IMG/VR virus record: IMGVR_UViG_3300020179_000025
Span: 1 to 64,000 of that record
Length of the DNA stretch: 64,000 nucleotides
From: a virus
Reading direction: 5' to 3' (one strand)
Shown here: in pieces, positions 1 to 64,000 of the stretch
How positions within the stretch are numbered: the stretch's first letter is position 1
Layout: every line of letters starts with the position of its first letter
Translations under genes and position numbers: made by a program
Notes under the pieces: model-generated
Seen by the model: only the letters and a program-made list of their open reading frames with translations
What the model was told of the DNA's origin: nothing
Databases searched by the model: none

Positions 1-101
1 TAATCATAGCCAGGGCATATTTCACAGGTGCCCCTTTGATAAAGACAGCTAGCTCCGAGCTGTTCGTAACCTTCCCATTCTCCACTAGCATAACTGGTTG
101 A
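1..101 (+). CDS. C-terminal end of an upstream gene (partial)
   Basis: A plus-strand frame is open from the left edge and stops at TGA 99-101, giving about 32 residues that end FPFSTSITG. The next gene starts at ATG 107, five bases later, which is the spacing usual in this phage. The function cannot be told from so short a tail; position suggests a virion protein of the same operon. A minus-strand frame is also open here (ATG at 91), so the assignment is an inference from direction and spacing. Confidence 0.45.
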   Translation, partial: IIARAYFTGAPLIKTASSELFVTFPFSTSITG

Positions 102-106
102 CGCAA

Positions 107-2353
107 ATGATCATTCAATCGTGGCAGAACATCCTAGACTCAATTAGAAACGGCGAACCAGTAACCGCAGAGGTTGCCAATCGCGCCATATTTCAACTTG
201 CTCAAAGAACTGAGCACCTCAAGACTCGTCAGGATGCGCAAGATTACGCCCAGGCACTATTCGTAGCAGACGCTCCGTTCACCGCAGATGTCAAAACCGG
301 TCATGCGGTGTACTTTGACAAGATCTCAAACAAATTTGCGCCAGCGTATGCCGAGATGGTATATAAAGATGGTTACCTATCCTTAAGCGAAGCAAGCGCA
401 GTGGTCGGCCTCGTCGTTAACAAGGATACTGCGGACTCAGGTGTAATAGTCGTTGAGGGTCTGATTGATCCGACTAAGTATACCGGCATAGACTGCACCG
501 GCGACGACATGACGGCAAATATGCTGGTAAATCAGAACGACAGGGGTCTGCTATATCTGTCCTCCGGATTTGCAAATGCCGGATCCCTGATACCAAAACC
601 TGGAGTGCTCAACGTTCCAGTATGCCATCTTTTTGACTCAAAGCATCTTTTGGTCAGACCTCCAGTATCGTCTGCCCTTGAGACACAGGCTCTTAAATTC
701 AATCTACATAGCGGACCCGCAACGCCAGAGCTTATACTGCAGAGAGTGTCGGGGTCGACAACAGAGAACTTTGCATCTGCGCCGTTCTTAGTTGGAGCAA
801 AGGTGCGATTGGTGTCCGTCCCTTCAAGCAATCCTGACGGAGCTATTATAGACACCTATTTAACCGCAACGGTGCACAAGATCGACCTTACCCCTGGTAA
901 GATATCGCTGATAGATGTTAAGGTCTCAAAGCATCTGGTGGAATTGCTTGGATCCACAAATCCCCTAATAGGCAATTACTCCTCTGTGATGAAAGCTCCA
1001 TCGGGAAGGGAGCTGGTCTTAAAGCCTATGGATTCGCTGACAGGAACCCAAATAAGCTACAACTCAGCCTCCATTTCCTCATACGTATCCGTAATCCTAA
1101 ACGAACCTATTGGACACTCCATAAATACAACCTACGTGGACAAGAGTCTTCCAGGATGGTTGCCGGCAACTTCTACCTACTTTCCTGACGTTCAGATACC
1201 TGCAGGAGCAAGATATGGATACAACTTTGCAGCCGACAGCAACCTGAATCAGCTTTTTCCAGAAGGCGTAGTTGGAACTTACGTAGTTTTCAAGGATGGC
1301 CAAGCTGTATCCTCCCAAGTAGTCAGCACCAACAGCAACGCTATTTGGTGGTTTGACAGCTTCAACGAACTCCCTTGGGGCAAGTTAGGATACTCCCCCA
1401 ATGATAGACATATACTGCCAAACACCAACATAACCTACACTGATTGGACTCTAGATGACGCTTCGGGCATCATAAAGCCTACCCAACTTACTCTGGTATA
1501 TACAAAGTTGGTAAGCGGTGGGATCAGGGTAGTGACATCGTTAGAGGCCGATACGAATTCTCCTATAACAATTACTGATCCTAACGGCAATCCGGCTACA
1601 ACGGGACCGCTAAAGTTAAGTGCAGGACTCACTATAACTAACCCTTCAAATTCAGAAACAGGGGCCATAGTTGTAAAAGACATAACTGGGTTTGCCATGA
1701 AGCGTGGGCCAGTGGTGGAAAAACTAGTGGCAGGAGAAAATATATCTCTGAATTCAAGTCTTCCAAATGGCCAGGGGGCGGTCACTGTTTCCGTATTAGG
1801 GCTCGATGGAAAACTAGAAGGTCAGCCTGATATTCTTGCTATAGACGACATACTAGTCGAAAAGGATGCAAGTTTGCCTCTTTTTTATTCAGCAATGCCT
1901 CCAGGTAAGGATTCATGTATACTCGGTAAGGTAGATATTCCGGAATTTTTACAGGGCACCTATAAATTAAAATTAATTTTTAACTTTATAGCTTTGCACC
2001 CCGCCCCGAACGCCGAGCAACTACCTTCATTGGCCTTAACTTGGATTTCAATGAAAGCGCCGCCGATCGATGAAGTATACAATTTATCAAGTGGTCCAAA
2101 TGTTCCGGTTTATGGAGAATACGCGGATCCCGATACCCACTATACCGGCATGCCTCCATTTATTGGAATGGCATCTAATAGAGATAACTTTAGAAAAGAA
2201 GCAGCTACAGCTTCAGTCACTGCCGGAGGAACGGTATTCTTTAAATTGGCAAGATATAGTTTAAATATAGAAGCAGAGTCTGACCCTCCTTACCCTTATA
2301 AAATTGGCATAGTGTCAATCAAATATAGACTTGAAAAAGTTGTTGTTGTTTGA
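107..2353 (+). CDS. Large phage virion (tail/baseplate-type) protein
   Basis: This is a 748-aa protein. The N-terminal segment (about residues 8-40) contains NGEPVTAEVANRA followed by LAQRTEHL. That pattern, G-E-P-V-x-A-x-V-x-N-R then an x-R-T-x-x-L helix, is typical of the N-termini of phage tail, neck and baseplate structural proteins. The rest is beta-rich, with Ser/Thr/Gly-rich stretches and no catalytic motif that I can see. ATG 107 is preferred over an in-frame TTG at 98, because the upstream reading frame ends at 101; no clear Shine-Dalgarno is visible. It is first in a plus-strand run of virion genes. Virion role is well supported; the exact tail part is not known. Confidence 0.75.
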   Translation: MIIQSWQNILDSIRNGEPVTAEVANRAIFQLAQRTEHLKTRQDAQDYAQALFVADAPFTADVKTGHAVYFDKISNKFAPAYAEMVYKDGYLSLSEASAVVGLVVNKDTADSGVIVVEGLIDPTKYTGIDCTGDDMTANMLVNQNDRGLLYLSSGFANAGSLIPKPGVLNVPVCHLFDSKHLLVRPPVSSALETQALKFNLHSGPATPELILQRVSGSTTENFASAPFLVGAKVRLVSVPSSNPDGAIIDTYLTATVHKIDLTPGKISLIDVKVSKHLVELLGSTNPLIGNYSSVMKAPSGRELVLKPMDSLTGTQISYNSASISSYVSVILNEPIGHSINTTYVDKSLPGWLPATSTYFPDVQIPAGARYGYNFAADSNLNQLFPEGVVGTYVVFKDGQAVSSQVVSTNSNAIWWFDSFNELPWGKLGYSPNDRHILPNTNITYTDWTLDDASGIIKPTQLTLVYTKLVSGGIRVVTSLEADTNSPITITDPNGNPATTGPLKLSAGLTITNPSNSETGAIVVKDITGFAMKRGPVVEKLVAGENISLNSSLPNGQGAVTVSVLGLDGKLEGQPDILAIDDILVEKDASLPLFYSAMPPGKDSCILGKVDIPEFLQGTYKLKLIFNFIALHPAPNAEQLPSLALTWISMKAPPIDEVYNLSSGPNVPVYGEYADPDTHYTGMPPFIGMASNRDNFRKEAATASVTAGGTVFFKLARYSLNIEAESDPPYPYKIGIVSIKYRLEKVVVV

Positions 2354-2358
2354 TTAAT

Positions 2359-2386
2359 TTGATATACACTGAGCTTTTAGTACACT
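2359..2386 (+). promoter_or_regulatory. Possible sigma70-like promoter upstream of the structural array
   Basis: The 59-bp gap between the 748-aa gene and the next gene holds TTGATA (2359-2364) and TACACT (2381-2386) separated by 16 bases. A good Shine-Dalgarno (AGGAGG) precedes ATG 2413. The -10 match is weak, so this is only a candidate. Confidence 0.25.
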
Positions 2387-2412
2387 AGACTTTTTGGCTA
2401 GGAGGCTATTAT

Positions 2413-3351
2413 ATGTCTGGAATTATAGGAACTGAATGGCTGAACTCTAATTTGCTGAGAAACTATCCTCTCAGCCAGTCTGCCACATTAAAATCAATAG
2501 ATAGTTCGTTTGTCATTCCCGATAGCCTTATGGTAGATATGAAAATCGCCATACCGTTTTTAGCTAACTTTCACCCAACAAATGTCTACGTTAGCGCCAT
2601 AACCATATACCCGCAGGGACTTATAATTCAGTTAGGGTATAAAGACATTACCTCTATCGCTGTATCAGATCCTATTCTTTTCTCGGGATTTCAAGAATAT
2701 TCAGCCACTTATTTCAGAGGAGTGGTAAGCGGATTGGCAGACTTTTCTCAACTTTTTGGTACAGCTATTATTGGAAAAGTAGATTCCATAAAATCCTATC
2801 TTGGCACGTTTAAATTCGAATTGGAGGCAGGGAGATTAGAATCATCCGTAGTATCAGTTGGAGCCAAAAGAATAAGTGGAATCAAGGTAGTAAAGTCTGA
2901 GGCAACTACTCCGGTGCTCTCCGGACAAATTGCTTTTGAGAGCGGCTCAAACCACTCAATTCAGGTAGATGAAAACACCTTGAAGTTTAATGCAGTAGAC
3001 GGAGGAGGGCTGCAGACACAGTGTGAGTGCAACGACGTACAGCTAGGACCGTGTATACGCACGATAAATAATGTTGAAGGCGATTCTTTGGGTAACATAG
3101 TGGTAGCCGCCGGAGACTGCATATCAATAGCCAGTCAAATAGGCGGAATATCTATATCCGATTCATGCGCAAAACCTTGCTGTGGCTGTAACGAACTGCA
3201 AGTCGTAGTCACCGATGTCGAGTCGCTATCTACTCAACTATCTTTTCTTGCTAATCAAATAGCTATACTGACCAGTAGTGTTCAGTCGCTGCAGGCTACT
3301 TGCCTGGCATCAAATGTAGATTCGTCAAGTTGCGCTCAAGACGGAAACTAA
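2413..3351 (+). CDS. Structural protein, paralogous array member 1
   Basis: This 312-aa protein starts with a strong AGGAGG site before ATG. Near the N-terminus it has NSNLLRNYPLSQSATL (about residues 11-26), which recurs in clear form in the gene at 7965 and in weaker form at 6409 and 8840. Near residue 216 it has INNVEGDSLGNIVV, a version of the ING-x-x-P-D-x-x-G-N-I element found in phage tail fibre and baseplate proteins. A C-x-x-x-CCGC cysteine cluster follows, then a C-terminal heptad-like segment (SLSTQLSFLANQIAIL) that looks like a trimerising coiled coil. A virion role, probably at the tail tip or baseplate, is inferred from these elements and the context. The next gene starts 2 bases after the stop. 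Confidence 0.7.
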   Translation: MSGIIGTEWLNSNLLRNYPLSQSATLKSIDSSFVIPDSLMVDMKIAIPFLANFHPTNVYVSAITIYPQGLIIQLGYKDITSIAVSDPILFSGFQEYSATYFRGVVSGLADFSQLFGTAIIGKVDSIKSYLGTFKFELEAGRLESSVVSVGAKRISGIKVVKSEATTPVLSGQIAFESGSNHSIQVDENTLKFNAVDGGGLQTQCECNDVQLGPCIRTINNVEGDSLGNIVVAAGDCISIASQIGGISISDSCAKPCCGCNELQVVVTDVESLSTQLSFLANQIAILTSSVQSLQATCLASNVDSSSCAQDGN

Positions 3352-3352
3352 A

Positions 3353-6300
3353 ATGCGCATAGATAATTATAATAGTACCAAACACGATATTTATACGTTT
3401 GATGAGACCTACCTGAGACTCATTAGCTGGGGGTTTGGCTCAGGTCCCATAATCCCTTGCGTTACAACAGAGTATTCGTCTTATGTAAATTCCAGCGGTC
3501 AGACAATTCCAATTCCTCCCGGGGGGCCACTTCCTGATGGATTCATATTTAGACAGCACGCTCCAGTAATTGGGTATAACCCCGGAATGGTCTCTTTCCT
3601 GCAGTCAAGGGGAGTTGACGTACCTGATTTCAGCGGACTGCATGTTAGAAATAGAGGGTCAAATCTCAATAGGTTTGCGTTCAGATCTGATAGCGGCTTC
3701 ATACAGGGTGAACCTTTCTGGATCCTTGCCGATAATGGAAACATTCAGAATCCGACTAACGGAATGTATGCCGAAAATCCTATTTTTAATCCCCTTGATC
3801 ACAACAATTGGAACAATGGGGTGCCGCCATTCTGCATGGTGTCTCCGAAGCACTTTCTTGGATGTAACCACTTTGTAGGACCTGAAAATAATACAAATCA
3901 AACTATACGACTTTTAAAAAAAAATGGTGACATAGTTAATAGGGAAGGTCAATTCATATCTAGATATGAGGATGCTAATTTATATAGACTGCTAATTCCA
4001 CTTACTGAGGAAGAGCAACAACAAATTAATTGCTACGATATAGTTGACTTTAGAACTATTCCCCCTGAAGTAAAAATTTGGAGACAAGATTCAAACGGTA
4101 AATATTTAGTATATACTGTTACTCAAGGTAGCAGTTACTATTCGTCGTCTGGTTTCTCTGGATATTCGCCTATATTATATAGGCCATATCAAGACCATTC
4201 TGGAGAATTTCCAGTTCCCTGGAACCCGCCAAATACACCTTCATGGTATTCAGGTTTAGGTTTTGTTTGGAATGGTGACAGCGGAAGCCCGCTACTGCTT
4301 ACTGCAAATGGAAAAACTTATTTATATGGCTTTAGTAATGGCATTATTGACTCCTTTGCCAAAAATACTCCGCAAACTGATTGGCTATTAGGAGCGTTGG
4401 AGCAAGACGGGGTGGTAAAAAAGCTTGTAAATGCTGAAGAAGGTGGCCAGCTTATTAAATTACCTACAGCCTATAAGGCTGGATTTTTAGAGGAAGCAGA
4501 ATCTAGCGGTCTTCCATTTATAGTTAAAAATCCAAATGGAAATCCCGCTATAGTAAGTGTAAAACTTTCTGGAGAGTACAACGTATACCCCGGAGAACAG
4601 GTTTATCTTAACGACATAGAGATATCTAGTATCTTTAACACTTCAATAGATACGTCTTCTACTGAAGAAGGTTTGGTCTTTTATATACTTACATGCAACG
4701 TATACGCTGGCGATAGATTATTGATAAGTAAATCAGACTTTCAATCATCAGGAGCTTACACGGCAAAGATTGTAAATATTGGAAAATACAATCACCTTCA
4801 ACTGAATATAGACGAAGGAAGGCTGGCATTGACAATAGTGTTTTTAAGTGTGCCGACGCTTGTTGATTTTAGTCCAACAGATAACTTTCCGCTATCTCCC
4901 TTTTGCCTGGAACCTTACACTGGACAGGTATCGCTAAATTTACAAGATCGCAATATATCTACAGGATTGTTAACTTTTTCTTCAGGATACAACTATCAAT
5001 TAGATTATAAATCTGAAAATTTCACAGCAGTGAATTTTGCCGTATCAATAGGGGCTGGAGAGGGGCTGCAGCCTTGCGAAGATCTTATAGACGTACCTGG
5101 CTACCTTAGATCTATAAATGGAGTATCGCCAAACGATAGGGGCGATATAAAGTTGCAAGCCCCTTCGGAAGATTGTGTCAGTGTTGATACGGGGTACTCT
5201 GCTACGTCAGGAGGCAAAATAAAACTTGATTCTCACTGCGCCCCTTGCTGCAGATGCACCGACTATGAGAATTCATCGGACTACATAAAAGGCGTAGCGG
5301 TAAAGTACAGCGAGCTCGTAAAGCAATATAACGCTCTTGTATCCATTTACAATAATATTCAAACTAATTTTGAAGATAGTTTACGCTCCTGTCCAACTCA
5401 AGGAAAGCTGAATTCCAGATTTAGAATGTGGCCTCAGCAGAACTTTAAAGTTCAAGTGCAGGCCATGGTAGAAAATAATACTAATACGCCAACGATAATC
5501 AAGAAACTTAAACTTGAGTTAAGTTTAAGCCTTTACAATCCAATATCGGCGGTAGATCCGGAAACAAATGCTACGTATCAGATGGATGAAAATGATTCTG
5601 TGGCCGCAGTACCGCTTGAGGATGCGTCGTATTTGTACTACAAGAATCTGAATCCAGTATCGCAGGGCTTCACATTTAGCGTACCGAACTCTGGATCACT
5701 TAAATTCGAGGCCGATTTGACTCAATCTGGAATGCCTGTTCCTGGCGGACCCCCAGGGCAAAGTCCTTATATAACTCCGCCATGTAGCGGGTATGCCATG
5801 ATAACTGGTGGCTTTGTTATAGTTGATCCTCTGTTTAGAAAGATAGTATCGCTTAATTACAGATCAGGACTTAACATAAAATTAAATATACTATTTAAAT
5901 ACACTGGAACGGCTCAAGATGAGGATCCATGTAATAATCCGGACGAAGCGGAACATTTGCTAGTTCCAGCGGGAGGAGTGGAAAAGTCCATAACAATACG
6001 GCCTAATAAAAGTTCGGTTAATCCATGCGATTCAATACAGCCTAGCACAATAGCTCAATCTGTAAATGAAGAAAATAATATTTTATTTAATTTAAACTTA
6101 CCTCAAGTAACCTATGGTACCGGCCAGGTAACGATCACCTATAAATCCTTGACAGATGCAGGCTGGCAAGAGTTTTCCTCGTCTACTGTTAATATAAGTA
6201 CCGGAAACGCAGGAACTCAGACAATTTCTTTAGGAGGCCTTCCAGAGAACTTAGGAAGTGGAAATCACCAGGTATTGATATCCTATGTACCTGAAGCTGG

Positions 6301-6400
6301 TGCTAGGCTGTACACAAAGTGCGTGAGATCAGACGATTCAAATGATGTGGCGGAAATACCTGTAGCTCCATTTCAGGTAGGCAAAGCCTTTAATTTGTAA
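3353..6400 (+). CDS. Virion protein with embedded chymotrypsin-like (S1) serine protease domain
   Basis: This is a 1015-aa protein. Residues about 155-335 read as a trypsin/chymotrypsin-fold protease. SPKHFLGCNHF (H173) aligns with the usual S-P-x-H-x-L-T-A-A-H-C around the catalytic His. EDANLYRLLIPL (D207) is in the place of the catalytic Asp. NGDSGSPLLL (S310) carries the canonical GDSGSP nucleophile motif and is followed by YLYGFSNGI. Spacing H-34-D-103-S fits the family. Downstream, around residue 586, comes LRSINGVSPNDRGDIKL, then CAPCCRC and a coiled-coil-like helix, as in its upstream neighbour. The protein is therefore a paralogous virion protein carrying a protease. It could cleave host surface proteins or process virion parts. 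The domain call is strong; the target is unknown. Confidence 0.75.
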   Translation: MRIDNYNSTKHDIYTFDETYLRLISWGFGSGPIIPCVTTEYSSYVNSSGQTIPIPPGGPLPDGFIFRQHAPVIGYNPGMVSFLQSRGVDVPDFSGLHVRNRGSNLNRFAFRSDSGFIQGEPFWILADNGNIQNPTNGMYAENPIFNPLDHNNWNNGVPPFCMVSPKHFLGCNHFVGPENNTNQTIRLLKKNGDIVNREGQFISRYEDANLYRLLIPLTEEEQQQINCYDIVDFRTIPPEVKIWRQDSNGKYLVYTVTQGSSYYSSSGFSGYSPILYRPYQDHSGEFPVPWNPPNTPSWYSGLGFVWNGDSGSPLLLTANGKTYLYGFSNGIIDSFAKNTPQTDWLLGALEQDGVVKKLVNAEEGGQLIKLPTAYKAGFLEEAESSGLPFIVKNPNGNPAIVSVKLSGEYNVYPGEQVYLNDIEISSIFNTSIDTSSTEEGLVFYILTCNVYAGDRLLISKSDFQSSGAYTAKIVNIGKYNHLQLNIDEGRLALTIVFLSVPTLVDFSPTDNFPLSPFCLEPYTGQVSLNLQDRNISTGLLTFSSGYNYQLDYKSENFTAVNFAVSIGAGEGLQPCEDLIDVPGYLRSINGVSPNDRGDIKLQAPSEDCVSVDTGYSATSGGKIKLDSHCAPCCRCTDYENSSDYIKGVAVKYSELVKQYNALVSIYNNIQTNFEDSLRSCPTQGKLNSRFRMWPQQNFKVQVQAMVENNTNTPTIIKKLKLELSLSLYNPISAVDPETNATYQMDENDSVAAVPLEDASYLYYKNLNPVSQGFTFSVPNSGSLKFEADLTQSGMPVPGGPPGQSPYITPPCSGYAMITGGFVIVDPLFRKIVSLNYRSGLNIKLNILFKYTGTAQDEDPCNNPDEAEHLLVPAGGVEKSITIRPNKSSVNPCDSIQPSTIAQSVNEENNILFNLNLPQVTYGTGQVTITYKSLTDAGWQEFSSSTVNISTGNAGTQTISLGGLPENLGSGNHQVLISYVPEAGARLYTKCVRSDDSNDVAEIPVAPFQVGKAFNL

Positions 6401-6408
6401 GGAATCAT

Positions 6409-7968
6409 ATGAGAGTAGTAACCAGAGATTTTCTAAACGATAACGAGTTTAAATCGTATCCTATAGATATAAGGGCTACCTACGAGCCCTATTACTCTAC
6501 TGATAAAGTCTCCAGCATAAATTGTCTCCTTACGGATATGTCTATAACTATTCCGGAAAGTGCAGCGGCTTGCATATTTATAGCAAACATTTCAATAACC
6601 CGATCTCTAATATCTATGACTATAATGGGATCTAAGTCTCATCCCTTTTCCGATAATGCGCCGGATGCCGACGACTACTCCTTGGAGTACTCCATGCTTG
6701 GATCCTACGTTGTCGCCACTGTAGAAACTCGTAGACAAACAAATATGAATGGGGTTACCGTTGCTATATCTCCAAAAATTCCAGGAGTCGGTGGATGGAT
6801 AACCTTTGGATCTGGGGCCTCTAAGGAAGGCGTTTGGATATTTCAAGGGCCTAGCAGTTCTATGATTTCAGATTTTTGCATAACCAAATACTCCTATGGA
6901 GGTGTGACCACTATTGGAAGATTGGGGTATGACACAGTTTTGGATGGCAGAGTCGAAATGACTGGGCAAAACGGAATTGAAATACAGCCGGATTCCGATA
7001 AGAATGAAATAATAATACGGTTCTCTGGAACATCCAACGAAATAAAACAATCCTTGAGACAATATTCAGGTGCATGTGGCGGCAGACCTGAATCTGAAAC
7101 GTGCAGTTTCAGCCCCATAAAAACTATAAATGGGATAAGACCAGAAGGATTAAATTCTGAGATAGTGCTGGTATTGGATCGTCCACTTTATGCAACCATA
7201 ACTAACCAGCAGACTGAAAGAGAGAATTTCAAGATATCCTCGGATATTCCATTGGAATCTTTCTGCAAGGGCAGAATATCCATACCTGAAAGTTGTGCCT
7301 CCTCTCAAAGTCTTACAAATATTTTAAAGCAGGCATTCAACGAGACTACAAGTCAGATAGTCCCCGATCCATCCATAAAATTGGTATTTGAGGTTCATAG
7401 CACAGGGGCACATGTCTTTACTATATTCAATTATAGCCATCAAAATCCATTGAATGCAGGACAAGCCATATTCAAGTCTAATGGCAGCGTCAATGTGTTG
7501 GGGGAGTCGCTGAATGAGTTGGTTATTGACATGGCTCTTGGAGAGTGGCAAATGTATGGGGTGTCCGGAGTAAGCATGACTTTATTCGGATCCCTACTGA
7601 ATAATCTAAGAGCTTTCAAAGAAATTACATATCAGGGGATTACATATCAGGTGTATATTGGCATAGCTACGGTCTATGATCTGCAGGAAGTGTATGCCGT
7701 GGATGTAATTATATCTGCCCCAGACTCATTTGAGGAGGCTGGAAAATATGTTCGTATAGCACATTCTAGATATGTGCATTCAAATAATCCAGAATACTCC
7801 CTTGAATTGAGAGGAACTGGAAATTCTTGGATACTGTCTAAAAATGGAATGTTGTTAGGGGCTGGAACGCTAGATGACCAAGGATTCGATTCTAAAGTTC
7901 AGTCATACGTTCGTACCAATGGCGAGTCTGCGATAAGAAGTTTGGCTATTAGGAAGGCTGCAGAATGA
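6409..7968 (+). CDS. Structural protein, paralogous array member 3
   Basis: This 519-aa protein follows a GGA-containing ribosome site (AAGGAATCAT before ATG). The N-terminus DFLNDNEFKSYPIDIRATY is a divergent form of the N-x-x-x-x-x-YP element shared across this array. PIKTINGIRPEGLNSEIVL lies near residue 237 and is the ING-type element of tail fibre and baseplate proteins. The remainder is beta-rich with no enzymatic motif seen. Its stop overlaps the next start (ATGA). Operon position and shared elements support a virion role; the exact part is unknown. Confidence 0.65.
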   Translation: MRVVTRDFLNDNEFKSYPIDIRATYEPYYSTDKVSSINCLLTDMSITIPESAAACIFIANISITRSLISMTIMGSKSHPFSDNAPDADDYSLEYSMLGSYVVATVETRRQTNMNGVTVAISPKIPGVGGWITFGSGASKEGVWIFQGPSSSMISDFCITKYSYGGVTTIGRLGYDTVLDGRVEMTGQNGIEIQPDSDKNEIIIRFSGTSNEIKQSLRQYSGACGGRPESETCSFSPIKTINGIRPEGLNSEIVLVLDRPLYATITNQQTERENFKISSDIPLESFCKGRISIPESCASSQSLTNILKQAFNETTSQIVPDPSIKLVFEVHSTGAHVFTIFNYSHQNPLNAGQAIFKSNGSVNVLGESLNELVIDMALGEWQMYGVSGVSMTLFGSLLNNLRAFKEITYQGITYQVYIGIATVYDLQEVYAVDVIISAPDSFEEAGKYVRIAHSRYVHSNNPEYSLELRGTGNSWILSKNGMLLGAGTLDDQGFDSKVQSYVRTNGESAIRSLAIRKAAE

Positions 7969-8840
7969 ATTCATTAAATAACTTAGGGTGGAGAAACCTT
8001 AATTCAATGAGGAATTACCCTTTCACCGATTCCTCAACTTTATCTATGAATAGTTTATTTCTGCCCCAAACATGGATACTGGATGCTAGAGTTTATTGCA
8101 ACAACTCTTATGAAGCAACGGAGACTCCATATATATCTAAGATTATAAAGACAGAGCTATTAATATCATTAGTTATATCTTCATCAAATGGCGAAGAGAT
8201 CGGAGAAGCCAAAGTATTCTTAAATAAGACTGATGACTCAATTAAAATCGCAGATTCAAAAGGATTTACAAATGGATGTATAGTTATAGATCCAAATAGT
8301 ACAGCTTTGGCTCAAGCCTTGCCTGATGGTGAAACCGAATTAGTTCCATCAGTAGCTAGATTTTTACCACATGTATGTCAATACTTGCCAGGTCCGCAAG
8401 TTCAAAGTATAAATGGAAAACATGGAAATATTGAATTAGTAGCAGAAGTTGGAGTAAAGCTTACTGCTGTTTCACATGAGAGCAGCTCATCCACCGAACA
8501 TACGAGCACTATAAGAATAGATTTGATAGGAGATCCTCATTTTACTAGATATAACTGTATAACAGGCGCAAACGATCAGACAGATGACATATTTGAGTTA
8601 AGTTCAAGATTTTTGAAGAGATTAAAAGTTTTGCATTATGTAAAAAGTCCAAGTACCGGACAAATTACTGGGCCGTATAAAAGTTCGCTAAAGAGGAAAA
8701 AGAACGGATCGATAATGCTGGCTCTATCCACTCCATTGAGCGATCCTAGCGGTACTACTGTTGAAATAAGAGAAGCAAGACCTTCTTTTAGAATTCAAGT
8801 ATCAGATAACAAAATAACTCTAAATTTAGCAGGTGCATAA
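7965..8840 (+). CDS. Structural protein, paralogous array member 4
   Basis: This 291-aa protein has the clearest repeat of the array N-terminus: LNSMRNYPFTDSSTL (about residues 11-26), very close to the gene at 2413. A shortened ING element, QSINGKHGNIELV, lies near residue 147. The C-terminal part is rich in Ser, Lys and beta-forming residues. It is coupled at both ends: its start overlaps the previous stop (ATGA) and its stop overlaps the next start (TAATG). Probably a tail or baseplate component; no enzymatic motif seen. Confidence 0.65.
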   Translation: MNSLNNLGWRNLNSMRNYPFTDSSTLSMNSLFLPQTWILDARVYCNNSYEATETPYISKIIKTELLISLVISSSNGEEIGEAKVFLNKTDDSIKIADSKGFTNGCIVIDPNSTALAQALPDGETELVPSVARFLPHVCQYLPGPQVQSINGKHGNIELVAEVGVKLTAVSHESSSSTEHTSTIRIDLIGDPHFTRYNCITGANDQTDDIFELSSRFLKRLKVLHYVKSPSTGQITGPYKSSLKRKKNGSIMLALSTPLSDPSGTTVEIREARPSFRIQVSDNKITLNLAGA

Positions 8841-9811
8841 TGTATGAATATTTTAAGACAGTAAGCTATCCATTAAAGGAATTTAACTCGGATTACTTTT
8901 CGGAGAATCAAAATGATGCTATAAAATCTACGATAGTAGATTTTGGCATCAATATATACGGTTTATCGCCAGAACTTGAAAATCTTATAATTGGGACACC
9001 TAGGATATTTTTAACAGAAATTGGATCCTCCGACTCCTATTCTTTAATACTTAAATTACAATTAATGATAACAATCGACGACTTAGACTTCTCTTTAGCT
9101 GGCGGGGACTTATCAGTTTCTACAGATACTCACCCAGCAAATGAAGAATTTATTAGAGTTTATTTTGATAGTGAGGACTTTGAATCGCCCGGCTTTATTA
9201 TTGATGGATTTCTGTGCTTAAATAATTACTCAAAATTAATTAGAGTATTAGATGGAACAATCTTTAATCCTCCAAATATGGAATTTGAGCCTACAACTAT
9301 AAATTTCTTTTCTAGGCATAGGGTAAATAGTATAACTTGTAAAAACTCAAAGCCTCTAATAATGCAAAAAGCTAATGAGCTGATACACCAACCTCCACAG
9401 GATCCGGTATTTGGAGATATAAAGCTAGTGCCCGGAAATAATTGCACTATATCTGTGCGACCTCAAACTAATACAGTAATTATAGGGGCAGTTTTAAATG
9501 CTAATGACACCCCCGAAGAAATCTGCGGAGTGTGGAAAGATAAAATTTCAGGTACAGGTTCAAAAGATTTACTTTGTAGTGAAGTTGTGTATTCTATAGC
9601 TGGCGCAAAGCCAGATAATTTTGGCAATATTGAAATACAGGCAAATACGCCTCTTAGTGTTAACGCTTTAGTAAAAGATGATTTACCAACTCCATTTAAA
9701 ACTTTTATAAACGGATCTAGTTCAGAGTTTTCCCCTATAATACACTATATATACATAGGGCTCCCCCAATCTAATGGGAATTCAAGTGTATTTGATTGTC
9801 AAACGGAGTAA
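8840..9811 (+). CDS. Structural protein, paralogous array member 5
   Basis: This 323-aa protein begins KTVSYPLKEFNSDYFS, the weakest version of the array's YP element, and carries YSIAGAKPDNFGNIEI near residue 252, which matches the ING-x-x-P-D-x-x-G-N-I tail element with A for N. An N-terminal acidic, beta-rich domain precedes it. It starts on the TAATG overlap with the previous gene. The shared element and placement support a virion role; part unknown. Confidence 0.6.
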   Translation: MYEYFKTVSYPLKEFNSDYFSENQNDAIKSTIVDFGINIYGLSPELENLIIGTPRIFLTEIGSSDSYSLILKLQLMITIDDLDFSLAGGDLSVSTDTHPANEEFIRVYFDSEDFESPGFIIDGFLCLNNYSKLIRVLDGTIFNPPNMEFEPTTINFFSRHRVNSITCKNSKPLIMQKANELIHQPPQDPVFGDIKLVPGNNCTISVRPQTNTVIIGAVLNANDTPEEICGVWKDKISGTGSKDLLCSEVVYSIAGAKPDNFGNIEIQANTPLSVNALVKDDLPTPFKTFINGSSSEFSPIIHYIYIGLPQSNGNSSVFDCQTE

Positions 9812-9820
9812 CTAGTTCCA

Positions 9821-11023
9821 ATGCCACTAGCTCTAGACTCATGCGTACCAATTAATCCAGTAGTATCTGGGACAACCTGCGTGACTAACGGAGAAGTAAG
9901 TTGCGACACTGGAATTATTCCAATTAAAAAATGTGGACCCGATCCTAACAATCCTACAGCAGAAATAAAATGCGTAAATGACATAGTCAGAAGACCTTGG
10001 CCTACTCCGCCACCTGCTGAAATAGGCTGCAATCCTCTAACGGTAAATATTGAAAATACAGTACCAGACGAAGACGACCCCGATCAGACAATGAGGTTGG
10101 AGGGTAGCGTCGGTTATATATCTGGGGATGCCTGTTTGCCAAAGGTTAATCTAAAGCTAGTGGCTCCGCCCAGCATACTTATTGGGGGCGGATCTCCGAA
10201 CGTATACGGATCAGGATACAATCTAAATGGGATTTGTCATCCAGTAGGGCCAACAAGTGAAGCTGAATTTAAGACTCCCCAGCAGTTTTTAGGTAATGAA
10301 AAAAATGCTCACTTGTTTACGCCCACTAGCAACTTTCAAGAAGCTCAAAGCCGTTGTCAAGATTCATGCGATAGAAGAAGCCGATATGGAGCCAGTGCGG
10401 CAAGGTTTAATATTATTGGACCTTTCTTAGCATCAATAACTTCACGTCAGGCTATCGGGCAAACAACAATACCTTATACAAATGAAAACGGGGAATCAGT
10501 AACTGAGGTCGTAGTTTTTGCCTGGAGGTATGGCTTCAATGCCGAGCAATGCGTAATTGCAGGAAACGCATGTCAATATCCTTGTGCAACTACAAATAGC
10601 TGGGCACAATATCCTAATGATCTTGAGTACATGCTGGCATTTAATATAAAAGAAAATTTGGAAAATCCCTACAGCTCTGGAGATAAGATATACGGAGTGG
10701 GGGTCAATCTCAGCGACATGCTTAGTAAAGGATACAGACCTCAACCAATAATGTTAGGGGCAATGGTTATGGTGTATGGCTATATAAGTTGGGGCACAAG
10801 TATTGAATATCAGAGCAGCGGATCAGGAACTACATCTGAGGCAGATCCAACTACCTGCGACTGTCCAGTGGTGTGGTTTATAGATGAACAGAATGCTTTT
10901 GATGGACAATGCCGAGAAAGCGAAACTTCTGATGCTGTCCAAGCACTATCTAATCTACCTCAAAGAAACGTAACTTCTGCAGGTATGTTCTTCGGAGTAA
11001 ACGACAATGCCAATAGAGTTTAA
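9821..11023 (+). CDS. Cysteine-containing virion-region protein, unknown function
   Basis: This is a 400-aa protein with no recognised family. It has many cysteines in pairs along its length (for example CQDSC, CQYPC, TTCDC), a Pro/Asp-rich region in the first 110 residues, and Gly/Ser-rich loops. It has no signal peptide and no visible catalytic motif. The gene lies between the structural array and a fibre-like gene and overlaps the latter by 17 bases, so it belongs to the same virion operon. Cysteine richness is shared with the gene at 12151. A structural role is inferred from context only. Confidence 0.55.
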   Translation: MPLALDSCVPINPVVSGTTCVTNGEVSCDTGIIPIKKCGPDPNNPTAEIKCVNDIVRRPWPTPPPAEIGCNPLTVNIENTVPDEDDPDQTMRLEGSVGYISGDACLPKVNLKLVAPPSILIGGGSPNVYGSGYNLNGICHPVGPTSEAEFKTPQQFLGNEKNAHLFTPTSNFQEAQSRCQDSCDRRSRYGASAARFNIIGPFLASITSRQAIGQTTIPYTNENGESVTEVVVFAWRYGFNAEQCVIAGNACQYPCATTNSWAQYPNDLEYMLAFNIKENLENPYSSGDKIYGVGVNLSDMLSKGYRPQPIMLGAMVMVYGYISWGTSIEYQSSGSGTTSEADPTTCDCPVVWFIDEQNAFDGQCRESETSDAVQALSNLPQRNVTSAGMFFGVNDNANRV

Positions 11024-11441
11024 AAGTGTTGTACATAGACACTCAATTCAAACTGGAATAGTTCCTAGTTCAACAGAGCTATATCCTGGCGAATTGGCAC
11101 TTAATTTAATTGATCAAAAGTTATTTACTATGGGCGTCGGCGGAAACATAATAGATCTTACGTCGGCTAATTCGATGTTTTCTTTTTCCGGCGTTACAGC
11201 AGGAGCTGTGCTCATATATGACTCTGCTTCAAGTAGATTCATTTCAGAAGGCGGAGCAAGCTATATAAGAGCCGTAGCCGATGTACCAGCTAGAGACGCT
11301 ATACTTCCTGAAAGAAGACAGGTAGGAATGTTGGTGTATGTCGTAGATGTCGGTAAATACTATACTCTTACAGATGGAATACTTAATACTGATTGGGTAG
11401 AGTTTGACGGAGTGCTAACAATGGATGGAGGGGTGTACTGA
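11007..11441 (+). CDS. Small tail-fibre-like protein
   Basis: This 144-aa protein has the N-terminal segment TGIVPSSTELYPGELALNL followed by DQKLFT. The pattern P-x-x-x-x-L-x-x-G-E-L-A-x-N-x-x-D-x-K-L-F is well known from N-terminal domains of phage fibre and receptor-binding proteins, including the Mtd-like N-terminal domain. A C-terminal beta-rich part (YYTLTDGILNTDW) resembles short tail-fibre heads. It starts inside the end of the preceding gene and its stop overlaps the next ATG. A short fibre or fibre adaptor is the best reading. Confidence 0.65.
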   Translation: MPIEFKSVVHRHSIQTGIVPSSTELYPGELALNLIDQKLFTMGVGGNIIDLTSANSMFSFSGVTAGAVLIYDSASSRFISEGGASYIRAVADVPARDAILPERRQVGMLVYVVDVGKYYTLTDGILNTDWVEFDGVLTMDGGVY

Positions 11442-11851
11442 TGGCAAGATTTTCTATAAGCTTTGCAACAAATGTCATGTATGAGGCTGACAAAGATCCT
11501 GTATACAGGGTGAGGGTATCCACTGGGCTGCAGGAGCCTGCAAACTTTTCCGCAATTGATTCAAATTTATTGGTTATAAGTAGAAATAAAAATAGCGATA
11601 GCGACTACGTAGATACGTTTTACGGAATAATTAAGCCTTCCGACTTTGCGGCAATGAGTAAAAACAAACCTAAGCCTGGAGTAAATTTCTACAGGGCTGC
11701 TGAATGGAATTTAATATTCTATAATTTAAAAACCATGAATGAAGCAATTACTCTAATGAAAAAGCAGATTGATATACTGGCAGAGGACATGACGGTTTTC
11801 TTTAGAGAGCAAAATAATCGCTACGAAACACACATATCGACCTCATTTTAA
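11441..11851 (+). CDS. Small virion-operon protein, unknown
   Basis: This is a 136-aa protein of no recognised family. The N-terminal half is beta-rich, and the C-terminal half (about residues 85-125) is predicted helical with a heptad-like pattern (MNEAITLMKKQIDILAEDM). It is translationally coupled to the fibre-like gene through TGATG. Tight coupling suggests a partner or chaperone of that protein, but nothing in the sequence proves this. Confidence 0.55.
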   Translation: MARFSISFATNVMYEADKDPVYRVRVSTGLQEPANFSAIDSNLLVISRNKNSDSDYVDTFYGIIKPSDFAAMSKNKPKPGVNFYRAAEWNLIFYNLKTMNEAITLMKKQIDILAEDMTVFFREQNNRYETHISTSF

Positions 11852-11863
11852 TAGGGTATTTTC

Positions 11864-12151
11864 ATGGAAAAAAAATTTGCAATGACGTACGCTACCATAA
11901 ACGCTCTTCTTAATAACGAAGAGGTAAGACAGATAAGCCCCTTGATTAAAAATGCTTATGATGTTGTAAACTCAGATATAACATCATCTGGGTGTTCATC
12001 TTGTGCTAAAAGAAAGAAGCTGAATGATGCTGCAATTTCGCTTTTAAGCCAACTTCAAAGCGCCTCAGACATGGAGTTAGATAGAATAAAGAAAGCCCTA
12101 GGTGTAGATAAACTAGTGTTTGCAAGTGGGTTTAAGGCTATCGAGCGGTGA
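11864..12151 (+). CDS. Small helical protein with CxxC, unknown
   Basis: This is a 95-aa, mostly helical protein containing GCSSCAKRKK, a single CxxC followed by basic residues. A good AGGG ribosome site sits 8 bases before ATG. Its stop overlaps the start of the cysteine-rich gene (TGATG), so the two are probably made together. No family recognised; it could be a small virion or assembly factor. Confidence 0.5.
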   Translation: MEKKFAMTYATINALLNNEEVRQISPLIKNAYDVVNSDITSSGCSSCAKRKKLNDAAISLLSQLQSASDMELDRIKKALGVDKLVFASGFKAIER

Positions 12152-13185
12152 TGTCGACCAATCCAGCTATACCTTGTTGCTGCATAAGTCCTAAATTTGT
12201 ATGCTGCAAAACATACGCTGTAGCTTTAACTTGCCCTGTGGAACAGATAGGGGATGATTGCGATGTAATTTCAGGGGTTCCTCCAGAAGTTAAATGCGAG
12301 TATGAATATAAAATAGTTTCATGTGTGGATAGTGAGGAGGAGTGTGTATGTGAGGAAATATCTGAACAAGAGGTGACAGGTACTGGAGGATTCGGCAGCG
12401 GTGGCGGCGGCGGTGGAATGGGCGGTAGCTCTGGAGGCCTCCCACCAGGACATACAATATCTGCATGCATATCAGCTGTATTTCATAATATAAAGTGTGA
12501 AAATAATCAACCTCCTAACGACAGGGAGATTTGCAAGAACGACAAAAATAGACCGTGTTGCAAAAAAGAATGCGGCCCGTGTGGACCTATGGCCGCCGGA
12601 TGCGCAGATGACTGCCCTCCTCCAAATTGCGAAGAACAGGAGTGTTGTGAGCCTCCGCCTCCTACGCTATGCTGCTGCTCTACTATTGAAGGGGGCGAAT
12701 GCTCAGTTAAAACTTGCGGTCCATGCCCTCCTGATCCCATTCCTCCAAACTGTTATCAGGTCCCTGCCTGCGATCAGTGTACAGATGGGCCAGATGACTG
12801 TACTTTTTACCAATCAGCCTTATGTTGTCCAACCGAGTTCTGCTGTTGCAACCCGGAGGCGACCTGCGACTGCTGCGACGGCAGCATCCCTGCCTGCTGC
12901 GAATGCGAGGAGCCCGGCTGCGTGCGTTTCAAGTGCATATGTCCGTGTGGTTCAGGCCCACCGTCAGGTCCGCCTCTTTGTATGGGATGTGGTCAACCTA
13001 CGGCAAACCCAGCGGGTTGTTTGGCGTTGGGGCTCCAGACCGAAATGCAACATCCCGGAAATAAATTTGAGGATAACTTTGGTACCTTCGTAGAAAACAG
13101 TATTGAGAAGGGATTGATAAAAACTAAGACTGATGTTAAGCTGAACACCTTGTTTCTATTTGGCTATGGATATAAAAATCTATGA
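12151..13185 (+). CDS. Extremely cysteine-rich protein
   Basis: This 344-aa protein has about 51 cysteines, clustered in runs such as CCC, CCxC and CPPxC between residues 8 and 290, with much Pro and Gly. A GGFGSGGGGGGMGG linker (about residues 79-92) separates an N-terminal cysteine region from a larger one. The last 55 residues lack cysteine and end in an ordinary helical and aromatic tail (LFLFGYGYKNL). No signal peptide is seen. ATG 12151 is chosen over GTG 12148 because it overlaps the previous stop as TGATG. It may be a disulfide-rich or metal-binding virion surface protein; it resembles no family I can name. That it is a gene is supported by full-length openness and coupling on both sides. 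Confidence 0.65.
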   Translation: MSTNPAIPCCCISPKFVCCKTYAVALTCPVEQIGDDCDVISGVPPEVKCEYEYKIVSCVDSEEECVCEEISEQEVTGTGGFGSGGGGGGMGGSSGGLPPGHTISACISAVFHNIKCENNQPPNDREICKNDKNRPCCKKECGPCGPMAAGCADDCPPPNCEEQECCEPPPPTLCCCSTIEGGECSVKTCGPCPPDPIPPNCYQVPACDQCTDGPDDCTFYQSALCCPTEFCCCNPEATCDCCDGSIPACCECEEPGCVRFKCICPCGSGPPSGPPLCMGCGQPTANPAGCLALGLQTEMQHPGNKFEDNFGTFVENSIEKGLIKTKTDVKLNTLFLFGYGYKNL

Positions 13186-14114
13186 GAGCAATTCATTCAT
13201 ATAAGTTTGATAAGTTAAGACCGCTATTAGAATCTATTGGCGGGGCGTCAGTGGTAAAGCCAATTATAACCATGATGGCGCTTTCGGCAGTCAGTATACG
13301 CAAACATCATGATGACTTTGTCCTGATTACAGACGATATTGGAGCTGAACTTGCTAAAGCATGTAGTTTGCCTTACTCAAAGGTCGTTTCAGTTGGTTAT
13401 GAGTTTGGTTCGCACGAATGTTTCTGGATTCACAGTAAGCTGCACACCTACGCAACAATAGATTGCCCATTTGTTCACTACGATATCGATTTATTTTTGT
13501 GGGATCCGCTTCCAAAAGAATTTTTAGATAACGATATATTTAACTTTTACTCAGAGGCCCACGTTTGGCCTAGATATGAACAGATCCTTGAAAATTTCAT
13601 TGCCTCAGGTGTAAAGGTTCCACTTTACGATAAACTATACCCTGAGAATAAATCTCCATTAAATATGGCGATATTTGGAGGGCACGACATAAAAACCATT
13701 AAATCCTGTGGTCAAGAACTTTTAGATTTAATGGAAACTAATGATAGATTTTATAACAAGTCAGATGAGATAGTATACGCAATAGAAAATGGAATTTCCT
13801 ATATAGAACAAGCGCTAAGTTCTTACATACTTCAGAGCAAACATAGAAAAAGAGTAGTGCCACTTCTAAAAGAGCATCAGGTATTATCCGGAAAAACCGT
13901 TCCAGGGATTAAGGTAACGCACTTGCACTCCTTGAAACAAGTAGCACAAGCCCAAGGAAAAATTAATGAATTACAAGCAAAACTTGACAGTAAGTTGAAA
14001 TATCTGGCTCCAGACGTACACTCTGCCGTAGCAAAGTTTACTAAAGTTAAAGTTAATATAGATGACATGATAAAGGAGGCAAACTTAAATGATTCGAATC
14101 TCACCAATAAATAA
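13182..14114 (+). CDS. Glycosyltransferase-like (GT-A-type) protein
   Basis: This 310-aa protein has a central HYDIDLFLWDPLP (D101-x-D103). This resembles the metal-binding DxD of GT-A sugar-nucleotide transferases, set after a Rossmann-like N-terminal half (FVLITDD near residue 46). NMAIFGGHD follows near residue 168. The layout is like the DUF6734 group of glycosyltransferase-like proteins, from memory. The last 60 residues are helical and charged. Its start overlaps the stop of the cysteine-rich gene. It could glycosylate a virion protein or host surface polymer; substrate and activity are unproven. Confidence 0.5.
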   Translation: MRAIHSYKFDKLRPLLESIGGASVVKPIITMMALSAVSIRKHHDDFVLITDDIGAELAKACSLPYSKVVSVGYEFGSHECFWIHSKLHTYATIDCPFVHYDIDLFLWDPLPKEFLDNDIFNFYSEAHVWPRYEQILENFIASGVKVPLYDKLYPENKSPLNMAIFGGHDIKTIKSCGQELLDLMETNDRFYNKSDEIVYAIENGISYIEQALSSYILQSKHRKRVVPLLKEHQVLSGKTVPGIKVTHLHSLKQVAQAQGKINELQAKLDSKLKYLAPDVHSAVAKFTKVKVNIDDMIKEANLNDSNLTNK

Positions 14115-14364
14115 ACATGAACAGATTCAAGACGAGGGTCTCAGAGTATATATAGAGGGGGTTGCTCCATTGGCTCTCACCTCGCCAGAGGCTCAAAGGA
14201 TGGTATTTAATTACGTAAAAGAAGCAGGTCTGAAAGAATATGGAATGAATAAGTTTGTAGCTATGGAGTCACGTAATCTCAGCAATAATGATTTATATCC
14301 TTATAAAGGATATTGGCTAATGCTTCCAAATCAGTGGAATCAAAAGAAGACAGTTAAAGTATGA
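14089..14364 (+). CDS. Small protein, unknown
   Basis: This 91-aa protein is preceded by a very strong AAAGGAGG ribosome site. No family is recognised. The C-terminal part is aromatic (YPYKGYWLMLPNQW). It overlaps both neighbours: its start lies within the glycosyltransferase-like gene and its stop within the next start (ATGA). Probably part of the same operon. Confidence 0.55.
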   Translation: MIRISPINKHEQIQDEGLRVYIEGVAPLALTSPEAQRMVFNYVKEAGLKEYGMNKFVAMESRNLSNNDLYPYKGYWLMLPNQWNQKKTVKV

Positions 14365-14651
14365 GTACCACTTTAACCAACGCTGAACAAAAGATATTTG
14401 TACGGAAAAGCGAGTTCGCAGATAAACTAATACCCATATGTGAAGCCTTAAAGTTAGCAGGATTCGAAATTGCAACAATTGCAGATATTATGGAAAATCT
14501 GCAAAACGAAAAAGAACTTCCTGCTAAGTTTTCAATCATAAATAATAGATATCTCGTGTATAAGAAGGATTTGGTATACGATTTATATAAATCGACTGCA
14601 ATTGAGCAGCCGGATGAACAGAAAAGAATGGCGATTATATTTTGGATTTAG
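14361..14651 (+). CDS. Small helical protein, unknown
   Basis: This is a 96-aa, mostly helical, charged protein with no recognised motif. It begins on the ATGA overlap with the preceding gene and ends one base before the ATG of the metallopeptidase-like gene. Tight coupling on both sides supports it as real. Confidence 0.5.
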   Translation: MSTTLTNAEQKIFVRKSEFADKLIPICEALKLAGFEIATIADIMENLQNEKELPAKFSIINNRYLVYKKDLVYDLYKSTAIEQPDEQKRMAIIFWI

Positions 14652-14652
14652 C

Positions 14653-14961
14653 ATGGAAGTAAAGCTGCGCAACAATACTTGGAAAATAGTTAAAATGGAT
14701 TTAGGGCCCTCTATAAGAGGAGAAATAGATCCACCGAGCTATGTAAATAAAAGCATAAGAATTTCAACTAGGCTTAGAAAAAGTCAGGAGATTTTGGAGG
14801 TACTTCTTCATGAATGCCTGCACGGATGCTTTTGGGACATAGACGAGGAAGCTGTGGAAAGAGCGGCTTTCGATATCTCTAGAGCACTTTACAAACTAGG
14901 TGCAAGAGTAGACGCAAGCAAGCTATCTAAGAAAATAACAAATACTACTAGGGGCTCTTAA
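14653..14961 (+). CDS. Minimal zinc metallopeptidase-like protein (HExxH)
   Basis: This 102-aa protein contains LLHECLHGCFWDIDEEAVE: HECLH at residues 53-57 as zinc-binding HExxH and acidic residues 10-14 positions later as candidates for the third ligand. Such tiny HExxH proteins occur in many phages near the end of a gene cluster. ATG 14653, directly after the previous TAG, is chosen; a longer reading from 14602 would lie inside the previous gene. It is the last plus-strand gene before the terminator. Activity and substrate are unknown; it could be a peptidase or a metal-binding structural protein. Confidence 0.6.
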   Translation: MEVKLRNNTWKIVKMDLGPSIRGEIDPPSYVNKSIRISTRLRKSQEILEVLLHECLHGCFWDIDEEAVERAAFDISRALYKLGARVDASKLSKKITNTTRGS

Positions 14962-15013
14962 GGGCAAGCTAAGGCGGATGATTCGCCTTCCCCCCAATAA
15001 ACGCCCCATACGT

Positions 15014-15049
15014 AACAAAACCCAGGGTTCATGGGCCCTGGGTTTTGTT
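15014..15049. terminator. Bidirectional intrinsic terminator
   Basis: A perfect 14-bp stem (15014-15027 with 15036-15049) and an 8-base loop, with A-tracts and T-tracts at the base on both sides, sits between the convergent ends at 14961 and 15070. A smaller 6-bp hairpin lies at 14971-14989. Confidence 0.85.
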
Positions 15050-15069
15050 TTAATATGTCTATTAAGTTT

Positions 15070-15645
15070 TTAGAGTAAACCTTTTTGAATTAGCCTTCTT
15101 TGAAAATCTCTTGCCAGCTGTTGTTTAAGCTCTGGGTCGGAGAACACCTCTACATCACCTAGATCTGCTCCAACCGGCAGGTTTTGCATCAAGTTTTCAA
15201 TTTCCTTATTCTTTCTTACTTTCTTACCATAGCCGTACATTGCTCCAGCGCCGCCTCCCAGTAGAGCGCCTATAGCTGCGCCAAGTGGAGCATTAGAGCC
15301 TCTTAAAGCTCCGACGCTTCCGCCTAATCCTCCGCCCAATAAAGCTCCCAAGGCTCCTGCGCCCAAGCCTGCCCACGATGGACTGGATAGGCCTGAAGAT
15401 ACTGGGTCTGCTGGGGTGCTAAATAACATTGGCAAAATCTTGGCTTTAGCTTTGTCTATTTCATCAATTTCGTCTTTAGTAAAGTATCTTTTGCAACCAA
15501 ATCCGGGGGTGCACTTGATAGGAACATCTACTATGGATTCTGAAGATGAGATTTCGGCTTTTTTCTCGGAGATGTCCGCACAGCTTTCTTTAAGCCATCT
15601 TCTTAGATCTGCCTTCTTTAAATTAATGTATGCATCAAGATTCAT
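15070..15645 (-). CDS. Glycine-zipper membrane-active protein, probable virion/ejection protein
   Basis: This 191-aa protein has a soluble N-terminus with a possible metal site (CTPGFGC), then residues about 93-140 form a long Gly/Ala/Leu stretch with repeated GxxxG (GALLGGGLGG, GALLGGGAGA), typical of glycine-zipper segments that insert in membranes. The C-terminus is charged and helical. It is the last gene of a five-gene minus-strand operon and starts on an ATGA overlap. A similar glycine zipper occurs in the gene at 17182. Such segments are common in phage internal or ejection proteins; that role is inferred. Confidence 0.6.
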   Translation of the reverse strand: MNLDAYINLKKADLRRWLKESCADISEKKAEISSSESIVDVPIKCTPGFGCKRYFTKDEIDEIDKAKAKILPMLFSTPADPVSSGLSSPSWAGLGAGALGALLGGGLGGSVGALRGSNAPLGAAIGALLGGGAGAMYGYGKKVRKNKEIENLMQNLPVGADLGDVEVFSDPELKQQLARDFQRRLIQKGLL

Positions 15646-16343
15646 TTAGACACTCCCTTTGCAAACCCTGATACAAACTTATTCCATGACCTAGAGTCCT
15701 TATTCATCAATGGCACGTTGTTAAGCTCCAGCATCATCTTGCTGGTCCTCCTATCGACATATGCCTGTACGTCATCTTTGAATTTAATTTGATTTTGGAT
15801 CATTATTTGAAGTTGTACGGTATCTGTAGCGTAGGATTCCATATTTGCTACATAATCGTTTGGGCCCATTTCCGCTACTTTTGAAAGCGATGGAGGCAAA
15901 CGATAGAGGCCCAGCTCCTTACAGATCTCGCCTATATATCTACGAACTTCTGGACTGAGACGCTCAGGGGTGTTGGAGTCCAGCATAGTGAGCTCGGTAA
16001 TAGCCCAAGCACATTCATATGGATCGGCTATGTCAAAGACGTCATAGCTCATAGGTGTTCCACTTAAAACATTGGCACAGTTCATAAAAGTGGACACATC
16101 TGTATGAACTAGGTCGGTCGTCAAAGAGTTCCAAAGTGCCCATATTTTATCGGTGTTCACATCAGGGATATCAGATACTGAAAACCCCTCCTCAAGCTCC
16201 TGACGAAATGCCTGAGGGTCCATATCAAAGATCTCCTGACCGTAAGAGTCCAGAATCATAGTAAGCAGCACAGTGCCGACGGTATCCCGACTTTTCCACA
16301 GCTGATCGTACGCTTTAGATGCTGTTATGCTTTTAATTGGCAT
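15642..16343 (-). CDS. Unknown protein of minus-strand virion operon
   Basis: This is a 233-aa, largely helical, acidic protein. No domain is recognised and no catalytic motif seen. It lies between a MIKVANNL-starting gene and the glycine-zipper gene and is coupled to the latter by ATGA. The setting points to a structural or assembly role. The C-terminal FVSGFAKGVSK is basic. Confidence 0.55.
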   Translation of the reverse strand: MPIKSITASKAYDQLWKSRDTVGTVLLTMILDSYGQEIFDMDPQAFRQELEEGFSVSDIPDVNTDKIWALWNSLTTDLVHTDVSTFMNCANVLSGTPMSYDVFDIADPYECAWAITELTMLDSNTPERLSPEVRRYIGEICKELGLYRLPPSLSKVAEMGPNDYVANMESYATDTVQLQIMIQNQIKFKDDVQAYVDRRTSKMMLELNNVPLMNKDSRSWNKFVSGFAKGVSK

Positions 16344-16354
16344 TAGATTTCAGT

Positions 16355-17167
16355 TTATTCTTCTGCCTTTGCAAGGTTATCTGCGAATATGCCGGCGTTA
16401 GGATAAGCCTCGTTGATAAGTTTAGATTGCATCTCAATCTGCTTCTTCAGATCCTTCTTTGTATCAAGGATATGAGATATAGCTGGATTCTTATAGGTGC
16501 CAGTATATCTCTTTTTGGCGGCATCTGATAGCTGCTTGTACATCTTTGCAACAGCTTTGTAGTCGGCACCTGGCGCTGCAACGCCTAAGGTGTGCTCCTT
16601 TATCAGAGTTTGAATCTGCTTAGCTATATTTGGGTTTTTAGATAGGCTATCAACTATATTCTTGTCCGAGGTGAATATCCTAGAAAGAAAGCCCATTTCC
16701 TTCTTTCTCTCTGCCAATAACTCATCCAGTCGCTTGTCTGCTTCAGATCTATCAAGTAAGGTTAGCGCTGCACTGCTTAGATTTTTACGTGAATCAGATG
16801 TTACCAATGGGTGTTGGCCAAGGCTTATTCCCGTTATTCCCAAAGCTCGTAAGTAAGCGATTGTACTCGCAGCTAATGCAGTAGCGGTTCCGGGACCAAA
16901 AGCTATATCCTTGTCCTTAAGCTTCTTTCCGTCTAGCATCCCCTTTCTACTGACACTCTTGGCCTGTCGTGCAGCATCGTTGATATTCATTGCTGCGAAC
17001 TGCAAAACCGTCTTGTTGATGTCGTCGGCCGTCAGGTTTCTATTCTCATGCGGATGCGGAGTCATACCTGCCATTCTGTCGTTCCAAAATGACATAAGAT
17101 ACTCCTCTTCTGATGGAATACTGTGTGTGGCAGCTAATTTTCTTAAATTATTTGCTACTTTAATCAT
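16355..17167 (-). CDS. Virion-operon protein starting MIKVANNL
   Basis: This 270-aa helical protein has an N-terminus, MIKVANNLRKLAA, shared with the gene at 17182-17598. After this, a central stretch (TATALAASTIAYLRALG) could be a short hydrophobic helix. The C-terminal half is charged and helical and may form coiled coil. The two genes do not resemble each other beyond the first nine or so residues, so the shared start may be a sorting, packaging or processing tag. No family recognised. Confidence 0.55.
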   Translation of the reverse strand: MIKVANNLRKLAATHSIPSEEEYLMSFWNDRMAGMTPHPHENRNLTADDINKTVLQFAAMNINDAARQAKSVSRKGMLDGKKLKDKDIAFGPGTATALAASTIAYLRALGITGISLGQHPLVTSDSRKNLSSAALTLLDRSEADKRLDELLAERKKEMGFLSRIFTSDKNIVDSLSKNPNIAKQIQTLIKEHTLGVAAPGADYKAVAKMYKQLSDAAKKRYTGTYKNPAISHILDTKKDLKKQIEMQSKLINEAYPNAGIFADNLAKAEE

Positions 17168-17169
17168 AA
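17147..17169 (-). repeat. 23-bp direct repeat copy 1 (encodes the shared N-terminus)
   Basis: These 23 bases are identical to 17578-17600. On the minus strand they cover the two bases before ATG and the codons for MIKVANN. Confidence 0.85.
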
Positions 17170-17181
17170 CTTATTTTTTTT

Positions 17182-17598
17182 TTATTTGTTCCCGGGTGTT
17201 TTCCCAGGATATAACGGACCTAACTCGGTCTCGACTGTGGTCGAACCTTCACCTTGAGATCTAGGGTTCCCGGGAATCGTTATTGTTGGATTGCCGTGTA
17301 TGGGGATGTAATCATCCAGCAGGCGATTTTTAGCTTTAAGACCCCCGTACAGGCCTACTCCGCCACCCAGTCCGAGTCCGGCCAGGCCACCATAGCCGAG
17401 GCCTTTTAGAATCGACTTGCCTCTCAGCGCCTGAATCAAGCCGCCAATGGCAGAACCCCCCAGGGCCCCCAGACCGCCGCCGATGGCGGTGTTCGTATAC
17501 GGCAGGATCTTGGCGAGATCTGCGAGCGTTCCACTCCACTGCAAACCGGCAGACTTGACAGAGACCATACGTTGAAGATTATTTGCTACTTTAATCAT
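17182..17598 (-). CDS. Glycine-zipper protein starting MIKVANNL
   Basis: This 138-aa protein begins MIKVANNLQRM, then has a long Gly/Ala/Leu region (about residues 38-88) with GGGLGALGGSAIGGL and GLAGLGLGGGVGLYGG, a glycine zipper likely to enter membranes. The C-terminal tail is Pro/Gly-rich and flexible (LGPLYPGKTPGNK). Base composition is richer in G+C than its neighbours, partly from the glycine codons. It lies in the five-gene minus operon. A role in the ejected or internal virion fraction is inferred from the zipper; no homologue can be named. Confidence 0.6.
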   Translation of the reverse strand: MIKVANNLQRMVSVKSAGLQWSGTLADLAKILPYTNTAIGGGLGALGGSAIGGLIQALRGKSILKGLGYGGLAGLGLGGGVGLYGGLKAKNRLLDDYIPIHGNPTITIPGNPRSQGEGSTTVETELGPLYPGKTPGNK

Positions 17599-17600
17599 AA
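17578..17600 (-). repeat. 23-bp direct repeat copy 2 (encodes the shared N-terminus)
   Basis: These bases are identical to 17147-17169 and cover the start of the gene ending at 17182. Confidence 0.85.
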
Positions 17601-18947
17601 TTACATTTCTTGGGCTGTGCCTATTTGAGAGTTAAGAGAGTTCTGTTCGTGCTGTTGTCTTGCTTGTCGAGCCTTAACCGCAGCGAGTCCAGCCTGAGCA
17701 TCGAGAGCATCTAGTTTAGCTTGTTCTTTCTTTTCGTTCATGCGAGCCTCAAAAGAAGAATCGTCTTCGCCGGGCATTGGATTAGTGTCATCCATAAGCA
17801 TTTGTTGCATAGCGGGCATCATGCCCATATTGGCTTCTTTAAATAAACGACTCAGTAGATCGTCGGTTGTTTCTGGTATATAGCCGGAGGTCTTAACAGC
17901 TTCTTCAAAGCGGCGGGCTTCTGGTTTAGGCATAGTGGGCAGAATTTCTGCAGCCTTGTTGCGGTCTACGTTAAAGCCATCTGTCTGGCAGTAAGACAAA
18001 AAATCGTCTCCAGCAATCTTAAGGCCTTTTTCAAGTTGATGGTCGCTGATCTTGGTGAGATCTACTGGGATGCCAGTAGTTAAATGAACAATTCCATCAG
18101 CTACTGATGCAGCTTTAGTAAGGCTGACCCTAAAGCATACATCAATGGGGTGCTGCAGAGCCGAACCCCACTTTGAATTTAAGCCGTGTTTAATATCAAA
18201 AGCCTCTAGGCAGTTACAAATTATATCCCCCGCGTTACACAATTCAAATGGATGGGTGCTTAAATCATTGGCTACTTTTAATAACTCATCTTCAAGTTCT
18301 GACCACTTAACGGTAGGTATGCTACTTAATCTGTCTGTGATAGCAACAGCTATTTTGCAGTTTATATTTGAATAAGTATTTGAATTAGCAACTCTGTCAA
18401 TATAGGCAGCAGCTTTTACGTTTAATTTAAAAATGTCTGCCCTTGCCTGCAACTTAGAGGCTGTTTTCCTTTGAACATCTGTAAGAAACTTATACCTATT
18501 TTCATATAGCCACTCTGCGCTGGCCGTAGCTGCTTCTTTGGTGTGATCTGGACATCTTTCTATCTTTGCACCTTTATGCTCAAATGTCATAGCATACGAT
18601 ACTGGAATAATTTGTTGTTCAAATGCAGATTTGATAGTTTCTACATCTTCTAAGATGCCCCAAACTCTTGCTGCATTTAATAATTTTACTTCAGCTTGTT
18701 TCCCTATCGGTGAAGTGCTACACTGGTTGCCGTAGAAATAAAGAGCAGAACACCAGCAATCAGATTTACTGTCGAGGGCAAATTTCTTGTTTACTGTGTC
18801 CGCAAAGCATTTAGAACTCTTTATAGCAGCGGCGTCTTTAGTAAGAACGCCTGCAGACTTAACATATTCAGGCATTGCCACTTGTTGTATGAGCGCATTA
18901 TAGTACTTTTTAGAGACGTCATCAGTTATGTCAATCCAGCGAATCAT
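17601..18947 (-). CDS. Large probable virion protein, first gene of minus operon
   Basis: This is a 448-aa protein with scattered cysteines, helical throughout. The C-terminal 90 residues are Gln/Ala-rich and charged (EKKEQAKLDALDAQAGLAAV), a coiled-coil pattern. A good ribosome site (GAAGGAA, 9 bases before ATG) supports the start at 18947. The first 20 bases overlap the start of the divergent gene at 18928, so the two promoters must lie inside each other's coding sequence or be absent. No family is recognised; a structural role is inferred from its operon partners. Confidence 0.55.
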   Translation of the reverse strand: MIRWIDITDDVSKKYYNALIQQVAMPEYVKSAGVLTKDAAAIKSSKCFADTVNKKFALDSKSDCWCSALYFYGNQCSTSPIGKQAEVKLLNAARVWGILEDVETIKSAFEQQIIPVSYAMTFEHKGAKIERCPDHTKEAATASAEWLYENRYKFLTDVQRKTASKLQARADIFKLNVKAAAYIDRVANSNTYSNINCKIAVAITDRLSSIPTVKWSELEDELLKVANDLSTHPFELCNAGDIICNCLEAFDIKHGLNSKWGSALQHPIDVCFRVSLTKAASVADGIVHLTTGIPVDLTKISDHQLEKGLKIAGDDFLSYCQTDGFNVDRNKAAEILPTMPKPEARRFEEAVKTSGYIPETTDDLLSRLFKEANMGMMPAMQQMLMDDTNPMPGEDDSSFEARMNEKKEQAKLDALDAQAGLAAVKARQARQQHEQNSLNSQIGTAQEM

Positions 18948-21600
18948 AGATGGTGTTCCTTCGGAAAAGTTCTACTCGGCCTTCCATTATACAAAAATTC
19001 TGAAACTTTTGGGCTACGACGATATTGCCAAACCTGGCAGTTATGTTAGATGCATTAAGTGTAAAACTGCAAATATGTACGTTTCGGCGTTAATTCCATT
19101 TGGCGGATGGATGTACTGCGATAAATGTAAACTTTCATGTGAAGGCCTTCGCCTGTACGGCCAGGCGTACAAGATCTTAAATCCAGAAGAATTAGTACAT
19201 AAAATTGCAGAAGAGCTAAAAATAAAAGATCTGTTAATGGAAGATTTAATTAGTTATTCTACATTTTATCAAAGGTATTACAATAAAGTATTGAAGGTGT
19301 GGGAAATCGCCAGAAACAACATGTTTCCAACCGCTAATAGATTTGCTACAGGCAGACTTAGCGAACTTAATCTTTGGGTAAGTCAGGAGACCTATAATCG
19401 AGGATTTACAGATTGGTTCGGATATGCCCATAAACATGAAATAGAGGAGCTGCTGGAAGATAAAATCCATGGATTTGGAAAAGCTACAGAAGGGCTAATA
19501 GTTACTCCTTTTTACTTAAACCCTGGATTTATTTCAGGATTTGGATTTATAGGAAATAAAGACCAGCTTAATTATTTAAACGTCTTAAGTGGGCACTATC
19601 CAGGATACTGCGGCTTAAATTCTTGTCATAGAGACCCCTCTGCAGAGGTCTATGTCTTAGATCACCCCCTTCAAGCAGCGAGAATAGTCCAAAAATGTAC
19701 GATAGAGCGTTATAATAAATTGTCTGTGGTGGCCAAGTCCCCAATAGGTCAATTAGATCCACTGTTCTTACCTAAGCCAACAATCGTTTGGACGGACGCC
19801 CCAGATACCGCATTTTTAAAAACTTGTATAAAGTCTAAAAACTTTAAAATAATGCTAGATGACACTCCGTATATTTGGAGGCCTGCTGAGAAAACATCAA
19901 AGTTATGGATGGGTAATTTAATGCCTACGATCCATAAACATATATCTGAAAATAATTTAATCAATCCTTTGGATTTTCTCACTACAGAACTTATCACAAT
20001 GGGGGTTGTAAACGCTAGGAATGTCGTAAAAGCTATGGAGCTTTCGACATTTCAAAAGAACCTCATACTTGCTTCGTGCTCAAATACGATACGAGAAGAG
20101 CTTGAGGATATTCTTGAGAATGTGGCAACCTCTCAACTAGTAATAATAGATAAAAAAATAGTATTTGAAAAAGATGGAAAACTGTGGATGCAGGGTTCCA
20201 GGGAAATTCCAGATGAACTCATATGCAATGCTACAGTGAGAATCACTAATATATGCAGATCAAAACAAGATGGAAAGGCGTCTTTGTTTGGGAGATTTAC
20301 ATTTGAAGGCAAAGAAGTGGATTTTCAGATGGACGAAGAACTCCTGGAATCCGATCCTGCAAAAGCTCTTGCATTAATTTCTGTCAATGCAGGCATATCA
20401 AAGCATCCATTTTTGCTCGATTCAATGTCTAAAAAGTATTTAGACATAATATTGAGACTTAGTTCACCAGAGGTGCATGCTGTGCAGAACTACGTTGGCT
20501 ATGACTTTGATACCGGTAGATTCAATATACCTAGAATGTCGATAGATTCGCACCAGATAAGAGTCGGAGTTCCATTCGTAATGGATGACGTGGAGCCGCC
20601 CTGTGCATCCGTAATGATGGATCCCGGCATAGCCATAGACTCAATAGCCAGTTTATTTGATTATGGGCCAGAAACAGCGGCATATATGGCAGGAATGGCC
20701 TCCATGATTTCTGCTATACATTCGGTCATCAACGAATCTTCGAGAACAAATACCTTGTTTGGGGGTAGCAAAGGATCCTTGGCAGAATATATATTTGACG
20801 TAATCAGGATGGATTTAGGCCTGAAGGCCACCACTTTGAACAACAAAGATGATATGGAGTCTGCTCACTCCTTAGCCACTATACACCACGTACCTGTAGC
20901 CATAGATGGCAATAGATCCAAGCCCAAGCTTTTGGCTCAGTGGCTGGAGGGACAAGGCCTAAACAGCATGGTTGTCGTTAATCCTATGATGGCGTCGGCC
21001 CTAGCTGCTGATAAGGATTGGGCATTTGTGCGAGCAGATGTGCCGTTCTCATATGAAACAAAGGCTTTATTGAAAAGTGAAAATGCATTTCCTTTTCTCA
21101 TGCAGTATTCTCTTACAGTAAAGCATAATGGACCACATAGCTTTTTAGATAACCTAAAGTATTTGGCTAATTCTCTAAACAAACCCGCACGAGTAATAGA
21201 GGCCGCAAAGGCTATGGTTTCCACAAAAGGTTACATAAATAGCTCTTCAGCAGCCGCACACTTAATAAACTTTATACATGAGGGTGTCGAAAACGGCATG
21301 TTCAAGACCTTTACTGGGGAAAGCACTAAGAAGCGGTATGTGATATTAAAAAATCCAATGGAAGACATTGTGGCAATAGATTTAGCTAATTTGTGGGGTC
21401 AGATGAGGTATTACAACATACCTGTAGTGGCTTGGGAAGCAGCTATTTTACATTTAAAAGACCTTGGAGCAAAAAGTATGACCAAAAATGGAGTATCCTT
21501 ATTGGTATTACCTAAGCCCACATGGAATACCCTTGTGTCGTCAATAAAGAGATTAAAAAGCCTTAGAAAAGCGGCTTTGATGAATCTATTTAACAACTAA
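18928..21600 (+). CDS. Large zinc-ribbon protein, primase/helicase-like in outline
   Basis: This is an 890-aa protein. The N-terminus has a zinc ribbon (C42-x2-C45 ... C64-x2-C67), as in DnaG-type primases. A middle region has segments such as VYVLDHPLQAAR and TIVWTDAPD that could be Toprim-like strands. Near residue 610, LFGGSKGSLAEYI sits where a helicase P-loop would be but does not match GxxxxGK[ST]. No complete ATPase is visible. It is monocistronic and lies between the virion operon and the terminase. The start at 18928 overlaps the divergent gene by 20 bases; no later ATG is near. It may be a specialised or degenerate primase-helicase. This call is tentative, though the gene itself is certain. 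Confidence 0.5.
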   Translation: MSIQRIIDGVPSEKFYSAFHYTKILKLLGYDDIAKPGSYVRCIKCKTANMYVSALIPFGGWMYCDKCKLSCEGLRLYGQAYKILNPEELVHKIAEELKIKDLLMEDLISYSTFYQRYYNKVLKVWEIARNNMFPTANRFATGRLSELNLWVSQETYNRGFTDWFGYAHKHEIEELLEDKIHGFGKATEGLIVTPFYLNPGFISGFGFIGNKDQLNYLNVLSGHYPGYCGLNSCHRDPSAEVYVLDHPLQAARIVQKCTIERYNKLSVVAKSPIGQLDPLFLPKPTIVWTDAPDTAFLKTCIKSKNFKIMLDDTPYIWRPAEKTSKLWMGNLMPTIHKHISENNLINPLDFLTTELITMGVVNARNVVKAMELSTFQKNLILASCSNTIREELEDILENVATSQLVIIDKKIVFEKDGKLWMQGSREIPDELICNATVRITNICRSKQDGKASLFGRFTFEGKEVDFQMDEELLESDPAKALALISVNAGISKHPFLLDSMSKKYLDIILRLSSPEVHAVQNYVGYDFDTGRFNIPRMSIDSHQIRVGVPFVMDDVEPPCASVMMDPGIAIDSIASLFDYGPETAAYMAGMASMISAIHSVINESSRTNTLFGGSKGSLAEYIFDVIRMDLGLKATTLNNKDDMESAHSLATIHHVPVAIDGNRSKPKLLAQWLEGQGLNSMVVVNPMMASALAADKDWAFVRADVPFSYETKALLKSENAFPFLMQYSLTVKHNGPHSFLDNLKYLANSLNKPARVIEAAKAMVSTKGYINSSSAAAHLINFIHEGVENGMFKTFTGESTKKRYVILKNPMEDIVAIDLANLWGQMRYYNIPVVAWEAAILHLKDLGAKSMTKNGVSLLVLPKPTWNTLVSSIKRLKSLRKAALMNLFNN

Positions 21601-21808
21601 TAATGTGTTAAAATAATATAACGGTTGCTAACTCTATATTAGCAGAAAAATGTAGGCTAAAATAGCCTTATTAATATGTTAAAATACTTTAGTACCTATT
21701 TGCTACTAAAGCGCACTTTTTCTATCTTATTACAGGTTTATACATATAATAAGATAGAAAAAGGCGTACTGCCCTGATTTAAACTACTTGTTTTTTCAGC
21801 CTTAGCTA
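21601..21808. other. Hairpin-rich intergenic region between convergent genes
   Basis: This is a 208-bp gap with four perfect inverted repeats in a row: 6-bp stem 21626-21644, 6-bp stem 21654-21668, 8-bp stem 21687-21711, and the 17-bp terminator stem 21716-21763. Two copies of TGTTAAAAT, an extended -10-like element, are at 21606-21614 and 21677-21685. No ORF is seen. It could encode a small structured RNA. Confidence 0.5.
21716..21763. terminator. Bidirectional A+T-rich terminator
   Basis: A perfect 17-bp stem (21716-21732 with 21747-21763) with a 14-base loop, T5 on one arm and A5 on the other, lies between the convergent ends of the gene at 18928 and the terminase. Confidence 0.7.
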
Positions 21809-23758
21809 TTAGTCAAGATCGGTATTATTGTAGTAGGCCGATGGATTACTCATGTGTATGTGCTCGTCTCCATCCAATACTTCGTCCATAAGGTTTGGTA
21901 TGAGCTCTGGGTATCTTCTCCACAAGGTTATTACAGCAAATGCTACGGCATGTAGGAAATCGTCTGGCATTCCAGGATTTCTACGGATGTATCTTCGCTC
22001 TGTGCCAAACATACTTTCACTACTTTCTTCATAAACAGCCAAAAAATGGTCCATTATGTTCTGGCCCACTGAGTCAACCATGCTGTCATACTGGGGAAAT
22101 CGTATGTTTTTGTTCTTAATTGCCAGGCATACCGCCGCTATAACTTTACTTTTGTCCAAATTGTAATAGCTAGTTGGATTTATACTCGTAGGGGGTACGA
22201 ATTGCAGCATGGATTTTATACTTCCGCTGGCTGCATATCTGCAGTTTATGAGTCTAGAGTCCGGAACTCCGATGCTTCTCATGATGCTAAGCCTTACTTC
22301 TCCTGCAACTGCAACGTCATGGGCTATGGTGGTGCATTTAAATTCATTGGAGATTTCTACAATCTCTTTGGTTTCGAGCACCGAGTCCATCATTGCAGGA
22401 AATACATGGCCAAATACGATATCTATGTTTCCATCTGGCATGTAGCAAGCCACTGCAGCAGCTGTCATTGATTGAAATCGACTTCCTTTTCCTCCCCAAT
22501 CCACCCCTAGCACTCTGTCTACGTATTTTAAGACCTGAGAAGCATTTTCCTTAGAGTTGGCAGGTAAAACTCCAGCGGCCTTTAGCTCACTCTGACTCAC
22601 CAACCTTTGGCCCTCATCACACGCCTCTCCAAGAACTTCATTGATAAAAACAGCCGGAGCCACCAACTCTCTTTTTAAAAGCAATGATTTCCAATTTTTG
22701 GGGTTTGCATAATGAACTGGGGCTATGACTTGAGGAACGTGGTAGCTCGGAAAGTTATTAGACTTTTCTTTATATTTATGAACCCAGAATCCCTTTTCAG
22801 GTTGAAGTAGTTTATGACATTTGGCACAGCACAATCCTTCGGGACGAATCATTTCCATAACGCCAAGGCCAGGACCTGAGCCTTCAACGGTGGGAATATT
22901 CCAATGGTTGCAATGGTCGCACTTCATAAACCATTCGGCCTGAGATGATTGGAGTCTTAACTGCTCTATAACGTTATCTACGGTTTTGCTAGTGCCGGCG
23001 TACATTTCTGATCGTTTTTCAGACGCAGACATGCACTCTCTAACAATGTCTAGGAATTCTGGATTGAGATCCTGTATCTCGTCCATTCGTATGCCATCCA
23101 CAGACAAGCCGCGAATTCTATCTACGGACAGTTTGGCAAATGAGAACCACAGCTCTGATCCGTTTTTGAACGTTTTTTGCATGACTGAATCCACGCAGTT
23201 ATTGTCCATCAGTATGGACTTAATGTAGGACTCGTGCACAAATTGTCGTATATATTGGTGGCTAAACCGACGTATTTGCTCGAACTGAGGTGCCATATAT
23301 AACACCTTGAAACGATTTATCGAGGCTGCCTGCAAAACTCCTTGGGCAGCAATGTGAGTAGACTTGCCAACTTGACGAGCACATACAAGCAATGTTCTGT
23401 CTGGTAAATTAGGATAAAAAAGTGGCTCAAAAAACTTATGTTTGACCAAAGTAAACGGTCGTCCATTTAATCTGAGCATTGATGCGAGACAAATTGGAGA
23501 CGACTTATTCATGCTCAAATACATGTTCATGAATTTTGTAAAATCCTCAATGTTGAGGCGACTGTACATTTCTTTAATTTTTTCTGGAGGTAGGGCAAAT
23601 ATCATGTTGTCTATATCGTCTACCTGACATATAGATTTCATATTATTAGCCATATCCACAACCCATTTGGGGGCCAAAGAAGTCAAATCCGTTTTTGACT
23701 TTTGTTCGTTACTTTTTTCGGAGTTATTCATGCAATTATCTGAAAGCCCAGGAGACAT
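21809..23758 (-). CDS. terL: Terminase large subunit
   Basis: This 649-aa protein packages DNA into the prohead as ATPase and nuclease. Walker A is CARQVGKST (residues 126-134), the usual terminase form, and Walker B/acidic box is IRMDEIQDL near residue 220. A zinc-binding pair CDHC...CAKC lies near 285-320. The nuclease domain shows LGVDWGGKG and, near the C-terminus, DDFLHAVAFA. Length is typical. It stands alone on the minus strand away from the portal (62676). ATG 23758 and ATG 23731 (MNNSEKS, 640 aa) are both possible; neither has a clear ribosome site, and the second shares a CATG with the divergent gene at 23730. Confidence 0.92.
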   Translation of the reverse strand: MSPGLSDNCMNNSEKSNEQKSKTDLTSLAPKWVVDMANNMKSICQVDDIDNMIFALPPEKIKEMYSRLNIEDFTKFMNMYLSMNKSSPICLASMLRLNGRPFTLVKHKFFEPLFYPNLPDRTLLVCARQVGKSTHIAAQGVLQAASINRFKVLYMAPQFEQIRRFSHQYIRQFVHESYIKSILMDNNCVDSVMQKTFKNGSELWFSFAKLSVDRIRGLSVDGIRMDEIQDLNPEFLDIVRECMSASEKRSEMYAGTSKTVDNVIEQLRLQSSQAEWFMKCDHCNHWNIPTVEGSGPGLGVMEMIRPEGLCCAKCHKLLQPEKGFWVHKYKEKSNNFPSYHVPQVIAPVHYANPKNWKSLLLKRELVAPAVFINEVLGEACDEGQRLVSQSELKAAGVLPANSKENASQVLKYVDRVLGVDWGGKGSRFQSMTAAAVACYMPDGNIDIVFGHVFPAMMDSVLETKEIVEISNEFKCTTIAHDVAVAGEVRLSIMRSIGVPDSRLINCRYAASGSIKSMLQFVPPTSINPTSYYNLDKSKVIAAVCLAIKNKNIRFPQYDSMVDSVGQNIMDHFLAVYEESSESMFGTERRYIRRNPGMPDDFLHAVAFAVITLWRRYPELIPNLMDEVLDGDEHIHMSNPSAYYNNTDLD

Positions 23759-23951
23759 GCTGGCAAGACTGGCTAAAGACTTTTTTGTATCTGCCTATAA
23801 ATTGTGTATTTTATTGGCCACAGGTTTGATAATACTAGGTAAATTTGTTTTTGACAACTTATACAAGCTAGTGGATATCGATAAAAAGGGACAAACTGAA
23901 GTAAGAAGGGTAGTATATGAGACAGAAGAGGAGAGTAGTAACAATAAATGA
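23730..23951 (+). CDS. Small single-span membrane protein
   Basis: This 73-aa protein has one transmembrane helix (about residues 22-40, LCILLATGLIILGKF) and a charged C-terminal tail (ETEEESSNNK). ATG 23730 with GGAG six bases upstream is preferred to an earlier in-frame ATG at 23667, which would lie deep in the terminase antisense. Its start shares CATG with one possible terminase start. First of a run of small membrane genes that could be a lysis set; the role is unproven. Confidence 0.6.
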   Translation: MQLSESPGDMLARLAKDFFVSAYKLCILLATGLIILGKFVFDNLYKLVDIDKKGQTEVRRVVYETEEESSNNK

Positions 23952-24127
23952 GCAAAATTTTAAAATCAGAATCTCCAGATGAATACTTAAAAAGAGCAGG
24001 AATCAAAGCTTTTGATTCTTCACTTGTCGCCGAGAATCCGCTACCTACAATTGACCTCAGTAAGTTGCAAAACTTTAATCAACTAAAGGAGCGTCCCGAT
24101 TCTTCAGATTGCAATAAATGTAAGTAG
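23948..24127 (+). CDS. Small soluble protein ending CNKCK
   Basis: This is a 59-aa ORF that starts on the ATGA overlap with the previous gene. It is charged, with a short C-terminal CxxC (CNKCK). No family is recognised. The last 23 bases belong to copy A of the 75-bp tandem duplication described nearby. Confidence 0.55.
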   Translation: MSKILKSESPDEYLKRAGIKAFDSSLVAENPLPTIDLSKLQNFNQLKERPDSSDCNKCK

Positions 24128-24254
24128 AGGTAAAGCTTGTTTGCATTATTGTGTTTGCTCTTTTTAATGTTTCTTCTATCGGATCGCGATAAATATAAAT
24201 AGAGGTAAAAATTGTTCCCACTGCTATGTTTGCTCTTTTTAATATTTCTTTTTA
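24105..24254 (+). repeat. 75-bp imperfect tandem duplication
   Basis: Copy A (24105-24179) and copy B (24180-24254) align without gaps, with about 80% identity by eye. Each copy holds the end of an upstream frame (NKCK or DKYK then stop), a GAGGTAAA ribosome site, a TTG start and the first codons of a hydrophobic peptide. The unit is 25 codons long and keeps frame. Confidence 0.85.
24137..24202 (+). CDS. 21-aa hydrophobic peptide (duplicate copy A)
   Basis: TTG start, 5 bases after GAGGT. It encodes a single hydrophobic helix (FALLCLLFLMFLLS) followed by DRDKYK. The tail DRDKYK corresponds to the CNKCK end of the 59-aa gene, so this ORF is a fusion made at the duplication junction. It may be expressed as a tiny membrane peptide or be a non-functional by-product. 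Confidence 0.4.
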   Translation: MFALLCLLFLMFLLSDRDKYK

Positions 24255-24328
24255 TTGACCCCTGCACAACAATAGCCATAGCGCTCACAGCTCTGCTAGG
24301 CTACTCAATAATTAACGGTAAAAAATAA
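24212..24328 (+). CDS. 38-aa two-span membrane peptide (duplicate copy B)
   Basis: TTG start, 5 bases after GAGGTAAAAA. Two hydrophobic helices (LLCLLFLIFLFI and IAIALTALLGYSII) are separated by DPCTT, with a basic end (NGKK). The stop overlaps the next gene's start as TAATG, which strongly supports expression. Its first 14 codons match the 21-aa copy A peptide. Tiny two-span peptides beside a multi-span protein would fit a holin or holin modulator; this is inference. Confidence 0.5.
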   Translation: MFPLLCLLFLIFLFIDPCTTIAIALTALLGYSIINGKK

Positions 24329-24645
24329 TGATCGAGTGGATACTTACAGTCGCCCTCTCGGCGATATCTATTGGCGTCATGTCCTACATGATAGTGTGGG
24401 GCGTGCATAACTTTGAACTGACGGTGAACACCATAATGGTATGGGCCGATCAACAAGAAACTTTTTTGCAAAAAATGATATCGTGCTCTGTGTGCCTGGC
24501 CGTCCAGAGCACATTGGCACTGACCTCACTACACTGCCTTGTATTCAAACTAGGTCTGTGGACATGGATATGTACAACACTTATAGCGTGTTTGGTTGCG
24601 CTCGTGTTGATAAAGAGGATAAATCCCTTAGCAGACTCAAAATAA
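24328..24645 (+). CDS. Small three-span membrane protein, holin-like
   Basis: This 105-aa protein has three predicted membrane helices (about residues 5-26, 50-70 and 74-95), with CSVC at the start of the second and a basic C-terminal end. Size and topology resemble phage holins, but no conserved holin motif is recognised. Translationally coupled to the 38-aa peptide by TAATG. No endolysin was recognised next to it. Confidence 0.5.
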   Translation: MIEWILTVALSAISIGVMSYMIVWGVHNFELTVNTIMVWADQQETFLQKMISCSVCLAVQSTLALTSLHCLVFKLGLWTWICTTLIACLVALVLIKRINPLADSK

Positions 24646-24719
24646 TAAAAAAGATGTGGTAATGTTTTGAAAGAAAGTATTAAGACCCAAAGAGTTTGCT
24701 CAGCAAAAAAATATTTAAA

Positions 24720-25853
24720 ATGCCAAAACCAATACTAGCGTTTTGCGCTGACTTGCAAGCCAGGGAGTCGGCGTACAGATCTGTTTACGAATTAAGAGGC
24801 GACGACCTGTACGCCCTGAACCAGGTTGTTGACTACTGCAACAGCAATTCGAGGCAGGGTAATCCCCTGCACATGATAATGGGGGGCGATCAAGTCGATA
24901 CCCCTACGATAAGCGACGAACACACAGTGGCCCTCAGGAAAGTTCTTCGTAAGATTCCTGGAGATAGATGTTTATACATTGACGGCAATCACGAACGTGG
25001 ATTCAAAAGACTATCGTTGGAAGGCGGAGGCGCATCAGTCGCCAGACCCATGGAGGGAAAGATATTCGACATAGCTGGATACCGTGTGGCTGGATACAAC
25101 TGGCGCACTCGCCGTCAATGGGAGTCGTTTATAGAAACCGGTAACTTTGTTGAAGCTGACATATTGATTCTTCATGGGTTTGCGTCACAAGTCGTTTCAG
25201 CACTTGGACTTCCGCCAGATGAAGCCCCATTATGCGACATGGATTTGGAGTGGTTTGACGGGAAATACAAGCTGGTCCTCATGGGGGACATCCATATGGA
25301 GTGGCAGTGGCAAGGGCCTAAGGGTACTCGGTTTATGTACTCAGGCTCTATGTGGATGCACCGTCTTGGCGAACCTGAGGCAAAGTCGTTTATCGTTGTT
25401 AATGACGATTTGTCCGTAGAGAAAGTGCCGTTGAGGTCTCGTCCATTTCTAAGGACAGACATGAAATCAAAGGAAGATATTTCTAGAATTCAAAGTTGGC
25501 TTGACAGCTGCTCAAATGTTCCATATGTTCTGGACATGCAAGAATACATGGGAAAGACGCTTCCCCGACTGCATATCACTGTACCTTCGGAAATGACTTC
25601 TGAATTGGCTGGAGCCATAGATAAATTTAAACAAAAGGCATTTGTATTTGAAAAAGTAGATGTATCTCATGACAGAGACCTCACAGAAGTGAAGGGGTCT
25701 CTGTCGGAGAAAGTTGACCTTGACACTGCTCTCGCTCAACTTTTAGATGTTAAAGAAGAATCACAATCGGATGCAATGGAGTTTGTAAAGCAAGCAATGG
25801 AAATGGGATTCGACAAAGCTGTAAGTAGCTTAAAAGAAAAGGTAGGAATATAG
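24720..25853 (+). CDS. sbcD: SbcD/Mre11-like nuclease subunit
   Basis: This 377-aa calcineurin-like phosphoesterase is the nuclease partner of the SbcC/Rad50-like ATPase encoded at 27258. Metal-ligand motifs occur in order: FCADLQ near the N-terminus (D-x-Q rather than the usual D-x-H), GGDQVD, GNHER, ILHGF and GDIHM. The C-terminus has a charged helical tail as expected for the ATPase-binding part. ATG 24720 is chosen over TTG 24696 for similarity to the family start, though neither has a clear ribosome site. It would process DNA ends during recombination-dependent replication. Confidence 0.8.
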   Translation: MPKPILAFCADLQARESAYRSVYELRGDDLYALNQVVDYCNSNSRQGNPLHMIMGGDQVDTPTISDEHTVALRKVLRKIPGDRCLYIDGNHERGFKRLSLEGGGASVARPMEGKIFDIAGYRVAGYNWRTRRQWESFIETGNFVEADILILHGFASQVVSALGLPPDEAPLCDMDLEWFDGKYKLVLMGDIHMEWQWQGPKGTRFMYSGSMWMHRLGEPEAKSFIVVNDDLSVEKVPLRSRPFLRTDMKSKEDISRIQSWLDSCSNVPYVLDMQEYMGKTLPRLHITVPSEMTSELAGAIDKFKQKAFVFEKVDVSHDRDLTEVKGSLSEKVDLDTALAQLLDVKEESQSDAMEFVKQAMEMGFDKAVSSLKEKVGI

Positions 25854-26554
25854 TGACAACAAAAGTAAAAAAGGCGCAGTTCAAGAAAAATAAAACAGAA
25901 AGCTGCCCGTATGCGTCTGCCAGGATAACTAAGAAGCAGAAGACCACGTCTACCGATGCAATGAGAGTTGCAATTGCAAAGGATGTAATCTCTCAACTCA
26001 ACTCAAAAAAACTCATACCCGAAAGACTCATCTGGGTTGAAGATTCTAAGATGGGCAGTATTGACGACTTTATAAACTCTAAGGTTGATAAGATACCCCA
26101 AGATGAGTTAGACGACTTTGCAGTAGACTTAAGTGAATATGTATGTAATATTAAGAAATGCGAAGTATGCGCTCTTGGAGCTATATTTGTATCTGCTGTG
26201 TCACTATACAATGACATGACAATATACCCAGGTCGCAATTACATTGCCGAGAATCTTAATTGGAAAGTATTTGAAGATTTGGACACGTCTCCGTTCATCA
26301 AGTATTTCACAAAGAGTCAGATGGAGTTGATTGAAAGTGCCTATGAAGGTCACGAGGGCACCCACGGAGTCTCTTCGGATAAAGAAGAGGTCATTTGCAA
26401 GGCGTTTTACTCCAAGTACCCAAATGACAAGGATCGCATGATTGCAATAATGAAAAATATAATAGACAACAATGGAACGTTTGACCCCAAGAAGAGTATA
26501 AATATTGAAGATGTGATCGATTACACAGTCCGCACCAAAATTAGTGCTTTATAA
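25853..26554 (+). CDS. Unknown protein with KKCEVCALGA motif
   Basis: This 233-aa protein starts at GTG in a TAGTG overlap with sbcD. The basic N-terminus (TTKVKKAQFKKNK) is followed by a helical body and a CEVCALGAIFVSAV segment near residue 102. No function recognised. Its position between the sbcD-like and sbcC-like genes suggests a link with DNA ends or replication, but that is context only. Confidence 0.55.
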   Translation: MTTKVKKAQFKKNKTESCPYASARITKKQKTTSTDAMRVAIAKDVISQLNSKKLIPERLIWVEDSKMGSIDDFINSKVDKIPQDELDDFAVDLSEYVCNIKKCEVCALGAIFVSAVSLYNDMTIYPGRNYIAENLNWKVFEDLDTSPFIKYFTKSQMELIESAYEGHEGTHGVSSDKEEVICKAFYSKYPNDKDRMIAIMKNIIDNNGTFDPKKSINIEDVIDYTVRTKISAL

Positions 26555-26569
26555 AAAAAGGAATCTACC

Positions 26570-27247
26570 ATGAGTATTGTTGACAGAATTTTAAACGGCG
26601 AATTTGATGACGAAAACATTAAAGTAGACGAAGGAAATGATCTTACGCCAGATTCAGATGAGGAGCTTGACGATATCGACGAGGTGTATTTAGACGAGGA
26701 GGAAGAGGAAGAAGAGGAAGAATTTTTTGAAGAAATTCCCTCAGAAGAAGTTGAGGATCTTAATTCAACTACTACAATGTCAGACGACACGCCTTCAGAA
26801 GAATGGATGAAAGAATACGCAAAGAAAAATAACATAGAAATCGTAAACGAATCTGAACTGGCAGCGACTGCGTCAGTTCCATACGTAGAAAAACCAAAGC
26901 AGTCAAAAGTACGAGAAATCAACAAAAAGAAAGACACCATGACAACGCATAGCACCAATGTTAATAATACTCCCAAGCAGTCTGTTGCCTCTAGCACGGA
27001 GCACAAGAAGCGTGGAGCTCCACACAAGCTCAAGGATAATTTGGAGAATGTCGTTCGCTTTTACAACGAAGGCGTAGGGGCAAAGCAGATTGCCGAGAAG
27101 TTCGGGGTTAGCGTCTCCTGTGTAATCAATACGCTGAAGCGTAACAACATAGCTGTTCGCCCAAAAGGCCGTCGTAGTAACGACACGGAGTCGTCGCCAT
27201 CACCATCAGCAAAAACATCTCAATATAAACTTAAAACTAACGACTGA
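26570..27247 (+). CDS. HTH DNA-binding protein with acidic N-terminus
   Basis: This 225-aa protein follows an AAGGA site. Residues about 40-62 are nearly all Asp/Glu. The C-terminal part (about 145-205) holds a homeodomain/Hin-like helix-turn-helix: VVRFYNEGVGAKQIAEKFG then VSVSCVINTLKRNNI, preceded by a RGAP element and followed by PKGRRS, which could contact the minor groove. This pattern is seen in resolvase-type C-terminal domains and small phage regulators; no catalytic domain is present. Probably a regulator or DNA-organising protein. The acidic part might mimic DNA. Confidence 0.65.
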   Translation: MSIVDRILNGEFDDENIKVDEGNDLTPDSDEELDDIDEVYLDEEEEEEEEEFFEEIPSEEVEDLNSTTTMSDDTPSEEWMKEYAKKNNIEIVNESELAATASVPYVEKPKQSKVREINKKKDTMTTHSTNVNNTPKQSVASSTEHKKRGAPHKLKDNLENVVRFYNEGVGAKQIAEKFGVSVSCVINTLKRNNIAVRPKGRRSNDTESSPSPSAKTSQYKLKTND

Positions 27248-27257
27248 GTAAATACAT

Positions 27258-29444
27258 ATGAAACTGCTCTCCCTGAAGGGCAGGAACATTGGTCTCCTTA
27301 AAGGAGATTTTGAGTTTGAGTTTGACGACGCACTGACCGTGATAACCGGTCCGATCGGCTGCGGCAAGTCAACCGTACTCACAATGATCCGAGCGTCTCT
27401 TACGAATTCATTTCCAGGGAATGCAAACAGCTGGGCCTCTTGGGGAACACCGCCCCAAGAGGCCTGCTATTTTGTTGTATCCTGGCGCATAGGAAATAAA
27501 GTGCTGCATATCGCCAAAGCGGTAGCAGGAGAAAAGAAATTCGGTACGCTTAATATTCCACGTCTGCGCATCGAACACGATGACGGAAAAGTAGAAGAAA
27601 TATTTGGATCGAAGGAGGCGCTGGATAAAACGCACTCGCTGATTCCAGTTCCTGCCAGCATAATAGACGGCCATCTGATAGTCGACCAAGATTCAATAAC
27701 CACCCCTGTGTCTGCCACTCCAGCTAAGTTTAAGGAGATCATTCACACGCTAACAAGAACTAGCGAATTAGAGGTTATGAGAGGTCAAATTAAAGATCTT
27801 TTACTAGCGATTACAGTGCCCGATATAAACGGACCTTTGCAAGAGGCTCAAGTGGAAAGAAACTTGGCTGAAGGCGAAGTCAATCGACTTAATACCGAAA
27901 TATCGGAATTGATGGCTCAGTACGTCGCATTTGATATACAGTCCATTAACGTAAAGCTAGATGTGCTGGAACAGCTAAAGAAAAATGACGATAAGCGAAA
28001 TCAACTTGATCAAAGAATAAAGACTAGCAAGTCAATTTTATTGCAGTTAAAGGTCACGCTCAAGGCTCAGCAGGATACGCTAAGTTCTTTACTTCAAAAA
28101 AGAGAGTCGTCCAAAGAAGAGGCTGAGCAAGCCAAAAAGAATTTGTATTCTGCGGACATGTTGATTGCGGCAAATGTTCGCATAGATCTACTAAAGACCA
28201 AGGCTTCTAAGCTGGCAGAAGAACTGCAGAAGTGCATATCCACTCGGCCGGTAGAGCCCAAGGAGAAACAGCCTGCCGAAGGCGCAGATACAAAAATACA
28301 GGACGATCTCAATGAGAAAAAGCAACAGCACTATATGGCTGCGAAAAGGCTTAATTTGGTTGACCAAGGTAAATGCCCGGAATGCGGCACAGAGACAGCT
28401 ATATGTGCCCATGATCGTGCAGCGCTGTCCATAGAGGTTCAGCAATTAGCATCCGAGGTAGAACTTCTTGTCGAGACTCTAAAGTACGTAAAGGCGCTTA
28501 ACAAAGAGTGGGATACGTACGAGACGGATCAAGCTTCTTACATATCATTTACTAGTACCACCATGGCGCAGGCCACGGAAGTCAATAAAGAATTGGAAGA
28601 CCTTGTAGCCACTACTCCAAAAATGACTGCCGACATGAAGAAAGCCTTTGCCAAAACAGTCAGCGATTTTGACATGCTTGAAAGAGGCGTGTCTACAATA
28701 AAAGAAAATATTTGTGCCGTAAATGGGCAAATACAATCCCAGATATCGCTGGAAGAATCTTTGACAAACGAGTTGGCTGGCATTCATCCAGCTAGATATG
28801 ACGAGCATGAGTATGCCCGTCTTACTAAGTTGCACCAGGATGCCGTGACCGTCAAGGACAAGGTTACAAGATTGGATGGCAGTCTTGATAATGCTAAGAT
28901 TTCTCTTGACAGGGCGGAGCATAAGCTTGATCTCCAAGAGAAAAGGGCTGCATCAGTTAAACCAATAGAGAAATTCAGAAAGATTTTGGACAAGGTGAAT
29001 GAAGTTCTTATGAAGGACGGGCTTCCGAGGCTGCTGTCTCTTCAGTATATGAAGCTGCTCAATGACCGGTTGAGGTTTTACCTCAGCACCATAAATGCCG
29101 ATTTCACGGCCCATATCGACGACAATCTTGAATTTATGGCCACTAAGTCCGATGGGCTGGTGCATCATGCCAAAAGATTGTCTGGAGGTCAGAAGCAGCA
29201 GGCCAGCGTCTGCTATCTGTTGGCTGTAAATGATGTATTTGCAAGCACGCTTGGAGTCTTGGCTCTCGACGAGCCATCAGGAGCAATGCAGGAATCTAAT
29301 TCTAGAGATCTTGCGGAAGCTTTTAACTATCTTGCAAAAATAGGTAGGCAGACTGGTCGACAGTTTATAGTAATTACTCATAGTCCTGCGCTTGCGGCCT
29401 ATGGCTGCAAGAATATTGCATTGGATGGATCTGAAAGAATGTAG
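27258..29444 (+). CDS. sbcC: SbcC/Rad50-like SMC ATPase
   Basis: This 728-aa protein is the ATPase of the SbcCD complex. Walker A is GPIGCGKST (31-39). Two long coiled-coil arms flank a zinc hook CPEC near residues 373-376. The ABC signature is LSGGQKQQ near 641. Walker B is LALDEPSG near 668-675, followed by a D-loop and ITHS. It is shorter than bacterial SbcC, as is usual for phages (T4 gp46 type). It pairs with the sbcD-like gene two genes upstream. Role in DNA end resection and recombination is well established for the family. Confidence 0.88.
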   Translation: MKLLSLKGRNIGLLKGDFEFEFDDALTVITGPIGCGKSTVLTMIRASLTNSFPGNANSWASWGTPPQEACYFVVSWRIGNKVLHIAKAVAGEKKFGTLNIPRLRIEHDDGKVEEIFGSKEALDKTHSLIPVPASIIDGHLIVDQDSITTPVSATPAKFKEIIHTLTRTSELEVMRGQIKDLLLAITVPDINGPLQEAQVERNLAEGEVNRLNTEISELMAQYVAFDIQSINVKLDVLEQLKKNDDKRNQLDQRIKTSKSILLQLKVTLKAQQDTLSSLLQKRESSKEEAEQAKKNLYSADMLIAANVRIDLLKTKASKLAEELQKCISTRPVEPKEKQPAEGADTKIQDDLNEKKQQHYMAAKRLNLVDQGKCPECGTETAICAHDRAALSIEVQQLASEVELLVETLKYVKALNKEWDTYETDQASYISFTSTTMAQATEVNKELEDLVATTPKMTADMKKAFAKTVSDFDMLERGVSTIKENICAVNGQIQSQISLEESLTNELAGIHPARYDEHEYARLTKLHQDAVTVKDKVTRLDGSLDNAKISLDRAEHKLDLQEKRAASVKPIEKFRKILDKVNEVLMKDGLPRLLSLQYMKLLNDRLRFYLSTINADFTAHIDDNLEFMATKSDGLVHHAKRLSGGQKQQASVCYLLAVNDVFASTLGVLALDEPSGAMQESNSRDLAEAFNYLAKIGRQTGRQFIVITHSPALAAYGCKNIALDGSERM

Positions 29445-29452
29445 GTAATTAA

Positions 29453-29488
29453 GGGGGGGAGGGGGCAACCCCCCCCCCCCCCCCCCCC
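29453..29488. repeat. G-run/C-run homopolymer tract
   Basis: G7-A-G5 (29453-29465), then CAA, then a run of 20 C (29469-29488) between sbcC and the next gene. The two runs can pair as a GC hairpin with a CAA loop. No Shine-Dalgarno is visible between the tract and ATG 29504. Confidence 0.9.
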
Positions 29489-29503
29489 AACAAAAACACA
29501 AAA

Positions 29504-29842
29504 ATGAAAATATCATCAAAGCTCAATCTTTTGCCAATTAGTAGCACTCCCATCACCGATAACATGATGCACGCCGCTATCACTGATGACGCTGCAGTCG
29601 CCATAAAGCTAATCGCCAAGGCGGATTTCACTAAAATTCAGTGCGTAAATTCTAGAGACGCTAAACTTATCTCAAATAGGTTGTCTAATTTTATATTTTC
29701 TCGCAGTCAAAAGGAATTCAACCGCTTCATGCAGTACTACTATCTTAATTCCCTGGTCGACAGCAACTACCTTGGGGAAATTAATAAGATCTTTAATGAG
29801 GCCTATGAATTCAACGATGGCATCTGCATTACTGTTATTTAA
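29504..29842 (+). CDS. Small protein, unknown
   Basis: This is a 112-aa helical protein with no recognised family. It starts 15 bases after a C20 tract and has no clear ribosome site, which is unusual for this window. The codon pattern is similar to neighbouring genes. It lies between sbcC and the SF2 helicase. Confidence 0.5.
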   Translation: MKISSKLNLLPISSTPITDNMMHAAITDDAAVAIKLIAKADFTKIQCVNSRDAKLISNRLSNFIFSRSQKEFNRFMQYYYLNSLVDSNYLGEINKIFNEAYEFNDGICITVI

Positions 29843-29877
29843 TCGACATCGTGAAAACTGACAGTCTAAGGAGCATT

Positions 29878-31320
29878 ATGAGTAACAAAGTCGTATTGCA
29901 ACGAATAATGAGATTTTTGAGAACTCCAGAGGGCCCACATAATGAAGTGCTACAGCGGGAATTTCAATACTTACATAGCTCCCAAGTTCGTGAGCCTGGT
30001 CGGGCGCCTCGCTATGTGAGCACTCCTGTCAACCTGTATGCAATGCAGGATGGTTGGATGTATTTCCCCTGCGGTCTGCTGGAACGATGCCTGAGGATTC
30101 TTGCAAAGGCTGGATTCAAACCCGAGTATTCGGATCTTAGGTCCACGAAGTTTCCAATTCCAGATGCCTCCAAACTGGTCGGGCTTAGGCCAGGCCAGTT
30201 GGAGGTTATTAATGAAATCGTTAAAGCCGATTTTGGAATAGTGGATGCTCTTACCGGTTTTGGCAAAGGCGTTATCATAGAAAAGATTATTGAGCTTTAT
30301 CCAAAGCAGCAGCATGCTGTCATAAGTAAGTCAAAGACAATTTGCAATCAGCTATATCAACGCCTAAAGACATGTTTTCCGAAGGCCGGCGTTTGGAATT
30401 CAGATCATCATATAAAAGGAAATCCCATGATATGCACATCGGGATCTCTTGGAGGTCTGGAGCTAGACAAGTTCGACGTAGTGCAACTGGACGAAGTGCA
30501 CGAACTTCTGATTCCCTCATTTCTAGAATATTATCCTGCGTTCGGAGAGTGTAAGTTAATATCATACTCCGCTTCTCCTGACCAAAGACTGGATAATACA
30601 GCACTAGCTATGGAGGCATATTTTGGAAACAAGATATGCAAAGTCGACTACCAAGAAGGCGTAGACTTGGGACTCGTCGTGCCTATAGAGGTGTGGAAGG
30701 TGGACTGGGGGTGCACTTCTGTTGATGCAATTAGAAATTTCAAATCTGATGTCAAAAGAATGCGCCTTGGATACTGGGGCAACTTTGCTCGCAATACCGC
30801 AATATCCAGAGCGGTATATGAAACGATACCTCAGCGCTTGACAGAAAAAGATCCGCAAATACTAATACTTGTTGATAAAATTGAACATGCCTTAGAGCTC
30901 AAAAAGTTGATGCCTGATTTCGAAGCGGTATATGGAAGCATGGACGATGAAACAGCGGAATACTTTAAAAAGCGAAAACTTCTTGAAGGAAATCCGTTAA
31001 CCAAAAAGCAGGTAGAGGAAATACGAAAAAAATTTAGTTCAGGCCAATTGAAAAGAGCTATTGCAACAGGAATATGGAGCACCGGAGTTGACTTTCCTCA
31101 GCTGTCGGTCATAATACGTGCCGATGGCGGAGCATCTCCAATTAAAGATATACAAATGCCTGGACGTGTTTGCCGAATTTCTTCTGGAAAAAACAAAGGC
31201 ATTCTGATTGATTTTGCAGACACATTTGACTTATGGACAGCGAGACGATCCAAAACCCGATTTCAAAGTTACGAAAACAAAAAATGGGAGATATTGAAGG
31301 TAAACTTGAGCGTACAGTAG
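29878..31320 (+). CDS. SF2 helicase (UvsW-like)
   Basis: This 480-aa protein resembles phage SF2 repair helicases such as T4 UvsW. Motif I is LTGFGKGVI, where the last GKT/S residue is Gly. Motif II is QLDEVHELL (DEVH box), motif III ISYSASP. The C-terminal half has ILVDKIEHA, ATGIWSTGVDFPQL (motif V-like) and QMPGRVCRIS (motif VI). ATG 29878 with AAGGAG five bases upstream is chosen over GTG 29851. It would remodel branched DNA during recombination-dependent replication, or act as a transcript-dislodging helicase. Confidence 0.8.
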   Translation: MSNKVVLQRIMRFLRTPEGPHNEVLQREFQYLHSSQVREPGRAPRYVSTPVNLYAMQDGWMYFPCGLLERCLRILAKAGFKPEYSDLRSTKFPIPDASKLVGLRPGQLEVINEIVKADFGIVDALTGFGKGVIIEKIIELYPKQQHAVISKSKTICNQLYQRLKTCFPKAGVWNSDHHIKGNPMICTSGSLGGLELDKFDVVQLDEVHELLIPSFLEYYPAFGECKLISYSASPDQRLDNTALAMEAYFGNKICKVDYQEGVDLGLVVPIEVWKVDWGCTSVDAIRNFKSDVKRMRLGYWGNFARNTAISRAVYETIPQRLTEKDPQILILVDKIEHALELKKLMPDFEAVYGSMDDETAEYFKKRKLLEGNPLTKKQVEEIRKKFSSGQLKRAIATGIWSTGVDFPQLSVIIRADGGASPIKDIQMPGRVCRISSGKNKGILIDFADTFDLWTARRSKTRFQSYENKKWEILKVNLSVQ

Positions 31321-31853
31321 CGTCTATAAAAGAGACGTATGCCAAATGCAAACTTAACGTAACTGGACGCATGGAAGACTATATCTACGCCATGAACTCC
31401 AAGAATAAAAGAGTCGAAGACACGTGGAAAAAAGTCGCATTTAAATGCATAGACTGGTCTGTCAACCCCAGGGCATATGTAGAGTGGTGCTTCTTTAATG
31501 AATATCCAGCCTACCCAATGCCGTACAAGTTTGGATTAGATAAAAATTTCAACTTCTACATGACTAGCGGAAAGCCTGATCCGCAATACCAGCAACATAA
31601 GCTTAGGTTTGAACTTATGTTTAAAAAAATGGAAAAGCTGTCTGCAGGACAAGACGTATTAAAATTCTTGCAGGATCCGCTGAATACATTTGATGAAGTT
31701 TTCATATATGCGGTAGCAAAAAATCTGGGAGTGCAGGGCAAGCTGCCCCAGAATATACTATCGGCAGCAAGACGGCAGGCTTTTTGCCATCCTGTTTATT
31801 TAGAAAAATTTAACGATTTTATACCTCAGGAAGTTTTAAACCCATGGATATAA
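31233..31853 (+). CDS. Unknown protein in replication operon
   Basis: This 206-aa protein overlaps the helicase gene by 88 bases, or by 37 if ATG 31284 (MGDIEGKLER) is the true start; neither start has a clear ribosome site. Helical, with aromatic patches (VEWCFFNEYPAYPMPYKFG). No family recognised. Placed between the SF2 helicase and the replicative helicase, it could be a helicase loader or accessory protein, by context only. Confidence 0.5.
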   Translation: MDSETIQNPISKLRKQKMGDIEGKLERTVASIKETYAKCKLNVTGRMEDYIYAMNSKNKRVEDTWKKVAFKCIDWSVNPRAYVEWCFFNEYPAYPMPYKFGLDKNFNFYMTSGKPDPQYQQHKLRFELMFKKMEKLSAGQDVLKFLQDPLNTFDEVFIYAVAKNLGVQGKLPQNILSAARRQAFCHPVYLEKFNDFIPQEVLNPWI

Positions 31854-33319
31854 ACCAAACATATAGCAAATGGCTAATCCTAGGCTTCCTGAGGTCTCCC
31901 GACGTAATGGAGGAGGCTTTCAGTAAGCTGTCATTAAAAGATTTTAAAGAAAGCGAAAATCCATTACGAGTGGCCTACATCATCGGCAGCAGTTGGTTCA
32001 AACAATCTAAGAGCGCAGTTCCTTACGATATCGTGCTATCAGAGTTCGAACATAAAGTATTAAGAAACAATCTAATATCTGAATCGGATGCGGTGTTGTT
32101 CGGAGAACAGTTGCAGTGGGCGTATTCTTCAATATCCGACATCAAAGAAGTAAAGGATTACATTCTTGAGGAACTCAAGAAGCTACTAATTACCAGAAAG
32201 ATACTGCCAGTAATTGAACAACTTCCAAAATCTGGAGACTTGTTAGAGGGAATTAGTAAGCTAAATCAGGAGGTTGCAAAGTCGTCCATTTGCAAAACGG
32301 GAGCTGTTGATCCGTTTGCAAAAGACGACCCAATGTTGATTGATAATAAAAGAAAGCCATGGGGTGTAGACTTCGTGGACGTGGTTACAAGCGGAGGCTC
32401 GTCTCCAGGAGAAACCACTCTTCTATTAGCTCCCTCCGGAGGCGGCAAGACCTTAACTAACGTTCAGATGGCTACCACGACCGCTTTGAATGGCGAGGAT
32501 TCTATGATCATTAGTTACGAGCAGGCCGTTGTGCCCGGCATCACCAATAGAATTTATTCTTATGCGCTTGGCATACCAATAGCATCGCTAAACAGTATGA
32601 GTGTATCTAAGTTTAAAGACAACAAGGCCATGATGACTAAATGGGCTGATATAAAGAGCCGACTCAAAGGAAGGCTACATCTATTTGATATGCTGGAAGC
32701 GGCCAGGAATAACAAGGGTGGTAGTGGCGGACCTCCTGAAATCGCAAGAATGATTAAACAAGTTCTGGACAAGGGCGCCAATCTGAGATATGTGGGTATA
32801 GACTGGCTTGGACCCATGGTGAATAACTATATGGCACTCAGGAACATAAATCAGAACGACATAACCAAAGTAATGAATGATTGCGCCGACCAGATAAGAA
32901 AAATAGGCACCGACTACGGAGTCAATATTTTCATATATCACCAGCTTGGAACTCAAGCTGCCCAGGCAGGCGCAAGGAGGAAGCCAGAGGCTACAGATGC
33001 ATTTCAATGCAGAACTCTGCATCATTACATGGATACAGTTATATGCATAGGAAACAGAGATCCTGAAAGTAACTTGGCCTGGATTACTGCACCTAAGGTA
33101 AGAAACGGCCAGCCATTTATGGATATGACAATCCAGATGGAAGGCGCTTTGTCAAGATGGAAGTATGTGGACAAAGCAAATGTAGATATTGAGTCTATGA
33201 AGGTTTACGATCAGGACAGTTTATCAGAGGCAGGATCACCAACTTTATTTGATAGGCACTCTCGCAAGGCAGTAAGCGCTGCAGAATTTAGCTCAGCAGT
33301 TAGAGAAAATCTAGGATGA
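31844..33319 (+). CDS. Replicative DnaB-like helicase
   Basis: This 491-aa protein has an N-terminal helical domain (about 1-150) and a RecA-fold C-terminal domain. Walker A is APSGGGKT (196-203), Walker B YVGIDWLGP near residue 324, and motif H3 IFIYHQLG near 364 is typical of the DnaB/T7 gp4/T4 gp41 group. It would unwind DNA ahead of the fork together with the primase encoded directly downstream (ATGA overlap). Length and order fit the family. Confidence 0.82.
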   Translation: MDINQTYSKWLILGFLRSPDVMEEAFSKLSLKDFKESENPLRVAYIIGSSWFKQSKSAVPYDIVLSEFEHKVLRNNLISESDAVLFGEQLQWAYSSISDIKEVKDYILEELKKLLITRKILPVIEQLPKSGDLLEGISKLNQEVAKSSICKTGAVDPFAKDDPMLIDNKRKPWGVDFVDVVTSGGSSPGETTLLLAPSGGGKTLTNVQMATTTALNGEDSMIISYEQAVVPGITNRIYSYALGIPIASLNSMSVSKFKDNKAMMTKWADIKSRLKGRLHLFDMLEAARNNKGGSGGPPEIARMIKQVLDKGANLRYVGIDWLGPMVNNYMALRNINQNDITKVMNDCADQIRKIGTDYGVNIFIYHQLGTQAAQAGARRKPEATDAFQCRTLHHYMDTVICIGNRDPESNLAWITAPKVRNGQPFMDMTIQMEGALSRWKYVDKANVDIESMKVYDQDSLSEAGSPTLFDRHSRKAVSAAEFSSAVRENLG

Positions 33320-34413
33320 AACCCATAAATGAAAAATTGTACAAAGCTCTTCAAGGTAAATTTGGAAAAGTAAAGATAAACAATTCTGGAGTAGAGGCAA
33401 AATATAGAATAGTAACCGATGCCCTAGCGTCGTATTTCGACCTTAATACTAAAAAGAAAATAAACATAATTAATTGGGGCGAAACCTATTCTGTCAACTG
33501 CCCAAAATGCAACGATAAACGTTCACGTCTGTACATTAGTCATGTATGGGGCACCAGATGCGAGGAGGCAGGCAGAAAAATATATTCCTGCATAAAGTGT
33601 CATAATGAAGCTTGCGATTGGTCGGACATGTGGGAGGCGCTTTATGGCAACTCCGACATAGCGGCATACGACGTGAAAACCGATTCGCTTAAAACTGGAG
33701 TTGACGCGGACACCAGGAAAATGGAATTGCCTGGAGACGTAGACGACCTTGTGCCTATTAATGAACTGCCAGAAGATCACCCCGCCATATCCTACCTGGT
33801 GTCCCGGGGATTTAACGACATAAACAAAATGGCGTCCGAATACCAATTTTGTTACTGCAAAAAAAGTCCATGGAAAAGAAGCTTTATGGATTCAGGTGGC
33901 ATCTGGCATACTGTAACTCCTGAACGTAGACTGATAATACCAAATGTTCAACAAGGAGTGTGGCAGGGGTGGATGGCTAGATACATTGGCCCCATACCAT
34001 ATGATTCAATTACCAAAAAGCCCGTTATACAAAAATACTTGAATGCCCCAGGGTATTCATTCAGTAATTCTGTATATAGATTGGATGACGCTAGAAAATT
34101 CAGCGAGGGTATGTTCTGCATAGTTTGTGAGGGGGCCTTATCAGCGATTGCATGCGGTCGTGCTGGAGTATGCACGTTTGGTATGTATCCCAAGCCTATG
34201 CAGGAGGAATTGCTAGCAAATACATTCAAAGACGGACAGATCATATTTATGGTGGAGTACGAGGCTGCTATCAATGGCAGAATTTTTGAGTGCATAGAAA
34301 GGCTGAACTGTAAGATAGCTAAAGGCTGTATTACGGTGAAATTACCAAAGGGTCAGGATCCAGCCACCATGTCTACCCTAGAGTTAATGGAAGCCATAGG
34401 CAATTGGCAATAA
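33316..34413 (+). CDS. DNA primase (DnaG/T7-type, Toprim)
   Basis: This 365-aa protein has a zinc-binding domain C62-x2-C65 ... C92-x2-C95 with a further C100. Then a Toprim-like core: LIIPNVQQGVWQGW is the strand and turn preceding the nucleotidyl site, IVCEGALSAIACGRAG carries the catalytic Glu, and IIFMVEYEAA is in the place of the D-x-D strand but has E-x-E. It is coupled to the helicase gene by ATGA. It would make RNA primers for lagging-strand synthesis. Confidence 0.78.
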   Translation: MKPINEKLYKALQGKFGKVKINNSGVEAKYRIVTDALASYFDLNTKKKINIINWGETYSVNCPKCNDKRSRLYISHVWGTRCEEAGRKIYSCIKCHNEACDWSDMWEALYGNSDIAAYDVKTDSLKTGVDADTRKMELPGDVDDLVPINELPEDHPAISYLVSRGFNDINKMASEYQFCYCKKSPWKRSFMDSGGIWHTVTPERRLIIPNVQQGVWQGWMARYIGPIPYDSITKKPVIQKYLNAPGYSFSNSVYRLDDARKFSEGMFCIVCEGALSAIACGRAGVCTFGMYPKPMQEELLANTFKDGQIIFMVEYEAAINGRIFECIERLNCKIAKGCITVKLPKGQDPATMSTLELMEAIGNWQ

Positions 34414-34433
34414 ATAAAAAAAGGACACATAAA

Positions 34434-34721
34434 ATGAATAAACAAATTGCAGATGCTCCGAATACCGATACTGATAGCGCACCACTTCCGCAATGGATGG
34501 TGCTAGTGCATAATGACGATGTAAATACGTTTGAACACGTAATCAATTGCTTTATGGAAATAGTGGGAATGATGCCGCACCATGCGGTCATAAAGACTTT
34601 AGAGGTAGATAAGGAAGGCGTTTCCATAATCAAGATCACGCATAAGGAGTATGCTGAATTCATAATGGAGCAATTGATATCCCGCGGTTTAAGTTGTTCA
34701 ATAGAGCCTACCTGTGAATAA
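34434..34721 (+). CDS. clpS: ClpS-like N-end rule adaptor
   Basis: This 95-aa protein matches ClpS along its core: WMVLVHNDDVNTFEHV near residue 22, then an AVIKTLEVDKEG helix and KEYAEFIMEQL, ending GLSCSIEP. ClpS delivers N-degron substrates to ClpAP or ClpCP. The metal-like NDD pocket residues are kept, but three pocket positions differ by my alignment from E. coli: M40 to F, M62 to T and H66 to D. ATG 34434 with AAGGA nine bases upstream is preferred over the earlier frame start at 34404. The N-terminal 20 residues are variable. Family call is strong; binding specificity is unknown. Confidence 0.85.
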   Translation: MNKQIADAPNTDTDSAPLPQWMVLVHNDDVNTFEHVINCFMEIVGMMPHHAVIKTLEVDKEGVSIIKITHKEYAEFIMEQLISRGLSCSIEPTCE

Positions 34722-34777
34722 GCAAAGATAAATTGTGAAATCTAGATAGGACGCCAAAATTAAACATTGGAGTGACA

Positions 34778-37636
34778 ATGCCAGTAGAAATAGTAGATAA
34801 AGACATAGAGACGTATGGAAACGTCGTTATTAAGGTTGCCAAAGAGCGCAGTCAGAGCGTCGCATATACAGCTACGGACATACTAAATAAAGTATATGAG
34901 ACAACCAAAACTGGAGAAACGGGCATAACCTCACCTATGATTATATTGCCCGGCATCCATCTGGACTCTGTAGGCACCGATAAGTATGCAAACGTAGGTC
35001 CAAGTTACAAAAAAATCATGATGGTTGGATCGTGGCCCAACTCCATAGAGGAAAAAGAGAAAAGGCTTTTTCATGGAGACTGGACGATTGAATTCAAGGA
35101 TTTGATGTCTAAAACCGGATTAAATATAAACGACGTGTACCTTACCACCTTTGTTAAGACTCACGTTCACGGTAAGAAGACGACTATTCCAAAAGATCTG
35201 ATTGAAGACTATATGCCAATGTTCAAGAAGGAGTTGGAGCTGGTTAAGCCGGATCTTCTGATCATCCTGGGCGCTAAGGTTCTCAAGGCTCTATTTGGCG
35301 CAAAAGCGACAATGGAGCAATACAAAAACAGGACACTGACGGCGGAGGAAAGTCCGCTCAGCGTAAAAACCACTGCAATAACCGACTTTTCGGCCGTGCT
35401 GCACGTTCCGGAAATGAGGGGCGGCTTGGAAATGGAACTTACCAGAATCGCTGAAGAACTGAATTCCAACACTACTCAAATCGTGGACGATGTGCACATA
35501 TCGTACACCTACTGCTATAGCTTAGATCATCTGGAGAACAGCCTCAAAACAATTGAATCAGAGTACTCCGGGTGGGTTTCTGTGGATTGCGAGTGGGGAG
35601 GCAGAAACCACGTTGACGGAGAACTCAGATGTATTCAATTCAGCTGGACTCCCGGCAAGGCCCTTGTTATCGTGTTCAATCATGCTGGCATGACTCCTAC
35701 CCAACTTGGATGCAACAAAGTTGAAGCGTGGAAGCTGATAAAGAAATTTATTGAGAATGGAAGAACCAGGTTAGTGGGCCACTTTATTAGGGCAGACTTG
35801 CCCTGGATGGTATCCAACGGAGTAGACGTCACCCTATCAGTGTTGTTTGGTTGGGATACAGCTCTTGCCGGCCATCTGCTCAATGAGAATTGGGCACAGG
35901 GTTTGGAGGTGTACACATCTAGGCATACGAAGATGGGCAGATATGAGCTGGCCTTGAATAATTGGATTAAGAATAACAAGTATGATGTTGATGTGCATAG
36001 CTACGGAGGCATACCTGACGATATTTTGTTCGAGTATGCGGCTAAAGATGCCGATGTCACGTTTAGAATATTTCAGACGCAAAATCATGAGATGAATCTT
36101 AAAGAAAATATTAAGATCAAATCTTTGTTTGAGACAGTGGTTATGCCGGCAACAATGCCTATTCTTGAGATGGAGATGACTGGTATGGGCGTCGATGTGC
36201 AAAGACTGGAACTTTTGTCTCAAAAATACTCTGAAAAACGCAGAGAGCTGGTCGACCGTCTGAAGGAAATGTTAAATTGGTCGGACTTTAATCCTGACTC
36301 TTCAATTCAAAAGGCGGCAGCGCTTTTTGGATGGATAAAGCCTGGAGCCAAGACTAATCCCCCTAGCACAGCTACTCTAAAAAGATTTGAGCCTATCAAA
36401 GCTACAAACGAAAAAAAGTGGTCGGATGTTATAAAGAACCCTGAAACAATCGAAAGCTATACACCGTCCACTGAACGTGCTGTAATCCAGGAGTTATTGC
36501 TATCTCACAAGGATGACGAATTCTTAAACACCATGCTGCTGTATACAGCTGTTTCTCAAACAGTTAAAACTTTCTGTGGATCGTTTGTGGTTGCAGAAGA
36601 TGGATCCCACTTCATAGAAGGCGGAATTCTTCCAAAGTTATGGTCGGACGGTAGAACCCATACTAAAATTAGACAGACGGTAGAAACTGGACGATATGGA
36701 CACTCTGATCCAAATATGGCCCAGCTGCCAAAGACTGCAGAAGATTTAGTAGGACGTGCTTTTAAAGATACTGGAAAGAAAATTCCATCTATAAGATCTT
36801 GCTTCCGTGCAGATCCAGGCTGGGCATTATTGGATTGCGATTGGGTTCAAGCTGAGCTGTTCGTCATGGCTTGGCTTAGCAAAGATGGAAATATGCAACA
36901 AAAGTTAAACGATCCAGGCTCGGACTTCCACTCTGAAGTTGCTATAGACATGTTTCGTTTGCCAAAGCCACCGGCGGACTATTCAAAGGGACTTAAGGAG
37001 TGGCTAAAAGAATCAGGTAACGGAAAGTATAGAACCATTGCGAAAACTATTACATTTGGAATTGCGTATGGTCGTGGTGCAGCTGCAATTCGTCAAGCAG
37101 TATATATGGAAGGAATTAATATCACAGTGGAGGAGGCTCAAGACTCTGTTGACAAGTTTAAAGAGACTTTTCCAAACCTTGCATATTGGTTAGAGCTGCA
37201 ACAGGCTTGCGTAGGCGATAATACGCAAGGATATGTAGAAAATGGCTTTGGCCGTAAAAGAAGGTTTGACAAAACCAAAGACAAAGAGCTCATATCGCAT
37301 CAAAAGAGACAGGCTATGAACGCGCCCATTCAGGGAACTGTTGGCGACTTAATGTCGTTGGCCTTGGTCAATTTGTTCTTAATCAGAAATGAAGAAAGGC
37401 CGCATCTCAAATATAAGATAATCATGAGCGTTCACGACCAAGTTATAGTAACTTGCCCAGTAAGTCAGGTAGAAGAAACTTTAGAAGTAATAAAAATCGC
37501 AATGTGCGATAGGTGCAGAATTCCAGGAAATGATCTTCTGCTAAATATAGATCCAGAAGTATGCATTCGATGGGGAGAGCCCTTGACAGATGAAGATGTA
37601 ACACAGTATCCTGTTTTATCCAAGTACAAAAAGTAA
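34778..37636 (+). CDS. DNA polymerase I-type with N-terminal uracil-DNA-glycosylase-like domain
   Basis: This 952-aa replicative polymerase has three domains. Residues about 60-240 look like a family 4/5-type UDG fold (IMMVGSWPNSIEEKE, VYLTTFVKTH, LELVKPDLLIILGAK). Then a 3'-5' exonuclease with VSVDCEWGG (D270, E272) and YAAKDADVT. Then a PolA palm and fingers: motif A LLDCDWVQAE (D686), motif B TIAKTITFGIAYGRG, motif C MSVHDQVIV (D887, with Q where most PolA have E). No 5'-3' exonuclease is seen. ATG 34778 has GGAG upstream and is preferred over GTG 34772. Polymerases with such a UDG-like head are known from some large phages (SPO1 type, from memory). Confidence 0.85.
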   Translation: MPVEIVDKDIETYGNVVIKVAKERSQSVAYTATDILNKVYETTKTGETGITSPMIILPGIHLDSVGTDKYANVGPSYKKIMMVGSWPNSIEEKEKRLFHGDWTIEFKDLMSKTGLNINDVYLTTFVKTHVHGKKTTIPKDLIEDYMPMFKKELELVKPDLLIILGAKVLKALFGAKATMEQYKNRTLTAEESPLSVKTTAITDFSAVLHVPEMRGGLEMELTRIAEELNSNTTQIVDDVHISYTYCYSLDHLENSLKTIESEYSGWVSVDCEWGGRNHVDGELRCIQFSWTPGKALVIVFNHAGMTPTQLGCNKVEAWKLIKKFIENGRTRLVGHFIRADLPWMVSNGVDVTLSVLFGWDTALAGHLLNENWAQGLEVYTSRHTKMGRYELALNNWIKNNKYDVDVHSYGGIPDDILFEYAAKDADVTFRIFQTQNHEMNLKENIKIKSLFETVVMPATMPILEMEMTGMGVDVQRLELLSQKYSEKRRELVDRLKEMLNWSDFNPDSSIQKAAALFGWIKPGAKTNPPSTATLKRFEPIKATNEKKWSDVIKNPETIESYTPSTERAVIQELLLSHKDDEFLNTMLLYTAVSQTVKTFCGSFVVAEDGSHFIEGGILPKLWSDGRTHTKIRQTVETGRYGHSDPNMAQLPKTAEDLVGRAFKDTGKKIPSIRSCFRADPGWALLDCDWVQAELFVMAWLSKDGNMQQKLNDPGSDFHSEVAIDMFRLPKPPADYSKGLKEWLKESGNGKYRTIAKTITFGIAYGRGAAAIRQAVYMEGINITVEEAQDSVDKFKETFPNLAYWLELQQACVGDNTQGYVENGFGRKRRFDKTKDKELISHQKRQAMNAPIQGTVGDLMSLALVNLFLIRNEERPHLKYKIIMSVHDQVIVTCPVSQVEETLEVIKIAMCDRCRIPGNDLLLNIDPEVCIRWGEPLTDEDVTQYPVLSKYKK

Positions 37637-37685
37637 TAAACAACAACACACAACTCTAACAAACGCAAAAGGAAATACAATTATT

Positions 37686-39134
37686 ATGGCATTTAATTTT
37701 AACAAAGCAATTTACGAAGACAGCAAAAACAACGTAGTATCCCGCAGTTCAGACTACCAAAAAATATTTAATGATGATGCGCCCTCCATGGGCTACATCT
37801 CGAGCAAAGCTCCATGCGAGTTTATTCTGGTGCCTCCCCATGCAAGCTATGGAGCAAGCGCCGCCATGACTAGCGGTGGATTTCGACAGGATTCTACCAG
37901 AGGTGTGGTACCTACTCTGGGCCAATACGGCATTGACTGGGTCATGGTCTATCGCAAAGTTGGCAATGATCCGGACTACAAAAAACGTAAGGACATTCTT
38001 GCCATCAATATGATGGAAGGACCGGACGGGATGACTGTTCAAACCGAGCGTGACTGGGGCAAGGGCTACATGAGTCCGATGTACAAATTACGTGAGTTCC
38101 TCTGGCGCACCGGAGGTGGCCACAAGTACAATAAAGCTCTGCGTCGTTCTGAGCCTACGATCAACGTTGATACCAGCACCGCCAAATACAAGAGGGCCCA
38201 CGAGTTGGTTCCGGTTGATGGCAATGACCTTAATTCTCCGCTGAGCAAGGGTGTTCGCACCATGTTTCTGCAAGGATTTATGGTCAATAACGCTGGCATC
38301 AATTACACGGTCGACGAAGAAGGACAGCCCTGCTGGCCGCGTCACAAGATTCTGATGATTAATCAAATTTCTGCAATTAAGTCTCGTGAAGATGCAAGAA
38401 CCAAAGAAGGTTTTTATGATGTTTGGTTTGAGCGTGCTGATGGAATTAACATGGATCCAGAGTACATCATTGATCATTTTGGCGATGTTTCTCAGAGTGA
38501 GACGGCCCAGACAAACTGGGAGGCAGGATTCCGTCACTCAGATTTTGCCGTAAAGCAAAAACTAGTGACATTCTCCTCCTATCCATCTGGTCCTGCAGGT
38601 ATAGCCACCTATACCTGTGCCGTCCAGAATCTTTCGGATCGCTTTGGGGAGCAATATGTGCTGCCTGACGAGGTTCTGAAGAAGGTTCGTCCGTTCAGTG
38701 ATTATATCTTGGAGAACAACGAGAAGCTGCAAATTCAATGGCTGCTTGAGCTGTTCCCTGGAGATGAGTGGGCTTTTATCGAAGCTGGCATTATCCAAGA
38801 CGGTAGCAACAGTGTGGCAATGGGAGGCTTTTCCGTTCCTACACCAGCACCTACTCCTGTTACGGTAATTTCAACTCCGGTTGTACAGCCTGCTGTACAG
38901 CCCCCTGTCGCACGAGCTCCTATGTTTACAACTAAGCCGCCATACACTACCCCTGAATCTGTATCATCTGTGACAAAGCCAAAGGCACCGCCTATTCCGG
39001 TGGCGCCTGTTGCTAATTCGGCTCCTACAGTTCCCCCGGTGGCGGCGCCAGTTAATCTGTCGGCTGGAGGTCCAGATTTATCATCACAGATGAAAGCGTT
39101 AATGTCCAAATTACAAAACAACGTTAATAAGTGA
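37686..39134 (+). CDS. Probable single-stranded-DNA-binding replication protein
   Basis: This 482-aa protein lies between the polymerase and the RecA-like gene, where phages often keep the ssDNA-binding protein. A globular N-terminal region of about 370 residues is followed by a long Pro/Val/Ala-rich linker (about 383-455) and a short helical tail (SSQMKALMSKLQNN). A flexible linker plus C-terminal tail is typical of ssDNA-binding proteins, although here the tail is not strongly acidic. No OB-fold motif can be shown by eye, and size is larger than gp32. Function inferred mainly from position. Confidence 0.45.
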   Translation: MAFNFNKAIYEDSKNNVVSRSSDYQKIFNDDAPSMGYISSKAPCEFILVPPHASYGASAAMTSGGFRQDSTRGVVPTLGQYGIDWVMVYRKVGNDPDYKKRKDILAINMMEGPDGMTVQTERDWGKGYMSPMYKLREFLWRTGGGHKYNKALRRSEPTINVDTSTAKYKRAHELVPVDGNDLNSPLSKGVRTMFLQGFMVNNAGINYTVDEEGQPCWPRHKILMINQISAIKSREDARTKEGFYDVWFERADGINMDPEYIIDHFGDVSQSETAQTNWEAGFRHSDFAVKQKLVTFSSYPSGPAGIATYTCAVQNLSDRFGEQYVLPDEVLKKVRPFSDYILENNEKLQIQWLLELFPGDEWAFIEAGIIQDGSNSVAMGGFSVPTPAPTPVTVISTPVVQPAVQPPVARAPMFTTKPPYTTPESVSSVTKPKAPPIPVAPVANSAPTVPPVAAPVNLSAGGPDLSSQMKALMSKLQNNVNK

Positions 39135-39142
39135 ATACAACA

Positions 39143-40381
39143 ATGTCAAAGAAAAAGAAAGACGAAATCATTAATAACAATTCAGAACTTGATGCTGGAA
39201 TCAGCGCCCTCATGGCTCACGCCATGAGGGCCTCTGGCAATCAGGTTTGTCTCGCATCCGATCTGGCGGACAGAATATGGGGGCTTCCCTGTGATTATTT
39301 GTCCTACAGGTGGCTGGCAGATAATACCTGCTATCAAATGAGTAGAATTATTGGAGTTGCAGGAATGAAAGAATCCTGTAAGTCGGCATTTGCTATGACC
39401 TTGGCAAAGCTATGGATGGATTTCGGAGGACTTTGCGTTTATGTGGACACTGAAAACAAGAAATCTGCCACTTTGTACAAAGCTGTTGTTGGAGCTGTAA
39501 ACACTAAAAAGACCTTGGAATATCCTGCCTTCTCCACCGAGCAATGGCAAGAGCAAATTCTTGGATCGCTTAGGTTTGCATCAGAAGATCCAGCTATGCA
39601 TGATAGACCGGTCATGTTTATTATCGACTCCCTTGGCGGCGTAGATACCAAGGAGACGGATGCCAGAATTGAAAAAGAAGGTGGTATCAATCCTCGCAAT
39701 ACCGGCGGCATGATTAAGTGCAAGTCGCATAACGAATTCTTTAGACACGTTAACAAGCATTTATACATGAAGCCATACGCATTGGTGTACATCAACCACC
39801 TTTCAGATGACCCCAATAGTCCCATTCAAGGTGCTAAGAGAAAGCCTGGCGGCACTGGACAAGACTACCATGCAGTGCTTGATTTGTGGTTTTCTGTCGT
39901 AAAGGGAACTCCAGTGTTCAAGGCTACTCGTGGCTTTACAGAAAAGATTTTGAAGATCACGGTAAACAAGAATTCTATGGGTGCTAGCAAACGTAACATC
40001 GAAATTCCTTATCGCTGGAAGGGCGACGAAGGAGGGCAAATCAGCGAATGCTGGTTTGACTGGGATGCAGCCACGGCAATGCTGCTTACTGACGACAGTC
40101 CAACAGGGGTTAAAGGCCGCTTAAAGGATATAGTCAACGTAACGGTCAATAGCAATAAGTACAGCTGCAAAGAACTGGGATTGGTCGCCGTGAGTGACTC
40201 AGAGATGGGCGAGGCCATACGTAATAATGTCGAATTGCGAGAAAGACTCTCAGATGCCCTGGGAATAAATAGAATGAAGGTTTGGCCAGGGTTAAAGTTA
40301 GAAAATAAATATGTATATGAGAAGACGTCATACTCCATAAGCAATCAGCCAATTGAACAAAAGCAAGAGGTTGGAGAATGA
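39143..40381 (+). CDS. RecA/UvsX-like recombinase with altered P-loop
   Basis: This 412-aa protein belongs to the RecA fold. The Walker A position reads GMKESCKS (74-81): Cys79 stands where Gly is usual in GxxxxGK[ST]. Walker B is VMFIIDSLGG. Further UvsX/RecA-like elements are VYVDTENKK and ALVYINHLSD, with an FKATRGFTEK core segment. The C-terminal 60 residues are charged. ATG 39143 is preferred; a GTG at 39131 overlaps the previous stop. It would promote strand exchange for recombination-dependent replication. The Cys could weaken ATP binding or be tolerated. Confidence 0.78.
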   Translation: MSKKKKDEIINNNSELDAGISALMAHAMRASGNQVCLASDLADRIWGLPCDYLSYRWLADNTCYQMSRIIGVAGMKESCKSAFAMTLAKLWMDFGGLCVYVDTENKKSATLYKAVVGAVNTKKTLEYPAFSTEQWQEQILGSLRFASEDPAMHDRPVMFIIDSLGGVDTKETDARIEKEGGINPRNTGGMIKCKSHNEFFRHVNKHLYMKPYALVYINHLSDDPNSPIQGAKRKPGGTGQDYHAVLDLWFSVVKGTPVFKATRGFTEKILKITVNKNSMGASKRNIEIPYRWKGDEGGQISECWFDWDAATAMLLTDDSPTGVKGRLKDIVNVTVNSNKYSCKELGLVAVSDSEMGEAIRNNVELRERLSDALGINRMKVWPGLKLENKYVYEKTSYSISNQPIEQKQEVGE

Positions 40382-40899
40382 AAGAACGTCAAGAATCAGA
40401 GTTTTTTGATAGCCTTTCAAATTTTTATGAAAAACAAGAGATAAATCGTCAAAGCGCATATGAAAACAAAATTTGCAAAAAGCTGATAGCGAAGCTTTTT
40501 GATCAAAGCAGTCCTGAATTTGACGTTTGGAGGGAGCGGCTAGAGGCGAGCAGTGAGCCTCTAGCCGAGCTCCAGGATCTGTTTGGACAGTTCTGGATAA
40601 CTACTCACAGGCTACAGGACTGGAGTATAAATGATTTGCTAAAGTCTCCAACAAAATTAGACCGGCATCCGCTTTGGAAAGAATTTGCCAAAAAGGTTGC
40701 TGTATGTCAAAAGGGGCAAATCGCTGCCATGATATTTTATAATTCAGTAATAGGTCAGGATATGGTTATACATACCGGAATATCTACTCGCATGCCTGAT
40801 GGCTATTTTAGATTAGTACGATCTTCGTCTTCAGGAGATGGAGGGGTTGCTATAGACACTTTAGAAGGGTTTCTGAAGATGATTGCAGGAAATAAATGA
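40378..40899 (+). CDS. Unknown protein in replication operon
   Basis: This is a 173-aa protein starting on the ATGA overlap with the RecA-like gene, with a charged helical N-terminus and no recognised domain. FWITTHRLQDWSINDLL lies near residue 72. Overlaps both neighbours by four bases, so it is expressed with them. Could be a recombination mediator or loader by position, but no motif supports that. Confidence 0.5.
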   Translation: MKERQESEFFDSLSNFYEKQEINRQSAYENKICKKLIAKLFDQSSPEFDVWRERLEASSEPLAELQDLFGQFWITTHRLQDWSINDLLKSPTKLDRHPLWKEFAKKVAVCQKGQIAAMIFYNSVIGQDMVIHTGISTRMPDGYFRLVRSSSSGDGGVAIDTLEGFLKMIAGNK

Positions 40900-41267
40900 A
40901 ATATAAAACACTTTTAGAGTATGAAGTTGTAAGTAAACTAAAAGAAGAATTACCAAAAATTTACCAAGGAATGTGGCTTCTAGATTTGGATAAGAGGGCA
41001 GAAAAACATTTGCTCGGACCTTTTGATACCGTAGCCGAGGCCCACGACAACAGGGATTACATCTGGAGCTATGGAGATAGATATGGCAGGTATCTGTGGC
41101 TAGTCAATAAAGTTGCTGCTAATGTACTTAAACACAATGCCGATAAGGTACAACATATAGAGGTGGCTATAGATACACTTCCACTTGAAGTTATTGGATT
41201 TAAATTAAAAGTAAAAGGATTGGATGAATGGGTAAGGGCTCCATGTAAAAGAAGGATAAAGAAATGA
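40896..41267 (+). CDS. Small protein, unknown
   Basis: This is a 123-aa protein with ATGA overlaps at both ends, a Trp/Tyr-rich central stretch (YIWSYGDRYGRYLWL) and a basic C-terminus (CKRRIKK). No family recognised. The basic end might bind nucleic acid. Confidence 0.5.
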   Translation: MKYKTLLEYEVVSKLKEELPKIYQGMWLLDLDKRAEKHLLGPFDTVAEAHDNRDYIWSYGDRYGRYLWLVNKVAANVLKHNADKVQHIEVAIDTLPLEVIGFKLKVKGLDEWVRAPCKRRIKK

Positions 41268-41767
41268 TTAATGATAAGCCTGAAAGAATGCCGTTAAAAG
41301 ATACCCTAAAATTCACCATACAGATAGCGATAACGGATGCCTCTATATTTAATCACTACATACTTAAGGAATATGCTCCTAGATGTCAGGGGCCGTTAGC
41401 AATAAGCAAAAGCCCAGCTAAACACACGTTAGAAAATTGCCTGTATGATGAGATATGTGGCTGGCTAGACGCACCATCTATTACTGGCATATCAATCTTA
41501 GACATACAAGCAAGTTCTTCTGCATTTAAAAATGAAATTTTGAATAATGACCCTAAAATCTACTTTCGTGAAATAGTGGATTTATTGTATGATATATGTA
41601 AACTTCAAGTTTCTGGTAAACAAGAAAGCTCTAATATACTGGTCGACAAAGTTAGATTTGAGCATATAAAGGAAAAGTGTAAAACAATCCTAAAGAATGT
41701 TGACAGGGTTGAATTTAATGGCACAGAACCCGCTAAAATATCAAAACAAATGGGTTCTAGCCTATGA
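41264..41767 (+). CDS. Unknown protein
   Basis: This is a 167-aa helical protein with no recognised motif. It starts on an ATGA overlap and overlaps the next gene by about 50 bases. The codon pattern fits the surrounding genes. Confidence 0.5.
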   Translation: MINDKPERMPLKDTLKFTIQIAITDASIFNHYILKEYAPRCQGPLAISKSPAKHTLENCLYDEICGWLDAPSITGISILDIQASSSAFKNEILNNDPKIYFREIVDLLYDICKLQVSGKQESSNILVDKVRFEHIKEKCKTILKNVDRVEFNGTEPAKISKQMGSSL

Positions 41768-41933
41768 GCAAAATGGCTTTCTAGTAGATTACCTTCGACA
41801 TCCTGAGTTTATATTTGAAAACATGGAATTGGCATATGAAAGAAAATCAGATGCCGTTATTTTATTAAATAAGGTGTACCCTAATTTAACTACAGATAAA
41901 ATATTTGTCGCACCATTAAGAGACTTTTTGTAG
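41718..41933 (+). CDS. Small protein, unknown
   Basis: This 71-aa protein starts at ATG 41718, which has an AGGG upstream; an earlier ATG at 41697 (78 aa) is possible. Aromatic and acidic, no family recognised. The stop overlaps the next GTG start (TAGTG), supporting that it is translated. Confidence 0.45.
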   Translation: MAQNPLKYQNKWVLAYEQNGFLVDYLRHPEFIFENMELAYERKSDAVILLNKVYPNLTTDKIFVAPLRDFL

Positions 41934-42412
41934 TGACAAAATACATCATATACATACCGGACTCAGACTCAATAATGATGGATGGAAAAGAGCCATATGT
42001 AGACACTGAAAAAGAAGTTAAAAGAGTCATAGTGGAAGAAACTGTACATAAAAAGGCAATGTATGAGCCTAAGCCAGTATCGTTTTTGAAGACCTGGGCT
42101 AAAAAGCAACAGGAAAAAGAACAAAAGCAAAAATCAAAACCCTACAAATTTTCTCCAACTTTTACAGAAATAAAGTATATAAAACCTGCAAGGCAAAAAA
42201 GATTTTTGCTGGTGGTTGGTGTAGAAGGGATAAAAAATAGCGGAACGCTAGTAAAAGACTTTGACATCTTAGAAGATGCTGCTAGACTGGCCAATAAGTC
42301 AATCAAAGGATTAATCAAAGAGTTTCCTCAATTTGGATATTATATCTATGACACAAAACTTGAAACCTATGTCCTCGAAATCTCAGGATCAAATGAATCC
42401 GTCGCAAAATAA
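41933..42412 (+). CDS. Unknown protein
   Basis: This is a 159-aa protein starting at GTG in a TAGTG overlap. It has a central Lys/Gln/Glu-rich stretch (about residues 57-75) and a C-terminal alpha/beta part (LLVVGVEGIK ... GYYIYDTKLETYVLEI). No family recognised. Confidence 0.5.
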   Translation: MTKYIIYIPDSDSIMMDGKEPYVDTEKEVKRVIVEETVHKKAMYEPKPVSFLKTWAKKQQEKEQKQKSKPYKFSPTFTEIKYIKPARQKRFLLVVGVEGIKNSGTLVKDFDILEDAARLANKSIKGLIKEFPQFGYYIYDTKLETYVLEISGSNESVAK

Positions 42413-42851
42413 AATCTTAGATCTTGGTAAAGGAAATGGCAGAATGGCTGGATCCCCTTTAAAGAACATGCTCAAGGAAAGCGATTTCCACAACTCTGAA
42501 GTAAATAAAAACGAAACAATTGATAGGCAGTGGCTTTTAAACCTCCACAGGGAGCTAACCGAAGAGGCTAGATCTTTGTCGGAACGTAAAAACCACGATT
42601 ACAGTGGCGGGAAAGACTCCACCCACCCCTTCCTAAACTTTACCAGATGCGAATCTATGGGGGTTTGTGCAACAGAGGCTGGTATCATGGTCCGGCTTAC
42701 CGACAAGATGTCCCGGCTATCCACGTTCATCACTACGGGGTCTTTTAAAGTTAAAGACGAGGCTCTTAGAGATACTATTCTTGATGTAATTAACTATGTT
42801 ATTATTTTATATGCTTATATTCAAAGCAAAAAAATAATAAAAAATGATTAA
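42393..42851 (+). CDS. MazG-like/DUF1599-type all-alpha protein
   Basis: This 152-aa protein contains RKNHDYSGG, then PFLNFTRCE, MVRLTDKMSR and DTILDVINYVIILY. This set matches the DUF1599 / nucleotide-modification-associated group of phage all-alpha proteins, related to MazG-type NTP pyrophosphatases. These act on nucleotides; the conserved Asp, Lys and Glu-like positions are present. ATG 42393 with AGGA four bases upstream is chosen, overlapping the previous gene by 20 bases; ATGs at 42333 and 42369 are also in frame. With the RNR it would shape the dNTP pool; exact substrate unknown. Confidence 0.65.
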   Translation: MNPSQNKILDLGKGNGRMAGSPLKNMLKESDFHNSEVNKNETIDRQWLLNLHRELTEEARSLSERKNHDYSGGKDSTHPFLNFTRCESMGVCATEAGIMVRLTDKMSRLSTFITTGSFKVKDEALRDTILDVINYVIILYAYIQSKKIIKND

Positions 42852-42874
42852 ACGAGACCTTTGGCTTAAGGAGT

Positions 42875-43069
42875 ATGACGATCTTGCGTAATATAACTGT
42901 AAAAATAAAGACAATAAAACAAATAAACAATAATGTTGACTCAGTGGATCAGCAGCTGAATAATCATATTAAAGTAGTCTCACTTTTAAATTCTAATCAA
43001 TATTTAAAAATTACAACTCAACAACTATTAGAATTTAAAGATGAAGAATTAAATAATATCTGTCGTTAA
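42875..43069 (+). CDS. Small basic protein, unknown
   Basis: This is a 64-aa ORF, Asn/Lys/Ile-rich and helical. AAGGAG lies only one or two bases before ATG 42875, too close; a TTG at 42884 has ideal spacing and could be the true start. The A+T content is higher than in neighbours. No family recognised. Confidence 0.4.
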   Translation: MTILRNITVKIKTIKQINNNVDSVDQQLNNHIKVVSLLNSNQYLKITTQQLLEFKDEELNNICR

Positions 43070-43132
43070 AACGGCTTAAACACTAATAAGCATTAATACA
43101 TTTTTAAAAAATTGATAAAAAGATATTTAATC

Positions 43133-43714
43133 ATGAGCGATACTCTAGAGTTTGTGGTCGTCGGTCTCAATTCAATTGGTAGAACCCTGGCAGGACTTTT
43201 TTCTGTAAGCAACTTAGGTACAGTAACTTTAATTGATGATAAAAAGGTTTCAGCTAAATGCCTAGCTTCTGGCTATTTAGAAATAGATATCGGACAGTAC
43301 CGCACAGATGCTACCGCAGATGCTATTAAAGAGATAAACCCCCAGGCAAAGATTAATAAACTTATGAGATTAGACGAGTCAGCAATTCAAACGTTGACTT
43401 CAAAGATTAGCGGTAATACAGTCATGCTGTGTTGCGACTCCATGAGTGATAAGTCCAGGCTACACATATGCACAGAAATGAGAAATGCCTGTCTGGCAAT
43501 ATATTTCTTTGGATTTGATGAAGATGGCAGCGATTGCAGTATTACTCGTATTGTCCCAGGAAACGATAATTTAGAAAAAACATTAGAAAACATTCCTGCA
43601 GGCAAGGAGAGTCTTGAAAAAGGTAGGTTTGCTGCAGCAAAAGCTTTTGCCTCAACTGTTTTCTTGCAAAAGCTTGAAGATACGAGTTCTAATTTTTCAC
43701 TAGAGAAGACTTAA
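43133..43714 (+). CDS. E1/ThiF-like Rossmann protein, probably degenerate
   Basis: This 193-aa protein resembles the HesA/MoeB/ThiF (E1-like) fold: FVVVGLNSIGRTLAGL (Gly-rich loop, with N-S for the usual G-G), VTLIDDKKVSAK, DIGQYRTDATADAIKEINPQAK, and VMLCCDSMSDKSRL. The order matches the family. The N-x-x-R-Q adenylate-binding segment is replaced (KCLASGYL) and the Lys of DIGxxK is Arg/Thr, so adenylation may be lost. ATG 43133 is chosen over TTG 43112. E1-like proteins act in ubiquitin-like conjugation and sulfur carrier activation; a binding or decoy role is possible here. Confidence 0.55.
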   Translation: MSDTLEFVVVGLNSIGRTLAGLFSVSNLGTVTLIDDKKVSAKCLASGYLEIDIGQYRTDATADAIKEINPQAKINKLMRLDESAIQTLTSKISGNTVMLCCDSMSDKSRLHICTEMRNACLAIYFFGFDEDGSDCSITRIVPGNDNLEKTLENIPAGKESLEKGRFAAAKAFASTVFLQKLEDTSSNFSLEKT

Positions 43715-43740
43715 AATGCAGCATGAATTAGAGAGTAGGA

Positions 43741-43762
43741 TAGAGATGACTCTACTTTTTTC
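43741..43762 (+). terminator. Weak intrinsic terminator candidate
   Basis: TAGAG, loop ATGA, CTCTA (43741-43754), then a T-run, 31 bases before the tail fibre start. Alternative pairing of TTAGAG/AGTAG with CTACT/CTCTAA (43728-43767) is also possible. It would separate the replication operon from the fibre. Confidence 0.35.
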
Positions 43763-43785
43763 TCTAAATTAGGTAAAATAGTTTT

Positions 43786-46314
43786 ATGCCTTCACTTATT
43801 GATTTAACTCAATACAAAACAAAATCAGAGCTGCAGCTAGCAGATAACCATAATCGACTAGTAGATGCTTTGAATTATAATTTCGACTACACGATTAATC
43901 AAGTAACAAGCCCTATACCGGCCACCACATTAGGCAGCTCTCTTGATGTTCTTCACATTAAGCAAAATGGCAGTTTGGGCTATATCAATGTAAGTGATCT
44001 TATATCTGCTCAAAGAATACTGAATAATAATCAGAATTCTGTCTTAAAATTAAACCACTCCCTTGCTTTCAATCTGCAAGGAGAGGATGGAAGTCCTAAC
44101 GCCTACACTATTTTTGCATCCTTTCCAGGCGGGCTTAAAGGCAATAGCGTTACGTTTAAGCAAATTAACCCGTCTGGACACATCCTGGAGATGCATTCAG
44201 TTCACCAGTTCCAGGTATTAACTAATGGCGGATACATAAATGTAAATGATGGCTATTTTTCTATAAATTCTCTGAAGGTAGCTGGATATCAGCTACCAAC
44301 AGAAACTCCTACACTTGGAAAAATCCTTAGGGCAAATTCTCAAGGAAACTTAGAGTTTCAAAATCTTCCGCAGCCCCTCTACTTTGACAGCATAGGTATG
44401 AAATACAAGTTAGAGGAGGAGGGACCGATAGCTCTAAAGTCTGTTAACTCCTGGGATACCAGTGCAAACATAGAGCTTCAGCATTTTAAATTTGGATATG
44501 CAAATTTACTTCCGTCGAAATCCTCGGGCGCCTTCTTAAAAATGAGGGAACATCTGATACTCACAGTAGAAGATCTTGAGGATAAATCCTATATTCAAAT
44601 GTATAGCCCATTTTGTTTGCCCCCAGTTAAATCCATGCTGCCGGGGGCTAATCCAGTTGGATCCTTGTGGTATGACAATGCCCAGGAAAACCTGGTCTTG
44701 GTCTCCTCTACTGGAATAAAATACATAAATCCTCAAGCTATAGCTCAAACAGTAAATACCGAGGAAGTAAAAGATTTTACTTTGCAGCCGGCCTCAACAT
44801 TGAGCGTAAGCTCTGGATCCGAAATAAAGCCTGCGCTAAATATTGGGGGCGTTGGGCTTGTATCAACATCCGAATCGCTAAAGTTTATTGTGGCAGGAGG
44901 TGCAGTGACCCAGATGTCCAAGGAGGGCATAGTGTCGGCCATAGCAGGATCGACAGGAACTGCAAAAATTCTTCTGAATGCTCAAGCAGCAATTAACAAT
45001 TCAGTAAACCCCACCTATACATTTAAAGAGGCGGAAGGACTGGGATTGTACAGATCGGACATCAATGGTATGGCCGTGGCTGTAAAGGGCAATCCTGTAA
45101 TTGAGTTTTCTGATAAGAAAATAAGTACGAAGGGTAATAAAATATCGAATGTCGGCGCTCCGTCAGAAGCCTCAGATGCAGCTAATAAGCAATACGTAGA
45201 TGCTAGGGTTCCCATTGGAATCACTCATGGCGCCATGCCCATAGTCGACAGCTCCACTGGAGTGTATATTGAAAGTAGTGCTAAGTACTTAGCAGGAAAG
45301 TTAGAAATAGGAACAATATCCGAACCAGCAACATTCAAGTTAAACTCTTCAAACGGCGGATCGGTGACCATAAAAGTTCCGACTATAGCTAATAACATAG
45401 TTTTTAATTTGCCTAACAACCAACTGGCAAATGGAGTTTTGCAGTACGTAGATGGAGAATCACGATGGGTCAGCGTTGACTCAATTACCCCTAACATGGT
45501 AAAGGCCGATGGATCTACAGCACTGAGTGGGGGCCTGAAGATAAATTCTAATACTTCTCCAAATGCTCCTATGATAAGTAGCAATGGAATTGGATTATAC
45601 GCCGAATCATATACTGAAAAGAAAATAGGATTTTCGGCGAATGGCATTAAACTACTTGAAGTAAATGCCACAAATAATACTCTTATCGGAAAGTCCACCA
45701 GCAACAATGCTCCCCTCATAAGATTAACTAATAGTATCAGTAGCTATTCGCCAGAACTTGGAGTCTCAGGTACTCCGACGTATTCGTTTGTTGGCGACAA
45801 TATGACAGGTATGGGGCAGAGCAAATTACAATCGGTTGCCATGATAGTAAATGGCAACAGTGTTATATCGGCTTCGTCCGACGGAATCAATGCGCACTTA
45901 AACAGGATTAAAGGCGTAGCGTATCCGTTGGAAATATCCGATGCGGCTACAAAACAATATGTCGATAGTGTCGTTAAACCTAGGATTGAAATAAGTTTTA
46001 GAGTAACAGCACTTCCTATAGGGTGGACAAGTGGCAGCAGTTTAATGCTGTCAATATATGACAGCGCTTTAATATATCAAAGTGCATCAGCTAGTTTGAC
46101 TTACGAATCGGCAAGTGATAAAACAAGGATAATAATTCCCGCAAATTTCGCACTAAATCCAGATTGTCAAGTATATTTAGAAAACCTCAGATTGATAAAG
46201 ATGGCCAGCGCTTCAGGCGTAAGGCAAGTTGCCTACGCTACAAACAGAAGCATCCTGATCAACTACGACTTGAACATTGGGAATATAGTTACTATACACT
46301 TGCCTTACCAGTAA
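43786..46314 (+). CDS. Tail fibre protein
   Basis: This is an 842-aa, beta-rich, Ser/Asn/Gly-rich protein. Two copies of the tail-fibre signature occur: NVGAPSEASDAANKQYVDA near residue 455 and KGVAYPLEISDAATKQYVD near 707. The second is followed by a compact C-terminal domain of about 110 residues, probably receptor-binding. GLKINSNTSPNAPMI and similar short repeats fit a trimeric shaft. It is encoded within the metabolic region, far from the main tail module. No chaperone gene is recognised next to it. Confidence 0.82.
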   Translation: MPSLIDLTQYKTKSELQLADNHNRLVDALNYNFDYTINQVTSPIPATTLGSSLDVLHIKQNGSLGYINVSDLISAQRILNNNQNSVLKLNHSLAFNLQGEDGSPNAYTIFASFPGGLKGNSVTFKQINPSGHILEMHSVHQFQVLTNGGYINVNDGYFSINSLKVAGYQLPTETPTLGKILRANSQGNLEFQNLPQPLYFDSIGMKYKLEEEGPIALKSVNSWDTSANIELQHFKFGYANLLPSKSSGAFLKMREHLILTVEDLEDKSYIQMYSPFCLPPVKSMLPGANPVGSLWYDNAQENLVLVSSTGIKYINPQAIAQTVNTEEVKDFTLQPASTLSVSSGSEIKPALNIGGVGLVSTSESLKFIVAGGAVTQMSKEGIVSAIAGSTGTAKILLNAQAAINNSVNPTYTFKEAEGLGLYRSDINGMAVAVKGNPVIEFSDKKISTKGNKISNVGAPSEASDAANKQYVDARVPIGITHGAMPIVDSSTGVYIESSAKYLAGKLEIGTISEPATFKLNSSNGGSVTIKVPTIANNIVFNLPNNQLANGVLQYVDGESRWVSVDSITPNMVKADGSTALSGGLKINSNTSPNAPMISSNGIGLYAESYTEKKIGFSANGIKLLEVNATNNTLIGKSTSNNAPLIRLTNSISSYSPELGVSGTPTYSFVGDNMTGMGQSKLQSVAMIVNGNSVISASSDGINAHLNRIKGVAYPLEISDAATKQYVDSVVKPRIEISFRVTALPIGWTSGSSLMLSIYDSALIYQSASASLTYESASDKTRIIIPANFALNPDCQVYLENLRLIKMASASGVRQVAYATNRSILINYDLNIGNIVTIHLPYQ

Positions 46315-46326
46315 AGGTAAAAAAAA

Positions 46327-47298
46327 ATGTCACAATCGATGCAAAAGATGGACTTTAAAGTTCATCTAAGGGCTACACCATTCAAACTTACTCCCCTTTT
46401 ATGGAAGGTAATGGATAATCAGATATCTCTGTTAATAAATAATCCCAACATGGATATAGGCATAAGTTTGGTAAATAATCTAAGAACCAGTGGAAGAGAA
46501 AATCCATCAGAGTTCATATTTAATTATGGATGTTATTCAACAGGATTAACTAAGTCTCATGCAGCCTCCGTTATTCGCAGAGGGGCCCTAGGTTCATTCA
46601 ACTTAAGATTCAATCAGCTGTGCCTTTCTACACTTGCTAGTGCGTCTAATAAAGAAGTAATCAGGCAGAACGCATGTCCTCCAATAGGTTTTGGATATGG
46701 CGTAGGATCTGCGGCGTACGTATACCCATGTAAGGGAATCTTCTGCACTAATTGCTATATGCGAAAAGCAAATCAAATCAGAAAGGAATTAGCCAGTAGG
46801 CTGGAGCTAAAAGGTACTCCGCCAGAGTCAGCCAAGGCTTTGATTGTAAGATCCTGCAATGTAGGTCAAATTAATTCTTATGGATACGATTTTAATTTAG
46901 ACGACGATCTATCTGAAAGAATAACTTATAGATTAAAAAAAATAAACTTTATTGCCATAAGAACTATTGGAGCTACAATGGGCCAGGGTAGAGTACCGAT
47001 AGCGTGTACTACTACTGCAATAATACTGGATGCAGAAAATATAGAGACAGCCACTAAATCCTTAACAAAATTAAAGGCATCAGTGTTTAAGAAAAATCCA
47101 AATAGAACAATCGAAGTTACTTCTGAGCAAGGCCTAGACAATATATGCCTACGGCTGTATGATTCCCCACCCGTATGTTTGGCGGGTATATCTTCAGATG
47201 GAATACATAACTCGATGCTTCAACACAGTCTAGAAAGTTATAAGTCTATTGTAAAAGGAAAGAAAAAAGCAATTATATTTGGAACAGGAGTTATTTAA
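46327..47298 (+). CDS. Unknown protein with cysteine motif
   Basis: This 323-aa protein follows the fibre after 12 bases. It contains CKGIFCTNCYMRKANQIRKEL near residue 138, a possible zinc site, and Thr/Ile-rich beta strands later. It may be linked with the fibre (assembly or receptor function) or with the RNR downstream; no family recognised. Confidence 0.5.
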   Translation: MSQSMQKMDFKVHLRATPFKLTPLLWKVMDNQISLLINNPNMDIGISLVNNLRTSGRENPSEFIFNYGCYSTGLTKSHAASVIRRGALGSFNLRFNQLCLSTLASASNKEVIRQNACPPIGFGYGVGSAAYVYPCKGIFCTNCYMRKANQIRKELASRLELKGTPPESAKALIVRSCNVGQINSYGYDFNLDDDLSERITYRLKKINFIAIRTIGATMGQGRVPIACTTTAIILDAENIETATKSLTKLKASVFKKNPNRTIEVTSEQGLDNICLRLYDSPPVCLAGISSDGIHNSMLQHSLESYKSIVKGKKKAIIFGTGVI

Positions 47299-47299
47299 A

Positions 47300-49807
47300 T
47301 TGAGTAATAAAACAATGAATACGCCGGCAGCAGCAACAGCAGTAGTTGGATATTCGTACGAAGAGGCCGTAGCGGCATCTGCCGAGTATTTCAATGGCGA
47401 CGATCTTGCCGCAAGAGTATTTGTGGATAAATACGCATTGAGAGATACCGAGCAAAACTTGTTAGAGAAAACCCCAGAGGATATGCATAGGCGAATTTCC
47501 AAAGAGTTTGCCAGAATAGAGGCTGCCAAGTTTAAAGATCCATATACGGAAGAGGAGATCTTTCAAGCTTTGCACAAGTTTAATAGAATTGTGCCACAAG
47601 GCAGTCCGATGTACGGAATAGGCAATCCTTATCAGATCATTAGCCTAAGTAATTGCTATGTAATTCAAAGTCCACAAGATTGCTATGCAGGAATATGCAG
47701 AGCGGACGAGGAGCTGGTTCAGATCAGTAAGAGACGGGGCGGATGCGGCATAGACATATCCACCCTTAGACCTGAAGGCACTTTGACCAAAAATGCTGCC
47801 AGAACCAGTACTGGTAGCCTCACATTTGCTGAAAGATTCTCAAACTCCATACGAGAGGTTGGGCAGAATGGAAGACGTGGAGCCCTGATGCTCACCCAGT
47901 CGATCCACCACCCCGATGTGGAAAAATTTATTTCCTGCAAGAAAGATCTTACTAAAATTACAGGAGCTAATATTTCTGTCAGACTGAGCGATGAGTTTAT
48001 GTTTGCCGTAGAAAGTGAAAAGCAATATGAGCAAAGATGGCCTGAAGAGAATGCCAAACAGTCAAAGATGGTTGATGCTAAAAAGATATGGAATGCGCTG
48101 ATTGAAGCCGCCCATGCAACTGCCGAACCAGGCATGTTGATATGGGATAACATCCTCAAAGAGTCTATTCCTGACTGCTATGCCAACGAGGGGTTTAAGA
48201 CCGTATGCACTAATCCGTGCTCTGAAATACCTTTATCCGCATACGATTCCTGTCGGTTAATGCTGCTGAATGCATACTCATATGTATCTGAACCTTTTAC
48301 AAAGAAGGCCAAATTCGATTTCGACAGATTCCGCAAAGATGCTTATATGCTTCAAAGACTTATGGACGATATGGTCGATTTGGAACTAGAGTGCATAGAC
48401 CGCATTCAAGCCAAGATTGCTGCAGATCCGGAGGATGCTGCATTAAAGTCGCACGAAGCACAGCTATGGGAAAAGATTCGCACAGCGGCAGTTAATGGCC
48501 GTCGTACTGGATCAGGCATGACCGCAATTGGAGATACGCTTGCAGCACTTGGAATTTCCTACGGTTCGAAGAGGGGAATCTCCATGATTAACTTCATATA
48601 CAAGGAGTTCAAGCTGGCCTGCTATTCCTCATCAGTAGACATGGCCAAAGAAATAGGAGCTTTTCCGATATTTAATGCGGAACAAGAGGCCAACAATCCA
48701 TTCCTTATTAGAATAAAGGATGAGGATTCTGCGCTATATGAAAATATGCAAAAGTATGGCAGACGCAACATAGCCCTGCTTACGACTGCACCCTGTGGCT
48801 CAGTGTCTATTCTCACGCAAACTAGCTCCGGCATTGAACCCCAGTTCATGATCCAACCTTACACCCGACGCAAGAAGGGAAATCCTGGAGACAAGAACTT
48901 CCGATCTGACTTCGTAGATCAAAGCGGCGATCACTGGATGGAATTTACTGTGTATCCGCCTAAGGTGTCAGAATGGATGAGGGTTACCGGAGAAACTGAT
49001 CTTTCAAAGAGCCCATGGGCTGGAGCTACAGCTCAAGAAATTGATTGGGAAAGTAGAGTAAGCATTCAAGCAGCAGCACAAAAGCACATAGATCATGCTA
49101 TTAGTAGCACTATTAATCTACCTTCAGATACATCTGTCGAAACGGTCAATAAAATATACTTAAAAGCCTGGAAATCAGGCTGCAAGGGTATGACGATCTA
49201 TCGAGATAAATGTCGAACGGGAGTCTTGGTGTCCAAGGAAGATCCTAAGCCAAAAAAGAAAGATGATTACAAGCGGCCAAACATGCTGCCTTGTGAAATC
49301 TATCACTATACAGTAGGCTCTGTTCCTTATTTTGTACTAATCAGCCTTAATGATGCCAAGCCTTATGAGGTATTTGCTGGAATCAATAAGAACGACGATG
49401 CAGAGCCCATCATTCCAAAAAGATTCAAAGCCGGCACATTGACTAAGATGGGCCGAGGTCATTACAAAGGTCAGTTTGTAGACGACCAAAACGAGGGCGA
49501 GTTACTTCAAATCAATAAGCTCGGTAATCTGGTGTCTAGCGAAGAGGGGGCGATTACCCGCCTTTTATCTACGCTACTGAGGCACGGCGTCGAAGTTCAC
49601 CACCTAGTGCATCAGCTTGAAAAAGTGAAAGGCGACATGTTCTCTTTTTCTAAAATTGTTGCTCGTGCGCTAAAGAAGTACATTCCAGATGGCACAGAAG
49701 TTACTGGAGAGGTTTGTGAAAGTTGTAGCACTAAAGATAAGTGTATTTTAGTTAGGCAGGAAGGGTGCGTTACCTGTAAGTCCTGCGGTTATAGCAAATG
49801 TGGATAA
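47300..49807 (+). CDS. nrdJ: Class II (adenosylcobalamin-dependent) ribonucleotide reductase
   Basis: This 835-aa enzyme reduces ribonucleotides to deoxyribonucleotides using a B12 radical. Motifs in order: SLSNCYVIQSP (N-terminal Cys), KRRGGCGIDISTLRP, TNPCSEIPL (the N-x-C-x-E catalytic loop), APCGSVSILTQTSSGIEP near residue 505, and a C-terminal cysteine set (CESCSTKDKC...CVTCKSCGYSKCG). No NrdB partner is seen, as expected for class II. TTG 47300 with AGGAG nine bases upstream is preferred; ATG 47315 is also in frame. It would supply dNTPs for the phage replisome. Confidence 0.88.
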   Translation: MSNKTMNTPAAATAVVGYSYEEAVAASAEYFNGDDLAARVFVDKYALRDTEQNLLEKTPEDMHRRISKEFARIEAAKFKDPYTEEEIFQALHKFNRIVPQGSPMYGIGNPYQIISLSNCYVIQSPQDCYAGICRADEELVQISKRRGGCGIDISTLRPEGTLTKNAARTSTGSLTFAERFSNSIREVGQNGRRGALMLTQSIHHPDVEKFISCKKDLTKITGANISVRLSDEFMFAVESEKQYEQRWPEENAKQSKMVDAKKIWNALIEAAHATAEPGMLIWDNILKESIPDCYANEGFKTVCTNPCSEIPLSAYDSCRLMLLNAYSYVSEPFTKKAKFDFDRFRKDAYMLQRLMDDMVDLELECIDRIQAKIAADPEDAALKSHEAQLWEKIRTAAVNGRRTGSGMTAIGDTLAALGISYGSKRGISMINFIYKEFKLACYSSSVDMAKEIGAFPIFNAEQEANNPFLIRIKDEDSALYENMQKYGRRNIALLTTAPCGSVSILTQTSSGIEPQFMIQPYTRRKKGNPGDKNFRSDFVDQSGDHWMEFTVYPPKVSEWMRVTGETDLSKSPWAGATAQEIDWESRVSIQAAAQKHIDHAISSTINLPSDTSVETVNKIYLKAWKSGCKGMTIYRDKCRTGVLVSKEDPKPKKKDDYKRPNMLPCEIYHYTVGSVPYFVLISLNDAKPYEVFAGINKNDDAEPIIPKRFKAGTLTKMGRGHYKGQFVDDQNEGELLQINKLGNLVSSEEGAITRLLSTLLRHGVEVHHLVHQLEKVKGDMFSFSKIVARALKKYIPDGTEVTGEVCESCSTKDKCILVRQEGCVTCKSCGYSKCG

Positions 49808-49816
49808 GGAGTAAAA

Positions 49817-50218
49817 ATGAATAATAATAATTTTGAAGCGGTTGTAACTGGAAACCTGGCCGAAACCCCCATTAATCCGAAAAGGGGTCTAATGAGTCCT
49901 ACTGAAGTTATGGCGTTTGAAAAGCCTGAAACTTTAGAGGAAGCGGAGAAAATATTAAAATTAGATAACCTGTGGGAAACAATATCGGATGAACATTGGA
50001 CTGAGCCAAAATTAGGAGAAAGTATTTCAAATACTTTTAGACGAACTACTAAAAAGCTGCCTGTTGAAGGCGGATACTTGTACTCAGTGGCAACGTATGT
50101 AATGACCTACATTCGTGGAGTTGCAGATAATAGCGTATCTGAATCCATAACGTTTGTCCCATTTAGCGACATTAAACTGACTAATTTTACCCCAAAAACT
50201 AAAACTACCAAGAAGTAA
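49817..50218 (+). CDS. Small protein, unknown
   Basis: This 133-aa protein follows an AAGGAG site with good spacing. It has Pro/Glu-rich N-terminal parts and a Thr/Lys-rich end. No family recognised. It directly follows the RNR and may be translated with it. Confidence 0.55.
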   Translation: MNNNNFEAVVTGNLAETPINPKRGLMSPTEVMAFEKPETLEEAEKILKLDNLWETISDEHWTEPKLGESISNTFRRTTKKLPVEGGYLYSVATYVMTYIRGVADNSVSESITFVPFSDIKLTNFTPKTKTTKK

Positions 50219-50241
50219 TTTGCATAAAATCTTGCAATAAG

Positions 50242-50288
50242 ATAAATAGTGGTGTAAGGAGCCAAATATGCCTTACACCACTATTTAT
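50242..50288 (+). promoter_or_regulatory. 18-bp RNA hairpin enclosing a start codon
   Basis: A perfect inverted repeat pairs 50242-50259 with 50271-50288; the 11-base loop (50260-50270) ends with ATG 50268. The AAGGAG ribosome site straddles the stem and loop (50256-50261). The folded mRNA would hide the ribosome site of the gene at 50268, so this is a likely translational control element. No T-run follows, so it is not a standard terminator. Confidence 0.7.
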
Positions 50289-50693
50289 TTGCAGTATGCT
50301 GAAAGTAGAAATGAAGAATCCGATCTTTCTGAGATAGACGAACCAGAATCCGAAGACGAAGATTATGAAAATTTAGACGACAGAGTGTTTGTAGAATTTA
50401 CTCCTTTAAAAATATGCGCAAAAGAACCAAAAGAAGATTTCATAGAATTAGAGTTGGATTTTGATGCAAAAATAGGGGATATACTACATTTAGTCATTGT
50501 TAGATATAACAACTACAGGGCAGGACTGTTGGAAGAATGGTGCTTAGAAAAGGTTCTGGAGAGTGGTGACGAGGCGGAAGAATTCGTAGAAGCCTTGGAA
50601 GATGGATTTAGCATCTCTGAGTGCGCAGAAGGCAGAGGACATGAATCTCTAATAGTCAAAGCTGAAGTATTCAGTATGCAGTTGCATAAATAG
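50268..50693 (+). CDS. Acidic small protein under hairpin control
   Basis: This is a 141-aa, strongly acidic protein (many Glu/Asp in residues 15-40 and 100-130). No family recognised. The first codons (MPYTTIYL) form the right arm of the 18-bp hairpin, so the N-terminal amino acids are tied to RNA structure. A high-acidic protein could be a DNA mimic or inhibitor; inference only. Confidence 0.6.
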   Translation: MPYTTIYLQYAESRNEESDLSEIDEPESEDEDYENLDDRVFVEFTPLKICAKEPKEDFIELELDFDAKIGDILHLVIVRYNNYRAGLLEEWCLEKVLESGDEAEEFVEALEDGFSISECAEGRGHESLIVKAEVFSMQLHK

Positions 50694-50698
50694 AAACA

Positions 50699-50788
50699 AT
50701 GCACAACCCTAAACTACAACTACTAAAAGCCATAGGTATCGTATTGTTTTGGGCAGCACTAGTGCTGTCTTTTAATGGTTGGATTTAA
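50699..50788 (+). CDS. 29-aa single-span membrane peptide
   Basis: ATG 50699 to TAA 50788. A short basic and polar start (HNPKLQLLK) is followed by one hydrophobic helix (AIGIVLFWAALVLSF) and NGWI. It starts 5 bases after the previous stop but has no clear ribosome site. Small membrane peptides like this occur in phages; moderate support only. Confidence 0.4.
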   Translation: MHNPKLQLLKAIGIVLFWAALVLSFNGWI

Positions 50789-50803
50789 TTAAAACTTATT
50801 CTA

Positions 50804-51877
50804 ATGGCAATTATCTATAAAATTACCAATACAGTCAACGGCAAAATCTACATTGGCTACACCAACCAAACGCTTAAAAGTAGATGGGCAGAACATTGCG
50901 AAGCCAGTAGAAACTTAGCTAACAGAAGAGGCAACTCAAGATTTATGCGCGCTATTAGAAAATATGGCGTCGCCGCTTTTGTCAGAGAAATTCTTATTGA
51001 AGACGAAGACGCAGAAAAATGTTTAAATTACTGGGAACCTTTTTTTATTGCTAAATTCAACTCAACAGATCGAGCCATAGGCTACAATAGCACTAGTGGG
51101 GGCGGGGTAATGTTCACTTATACCCCTGAAGTCCTAGCTAAAATAAGTGCTGCAGCAAAAGCTAGATGGGCAGATCCTGAATACGCAGCTAAAACGAGTG
51201 CTGCAGTAAAAGCTAGATGTGCAGATCCTGAGGTTAAAGCTAGACGGAGTGCTGCAGCAAAAGCTAGATGGGCAGATCCTGAGGTCAAAGCTAAAATGGG
51301 TGCTGCAGTAAAAGCTAGATGGGCAGATCCTGAATACGTAGCTAGACAAAGTGCTGTATCAAAAGCTAACTGGGCAGATCCTGAATACGTAGCTAAAATG
51401 AGTGCTGTATCAAAAGCTAACTGGGCAGATCCTGAGGTCAAAGCTAAAATGAGTGCTGCAATAAAAGCTAAATGGGCAGATCCTGAATACGCAGCTAAAA
51501 TAAGTGCTGCAGTAAAAGCTAACTGGGCAGATCCTGAGGTCAAAGCTAAAAAAAGTGCTGCATCAAAAGCTAACTGGGCAGATCCTGAGGTCAAAGCTAA
51601 AATGAGTGCTGCAGTAAAAGCTAGATGGGCAGATCCTGAATACGTAGCTAAAATGAGTGCTGTATCAAAAGCTAACTGGGCAGATCCTGAGGTCAAAGCT
51701 AAAATGAGTGCTGGAATAAAAGCTAAATGGGCAGATCCTGAGGTTAAAGCTAGACGGAGTGCTGCATCAAAAGCTAACTGGGCAGATCCTGAGGTCAAAG
51801 CTAAAATGAGTGCTGGAATAAAAGAAGCATGGCGTAAACGAAAGGAACAAAACAATGTCAATAGTGCCACGACTTGA
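50804..51877 (+). CDS. GIY-YIG homing endonuclease with NUMOD3-like repeat array
   Basis: This is a 357-aa protein. The GIY-YIG nuclease domain (about 1-95) has IYKITNTVNGKIYIGYTNQT and SRWAEH, then RAIRKYG. From residue 108, about 14 repeats of 17 residues, pattern W-A-D-P-E-x-x-A-K-x-S-A-x-x-K-A-x, follow; they resemble the NUMOD3 DNA-binding helices usually present once to a few times in homing endonucleases. It overlaps the start of groES by 23 bases. It is likely a free-standing mobile gene. The array is unusually long and nearly identical at DNA level. Confidence 0.85.
   Translation: MAIIYKITNTVNGKIYIGYTNQTLKSRWAEHCEASRNLANRRGNSRFMRAIRKYGVAAFVREILIEDEDAEKCLNYWEPFFIAKFNSTDRAIGYNSTSGGGVMFTYTPEVLAKISAAAKARWADPEYAAKTSAAVKARCADPEVKARRSAAAKARWADPEVKAKMGAAVKARWADPEYVARQSAVSKANWADPEYVAKMSAVSKANWADPEVKAKMSAAIKAKWADPEYAAKISAAVKANWADPEVKAKKSAASKANWADPEVKAKMSAAVKARWADPEYVAKMSAVSKANWADPEVKAKMSAGIKAKWADPEVKARRSAASKANWADPEVKAKMSAGIKEAWRKRKEQNNVNSATT
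51125..51826 (+). repeat. 51-bp direct repeat array inside the endonuclease
   Basis: About 14 head-to-tail units; CAGATCCTGA recurs every 51 bases (for example 51171, 51222). Each unit encodes one 17-residue DNA-binding-like motif. Two unit types (ADPEVKA and ADPEYVA/YAA) alternate, suggesting recent expansion and conversion. Confidence 0.85.
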
Positions 51878-52181
51878 AGAAAAGGAAATGCTCGATACGT
51901 TTCAACCGCTCCACGATTTTGTCGTGATTCGCAAGTGGAAGGCCCCCGAGACAACAGCGGCAGGAATCATCGTGCCAGACGACCGCAAGGACTATCAGTC
52001 TAAGCGAGGCACCGTGATCAAGATAGGCAGTTGTGAGAATTTAAAGGTTCGTAAGCTGCCAGTACCCAACGTCAAGGTAGGAGACGAAGTTCTATTTACA
52101 GCATTCTCAGGTTCTGAAGTTCCTATGCCTGATGGGTATCTGATCATGAGGGTTACAGAGTTGTTAGGAGTGCTAGAATAA
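51855..52181 (+). CDS. groES: GroES-like co-chaperonin
   Basis: This 108-aa protein matches the 10-kDa co-chaperonin fold: FQPLHDFVVIRKWKAPE at the N-terminus, AAGIIVPDDRKDYQSK in the mobile-loop region, RGTVIKIG, VGDEVLFTAF and a C-terminal DGYLIMRVTELLGVLE. Phages such as T4 (gp31) use such a lid with host GroEL to fold the capsid protein. A GGA site sits seven to nine bases before ATG 51855, inside the endonuclease end. No groEL gene is seen in the window. Confidence 0.87.
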   Translation: MSIVPRLEEKEMLDTFQPLHDFVVIRKWKAPETTAAGIIVPDDRKDYQSKRGTVIKIGSCENLKVRKLPVPNVKVGDEVLFTAFSGSEVPMPDGYLIMRVTELLGVLE

Positions 52182-52183
52182 TA

Positions 52184-53104
52184 ATGCTGTATGATAAATT
52201 TTTGCTGCCTGTAAGCCCCTCTTGCAAATTACAGTCGGCACAACGTACGCTCAAACTGCCTAAAAAGCCCCTGTACAATCAACCCGAAAAAGCCATGGAA
52301 GTCTTTAAGCTAATGAGACTAAAGTTTGACAGACTTAATTTAGTGGGCCGCCCGCTATCAACCAAAAATCTTCTTGAGATAGCCAGAGCGGCAGCCAAAG
52401 TAACAGGCTGTGAAACAGAAATAGCTAGAAATCTCTTACAGCCATTTAACTCTTGCTATATAAACAAAAGAACGCAAGATATTATATGCTGGCAGGTGGC
52501 CGGAAACAGAAAAAGAATGAATAACCTACAGCCTCACGTCTACAATTCTGCTACATTTAATTTAGGCTGGATGTCTGGGGTTATAGCGGAATATGTAAGC
52601 GAAGACGCTTCTAAGATCGGGGCATACAGAGTAAGGATAATGGACGGTCCTGCTGCAGGATTAGATATGTTCATGTCTGTCCCGAAGAGAATAAAACTTA
52701 TGTCTGATGTGCTGGGGGCTACCTATAAAATAGACAAAGACAAAATGCAATTGTCAGATTACAGACAGGCAGTTCAGATGCAGGTTGCAGTCTATCCGGA
52801 ACAGTTGGACATCGTGCAGTTTACGTCAGGAGCCGGACATATAAACCTTAAGCATCTTACAAAGGTAAATTCGATTGCAGCTTTAAAGACAACTGCAAAA
52901 CAAAGAAAAAATAATCTAGAACTTGTAAAAACAAGAAATAAATTATGTCAATATGGCTTTAGACATCCTTGCCATATTTGTAAAATAGGCTATGATGAGT
53001 GTTCAAGAGGATGTTTGCCTCGATCCATAAAAGATGTTAAGGAAAATATAATCCTATTAATCAAAGGAAAAAACATATGTCAGAAAACTTTAGAAGAGGC
53101 TTAG
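52184..53104 (+). CDS. Unknown protein with C-terminal zinc-like cluster
   Basis: This 306-aa protein starts 2 bases after groES. The body is helical with no known motif; near the C-terminus HPCHICKIGYDECSRGCLP has four cysteines spaced as in a zinc finger. The basic region before it (TTAKQRKNNLELVKTRNK) could bind nucleic acid. No family recognised. It overlaps the next gene by 28 bases. Confidence 0.5.
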   Translation: MLYDKFLLPVSPSCKLQSAQRTLKLPKKPLYNQPEKAMEVFKLMRLKFDRLNLVGRPLSTKNLLEIARAAAKVTGCETEIARNLLQPFNSCYINKRTQDIICWQVAGNRKRMNNLQPHVYNSATFNLGWMSGVIAEYVSEDASKIGAYRVRIMDGPAAGLDMFMSVPKRIKLMSDVLGATYKIDKDKMQLSDYRQAVQMQVAVYPEQLDIVQFTSGAGHINLKHLTKVNSIAALKTTAKQRKNNLELVKTRNKLCQYGFRHPCHICKIGYDECSRGCLPRSIKDVKENIILLIKGKNICQKTLEEA

Positions 53105-53580
53105 ATATACCGGTAAACTTCCCCCTGCCGTTCAATCCACGGCATATGCTGTCTATAAATCCGCACGGATCTACGACAGCAAATGAAACATACGTCCCTC
53201 AACATGACATCCTGAATTGTGTTCCAGGGGCATTTGTAGGAATGTGCAAGTTAATCCAATCCGTGGACACCGAGGTATCTACTGGCACATTGAATATCTC
53301 GGAAGAGGAAATGCAAAAGGCTGTTTTGGCTCTTAGATATATCCTATCAAAAGACGGTTTGGCCCATGGCACTGTGGAAGAAGCATATGTAGCCTCCGGA
53401 TTTGTCAACCTATCATGGCAAGCAAGAACATGGGTTCTCAAAAATCTTGGAGACATAATGATTAGAATGTGGCATCAAGCAGCTATAGCCCGGGTAAACA
53501 ACATTAAAGACTTCAGAGATTTCCCTATCAATACGGCTGCTGAATCTTTGTTAAAATCTCTTGGAAAAGGATTAGACTAA
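53077..53580 (+). CDS. Unknown protein
   Basis: This is a 167-aa protein with no recognised motif: a Pro/His-rich N-terminus (FPLPFNPRHML) and a helical C-terminal half. It follows an AAAGGAAA site, and its stop overlaps the next start (TAATG). No function assigned. Confidence 0.5.
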   Translation: MSENFRRGLDIPVNFPLPFNPRHMLSINPHGSTTANETYVPQHDILNCVPGAFVGMCKLIQSVDTEVSTGTLNISEEEMQKAVLALRYILSKDGLAHGTVEEAYVASGFVNLSWQARTWVLKNLGDIMIRMWHQAAIARVNNIKDFRDFPINTAAESLLKSLGKGLD

Positions 53581-53996
53581 TGCCAAAGGAAAATTTATTA
53601 AAAAAAATTGCCATTAATGAAAAGTCTGAAATTGGGTTCATAATGGAAATTCAAGAACTTGCTGGCACAAAGATATATATGGGGATACCTTTGACCGGGA
53701 CTGGAAACTGGGTGTCTATAAACCCCAATGTATTTGACGCTCCTGTCAATGCATTGGCACTTATGGAAATAGCCATGCATGTGAGCCCGCCTAAAAAACT
53801 TTTAGAAAAGAAAAATTTTTCAATAGAAAAAACGGATGCTCCGATTGCAAAATGGGACGCCTTGTTTACAATGGAGCCTGGATCAGACCTTAATAATATT
53901 ATAAACTCATTGTTCAAACTGGACCCAGATAAACATATAAATCACGACATCGGCGATTTTCACGTAGATAACGAAGACGAAGAAGAAACTAATTGA
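53580..53996 (+). CDS. Unknown protein with acidic tail
   Basis: This is a 138-aa protein with a beta-rich core and a strongly acidic C-terminus (DNEDEEETN). Coupled on both sides (TAATG upstream, TTGA downstream). No family recognised. Confidence 0.5.
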   Translation: MPKENLLKKIAINEKSEIGFIMEIQELAGTKIYMGIPLTGTGNWVSINPNVFDAPVNALALMEIAMHVSPPKKLLEKKNFSIEKTDAPIAKWDALFTMEPGSDLNNIINSLFKLDPDKHINHDIGDFHVDNEDEEETN

Positions 53997-54616
53997 TCTT
54001 ATCTGCGTCAAACTCAATAATAGTTTGCCTTGATCTAGCTCTTGCCAATACTGGCATAGCAGTTCTTGCCATTAATCCCACTGAGGATGAGCTTCTTTAT
54101 GTGGACACTGTCCATACAGAGAAGACAGATAAAGCAAAACTGAAAAAGGCTAAGATGCGAGTATCAGACGATGAGTGGCGCAGAACTACAGAATTGGCAC
54201 AATCTTTAGAGAAACTTCTCATGGAGTACTCTCCATGTCATATATTTATAGAGTGCCCTACAGGCGGATCAAAGAGTGCTCAAGCAGCCAAAAGCATGGC
54301 GATTGCCAGAGGTGCTGCTTGTGCTATTATAGGTGGATTTAAAATCCCTACTACTCTCGTGACTCCGTTTGAGGCTAAACGTGCAGCCACTGGCAGCACA
54401 TCGGCCTCTAAAGATCAAGTTAAAAATTCAGTTGTTAATCAATTTCCTAAATTTAATGGCTGGATAAAAGGAAAACGTGGACAAATACTTGAAGGAAAAA
54501 ATGAACATGTCTATGATGCGCTGTCCGTTTACATGGCCGCAAAGCAAACAACTATATACAAGGAGCTAAAAAATGACACAATCAACAGCAACAACAAAAG
54601 TATCTCTACTCAATGA
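53993..54616 (+). CDS. RuvC-like Holliday junction resolvase
   Basis: This 207-aa protein has an RNase-H-like RuvC fold: IVCLDLALANTGIAVL (first catalytic Asp, D13), HIFIECPTGGSKSA (catalytic Glu), KDQVKNSVVNQF, and EHVYDALSVYMAA with a late Asp. This D...E...D set is typical of RuvC and of phage or poxvirus-type resolvases. TTG 53993 overlaps the previous stop. It would cut branched DNA before packaging or during recombination, working with the RecA-like and SbcCD proteins. Confidence 0.75.
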   Translation: MILSASNSIIVCLDLALANTGIAVLAINPTEDELLYVDTVHTEKTDKAKLKKAKMRVSDDEWRRTTELAQSLEKLLMEYSPCHIFIECPTGGSKSAQAAKSMAIARGAACAIIGGFKIPTTLVTPFEAKRAATGSTSASKDQVKNSVVNQFPKFNGWIKGKRGQILEGKNEHVYDALSVYMAAKQTTIYKELKNDTINSNNKSISTQ

Positions 54617-54905
54617 AAGCACTTCGTTTACCAGAATTCCTAATCCAAATGGAGAAGGCGAAATGTTGGAGGTCAAAGTAACCACCAAAGTTCGTACTCC
54701 TCTTGGAGTCACGCACGACACCACTCAATCCTTTTTTCTAAACGGGGAAGAGGCTAACGACACTCTTGCCTCTTTAAGAGTAATCCACAACAACTTGCAG
54801 CTTGCCCTCATGAAAATGCAGCAACAACAAGAAGTTAAAGAAACCGATAAAAGTGAACCTTCCCCAGGCGCAGATCTATCTGTGAGTAAGTCCGCAGGAG
54901 AGTGA
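54573..54905 (+). CDS. Small protein, unknown
   Basis: This is a 110-aa protein with a good AAGGAG site. The N-terminal part is beta-rich and Thr-rich, followed by a Gln/Met helix (ALMKMQQQQEVKE) and a Ser/Pro end. It overlaps the resolvase gene by 44 bases. No family recognised. Confidence 0.5.
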   Translation: MTQSTATTKVSLLNESTSFTRIPNPNGEGEMLEVKVTTKVRTPLGVTHDTTQSFFLNGEEANDTLASLRVIHNNLQLALMKMQQQQEVKETDKSEPSPGADLSVSKSAGE

Positions 54906-54906
54906 T

Positions 54907-55551
54907 ATGCTCATCCCAAGCGATAGGATATTCTCTCCCGCCAAAGCGGCAGAAACTGCAAAAGATACCGAATTGGTATCAGAAGATGCCATTGCACCTA
55001 AAGACGAACTAAAAAGTTGGTCCAAAGATTATGAGTTGTTCTTTGTGAACACCATGCATATGTATCTTCGAATTCCTGTCAGCTTGTTTGAGATGTATGC
55101 AAAGCAATTTGATAAGAAATTGCACATAATGCATTTTGTGCTCCCAGGTTCGATACTTGTAGAGGATGTAGTGGCTCCAGCTGGATTCTCAAATCCCGAA
55201 CCTGGCTGGAGCCGCTATGTGCAAGGGGTACCTAAAAATGAATGGCAACACTTTCACGACTGGATGATCAACTCAAAGTGGATGGCCAAAAACTCTAAAG
55301 GTAATAAAATTTTATATGGGTGTGAATCTCAAACAGTGCAAGTTCGTGATCCTGTAAAACTGCAGACTATGCAGATAGTTGGAATAAAGGAGTTTGTGCC
55401 AATAACCTTTTTTCTGCCTACAAACCCTGCAAGCAGACTGTATCTAAATATTAAAAATGGACCTCCATTTAATTGTATATACGTATCTAGAAATAGTCCA
55501 GGTGCAGGAGAGGCCGCAGCTTTATTTCAAAAATTAAGGCAAGCACCATGA
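54907..55551 (+). CDS. Unknown protein
   Basis: This is a 214-aa alpha/beta protein with several Trp and Tyr residues and FFLPTNPASRLYLNI near the C-terminus. No recognised family or catalytic motif. It begins one base after the previous stop and ends on an ATGA overlap. Confidence 0.5.
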   Translation: MLIPSDRIFSPAKAAETAKDTELVSEDAIAPKDELKSWSKDYELFFVNTMHMYLRIPVSLFEMYAKQFDKKLHIMHFVLPGSILVEDVVAPAGFSNPEPGWSRYVQGVPKNEWQHFHDWMINSKWMAKNSKGNKILYGCESQTVQVRDPVKLQTMQIVGIKEFVPITFFLPTNPASRLYLNIKNGPPFNCIYVSRNSPGAGEAAALFQKLRQAP

Positions 55552-55796
55552 AAGTAAACTTTCATGAAACTGATCCTATGGAGTCCGACGCCTCCTTTCC
55601 AAAAGATAACAAAGGAGTAGTCATGCTGGTAGAACCCTCATTTTACGGAAAGTCAAAAAGCGCAATCATATGCGTTGTAAGCACTACATCAAACTCCGGC
55701 AAATGGTTATACAGGTATAGACTAAAGGTGAGCGACAGCGGAAAACTTATACTTGAAGATTTGGGCGAAATCAGAAAACTTGAAGTCGACCAATAG
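55548..55796 (+). CDS. Small protein, unknown
   Basis: This is an 82-aa beta-rich protein (GVVMLVEPSFYGKSK, LYRYRLKVSD). It starts on an ATGA overlap and is the last gene before the 130-bp regulatory gap. No family recognised. Confidence 0.5.
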   Translation: MKVNFHETDPMESDASFPKDNKGVVMLVEPSFYGKSKSAIICVVSTTSNSGKWLYRYRLKVSDSGKLILEDLGEIRKLEVDQ

Positions 55797-55826
55797 TATA
55801 AATTTATACGCATAGCGTGTTATAAT
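55796..55826 (+). promoter_or_regulatory. Operator-like palindrome and extended -10 promoter
   Basis: A perfect 14-bp palindrome GTATAAATTTATAC (55796-55809) lies just upstream of TGTTATAAT (55818-55826), a full extended -10. No good -35 is seen. The palindrome occupies the place of a -35 region, so a regulator could sit there. TATAAATTTAT also occurs at 62141-62151. Confidence 0.5.
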
Positions 55827-55832
55827 AAATTA

Positions 55833-55913
55833 CCAGTCGTTTTGCTGTGAATCGGTCGCAGCAAAGTCAATTGGTCAGGCCCTCCGCTTATCCTATGGAT
55901 AGGCGGTTTTTTT
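55833..55913 (+). ncRNA. Candidate structured leader or small RNA with terminator
   Basis: A transcript from the extended -10 would start near 55833. It would form a 10-bp hairpin (55841-55850 with 55856-55865), then an unpaired stretch, then an intrinsic terminator of 10 bp (55884-55893 with 55897-55906, one G-U pair, loop TAT) and T7 (55907-55913). The GGAG of the next gene follows directly, so it could be an attenuated leader or a free small RNA. Confidence 0.45.
55884..55913 (+). terminator. Intrinsic terminator
   Basis: A 10-bp stem with one wobble pair, a three-base loop and T7. It lies 4 bases before the GGAG ribosome site of the gene at 55927. Confidence 0.8.
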
Positions 55914-55926
55914 ATTGGAGAGTCAA

Positions 55927-57006
55927 ATGCAGAAGACCAGCAAGGACGTTGTGTCTCAAAAACAGGGATTCGTTAGCGTGACCGTGGCGTTTGGTCATAT
56001 CAACGAATGGGAATCGGCATACGTGGAAAGCAGTCGAACCAGAAACTGCACCTACGTAGGAAGAACCGATCAAACTACCAGGGCTTTTATGATCATGAAA
56101 GCCAATGGAAAGTCGACGGCCATTGCTCAGCAATGGCTAGCTTGGAATGAAGGCGAAAACAGCCATCTTGCCTTTTACTGGGTAACGGATCAGAATGTGG
56201 CTATTCAAGACGAAAATATCAAATGGTACTTTGAAGGCCAGATATATTCGATCTATGATCTTCCAAGAGTAGTTAATTTTGAGGGCACCGGAGCAGTTAG
56301 AATGCATGTTGCTGGAGTCGCTCCGTTGGCCACACTAGCGCTCCGAAACCAAGAGTTGTGCAAAGCGTACAGATCTATGTCTATGCTTGTCAACGAGCCC
56401 ATACTGTGGGTTCCGAGGACAAACATAATAAATCAAAAGGATTTCATTATGGAATGCCTTTTTCGACATCTGTGTGCGGGGGTTGGATCTAGCAAAAGCC
56501 CAGTCTATTTTCAGATGAGGCAATTGATGGAAAGGGAATTTGGAATGTCGCCATGGGAGATGTATCTCGCGGCAGGCTGCAAGACAGAGATTATGTGCTA
56601 CGATGTTTTTAGAAAGAAAGGCATGATAGCTAAATGTTACAAAATTTTGGATGCCTTGATTGAAACTCCTCTTGAAATGCTTGGAGTTTCGATAAATGTG
56701 GCCAAGAAATGGTTAAAGACAAAAGATTTTATCAAGCTCTCCACTTACATGCCTTGGTGGTTTGCAAATGATGATTCTCCGTATAAGGTGCCAGAAGTAG
56801 AAGATACCTACATCACGGCAAAACGGGTGGAAAGCACCTTTACCTCTTCTCGTAGCTTCATTCCTGCAAGGGAGCTAGGTTATGATACTGGGTCCAAGAG
56901 TTTTGATAAAGCCGATAACACTATAGTTGAAATGAAAACCCCGATGCAAATTCCTCCAGACGTTATAAGGGAACCAGCATTGGAGACTCAAAACATTCAA
57001 AGTTAA
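55927..57006 (+). CDS. Unknown protein downstream of structured leader
   Basis: This is a 359-aa protein with no recognised domain. The N-terminal half is alpha/beta with many aromatic residues; the C-terminal part is helical, then Pro/Thr-rich. ATG 55927 with GGAG six bases upstream is chosen over TTG 55915. It stands alone between two strong hairpins, so it is its own transcription unit and may be expressed at a particular time. Confidence 0.6.
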   Translation: MQKTSKDVVSQKQGFVSVTVAFGHINEWESAYVESSRTRNCTYVGRTDQTTRAFMIMKANGKSTAIAQQWLAWNEGENSHLAFYWVTDQNVAIQDENIKWYFEGQIYSIYDLPRVVNFEGTGAVRMHVAGVAPLATLALRNQELCKAYRSMSMLVNEPILWVPRTNIINQKDFIMECLFRHLCAGVGSSKSPVYFQMRQLMEREFGMSPWEMYLAAGCKTEIMCYDVFRKKGMIAKCYKILDALIETPLEMLGVSINVAKKWLKTKDFIKLSTYMPWWFANDDSPYKVPEVEDTYITAKRVESTFTSSRSFIPARELGYDTGSKSFDKADNTIVEMKTPMQIPPDVIREPALETQNIQS

Positions 57007-57024
57007 CCGTAGCCCTATCTCCTC

Positions 57025-57057
57025 AGGAGGCCCCGAAATTAATTTTCGGGGCCTCCT
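57025..57057. terminator. Strong 14-bp hairpin, probable terminator
   Basis: A perfect stem pairs 57025-57038 with 57044-57057 around a five-base loop; GC-rich with A3/T3 near the loop. No T-run follows, so termination is likely but not certain. It could also protect RNA ends. Confidence 0.55.
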
Positions 57058-57109
57058 ATGGAGTCTTAGCGCCCTCTAAATAATTTCAAGCTTTTAGCAT
57101 TCAAAGAAA

Positions 57110-57562
57110 ATGGTAAATACATATATCACTCACGTCATACGCTGTCTTTATAAATCAAATACTTTGGAGCTTTCTGAAATCTCCAAACTAATAGGAGCAT
57201 CTGAAAAATTTTGTAAAGAAATATTAGAAAAAGAAGAAAACAGATATACGGAAGGGCTGACTCTAGAACATGTGGATCGCATAGTGGATTTCTTTGGAAT
57301 GGCAATCTTTGGCAACTCTTTCTGCAAAGATCTATTTACTCCGCAAAAATCTCATTATAGAAACTGGGAAAGCTTAGAAGAAAACGAAAAGGAAATGATC
57401 AATATTGGCGCAACTATAACCGGCGGGAGCTCTATTAAATCTGCAAACGCCGTCAGCTATGCAAAAGAATGTTATCACTTTATTGATAGCTGTGAACAGA
57501 TGATCTCTGTGATAAAAGAATCAGGATCGTCTGACGATGGAATTGAAAGTTCTGAAAACTAA
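57110..57562 (+). CDS. Small helical protein, possible HTH
   Basis: This is a 150-aa, mostly helical protein. The N-terminal LELSEISKLIGASEKFCKEIL could be a helix-turn-helix, but the match is weak. The C-terminus is acidic and Ser-rich (SGSSDDGIESSEN). No family recognised. Lies between a hairpin and the MoxR gene, so it might regulate that pair. Confidence 0.45.
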   Translation: MVNTYITHVIRCLYKSNTLELSEISKLIGASEKFCKEILEKEENRYTEGLTLEHVDRIVDFFGMAIFGNSFCKDLFTPQKSHYRNWESLEENEKEMINIGATITGGSSIKSANAVSYAKECYHFIDSCEQMISVIKESGSSDDGIESSEN

Positions 57563-57587
57563 CTCTTTATATTAGGAATAAAAATAA

Positions 57588-58613
57588 ATGACATCATCAA
57601 TTAATTACGTAGAGAAGCTTAAGCAGTATCGCAACGCAAACATTCCCTTGCTTATTTTTGGCGGTCCTGGCATCGGCAAGTCTGAGATTTGCAAACAGGC
57701 AGCGGGTGGCGATGAGGTTAAAGACGTCCGTCTCAGCATGCTGGAGCCAATCGACATGCGCGGTATGCCAGTCATAAACAGGAATGGGGACGGCTCTCAG
57801 TTTAATGTTGAGTGGGCAAAGCCTGACTTTCTGCCTCGTGACGGCAAGGGCGTCATTCTATTCGACGAGTTGAATACTGCCGATCCTAGCGTCCAGAATG
57901 CGGCCCTACAGTTCATCCTGGATCGTCGCTGTGGTCCACACAAACTTGGAGACGGGTGGTGGATCGTAGCCTGTGGCAACAAAAGTAGCCACAAGGCTCA
58001 TGTCAATCCGCTTAGCGCTCCGTTGCGAAATCGTTTCGTCATTCTAGAAATGCAGCCAGATTTTAATCAGTGGCGTAACTGGGCGATTAATAAGAATATT
58101 CATGAGAATGTCTTAGGATTCATGAGCAGCACCGGCGGACAGCATTTGTACTCTGATCCAACTGATGAATATGGCAACTTTCCAACTCCTCGTGGTTGGA
58201 CTATGGTCAGCCATCTGCTTAAGAGCCGCATTATCGAACGTGAGGCGATTGAAGGTGCAATTGGCAAGGGTGCTGCAAACTGGTTCTTACAGTATTGCAA
58301 CGAAATCAAAGTGATGCCAAATATCGACGATCTACTGGAAGGCAAAGCAATATATCAGGATGGACCTAACAAGTTGTCCATAACGTACGCCGTCGTAAGT
58401 AATATTCTGTTCCGTGCGATTAAGAATCCAAATGTCATCGATAAGGGGGCTGCGATCATGCTGTCAATTCGTCCAGAAATCAGCTCTCTATACTTTGGCG
58501 GCCTGCTTGGACAAAAAAGTGACAAATTCTTGATAAACGTAATGAAGTCTCAGAACACTAAGGATTGGCTTTCTAAGCACCGAAGTCTACTCATTCCATA
58601 TGAGGTGCAATAA
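57588..58613 (+). CDS. MoxR-type AAA+ ATPase
   Basis: This 341-aa protein has Walker A GGPGIGKS (25-32), then EPIDMRGMPV, Walker B GVILFDELNTADP and sensor-like WIVACGN with an arginine-finger region PLSAPLRNRF. This order is typical of MoxR-family AAA+ ATPases, which act with VWA-domain partners as chaperones or in metal-cofactor and stress systems. The downstream gene is exactly such a partner, coupled by TAATG. In phage its target is unknown; it may act on host complexes or virion assembly. Confidence 0.82.
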   Translation: MTSSINYVEKLKQYRNANIPLLIFGGPGIGKSEICKQAAGGDEVKDVRLSMLEPIDMRGMPVINRNGDGSQFNVEWAKPDFLPRDGKGVILFDELNTADPSVQNAALQFILDRRCGPHKLGDGWWIVACGNKSSHKAHVNPLSAPLRNRFVILEMQPDFNQWRNWAINKNIHENVLGFMSSTGGQHLYSDPTDEYGNFPTPRGWTMVSHLLKSRIIEREAIEGAIGKGAANWFLQYCNEIKVMPNIDDLLEGKAIYQDGPNKLSITYAVVSNILFRAIKNPNVIDKGAAIMLSIRPEISSLYFGGLLGQKSDKFLINVMKSQNTKDWLSKHRSLLIPYEVQ

Positions 58614-59854
58614 TGGAAGAAATTGATCCATCAGAACTGCAGTCAGCTAAAAAGAGGGTGAATAAATGTATGTTCAATATGTTCCGGGATTTTCCATTCT
58701 GGGCATTCTTGATCGAGAAGTGCAACGTCAAACTAACTAATAACACCGATAAGGTGCCAACAGCATGTATAGACAAGCACGGCAACATTTATTTCAGTAA
58801 GTTATTTTTCGACTCCTTGTGCGACAACCACATACATTTTGTGCTTGCCCATGAGGTCATGCACTTATTGCTGGATCACCACAATAGGCGTGGTGCGAGA
58901 GAGCCATTTATATGGAATGTAGCTGGAGATGTGCTAATCAACGAAATGTTGCAAGATCATTTTAATTCCAGCGGCATTCATACATCGTTTACGTCTGGCT
59001 ATGTAACGTCCAAATCATTGGATATTTCTATTGACCACAATTCTGTTACCACTGAGGAGGTATACGACAAGATAGTTCAGGAGGCTGGGGAAGAAGTAAA
59101 AAAGATGAAGAGCAAGAACAACAATTCATCAAAAGAGACAGGGGGTATCAGCAATGATATTGTCGACTGGGGGCCAGGAGAAGAGCCTAATTCAAATAAT
59201 ATTAGAGACAAGTCTGAGGATACCCCTACTAATGGAAAGGAGTGGGCAGAGGCCGGATTGGAGGCAGCAACTCGAAGCAGAATGGCAGGAAACTGCCCTG
59301 AGTTCATGGAGCGACGTATAGACAAGCTCATAAATCCAGAAGTGCCTTGGCACGAAGTACTAGCATATTACCTTCGGCAGAAGTTTTGTATGAACAGTAG
59401 GAGCAGGCATACGTTTACTCCACCTAACAGGAGATATCTACATCAGGACATTATTCTTACTGCTAGAAAAGGATCCAAAACGCCTAGCGTCGCCTTCTCC
59501 GTAGATACCTCTGGATCTATGTCCCCGCAAGACATAACCAAGGGTATCTCGGAAATGGATGCAATACGAAAGATGTACAAGGTTCCTGTTTATTTTATGG
59601 AGGCCGATTGTGACGTTCATAAGGCCAGGTGGGTACAGCACTATGAGCCTATTCCAACAGCTGCTGGAGGAGGAGGAACTTCTTTTGTTCCAGTAATAGA
59701 GCACTTAAAGAACAATAAGCTCGATGTCGACGTGCTTATTTACTTTACTGACGGGTATGGAGAATTTGGAGCAGACCCAGGATTTGACGTTATTTGGATA
59801 ATTAACACGGACGTTAAGGCACCATACGGAAAGACAATTAAGGTAAATAACTAA
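58613..59854 (+). CDS. VWA-like / HExxH metallopeptidase-like MoxR partner
   Basis: This 413-aa protein resembles the DUF2201 group. N-terminal half: FVLAHEVMHLLLDHH with HEVMH (80-84), then NVAGDVLINEM, as in zinc metallopeptidase-like domains. A charged Ser/Asn linker (about 155-215) follows. C-terminal VWA-like domain: FSVDTSGSMS (MIDAS D298-x-S-x-S), AAGGGGTSF and IYFTDGYG. It works with the MoxR ATPase just upstream. Both the protease-like and MIDAS residues look intact. Substrate unknown. Confidence 0.82.
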   Translation: MEEIDPSELQSAKKRVNKCMFNMFRDFPFWAFLIEKCNVKLTNNTDKVPTACIDKHGNIYFSKLFFDSLCDNHIHFVLAHEVMHLLLDHHNRRGAREPFIWNVAGDVLINEMLQDHFNSSGIHTSFTSGYVTSKSLDISIDHNSVTTEEVYDKIVQEAGEEVKKMKSKNNNSSKETGGISNDIVDWGPGEEPNSNNIRDKSEDTPTNGKEWAEAGLEAATRSRMAGNCPEFMERRIDKLINPEVPWHEVLAYYLRQKFCMNSRSRHTFTPPNRRYLHQDIILTARKGSKTPSVAFSVDTSGSMSPQDITKGISEMDAIRKMYKVPVYFMEADCDVHKARWVQHYEPIPTAAGGGGTSFVPVIEHLKNNKLDVDVLIYFTDGYGEFGADPGFDVIWIINTDVKAPYGKTIKVNN

Positions 59855-59859
59855 ATGAC

Positions 59860-59892
59860 AAGGGGATGCACGAGATGTAAGTGCATCCCCTT
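59860..59892. terminator. 12-bp perfect hairpin, probable terminator or RNA stabiliser
   Basis: Perfect stem 59860-59871 with 59881-59892, nine-base loop, in the 52-bp gap after the MoxR/VWA pair. No T-run follows. The next gene's GGAG lies just beyond it, so a regulatory role on that gene is also possible. Confidence 0.5.
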
Positions 59893-59906
59893 AATGGAGT
59901 ATAAAC

Positions 59907-61400
59907 ATGAAATATTACGTATCTTTAGAAAACAATTTTATAGATATATGGACACTAAACAAGCGGTTTAACTCTCTAGGAGGTTTGTCAGCGCCCAAAC
60001 TTCCTTTGGATTATTTTCTGAAAAGCCCTGCTCCGCCATTCGTAGCAGGAAATGTATTGTATACACCTTTGCAGGTGGGTGTGGGGCAAGGCGGCGGAGT
60101 ATTTGGCTTCTTAATAACAAAGGTTGCAAATAAGCTGAATCTACTAGAGAATCATATTAAGTTGCTGGAGACCGATCAAGATTTTAAAGACGCCGATTTT
60201 AAACTAAGTGCTCAGTCCTTGAAAATGCTAAAGTCTCTTGCCCCTAATTCAAAAGCATTTCCAGGATACGATGACAACTGGCATATTAAAGGATTTAAGT
60301 GTAGGGCTGAGGATGTGATAAAAGCCTATGCATTTGGCTATTTGAAACTAAATGACAGTAGACCGCTGCTTGAAGCAATATGCCAATCAGATTACAATCT
60401 TCAGCAATTCTTAGGTGATAAAAGAAACAGCATGTCTCAGGTCTATTCCAATGTGATGGAATATTACACGAATGGCGAAGGAAAAAGCTCCTGGGGCCTG
60501 AAGTATATGGGTCAAAGGCTAACTCCGCACTTTGAAAGAACTAACAAAGTTCTTAATGAAGATTGTGTAATAAAGTGGAGGAAGCCAAACAAGAACTCCA
60601 AATGGCCTTATACTCTTGACCACCACTGGTTTGAATCTCAAGAGTCTGCAATTTCTCTGCAGCATCACACCTTGGCTGCTCTCATGGGTAATACCCATAG
60701 ACTACATAAGGAAAGCTTGTTCTCCAATCTTCCGGTATTCAGCAGTATTAATTTGTTGGAAATGTGCAGAAAGAGCGTTGAACTCTTTTTCTGCAATATT
60801 CAAAAGATATTAGGAAAACATACTAATGAATACGGTCGATATGTTGGAATGGTAAATGATCTGGATTGGCCTAATGGGAAATTCTCTAGTCGTAAATTGA
60901 CCGCCGAGGTGTTCCCAGTCAAAGCTTGTTTGGCTCTTGGGGTAATGCCCACATTCGATGCATCGGGGGCCTTTGATAAATTTGTTACTATTGGTGACAA
61001 ACTATTTAATAATACAAAAATTTTGTATTACGCAATAGATCCAGAAACATTCGTTGATCGACGTCCAGATATTACATTACTGTTATGCTATAGCGTTGGT
61101 TTAATGAGTTTAGAGCAGTTAGATTTAATTCTGGGGCCAATTAGCGCAACTTCAGAACTTTTAAAGTCCGACAGCATGAAGATAAATTTGAAACTCAGCA
61201 ATAATGTCGTATGCTGTACGCCTATAGAGGCTGCGAATTTGAAAATAACGGAAATTCTTTCCAAACAAGGAATTGTATTTTGTGCAAACAGAAATGCTTC
61301 AACTTCTTTTTCCATATTATCAAATGATAAAGCTAAAGAGTTTGAAGAATCAGATCCATTGGCATTAACCCAGGTTTTTAAAGACCCGGCCTATCCTTGA
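59907..61400 (+). CDS. Unknown protein
   Basis: This is a 497-aa protein with GGAG upstream. A Gly-rich patch (GVGQGGGVFGFL) lies near residue 60, and the rest is helical with many aromatic and His residues (HHWFESQ, LQHHTLAALMGNTHRLH). No known domain or catalytic motif recognised. Position before a small coupled gene and the portal gives no clear role. Confidence 0.5.
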   Translation: MKYYVSLENNFIDIWTLNKRFNSLGGLSAPKLPLDYFLKSPAPPFVAGNVLYTPLQVGVGQGGGVFGFLITKVANKLNLLENHIKLLETDQDFKDADFKLSAQSLKMLKSLAPNSKAFPGYDDNWHIKGFKCRAEDVIKAYAFGYLKLNDSRPLLEAICQSDYNLQQFLGDKRNSMSQVYSNVMEYYTNGEGKSSWGLKYMGQRLTPHFERTNKVLNEDCVIKWRKPNKNSKWPYTLDHHWFESQESAISLQHHTLAALMGNTHRLHKESLFSNLPVFSSINLLEMCRKSVELFFCNIQKILGKHTNEYGRYVGMVNDLDWPNGKFSSRKLTAEVFPVKACLALGVMPTFDASGAFDKFVTIGDKLFNNTKILYYAIDPETFVDRRPDITLLLCYSVGLMSLEQLDLILGPISATSELLKSDSMKINLKLSNNVVCCTPIEAANLKITEILSKQGIVFCANRNASTSFSILSNDKAKEFEESDPLALTQVFKDPAYP

Positions 61401-62104
61401 TAGACATAGCGGTTATGGTAGATAAATCGGATAAGTCATCTAAATCTAACATAAATTCCCCACTAGGAATGAGGGTCGGCATTGGCCCAGGTTCTTCTCA
61501 AAAGAATCCTGTAAAGATTACAGATAACTCATTAGGATGGGGGACAGTTGCTAAAATACCGGTCCCCCCAGCTGCTGAAATAAGGACGTTTCAAGAACCG
61601 CTGGGACTAATTCCAGCATTGATAAATGGTGGAATTATTAAAGACGAAAAGTTAGAAAAAATAAGTCTCGTGCAGGCAGAACCTAACTCTAGCTCTAAAA
61701 TAAAGTCGCAAGAATCGTCGATCTCTGGCAAAAAAAGAGCAGTAAAGGAGAATGCCCTCCCTACTGCTCTTTCTTTTATGAATCAAGGACATACCATGAA
61801 AATAGTAGAAATTGATTGGTATGGAGCTAAGCTTTTGATACAGTGTATAGACGTAATTTATCAAAAGGCAAATTTTAATAGAGGCGGTCAAGAGTGGCTG
61901 ATGCTTGAAATCCCTTTAAATAAAGAAACCTTAAAGCCAAGTTGGCAGCCTCCTGTAGCACAACTGGAAGAAAATGGTAGAATATCTGTACCAGAATTTT
62001 ACTGCACTATTGATGAACATAAACTTAAATGCCAAATTTTAAACATAGAGCTGCTAGATCTAAAGTCTATGAGATATATACTGATTTTAAGAGTGTTAAA
62101 TTAA
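61397..62104 (+). CDS. Unknown protein
   Basis: This is a 235-aa protein starting at TTG 61397 in a TTGA overlap (ATG 61415 is also in frame). The N-terminal 110 residues are Ser/Lys/Pro-rich and probably disordered; the C-terminal 100 residues form an alpha/beta part (MKIVEIDWYGAKLLIQCID). No family recognised. Confidence 0.5.
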   Translation: MIDIAVMVDKSDKSSKSNINSPLGMRVGIGPGSSQKNPVKITDNSLGWGTVAKIPVPPAAEIRTFQEPLGLIPALINGGIIKDEKLEKISLVQAEPNSSSKIKSQESSISGKKRAVKENALPTALSFMNQGHTMKIVEIDWYGAKLLIQCIDVIYQKANFNRGGQEWLMLEIPLNKETLKPSWQPPVAQLEENGRISVPEFYCTIDEHKLKCQILNIELLDLKSMRYILILRVLN

Positions 62105-62177
62105 CGCATTTATTAAATAAAAATTCTAATGCAAAATTGATATAAATTTATCTAAATTTTAAAAGAATGTTTGAAAA

Positions 62178-62354
62178 ATGAATAATAATGAATTTATAAA
62201 AAAAGGCATAGTAGAAAATGAGTCCGAATCCAATATAGTAAAAACGGCATCTGATGAAGTTATGGATAAGGTAAAATTATGTAAGCTAGGATGCAAATGT
62301 AGATGCAGGACAAATAATAGTAAAGAGGAAACTAAAAATGAAAATAGTCAATAA
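62178..62354 (+). CDS. 58-aa protein with cysteine cluster
   Basis: ATG 62178 to TAA 62354. The C-terminal half has CKLGCKCRCR, four cysteines in ten residues with basic neighbours. It overlaps the ankyrin gene by 17 bases. No clear ribosome site, but an A+T-rich region upstream (62105-62177) contains TATAAATTTAT (62141-62151). Could bind metal or nucleic acid; unproven. Confidence 0.4.
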   Translation: MNNNEFIKKGIVENESESNIVKTASDEVMDKVKLCKLGCKCRCRTNNSKEETKNENSQ

Positions 62355-62676
62355 CATTCAAGAAGCTATTCCTCTAATGATAAAATCCGTTGTAACCAGC
62401 GATCTGGTACTAATGAATACATTACTGGATAAGTTTCCAAAACTTATAACCATGAAAAACAAGAGCGGACATAATCTACTCATGTTAGCTGCATACTATA
62501 GTCACCCCAACATAATAAACTACTTGATTTCATTTCATGTTATTGCCAACCCTTCCATAGATCCAGATGAAAAGGATAATGATGAGCTGACGGCATATGA
62601 TTGGGCGGTATTGTCTGGTAACGAATTTGCTAGAAGTCTTTTATCTAAGGTAATGGGCGATAAGGATGATATTTAA
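62338..62676 (+). CDS. Ankyrin-repeat protein
   Basis: This 112-aa protein has at least two ankyrin-type repeats: NKSGHNLLMLAAYYSHPNII and DELTAYDWAVLSGNEFARS, each with the T/N-x-L/Y-x-x-A and G/H-x-x-x-I/A pattern. These give a protein-binding surface. GAGG lies nine bases upstream. It directly precedes the portal gene (TAATG), which links it to head assembly or to early host targeting. Confidence 0.72.
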   Translation: MKIVNNIQEAIPLMIKSVVTSDLVLMNTLLDKFPKLITMKNKSGHNLLMLAAYYSHPNIINYLISFHVIANPSIDPDEKDNDELTAYDWAVLSGNEFARSLLSKVMGDKDDI

Positions 62677-64000
62677 TGACAGGATTTCCATTAAACGGTA
62701 ATTTTGCACCTCAACGCAGGGCGTTGGCTCATGCAGACAATGTGCCCAGTCCGTTTCTGGACTATGCCTCACTGTATTTGCCTACAAACCTTAATGAAGC
62801 GTTTGAAATTGCCGAATTGATGTACTACAGCAATCGTACTTTTGCCCAGGCAATAGAGTACTTAGTTTCGTATTTCACAGGATGCGACATCAATATTATG
62901 GCTAAGGACGAAGAAAAGAGCCATGAATACAAAAAGTTTCTAATTGAAAAGATGGATATCAAGTCCACGATGTTCATGATAGGCAGGGATGTCAAGGTAT
63001 ATGGCAATAGCTGCATATCGGTACTGGCTCCATTCAAGAGATTTTTAACATGCCCCAATTGTGGCTCCAGCAGGCCTATACATTCTGTTGACTATAAATT
63101 TACTATGAATAATGGATTCAGCTACCGCTGCGAGCATTGCGGTAAGCATTGCACAGTTAAGAATCCAGACGACAGGCCTACTTTGCAGGAAAATGAAATA
63201 TATATAAAGCGCTGGAACATAAAAAACATACGTATAGTGGGGCACCAGTATGGAGGTAAACCTCAGTATTACTATGAAGTACCCACAGCTGACATTCAGC
63301 AATTGCAGGCTGGGAATAAAGTATTCCTAGAGAGCATACCTTGGGGAATAGTGCAATCGATAAGATCTGGAACCCTGTTTCAATTCAGCGAAGGTATGGT
63401 CCATCACTTTTCGATAGGAAATCTTAGCGATATAAAATTGGGGGAATGGGGACTCCCCCCTGTCATAGCCGGATTCAGAGACGCATACTTGGCACAAATA
63501 CTAAAAAGAAACAATGAAACCATAGCCCTAGACCACATGTTACCAATCAGGATGGTTACTCCTGCTCAAATTGGAGCTGGCGGAGATTTCATGAAGAGTA
63601 TTAACATAGGATCATTTGGACAACAAGTCATGCGCTCAGTGGAAAGGGCCAAAAAAGATCCTACCGGATGGCAGTGGCTGCCAATGCCTGTTAATTATCA
63701 GCTGATCGGAGGCGAGGGCAAGTCATTTGTTGTACCTCAGCTGTTAGAGCAGGCACAATCTGATTTCCTAAACGGAATAGGAATTCCAGTAGAGATGTAC
63801 AGAAAGAATTTAAGTGTTCAGACTGCTCCGTTTGCGGCAAGGCTATTCGAAGCTGGAGAAGCTCACTTCTTACATGGGTTGCAGTCCACTTTGTCTTGGA
63901 TAGTAGATAGAATAAGTGCAATATTAAATTGGATCCCCTGCGAAACAGTGCTGACACGTCCTACCCATGCAGACGATATCGAGCGTCGAATGATGATGCT
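62676..64000 (+). CDS. Portal protein (partial, runs off the window)
   Basis: Starts at ATG 62676 on TAATG and is open to the last base (at least 441 codons). YFTGCDINI near residue 66, then a mid-N-terminal FMIGRDVKVYGNS, is the pattern of phage portal proteins. A zinc ribbon follows, CPNC (residues 128-131) ... CEHC (154-157). Further on, LEQAQSDFLNGIGIP and TAPFAARLFEAGE match the portal stem and wing segments. It would form the dodecameric DNA gate that works with the terminase. The zinc insertion is known from some large phage portals, from memory. Confidence 0.8.
   Translation, partial: MTGFPLNGNFAPQRRALAHADNVPSPFLDYASLYLPTNLNEAFEIAELMYYSNRTFAQAIEYLVSYFTGCDINIMAKDEEKSHEYKKFLIEKMDIKSTMFMIGRDVKVYGNSCISVLAPFKRFLTCPNCGSSRPIHSVDYKFTMNNGFSYRCEHCGKHCTVKNPDDRPTLQENEIYIKRWNIKNIRIVGHQYGGKPQYYYEVPTADIQQLQAGNKVFLESIPWGIVQSIRSGTLFQFSEGMVHHFSIGNLSDIKLGEWGLPPVIAGFRDAYLAQILKRNNETIALDHMLPIRMVTPAQIGAGGDFMKSINIGSFGQQVMRSVERAKKDPTGWQWLPMPVNYQLIGGEGKSFVVPQLLEQAQSDFLNGIGIPVEMYRKNLSVQTAPFAARLFEAGEAHFLHGLQSTLSWIVDRISAILNWIPCETVLTRPTHADDIERRMMM

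Follow-up and report, generated by a model that had tools for sequence, protein, structure and literature searches.

Known phage tail-borne enzymes mostly target sugars or peptidoglycan. Tail-borne peptidases of the NlpC/P60 and YHYH classes are on record for jumbo phages (PMC7824862, a survey from which the word "trypsin" is absent), and phage trypsin-like proteases are on record as stand-alone proteins, given as a gene-content item for cluster N phages of Alphaproteobacteria in the available part of PMC10783043. In the open-access literature, our searches turned up neither a phage tail protein described as containing a trypsin-like or chymotrypsin-fold domain nor any account of dockerin proteases from phages. 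Here we describe a gene of an uncultured freshwater bacterial virus in which a predicted protease of this kind is joined to a putative tail protein. The window (i.e., the whole stretch of 64,000 nucleotides analyzed) carries this gene as a single intact frame of 1015 codons, and the same ORF is open in two near-identical assemblies, G001 and the 111-kb record G002, which share 99.8-99.9% identity with the window across 10.5 kb. The features of the gene are as follows:

3353..6400, + strand: 1015-aa gene, predicted N-terminal chymotrypsin-like protease plus tail/baseplate-module protein (ORF; a second fused homologue, L116, is known)
3353..4450, + strand: protease region, residues 1 to ~365, core ~150-335 (alignments; AF2 and Foldseek)
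3488..3613, + strand: variable N-terminal insertion, ~residues 46-87 (SNP comparison)
3869..3871, + strand: H173 codon CAC, predicted catalytic His in SPKHFLGCNHF (invariant in 18 aligned sequences; His-region alignment with trypsin TAGH)
3971..3973, + strand: D207 codon GAT, predicted catalytic Asp in EDANLYRLL (the family's invariant Asp column once L116 is included)
4280..4282, + strand: S310 codon AGC, predicted nucleophile in NGDSGSPLLL (invariant in 18 aligned sequences)
4454..6397, + strand: tail-protein part, whose orthologue in sister phages is a 643-654-aa protein free of the protease (alignment; their start MSPTKYAAGFLEE corresponds to ~residue 370 on)

The original prediction had placed a protease domain at residues 155-335, with a triad of H173, D207 and S310. 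All three residues are present at these places and in S1-like order, and the core of the domain was correctly located, but the homologous unit is larger and takes in the whole N-terminus (residues 1 to ~365, nt 3353-~4450). This region is homologous along its length to stand-alone phage proteases, with a common start at the NYN..HDI motif. Comparison with IMGVR_UViG_3300020183_000121 over 10.5 kb revealed 21 SNPs, 10 of which fall within the 126 bases of the N-terminal insertion (3488-3613), a cluster that may represent a local recombination or diversifying patch.

Evidence for an active site comes from the conservation of its residues. By chance, a protein with this composition would contain a GDSG[ST]P motif ~0.0004 times. 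More tellingly, the His, Asp and Ser are invariant in 18 out of 18 aligned phage proteins (including the window protein and L116) at identities down to ~28%, and GDSG is likewise invariant across the protease family. The assignment of the Asp depended on sampling: a MAFFT alignment without L116 paired the family Asp with Y211 rather than D207, and adding L116 (GDLNLY) moved D207 into that column. For the stand-alone proteins, dN/dS was ~0.05-0.1 in most pairs, i.e., these proteases are under purifying selection. The "trypsin-type" label originally proposed holds for the triad and the fold (from alignments and models), but not for the expected specificity: at S310-6, the position of trypsin Asp189 (Ser195-6), the window protein has F304 and its relatives in the 18-protein alignment have residues such as A, V, N and Q, with no Asp at this position in any of them, and trypsin-like cleavage after Lys/Arg is therefore not expected.

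Structure predictions agree with the two-barrel chymotrypsin fold anticipated for this domain, with low confidence for the window protein and high confidence for a relative. The AF2 model of window residues 1-372 is of low confidence (pLDDT 52, pTM 0.56), and every one of its 37 Foldseek PDB matches at E<=1e-3 is a protease of chymotrypsin fold, including Deg, MamO, HtrA, norovirus NS6 and matriptase. The model of a stand-alone relative, from the sister phage G022, is good (pLDDT 83, pTM 0.81) and had 270 PDB matches at E<=1e-3, with S1-type folds for 50/50 among the matches listed; its TM-scores mark it as a distant member of the chymotrypsin-type folds. TM-scores are modest overall (~0.4-0.5 on the target side). 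Structure matches in BFVD were likewise mostly PA-clan proteases. Taken together, the alignments and models support a serine protease domain of chymotrypsin fold whose predicted catalytic residues are conserved.

Sequence libraries were less informative. Searches of the whole 1015-aa protein against Pfam, PHROGs, NCBIfam and PDB sequences returned nothing in the protease region, so the case rests on relatives from IMG/VR. Since neither PF00089 nor PF13365 matched the window protein or its place in G002, we refer to the domain as S1-like rather than filing it in Pfam Trypsin, a model that matches one relative weakly in the Ser region (E 0.005, below cut-off). Weak CBM_6 and BamC matches at residues ~917-960 were dismissed as chance. 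A tblastn of the full protein and of one stand-alone relative against 50,697 annotated phage records gave no match, and two scans of 84,980 species genomes, which required conserved short words and could thus miss distant cellular homologues, gave no cellular relative. With hhalign, the His region of the family is matched to the TAGH of a canonical trypsin that this virus also encodes. This second trypsin (L102:6322-7062, G002:106322-107062; Pfam Trypsin_2, E 8e-13) has a lipoprotein-like N-terminus and lies ~1.2 kb past the window end by G002 coordinates.

The fused gene sits among further genes of the tail module, including:

2413..3351, + strand: neighboring paralogous tail protein, 312 aa (~29% identical to residues ~535-690 of the fused protein)
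6409..9811, + strand: three further module genes (519, 291 and 323 aa) with NYPx / INGxxGxI motifs (ORFs)

The paralogous family of tail proteins that had been claimed here was recovered between the 312-aa neighbor and the C-terminal half of the fused protein (E ~1e-8), and the 291-aa protein is also weakly related to the 312-aa one. In G002, a Baseplate_J gene (PF04865; phrog_6, baseplate wedge) is found on the same strand ~1.6 kb before the window start, which places the fused gene a few genes downstream of it and among other tail-module proteins. The entire tail module is colinear in G022 and in the 129-kb record G035. Given the nearby Baseplate_J, the paralogous neighbor and the colinear module, the fused protein likely has a contractile-tail baseplate or fiber role. 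The baseplate module also contains a sigma-70-like factor gene (phrog_351, PF04539; L047:5989-7011, G002:35989-37011), and a DUF6734 protein (PF20508, E 4.6e-29; window 13182-14114) closes the tail module. Elsewhere, the window encodes a family A DNA polymerase (34772-37636) with an N-terminal uracil-DNA glycosylase domain (PF03167, E 7e-10) and a 3'-5' exonuclease; a tRNA search of the window found none.

The same architecture was found once more: L116 (G035) encodes a 965-aa protease-tail protein in the corresponding syntenic position. Identity to the window protein is 41% in the protease half and 30% in the tail half, so that the protease is the more strongly conserved of the two parts. The syntenic tail gene of four phages (G005, G009, G022 and G023) matches only residues 368-1010 of the window protein, and in G005, G009, G022 and L110 the orthologue of the tail part comes without a protease. 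The protease domain is therefore a module, which has been gained or lost as such. A protease domain embedded in a tail protein was thus correctly foreseen for the window; that related phages mostly encode it as a stand-alone, dockerin-bearing protein was not.

Indeed, ~25-30 viral loci in IMG/VR encode stand-alone relatives of 350-365 aa, almost all of which carry a type I dockerin at the C-terminus (lost in a single exception, L069). These share a common start (MA[IV]LKNYN..HDI) and the motifs SP.HALIC.H, D..L and GDSG[ST]P. Relatives of the terminase led to sister phages of the window virus, and in one of these (G022, 174.6 kb) the protease is encoded by a separate gene (P0002, 365 aa) whose product is 28% identical to the window protein over residues 151-330 (E 9e-15) and has a type I dockerin at its end (PF00404, E 1.4e-6). 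PF00404 is above its cut-off in several family members, and the GC-type dockerin NF041540 in one (P0002). A search for the dockerin in the window protein and in G000/G002 found none. As the G022 gene is 70 kb away from the tail genes, a tail role is argued for the fused form only. G002 lacks a counterpart of the initial 53 kb of G022, where the G022 dockerin protease sits, and the window phage may therefore possess an additional, unassembled stand-alone copy. Both forms co-occur in G035, which has a stand-alone dockerin protease near its fused L116.

Potential partners for these dockerins were detected in two lineages. A G028 protein (L138:1345-2463) has two cohesin stretches (Pfam Cohesin, E 2.4e-8), and G022 encodes a cohesin-like protein with a signal peptide (L042:16079-17329, G022:46079-47329), 40% identical to that of G028, just downstream of its dockerin protease gene. 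Among the other dockerin-protease phages, no comparably clear cohesin-like gene was seen outside the G022 species and G028; a third phage (L157) has a cohesin-like gene with no dockerin protease detected in the part of its genome examined, and neither cohesin nor dockerin was found in the window's own record. These observations hint that phages may attach the protease through a cohesin-dockerin pair, a link that the tail fusion would replace with a covalent one, and we treat this as a lead rather than a result. It is tempting to speculate further that these phages mount the serine protease on the virion, or else on the surface of the infected cell, by means of a cohesin-dockerin pair of their own, and that the window lineage instead fused it to a baseplate-region tail protein, a scenario we consider doubtful. 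The presence of a dockerin-bearing family and of a cohesin-like protein in two lineages also raises the question of whether phages assemble enzymes on virions like cellulosomes. Two other proteins of these phages are of note here. A 297-aa tail-fiber-like protein (L147, G025:52783-52860) has a dockerin-like motif, GDLNGDGSVNGADLGILLNSW, which suggests that docking modules may occur in virion proteins of this phage group. A 247-aa protein of G028 (L138:253-996) has the C-terminal APTPGAIALLGLAGLFGRRRR, a PEP-CTERM-like sorting tail whose NCBIfam match is below cut-off; together with the GC-type dockerins, this hints at a planctomycete-like host.

Our favored interpretation, to which we give an even chance of being correct, is that residues 1 to ~365 form a divergent PA-clan S1-like endopeptidase, carried in the virion of a large contractile-tailed phage through a tail part from the distal tail/baseplate module, that would cut a host-surface protein at adsorption. 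The tail part would build the predicted protease into the virion, which upon adsorption would cut an S-layer, pilus, matrix or other coat protein, and this cut would open access to the envelope. The dockerin of the stand-alone form would attach the enzyme non-covalently to a cohesin-bearing partner, and the fusion would presumably do the same job in the window lineage. We favor a surface-cutting tail endopeptidase because it agrees with where the gene lies, with its joining to a structural protein and with the conservation of the active site. If correct, a tail-fused chymotrypsin-fold protease would imply that a protein layer is a barrier or receptor of the host.

Three other roles for the domain remain, listed here from the most to the least probable. 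The N-terminal protease might cut its own tail protein or its neighbors during assembly, and so release a tail part of the 643-654-aa type: phages commonly use proteases in virion maturation, and the two parts of the fused protein meet at the point where the orthologues without a protease begin (MSPTKYAAGF / MALRKYAAGF vs. LPTAYKAGF). However, sister phages with the same module do without a protease there, the joints of the two fused proteins are unconserved upstream of YxAGF, and G035 carries the stand-alone as well as the fused enzyme, so that we regard self-processing as unlikely. Slightly less probable still is a released or intracellular effector that, like the stand-alone relatives, would target host proteins in the course of infection or once the cell has lysed, the tail fusion serving as packaging only. 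The stand-alone relatives have no obvious signal peptide and occupy variable gene neighborhoods, as expected for accessory genes, and these phages encode further trypsins (lipoprotein-type in G002, Trypsin_2 in G028); against this reading stands the fusion at one syntenic tail locus in two distant phages (the window virus and G035), with the tail part complete.

S1 folds without catalysis exist and serve as scaffolds, and some are among our structural matches (the HGF beta chain and the Umb1 particle, for the G022 stand-alone model). An inactive domain that serves for binding or as a scaffold is nevertheless improbable when the catalytic residues and GDSG are invariant in the family down to ~28% identity and the stand-alone forms are under purifying selection. 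Finally, the two genes being apart in sister phages could evoke an assembly chimera, i.e., an erroneous join of separate protease and tail genes, but the same fusion occurs in three near-identical records and again in the distant 129-kb record, with a protease identity of 41%. This distant fused homologue rules out a chimera, to which we attach a negligible probability.

How, then, does this predicted tail-fused endopeptidase compare to known systems? Broadly speaking, it resembles the MEROPS S1 / PA-clan peptidases (trypsin, chymotrypsin, HtrA/Deg, MamO) in its His-Asp-Ser order, approximate spacing, GDSG motif and predicted fold, and differs from them in lacking a Pfam-level match, an Asp at S310-6 and a recognized zymogen motif, as well as in its N-terminal extension with a conserved HDI motif and its association with a tail fusion or dockerin. 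It shares with the cluster N proteases (PMC10783043) a phage-encoded, trypsin-like nature; the available part of that source describes no tail fusion. The NlpC/P60 and YHYH virion peptidases (PMC7824862) are likewise envelope-breaching hydrolases carried by the tail, but their known or predicted substrate is peptidoglycan. Lastly, the window protein has no dockerin, and its stand-alone relatives recall the cohesin-dockerin anchored enzymes (NF041540) through their type I dockerin and the two-cohesin protein of G028, with the difference that they are phage-encoded and that the enzyme is a protease rather than a glycoside hydrolase.
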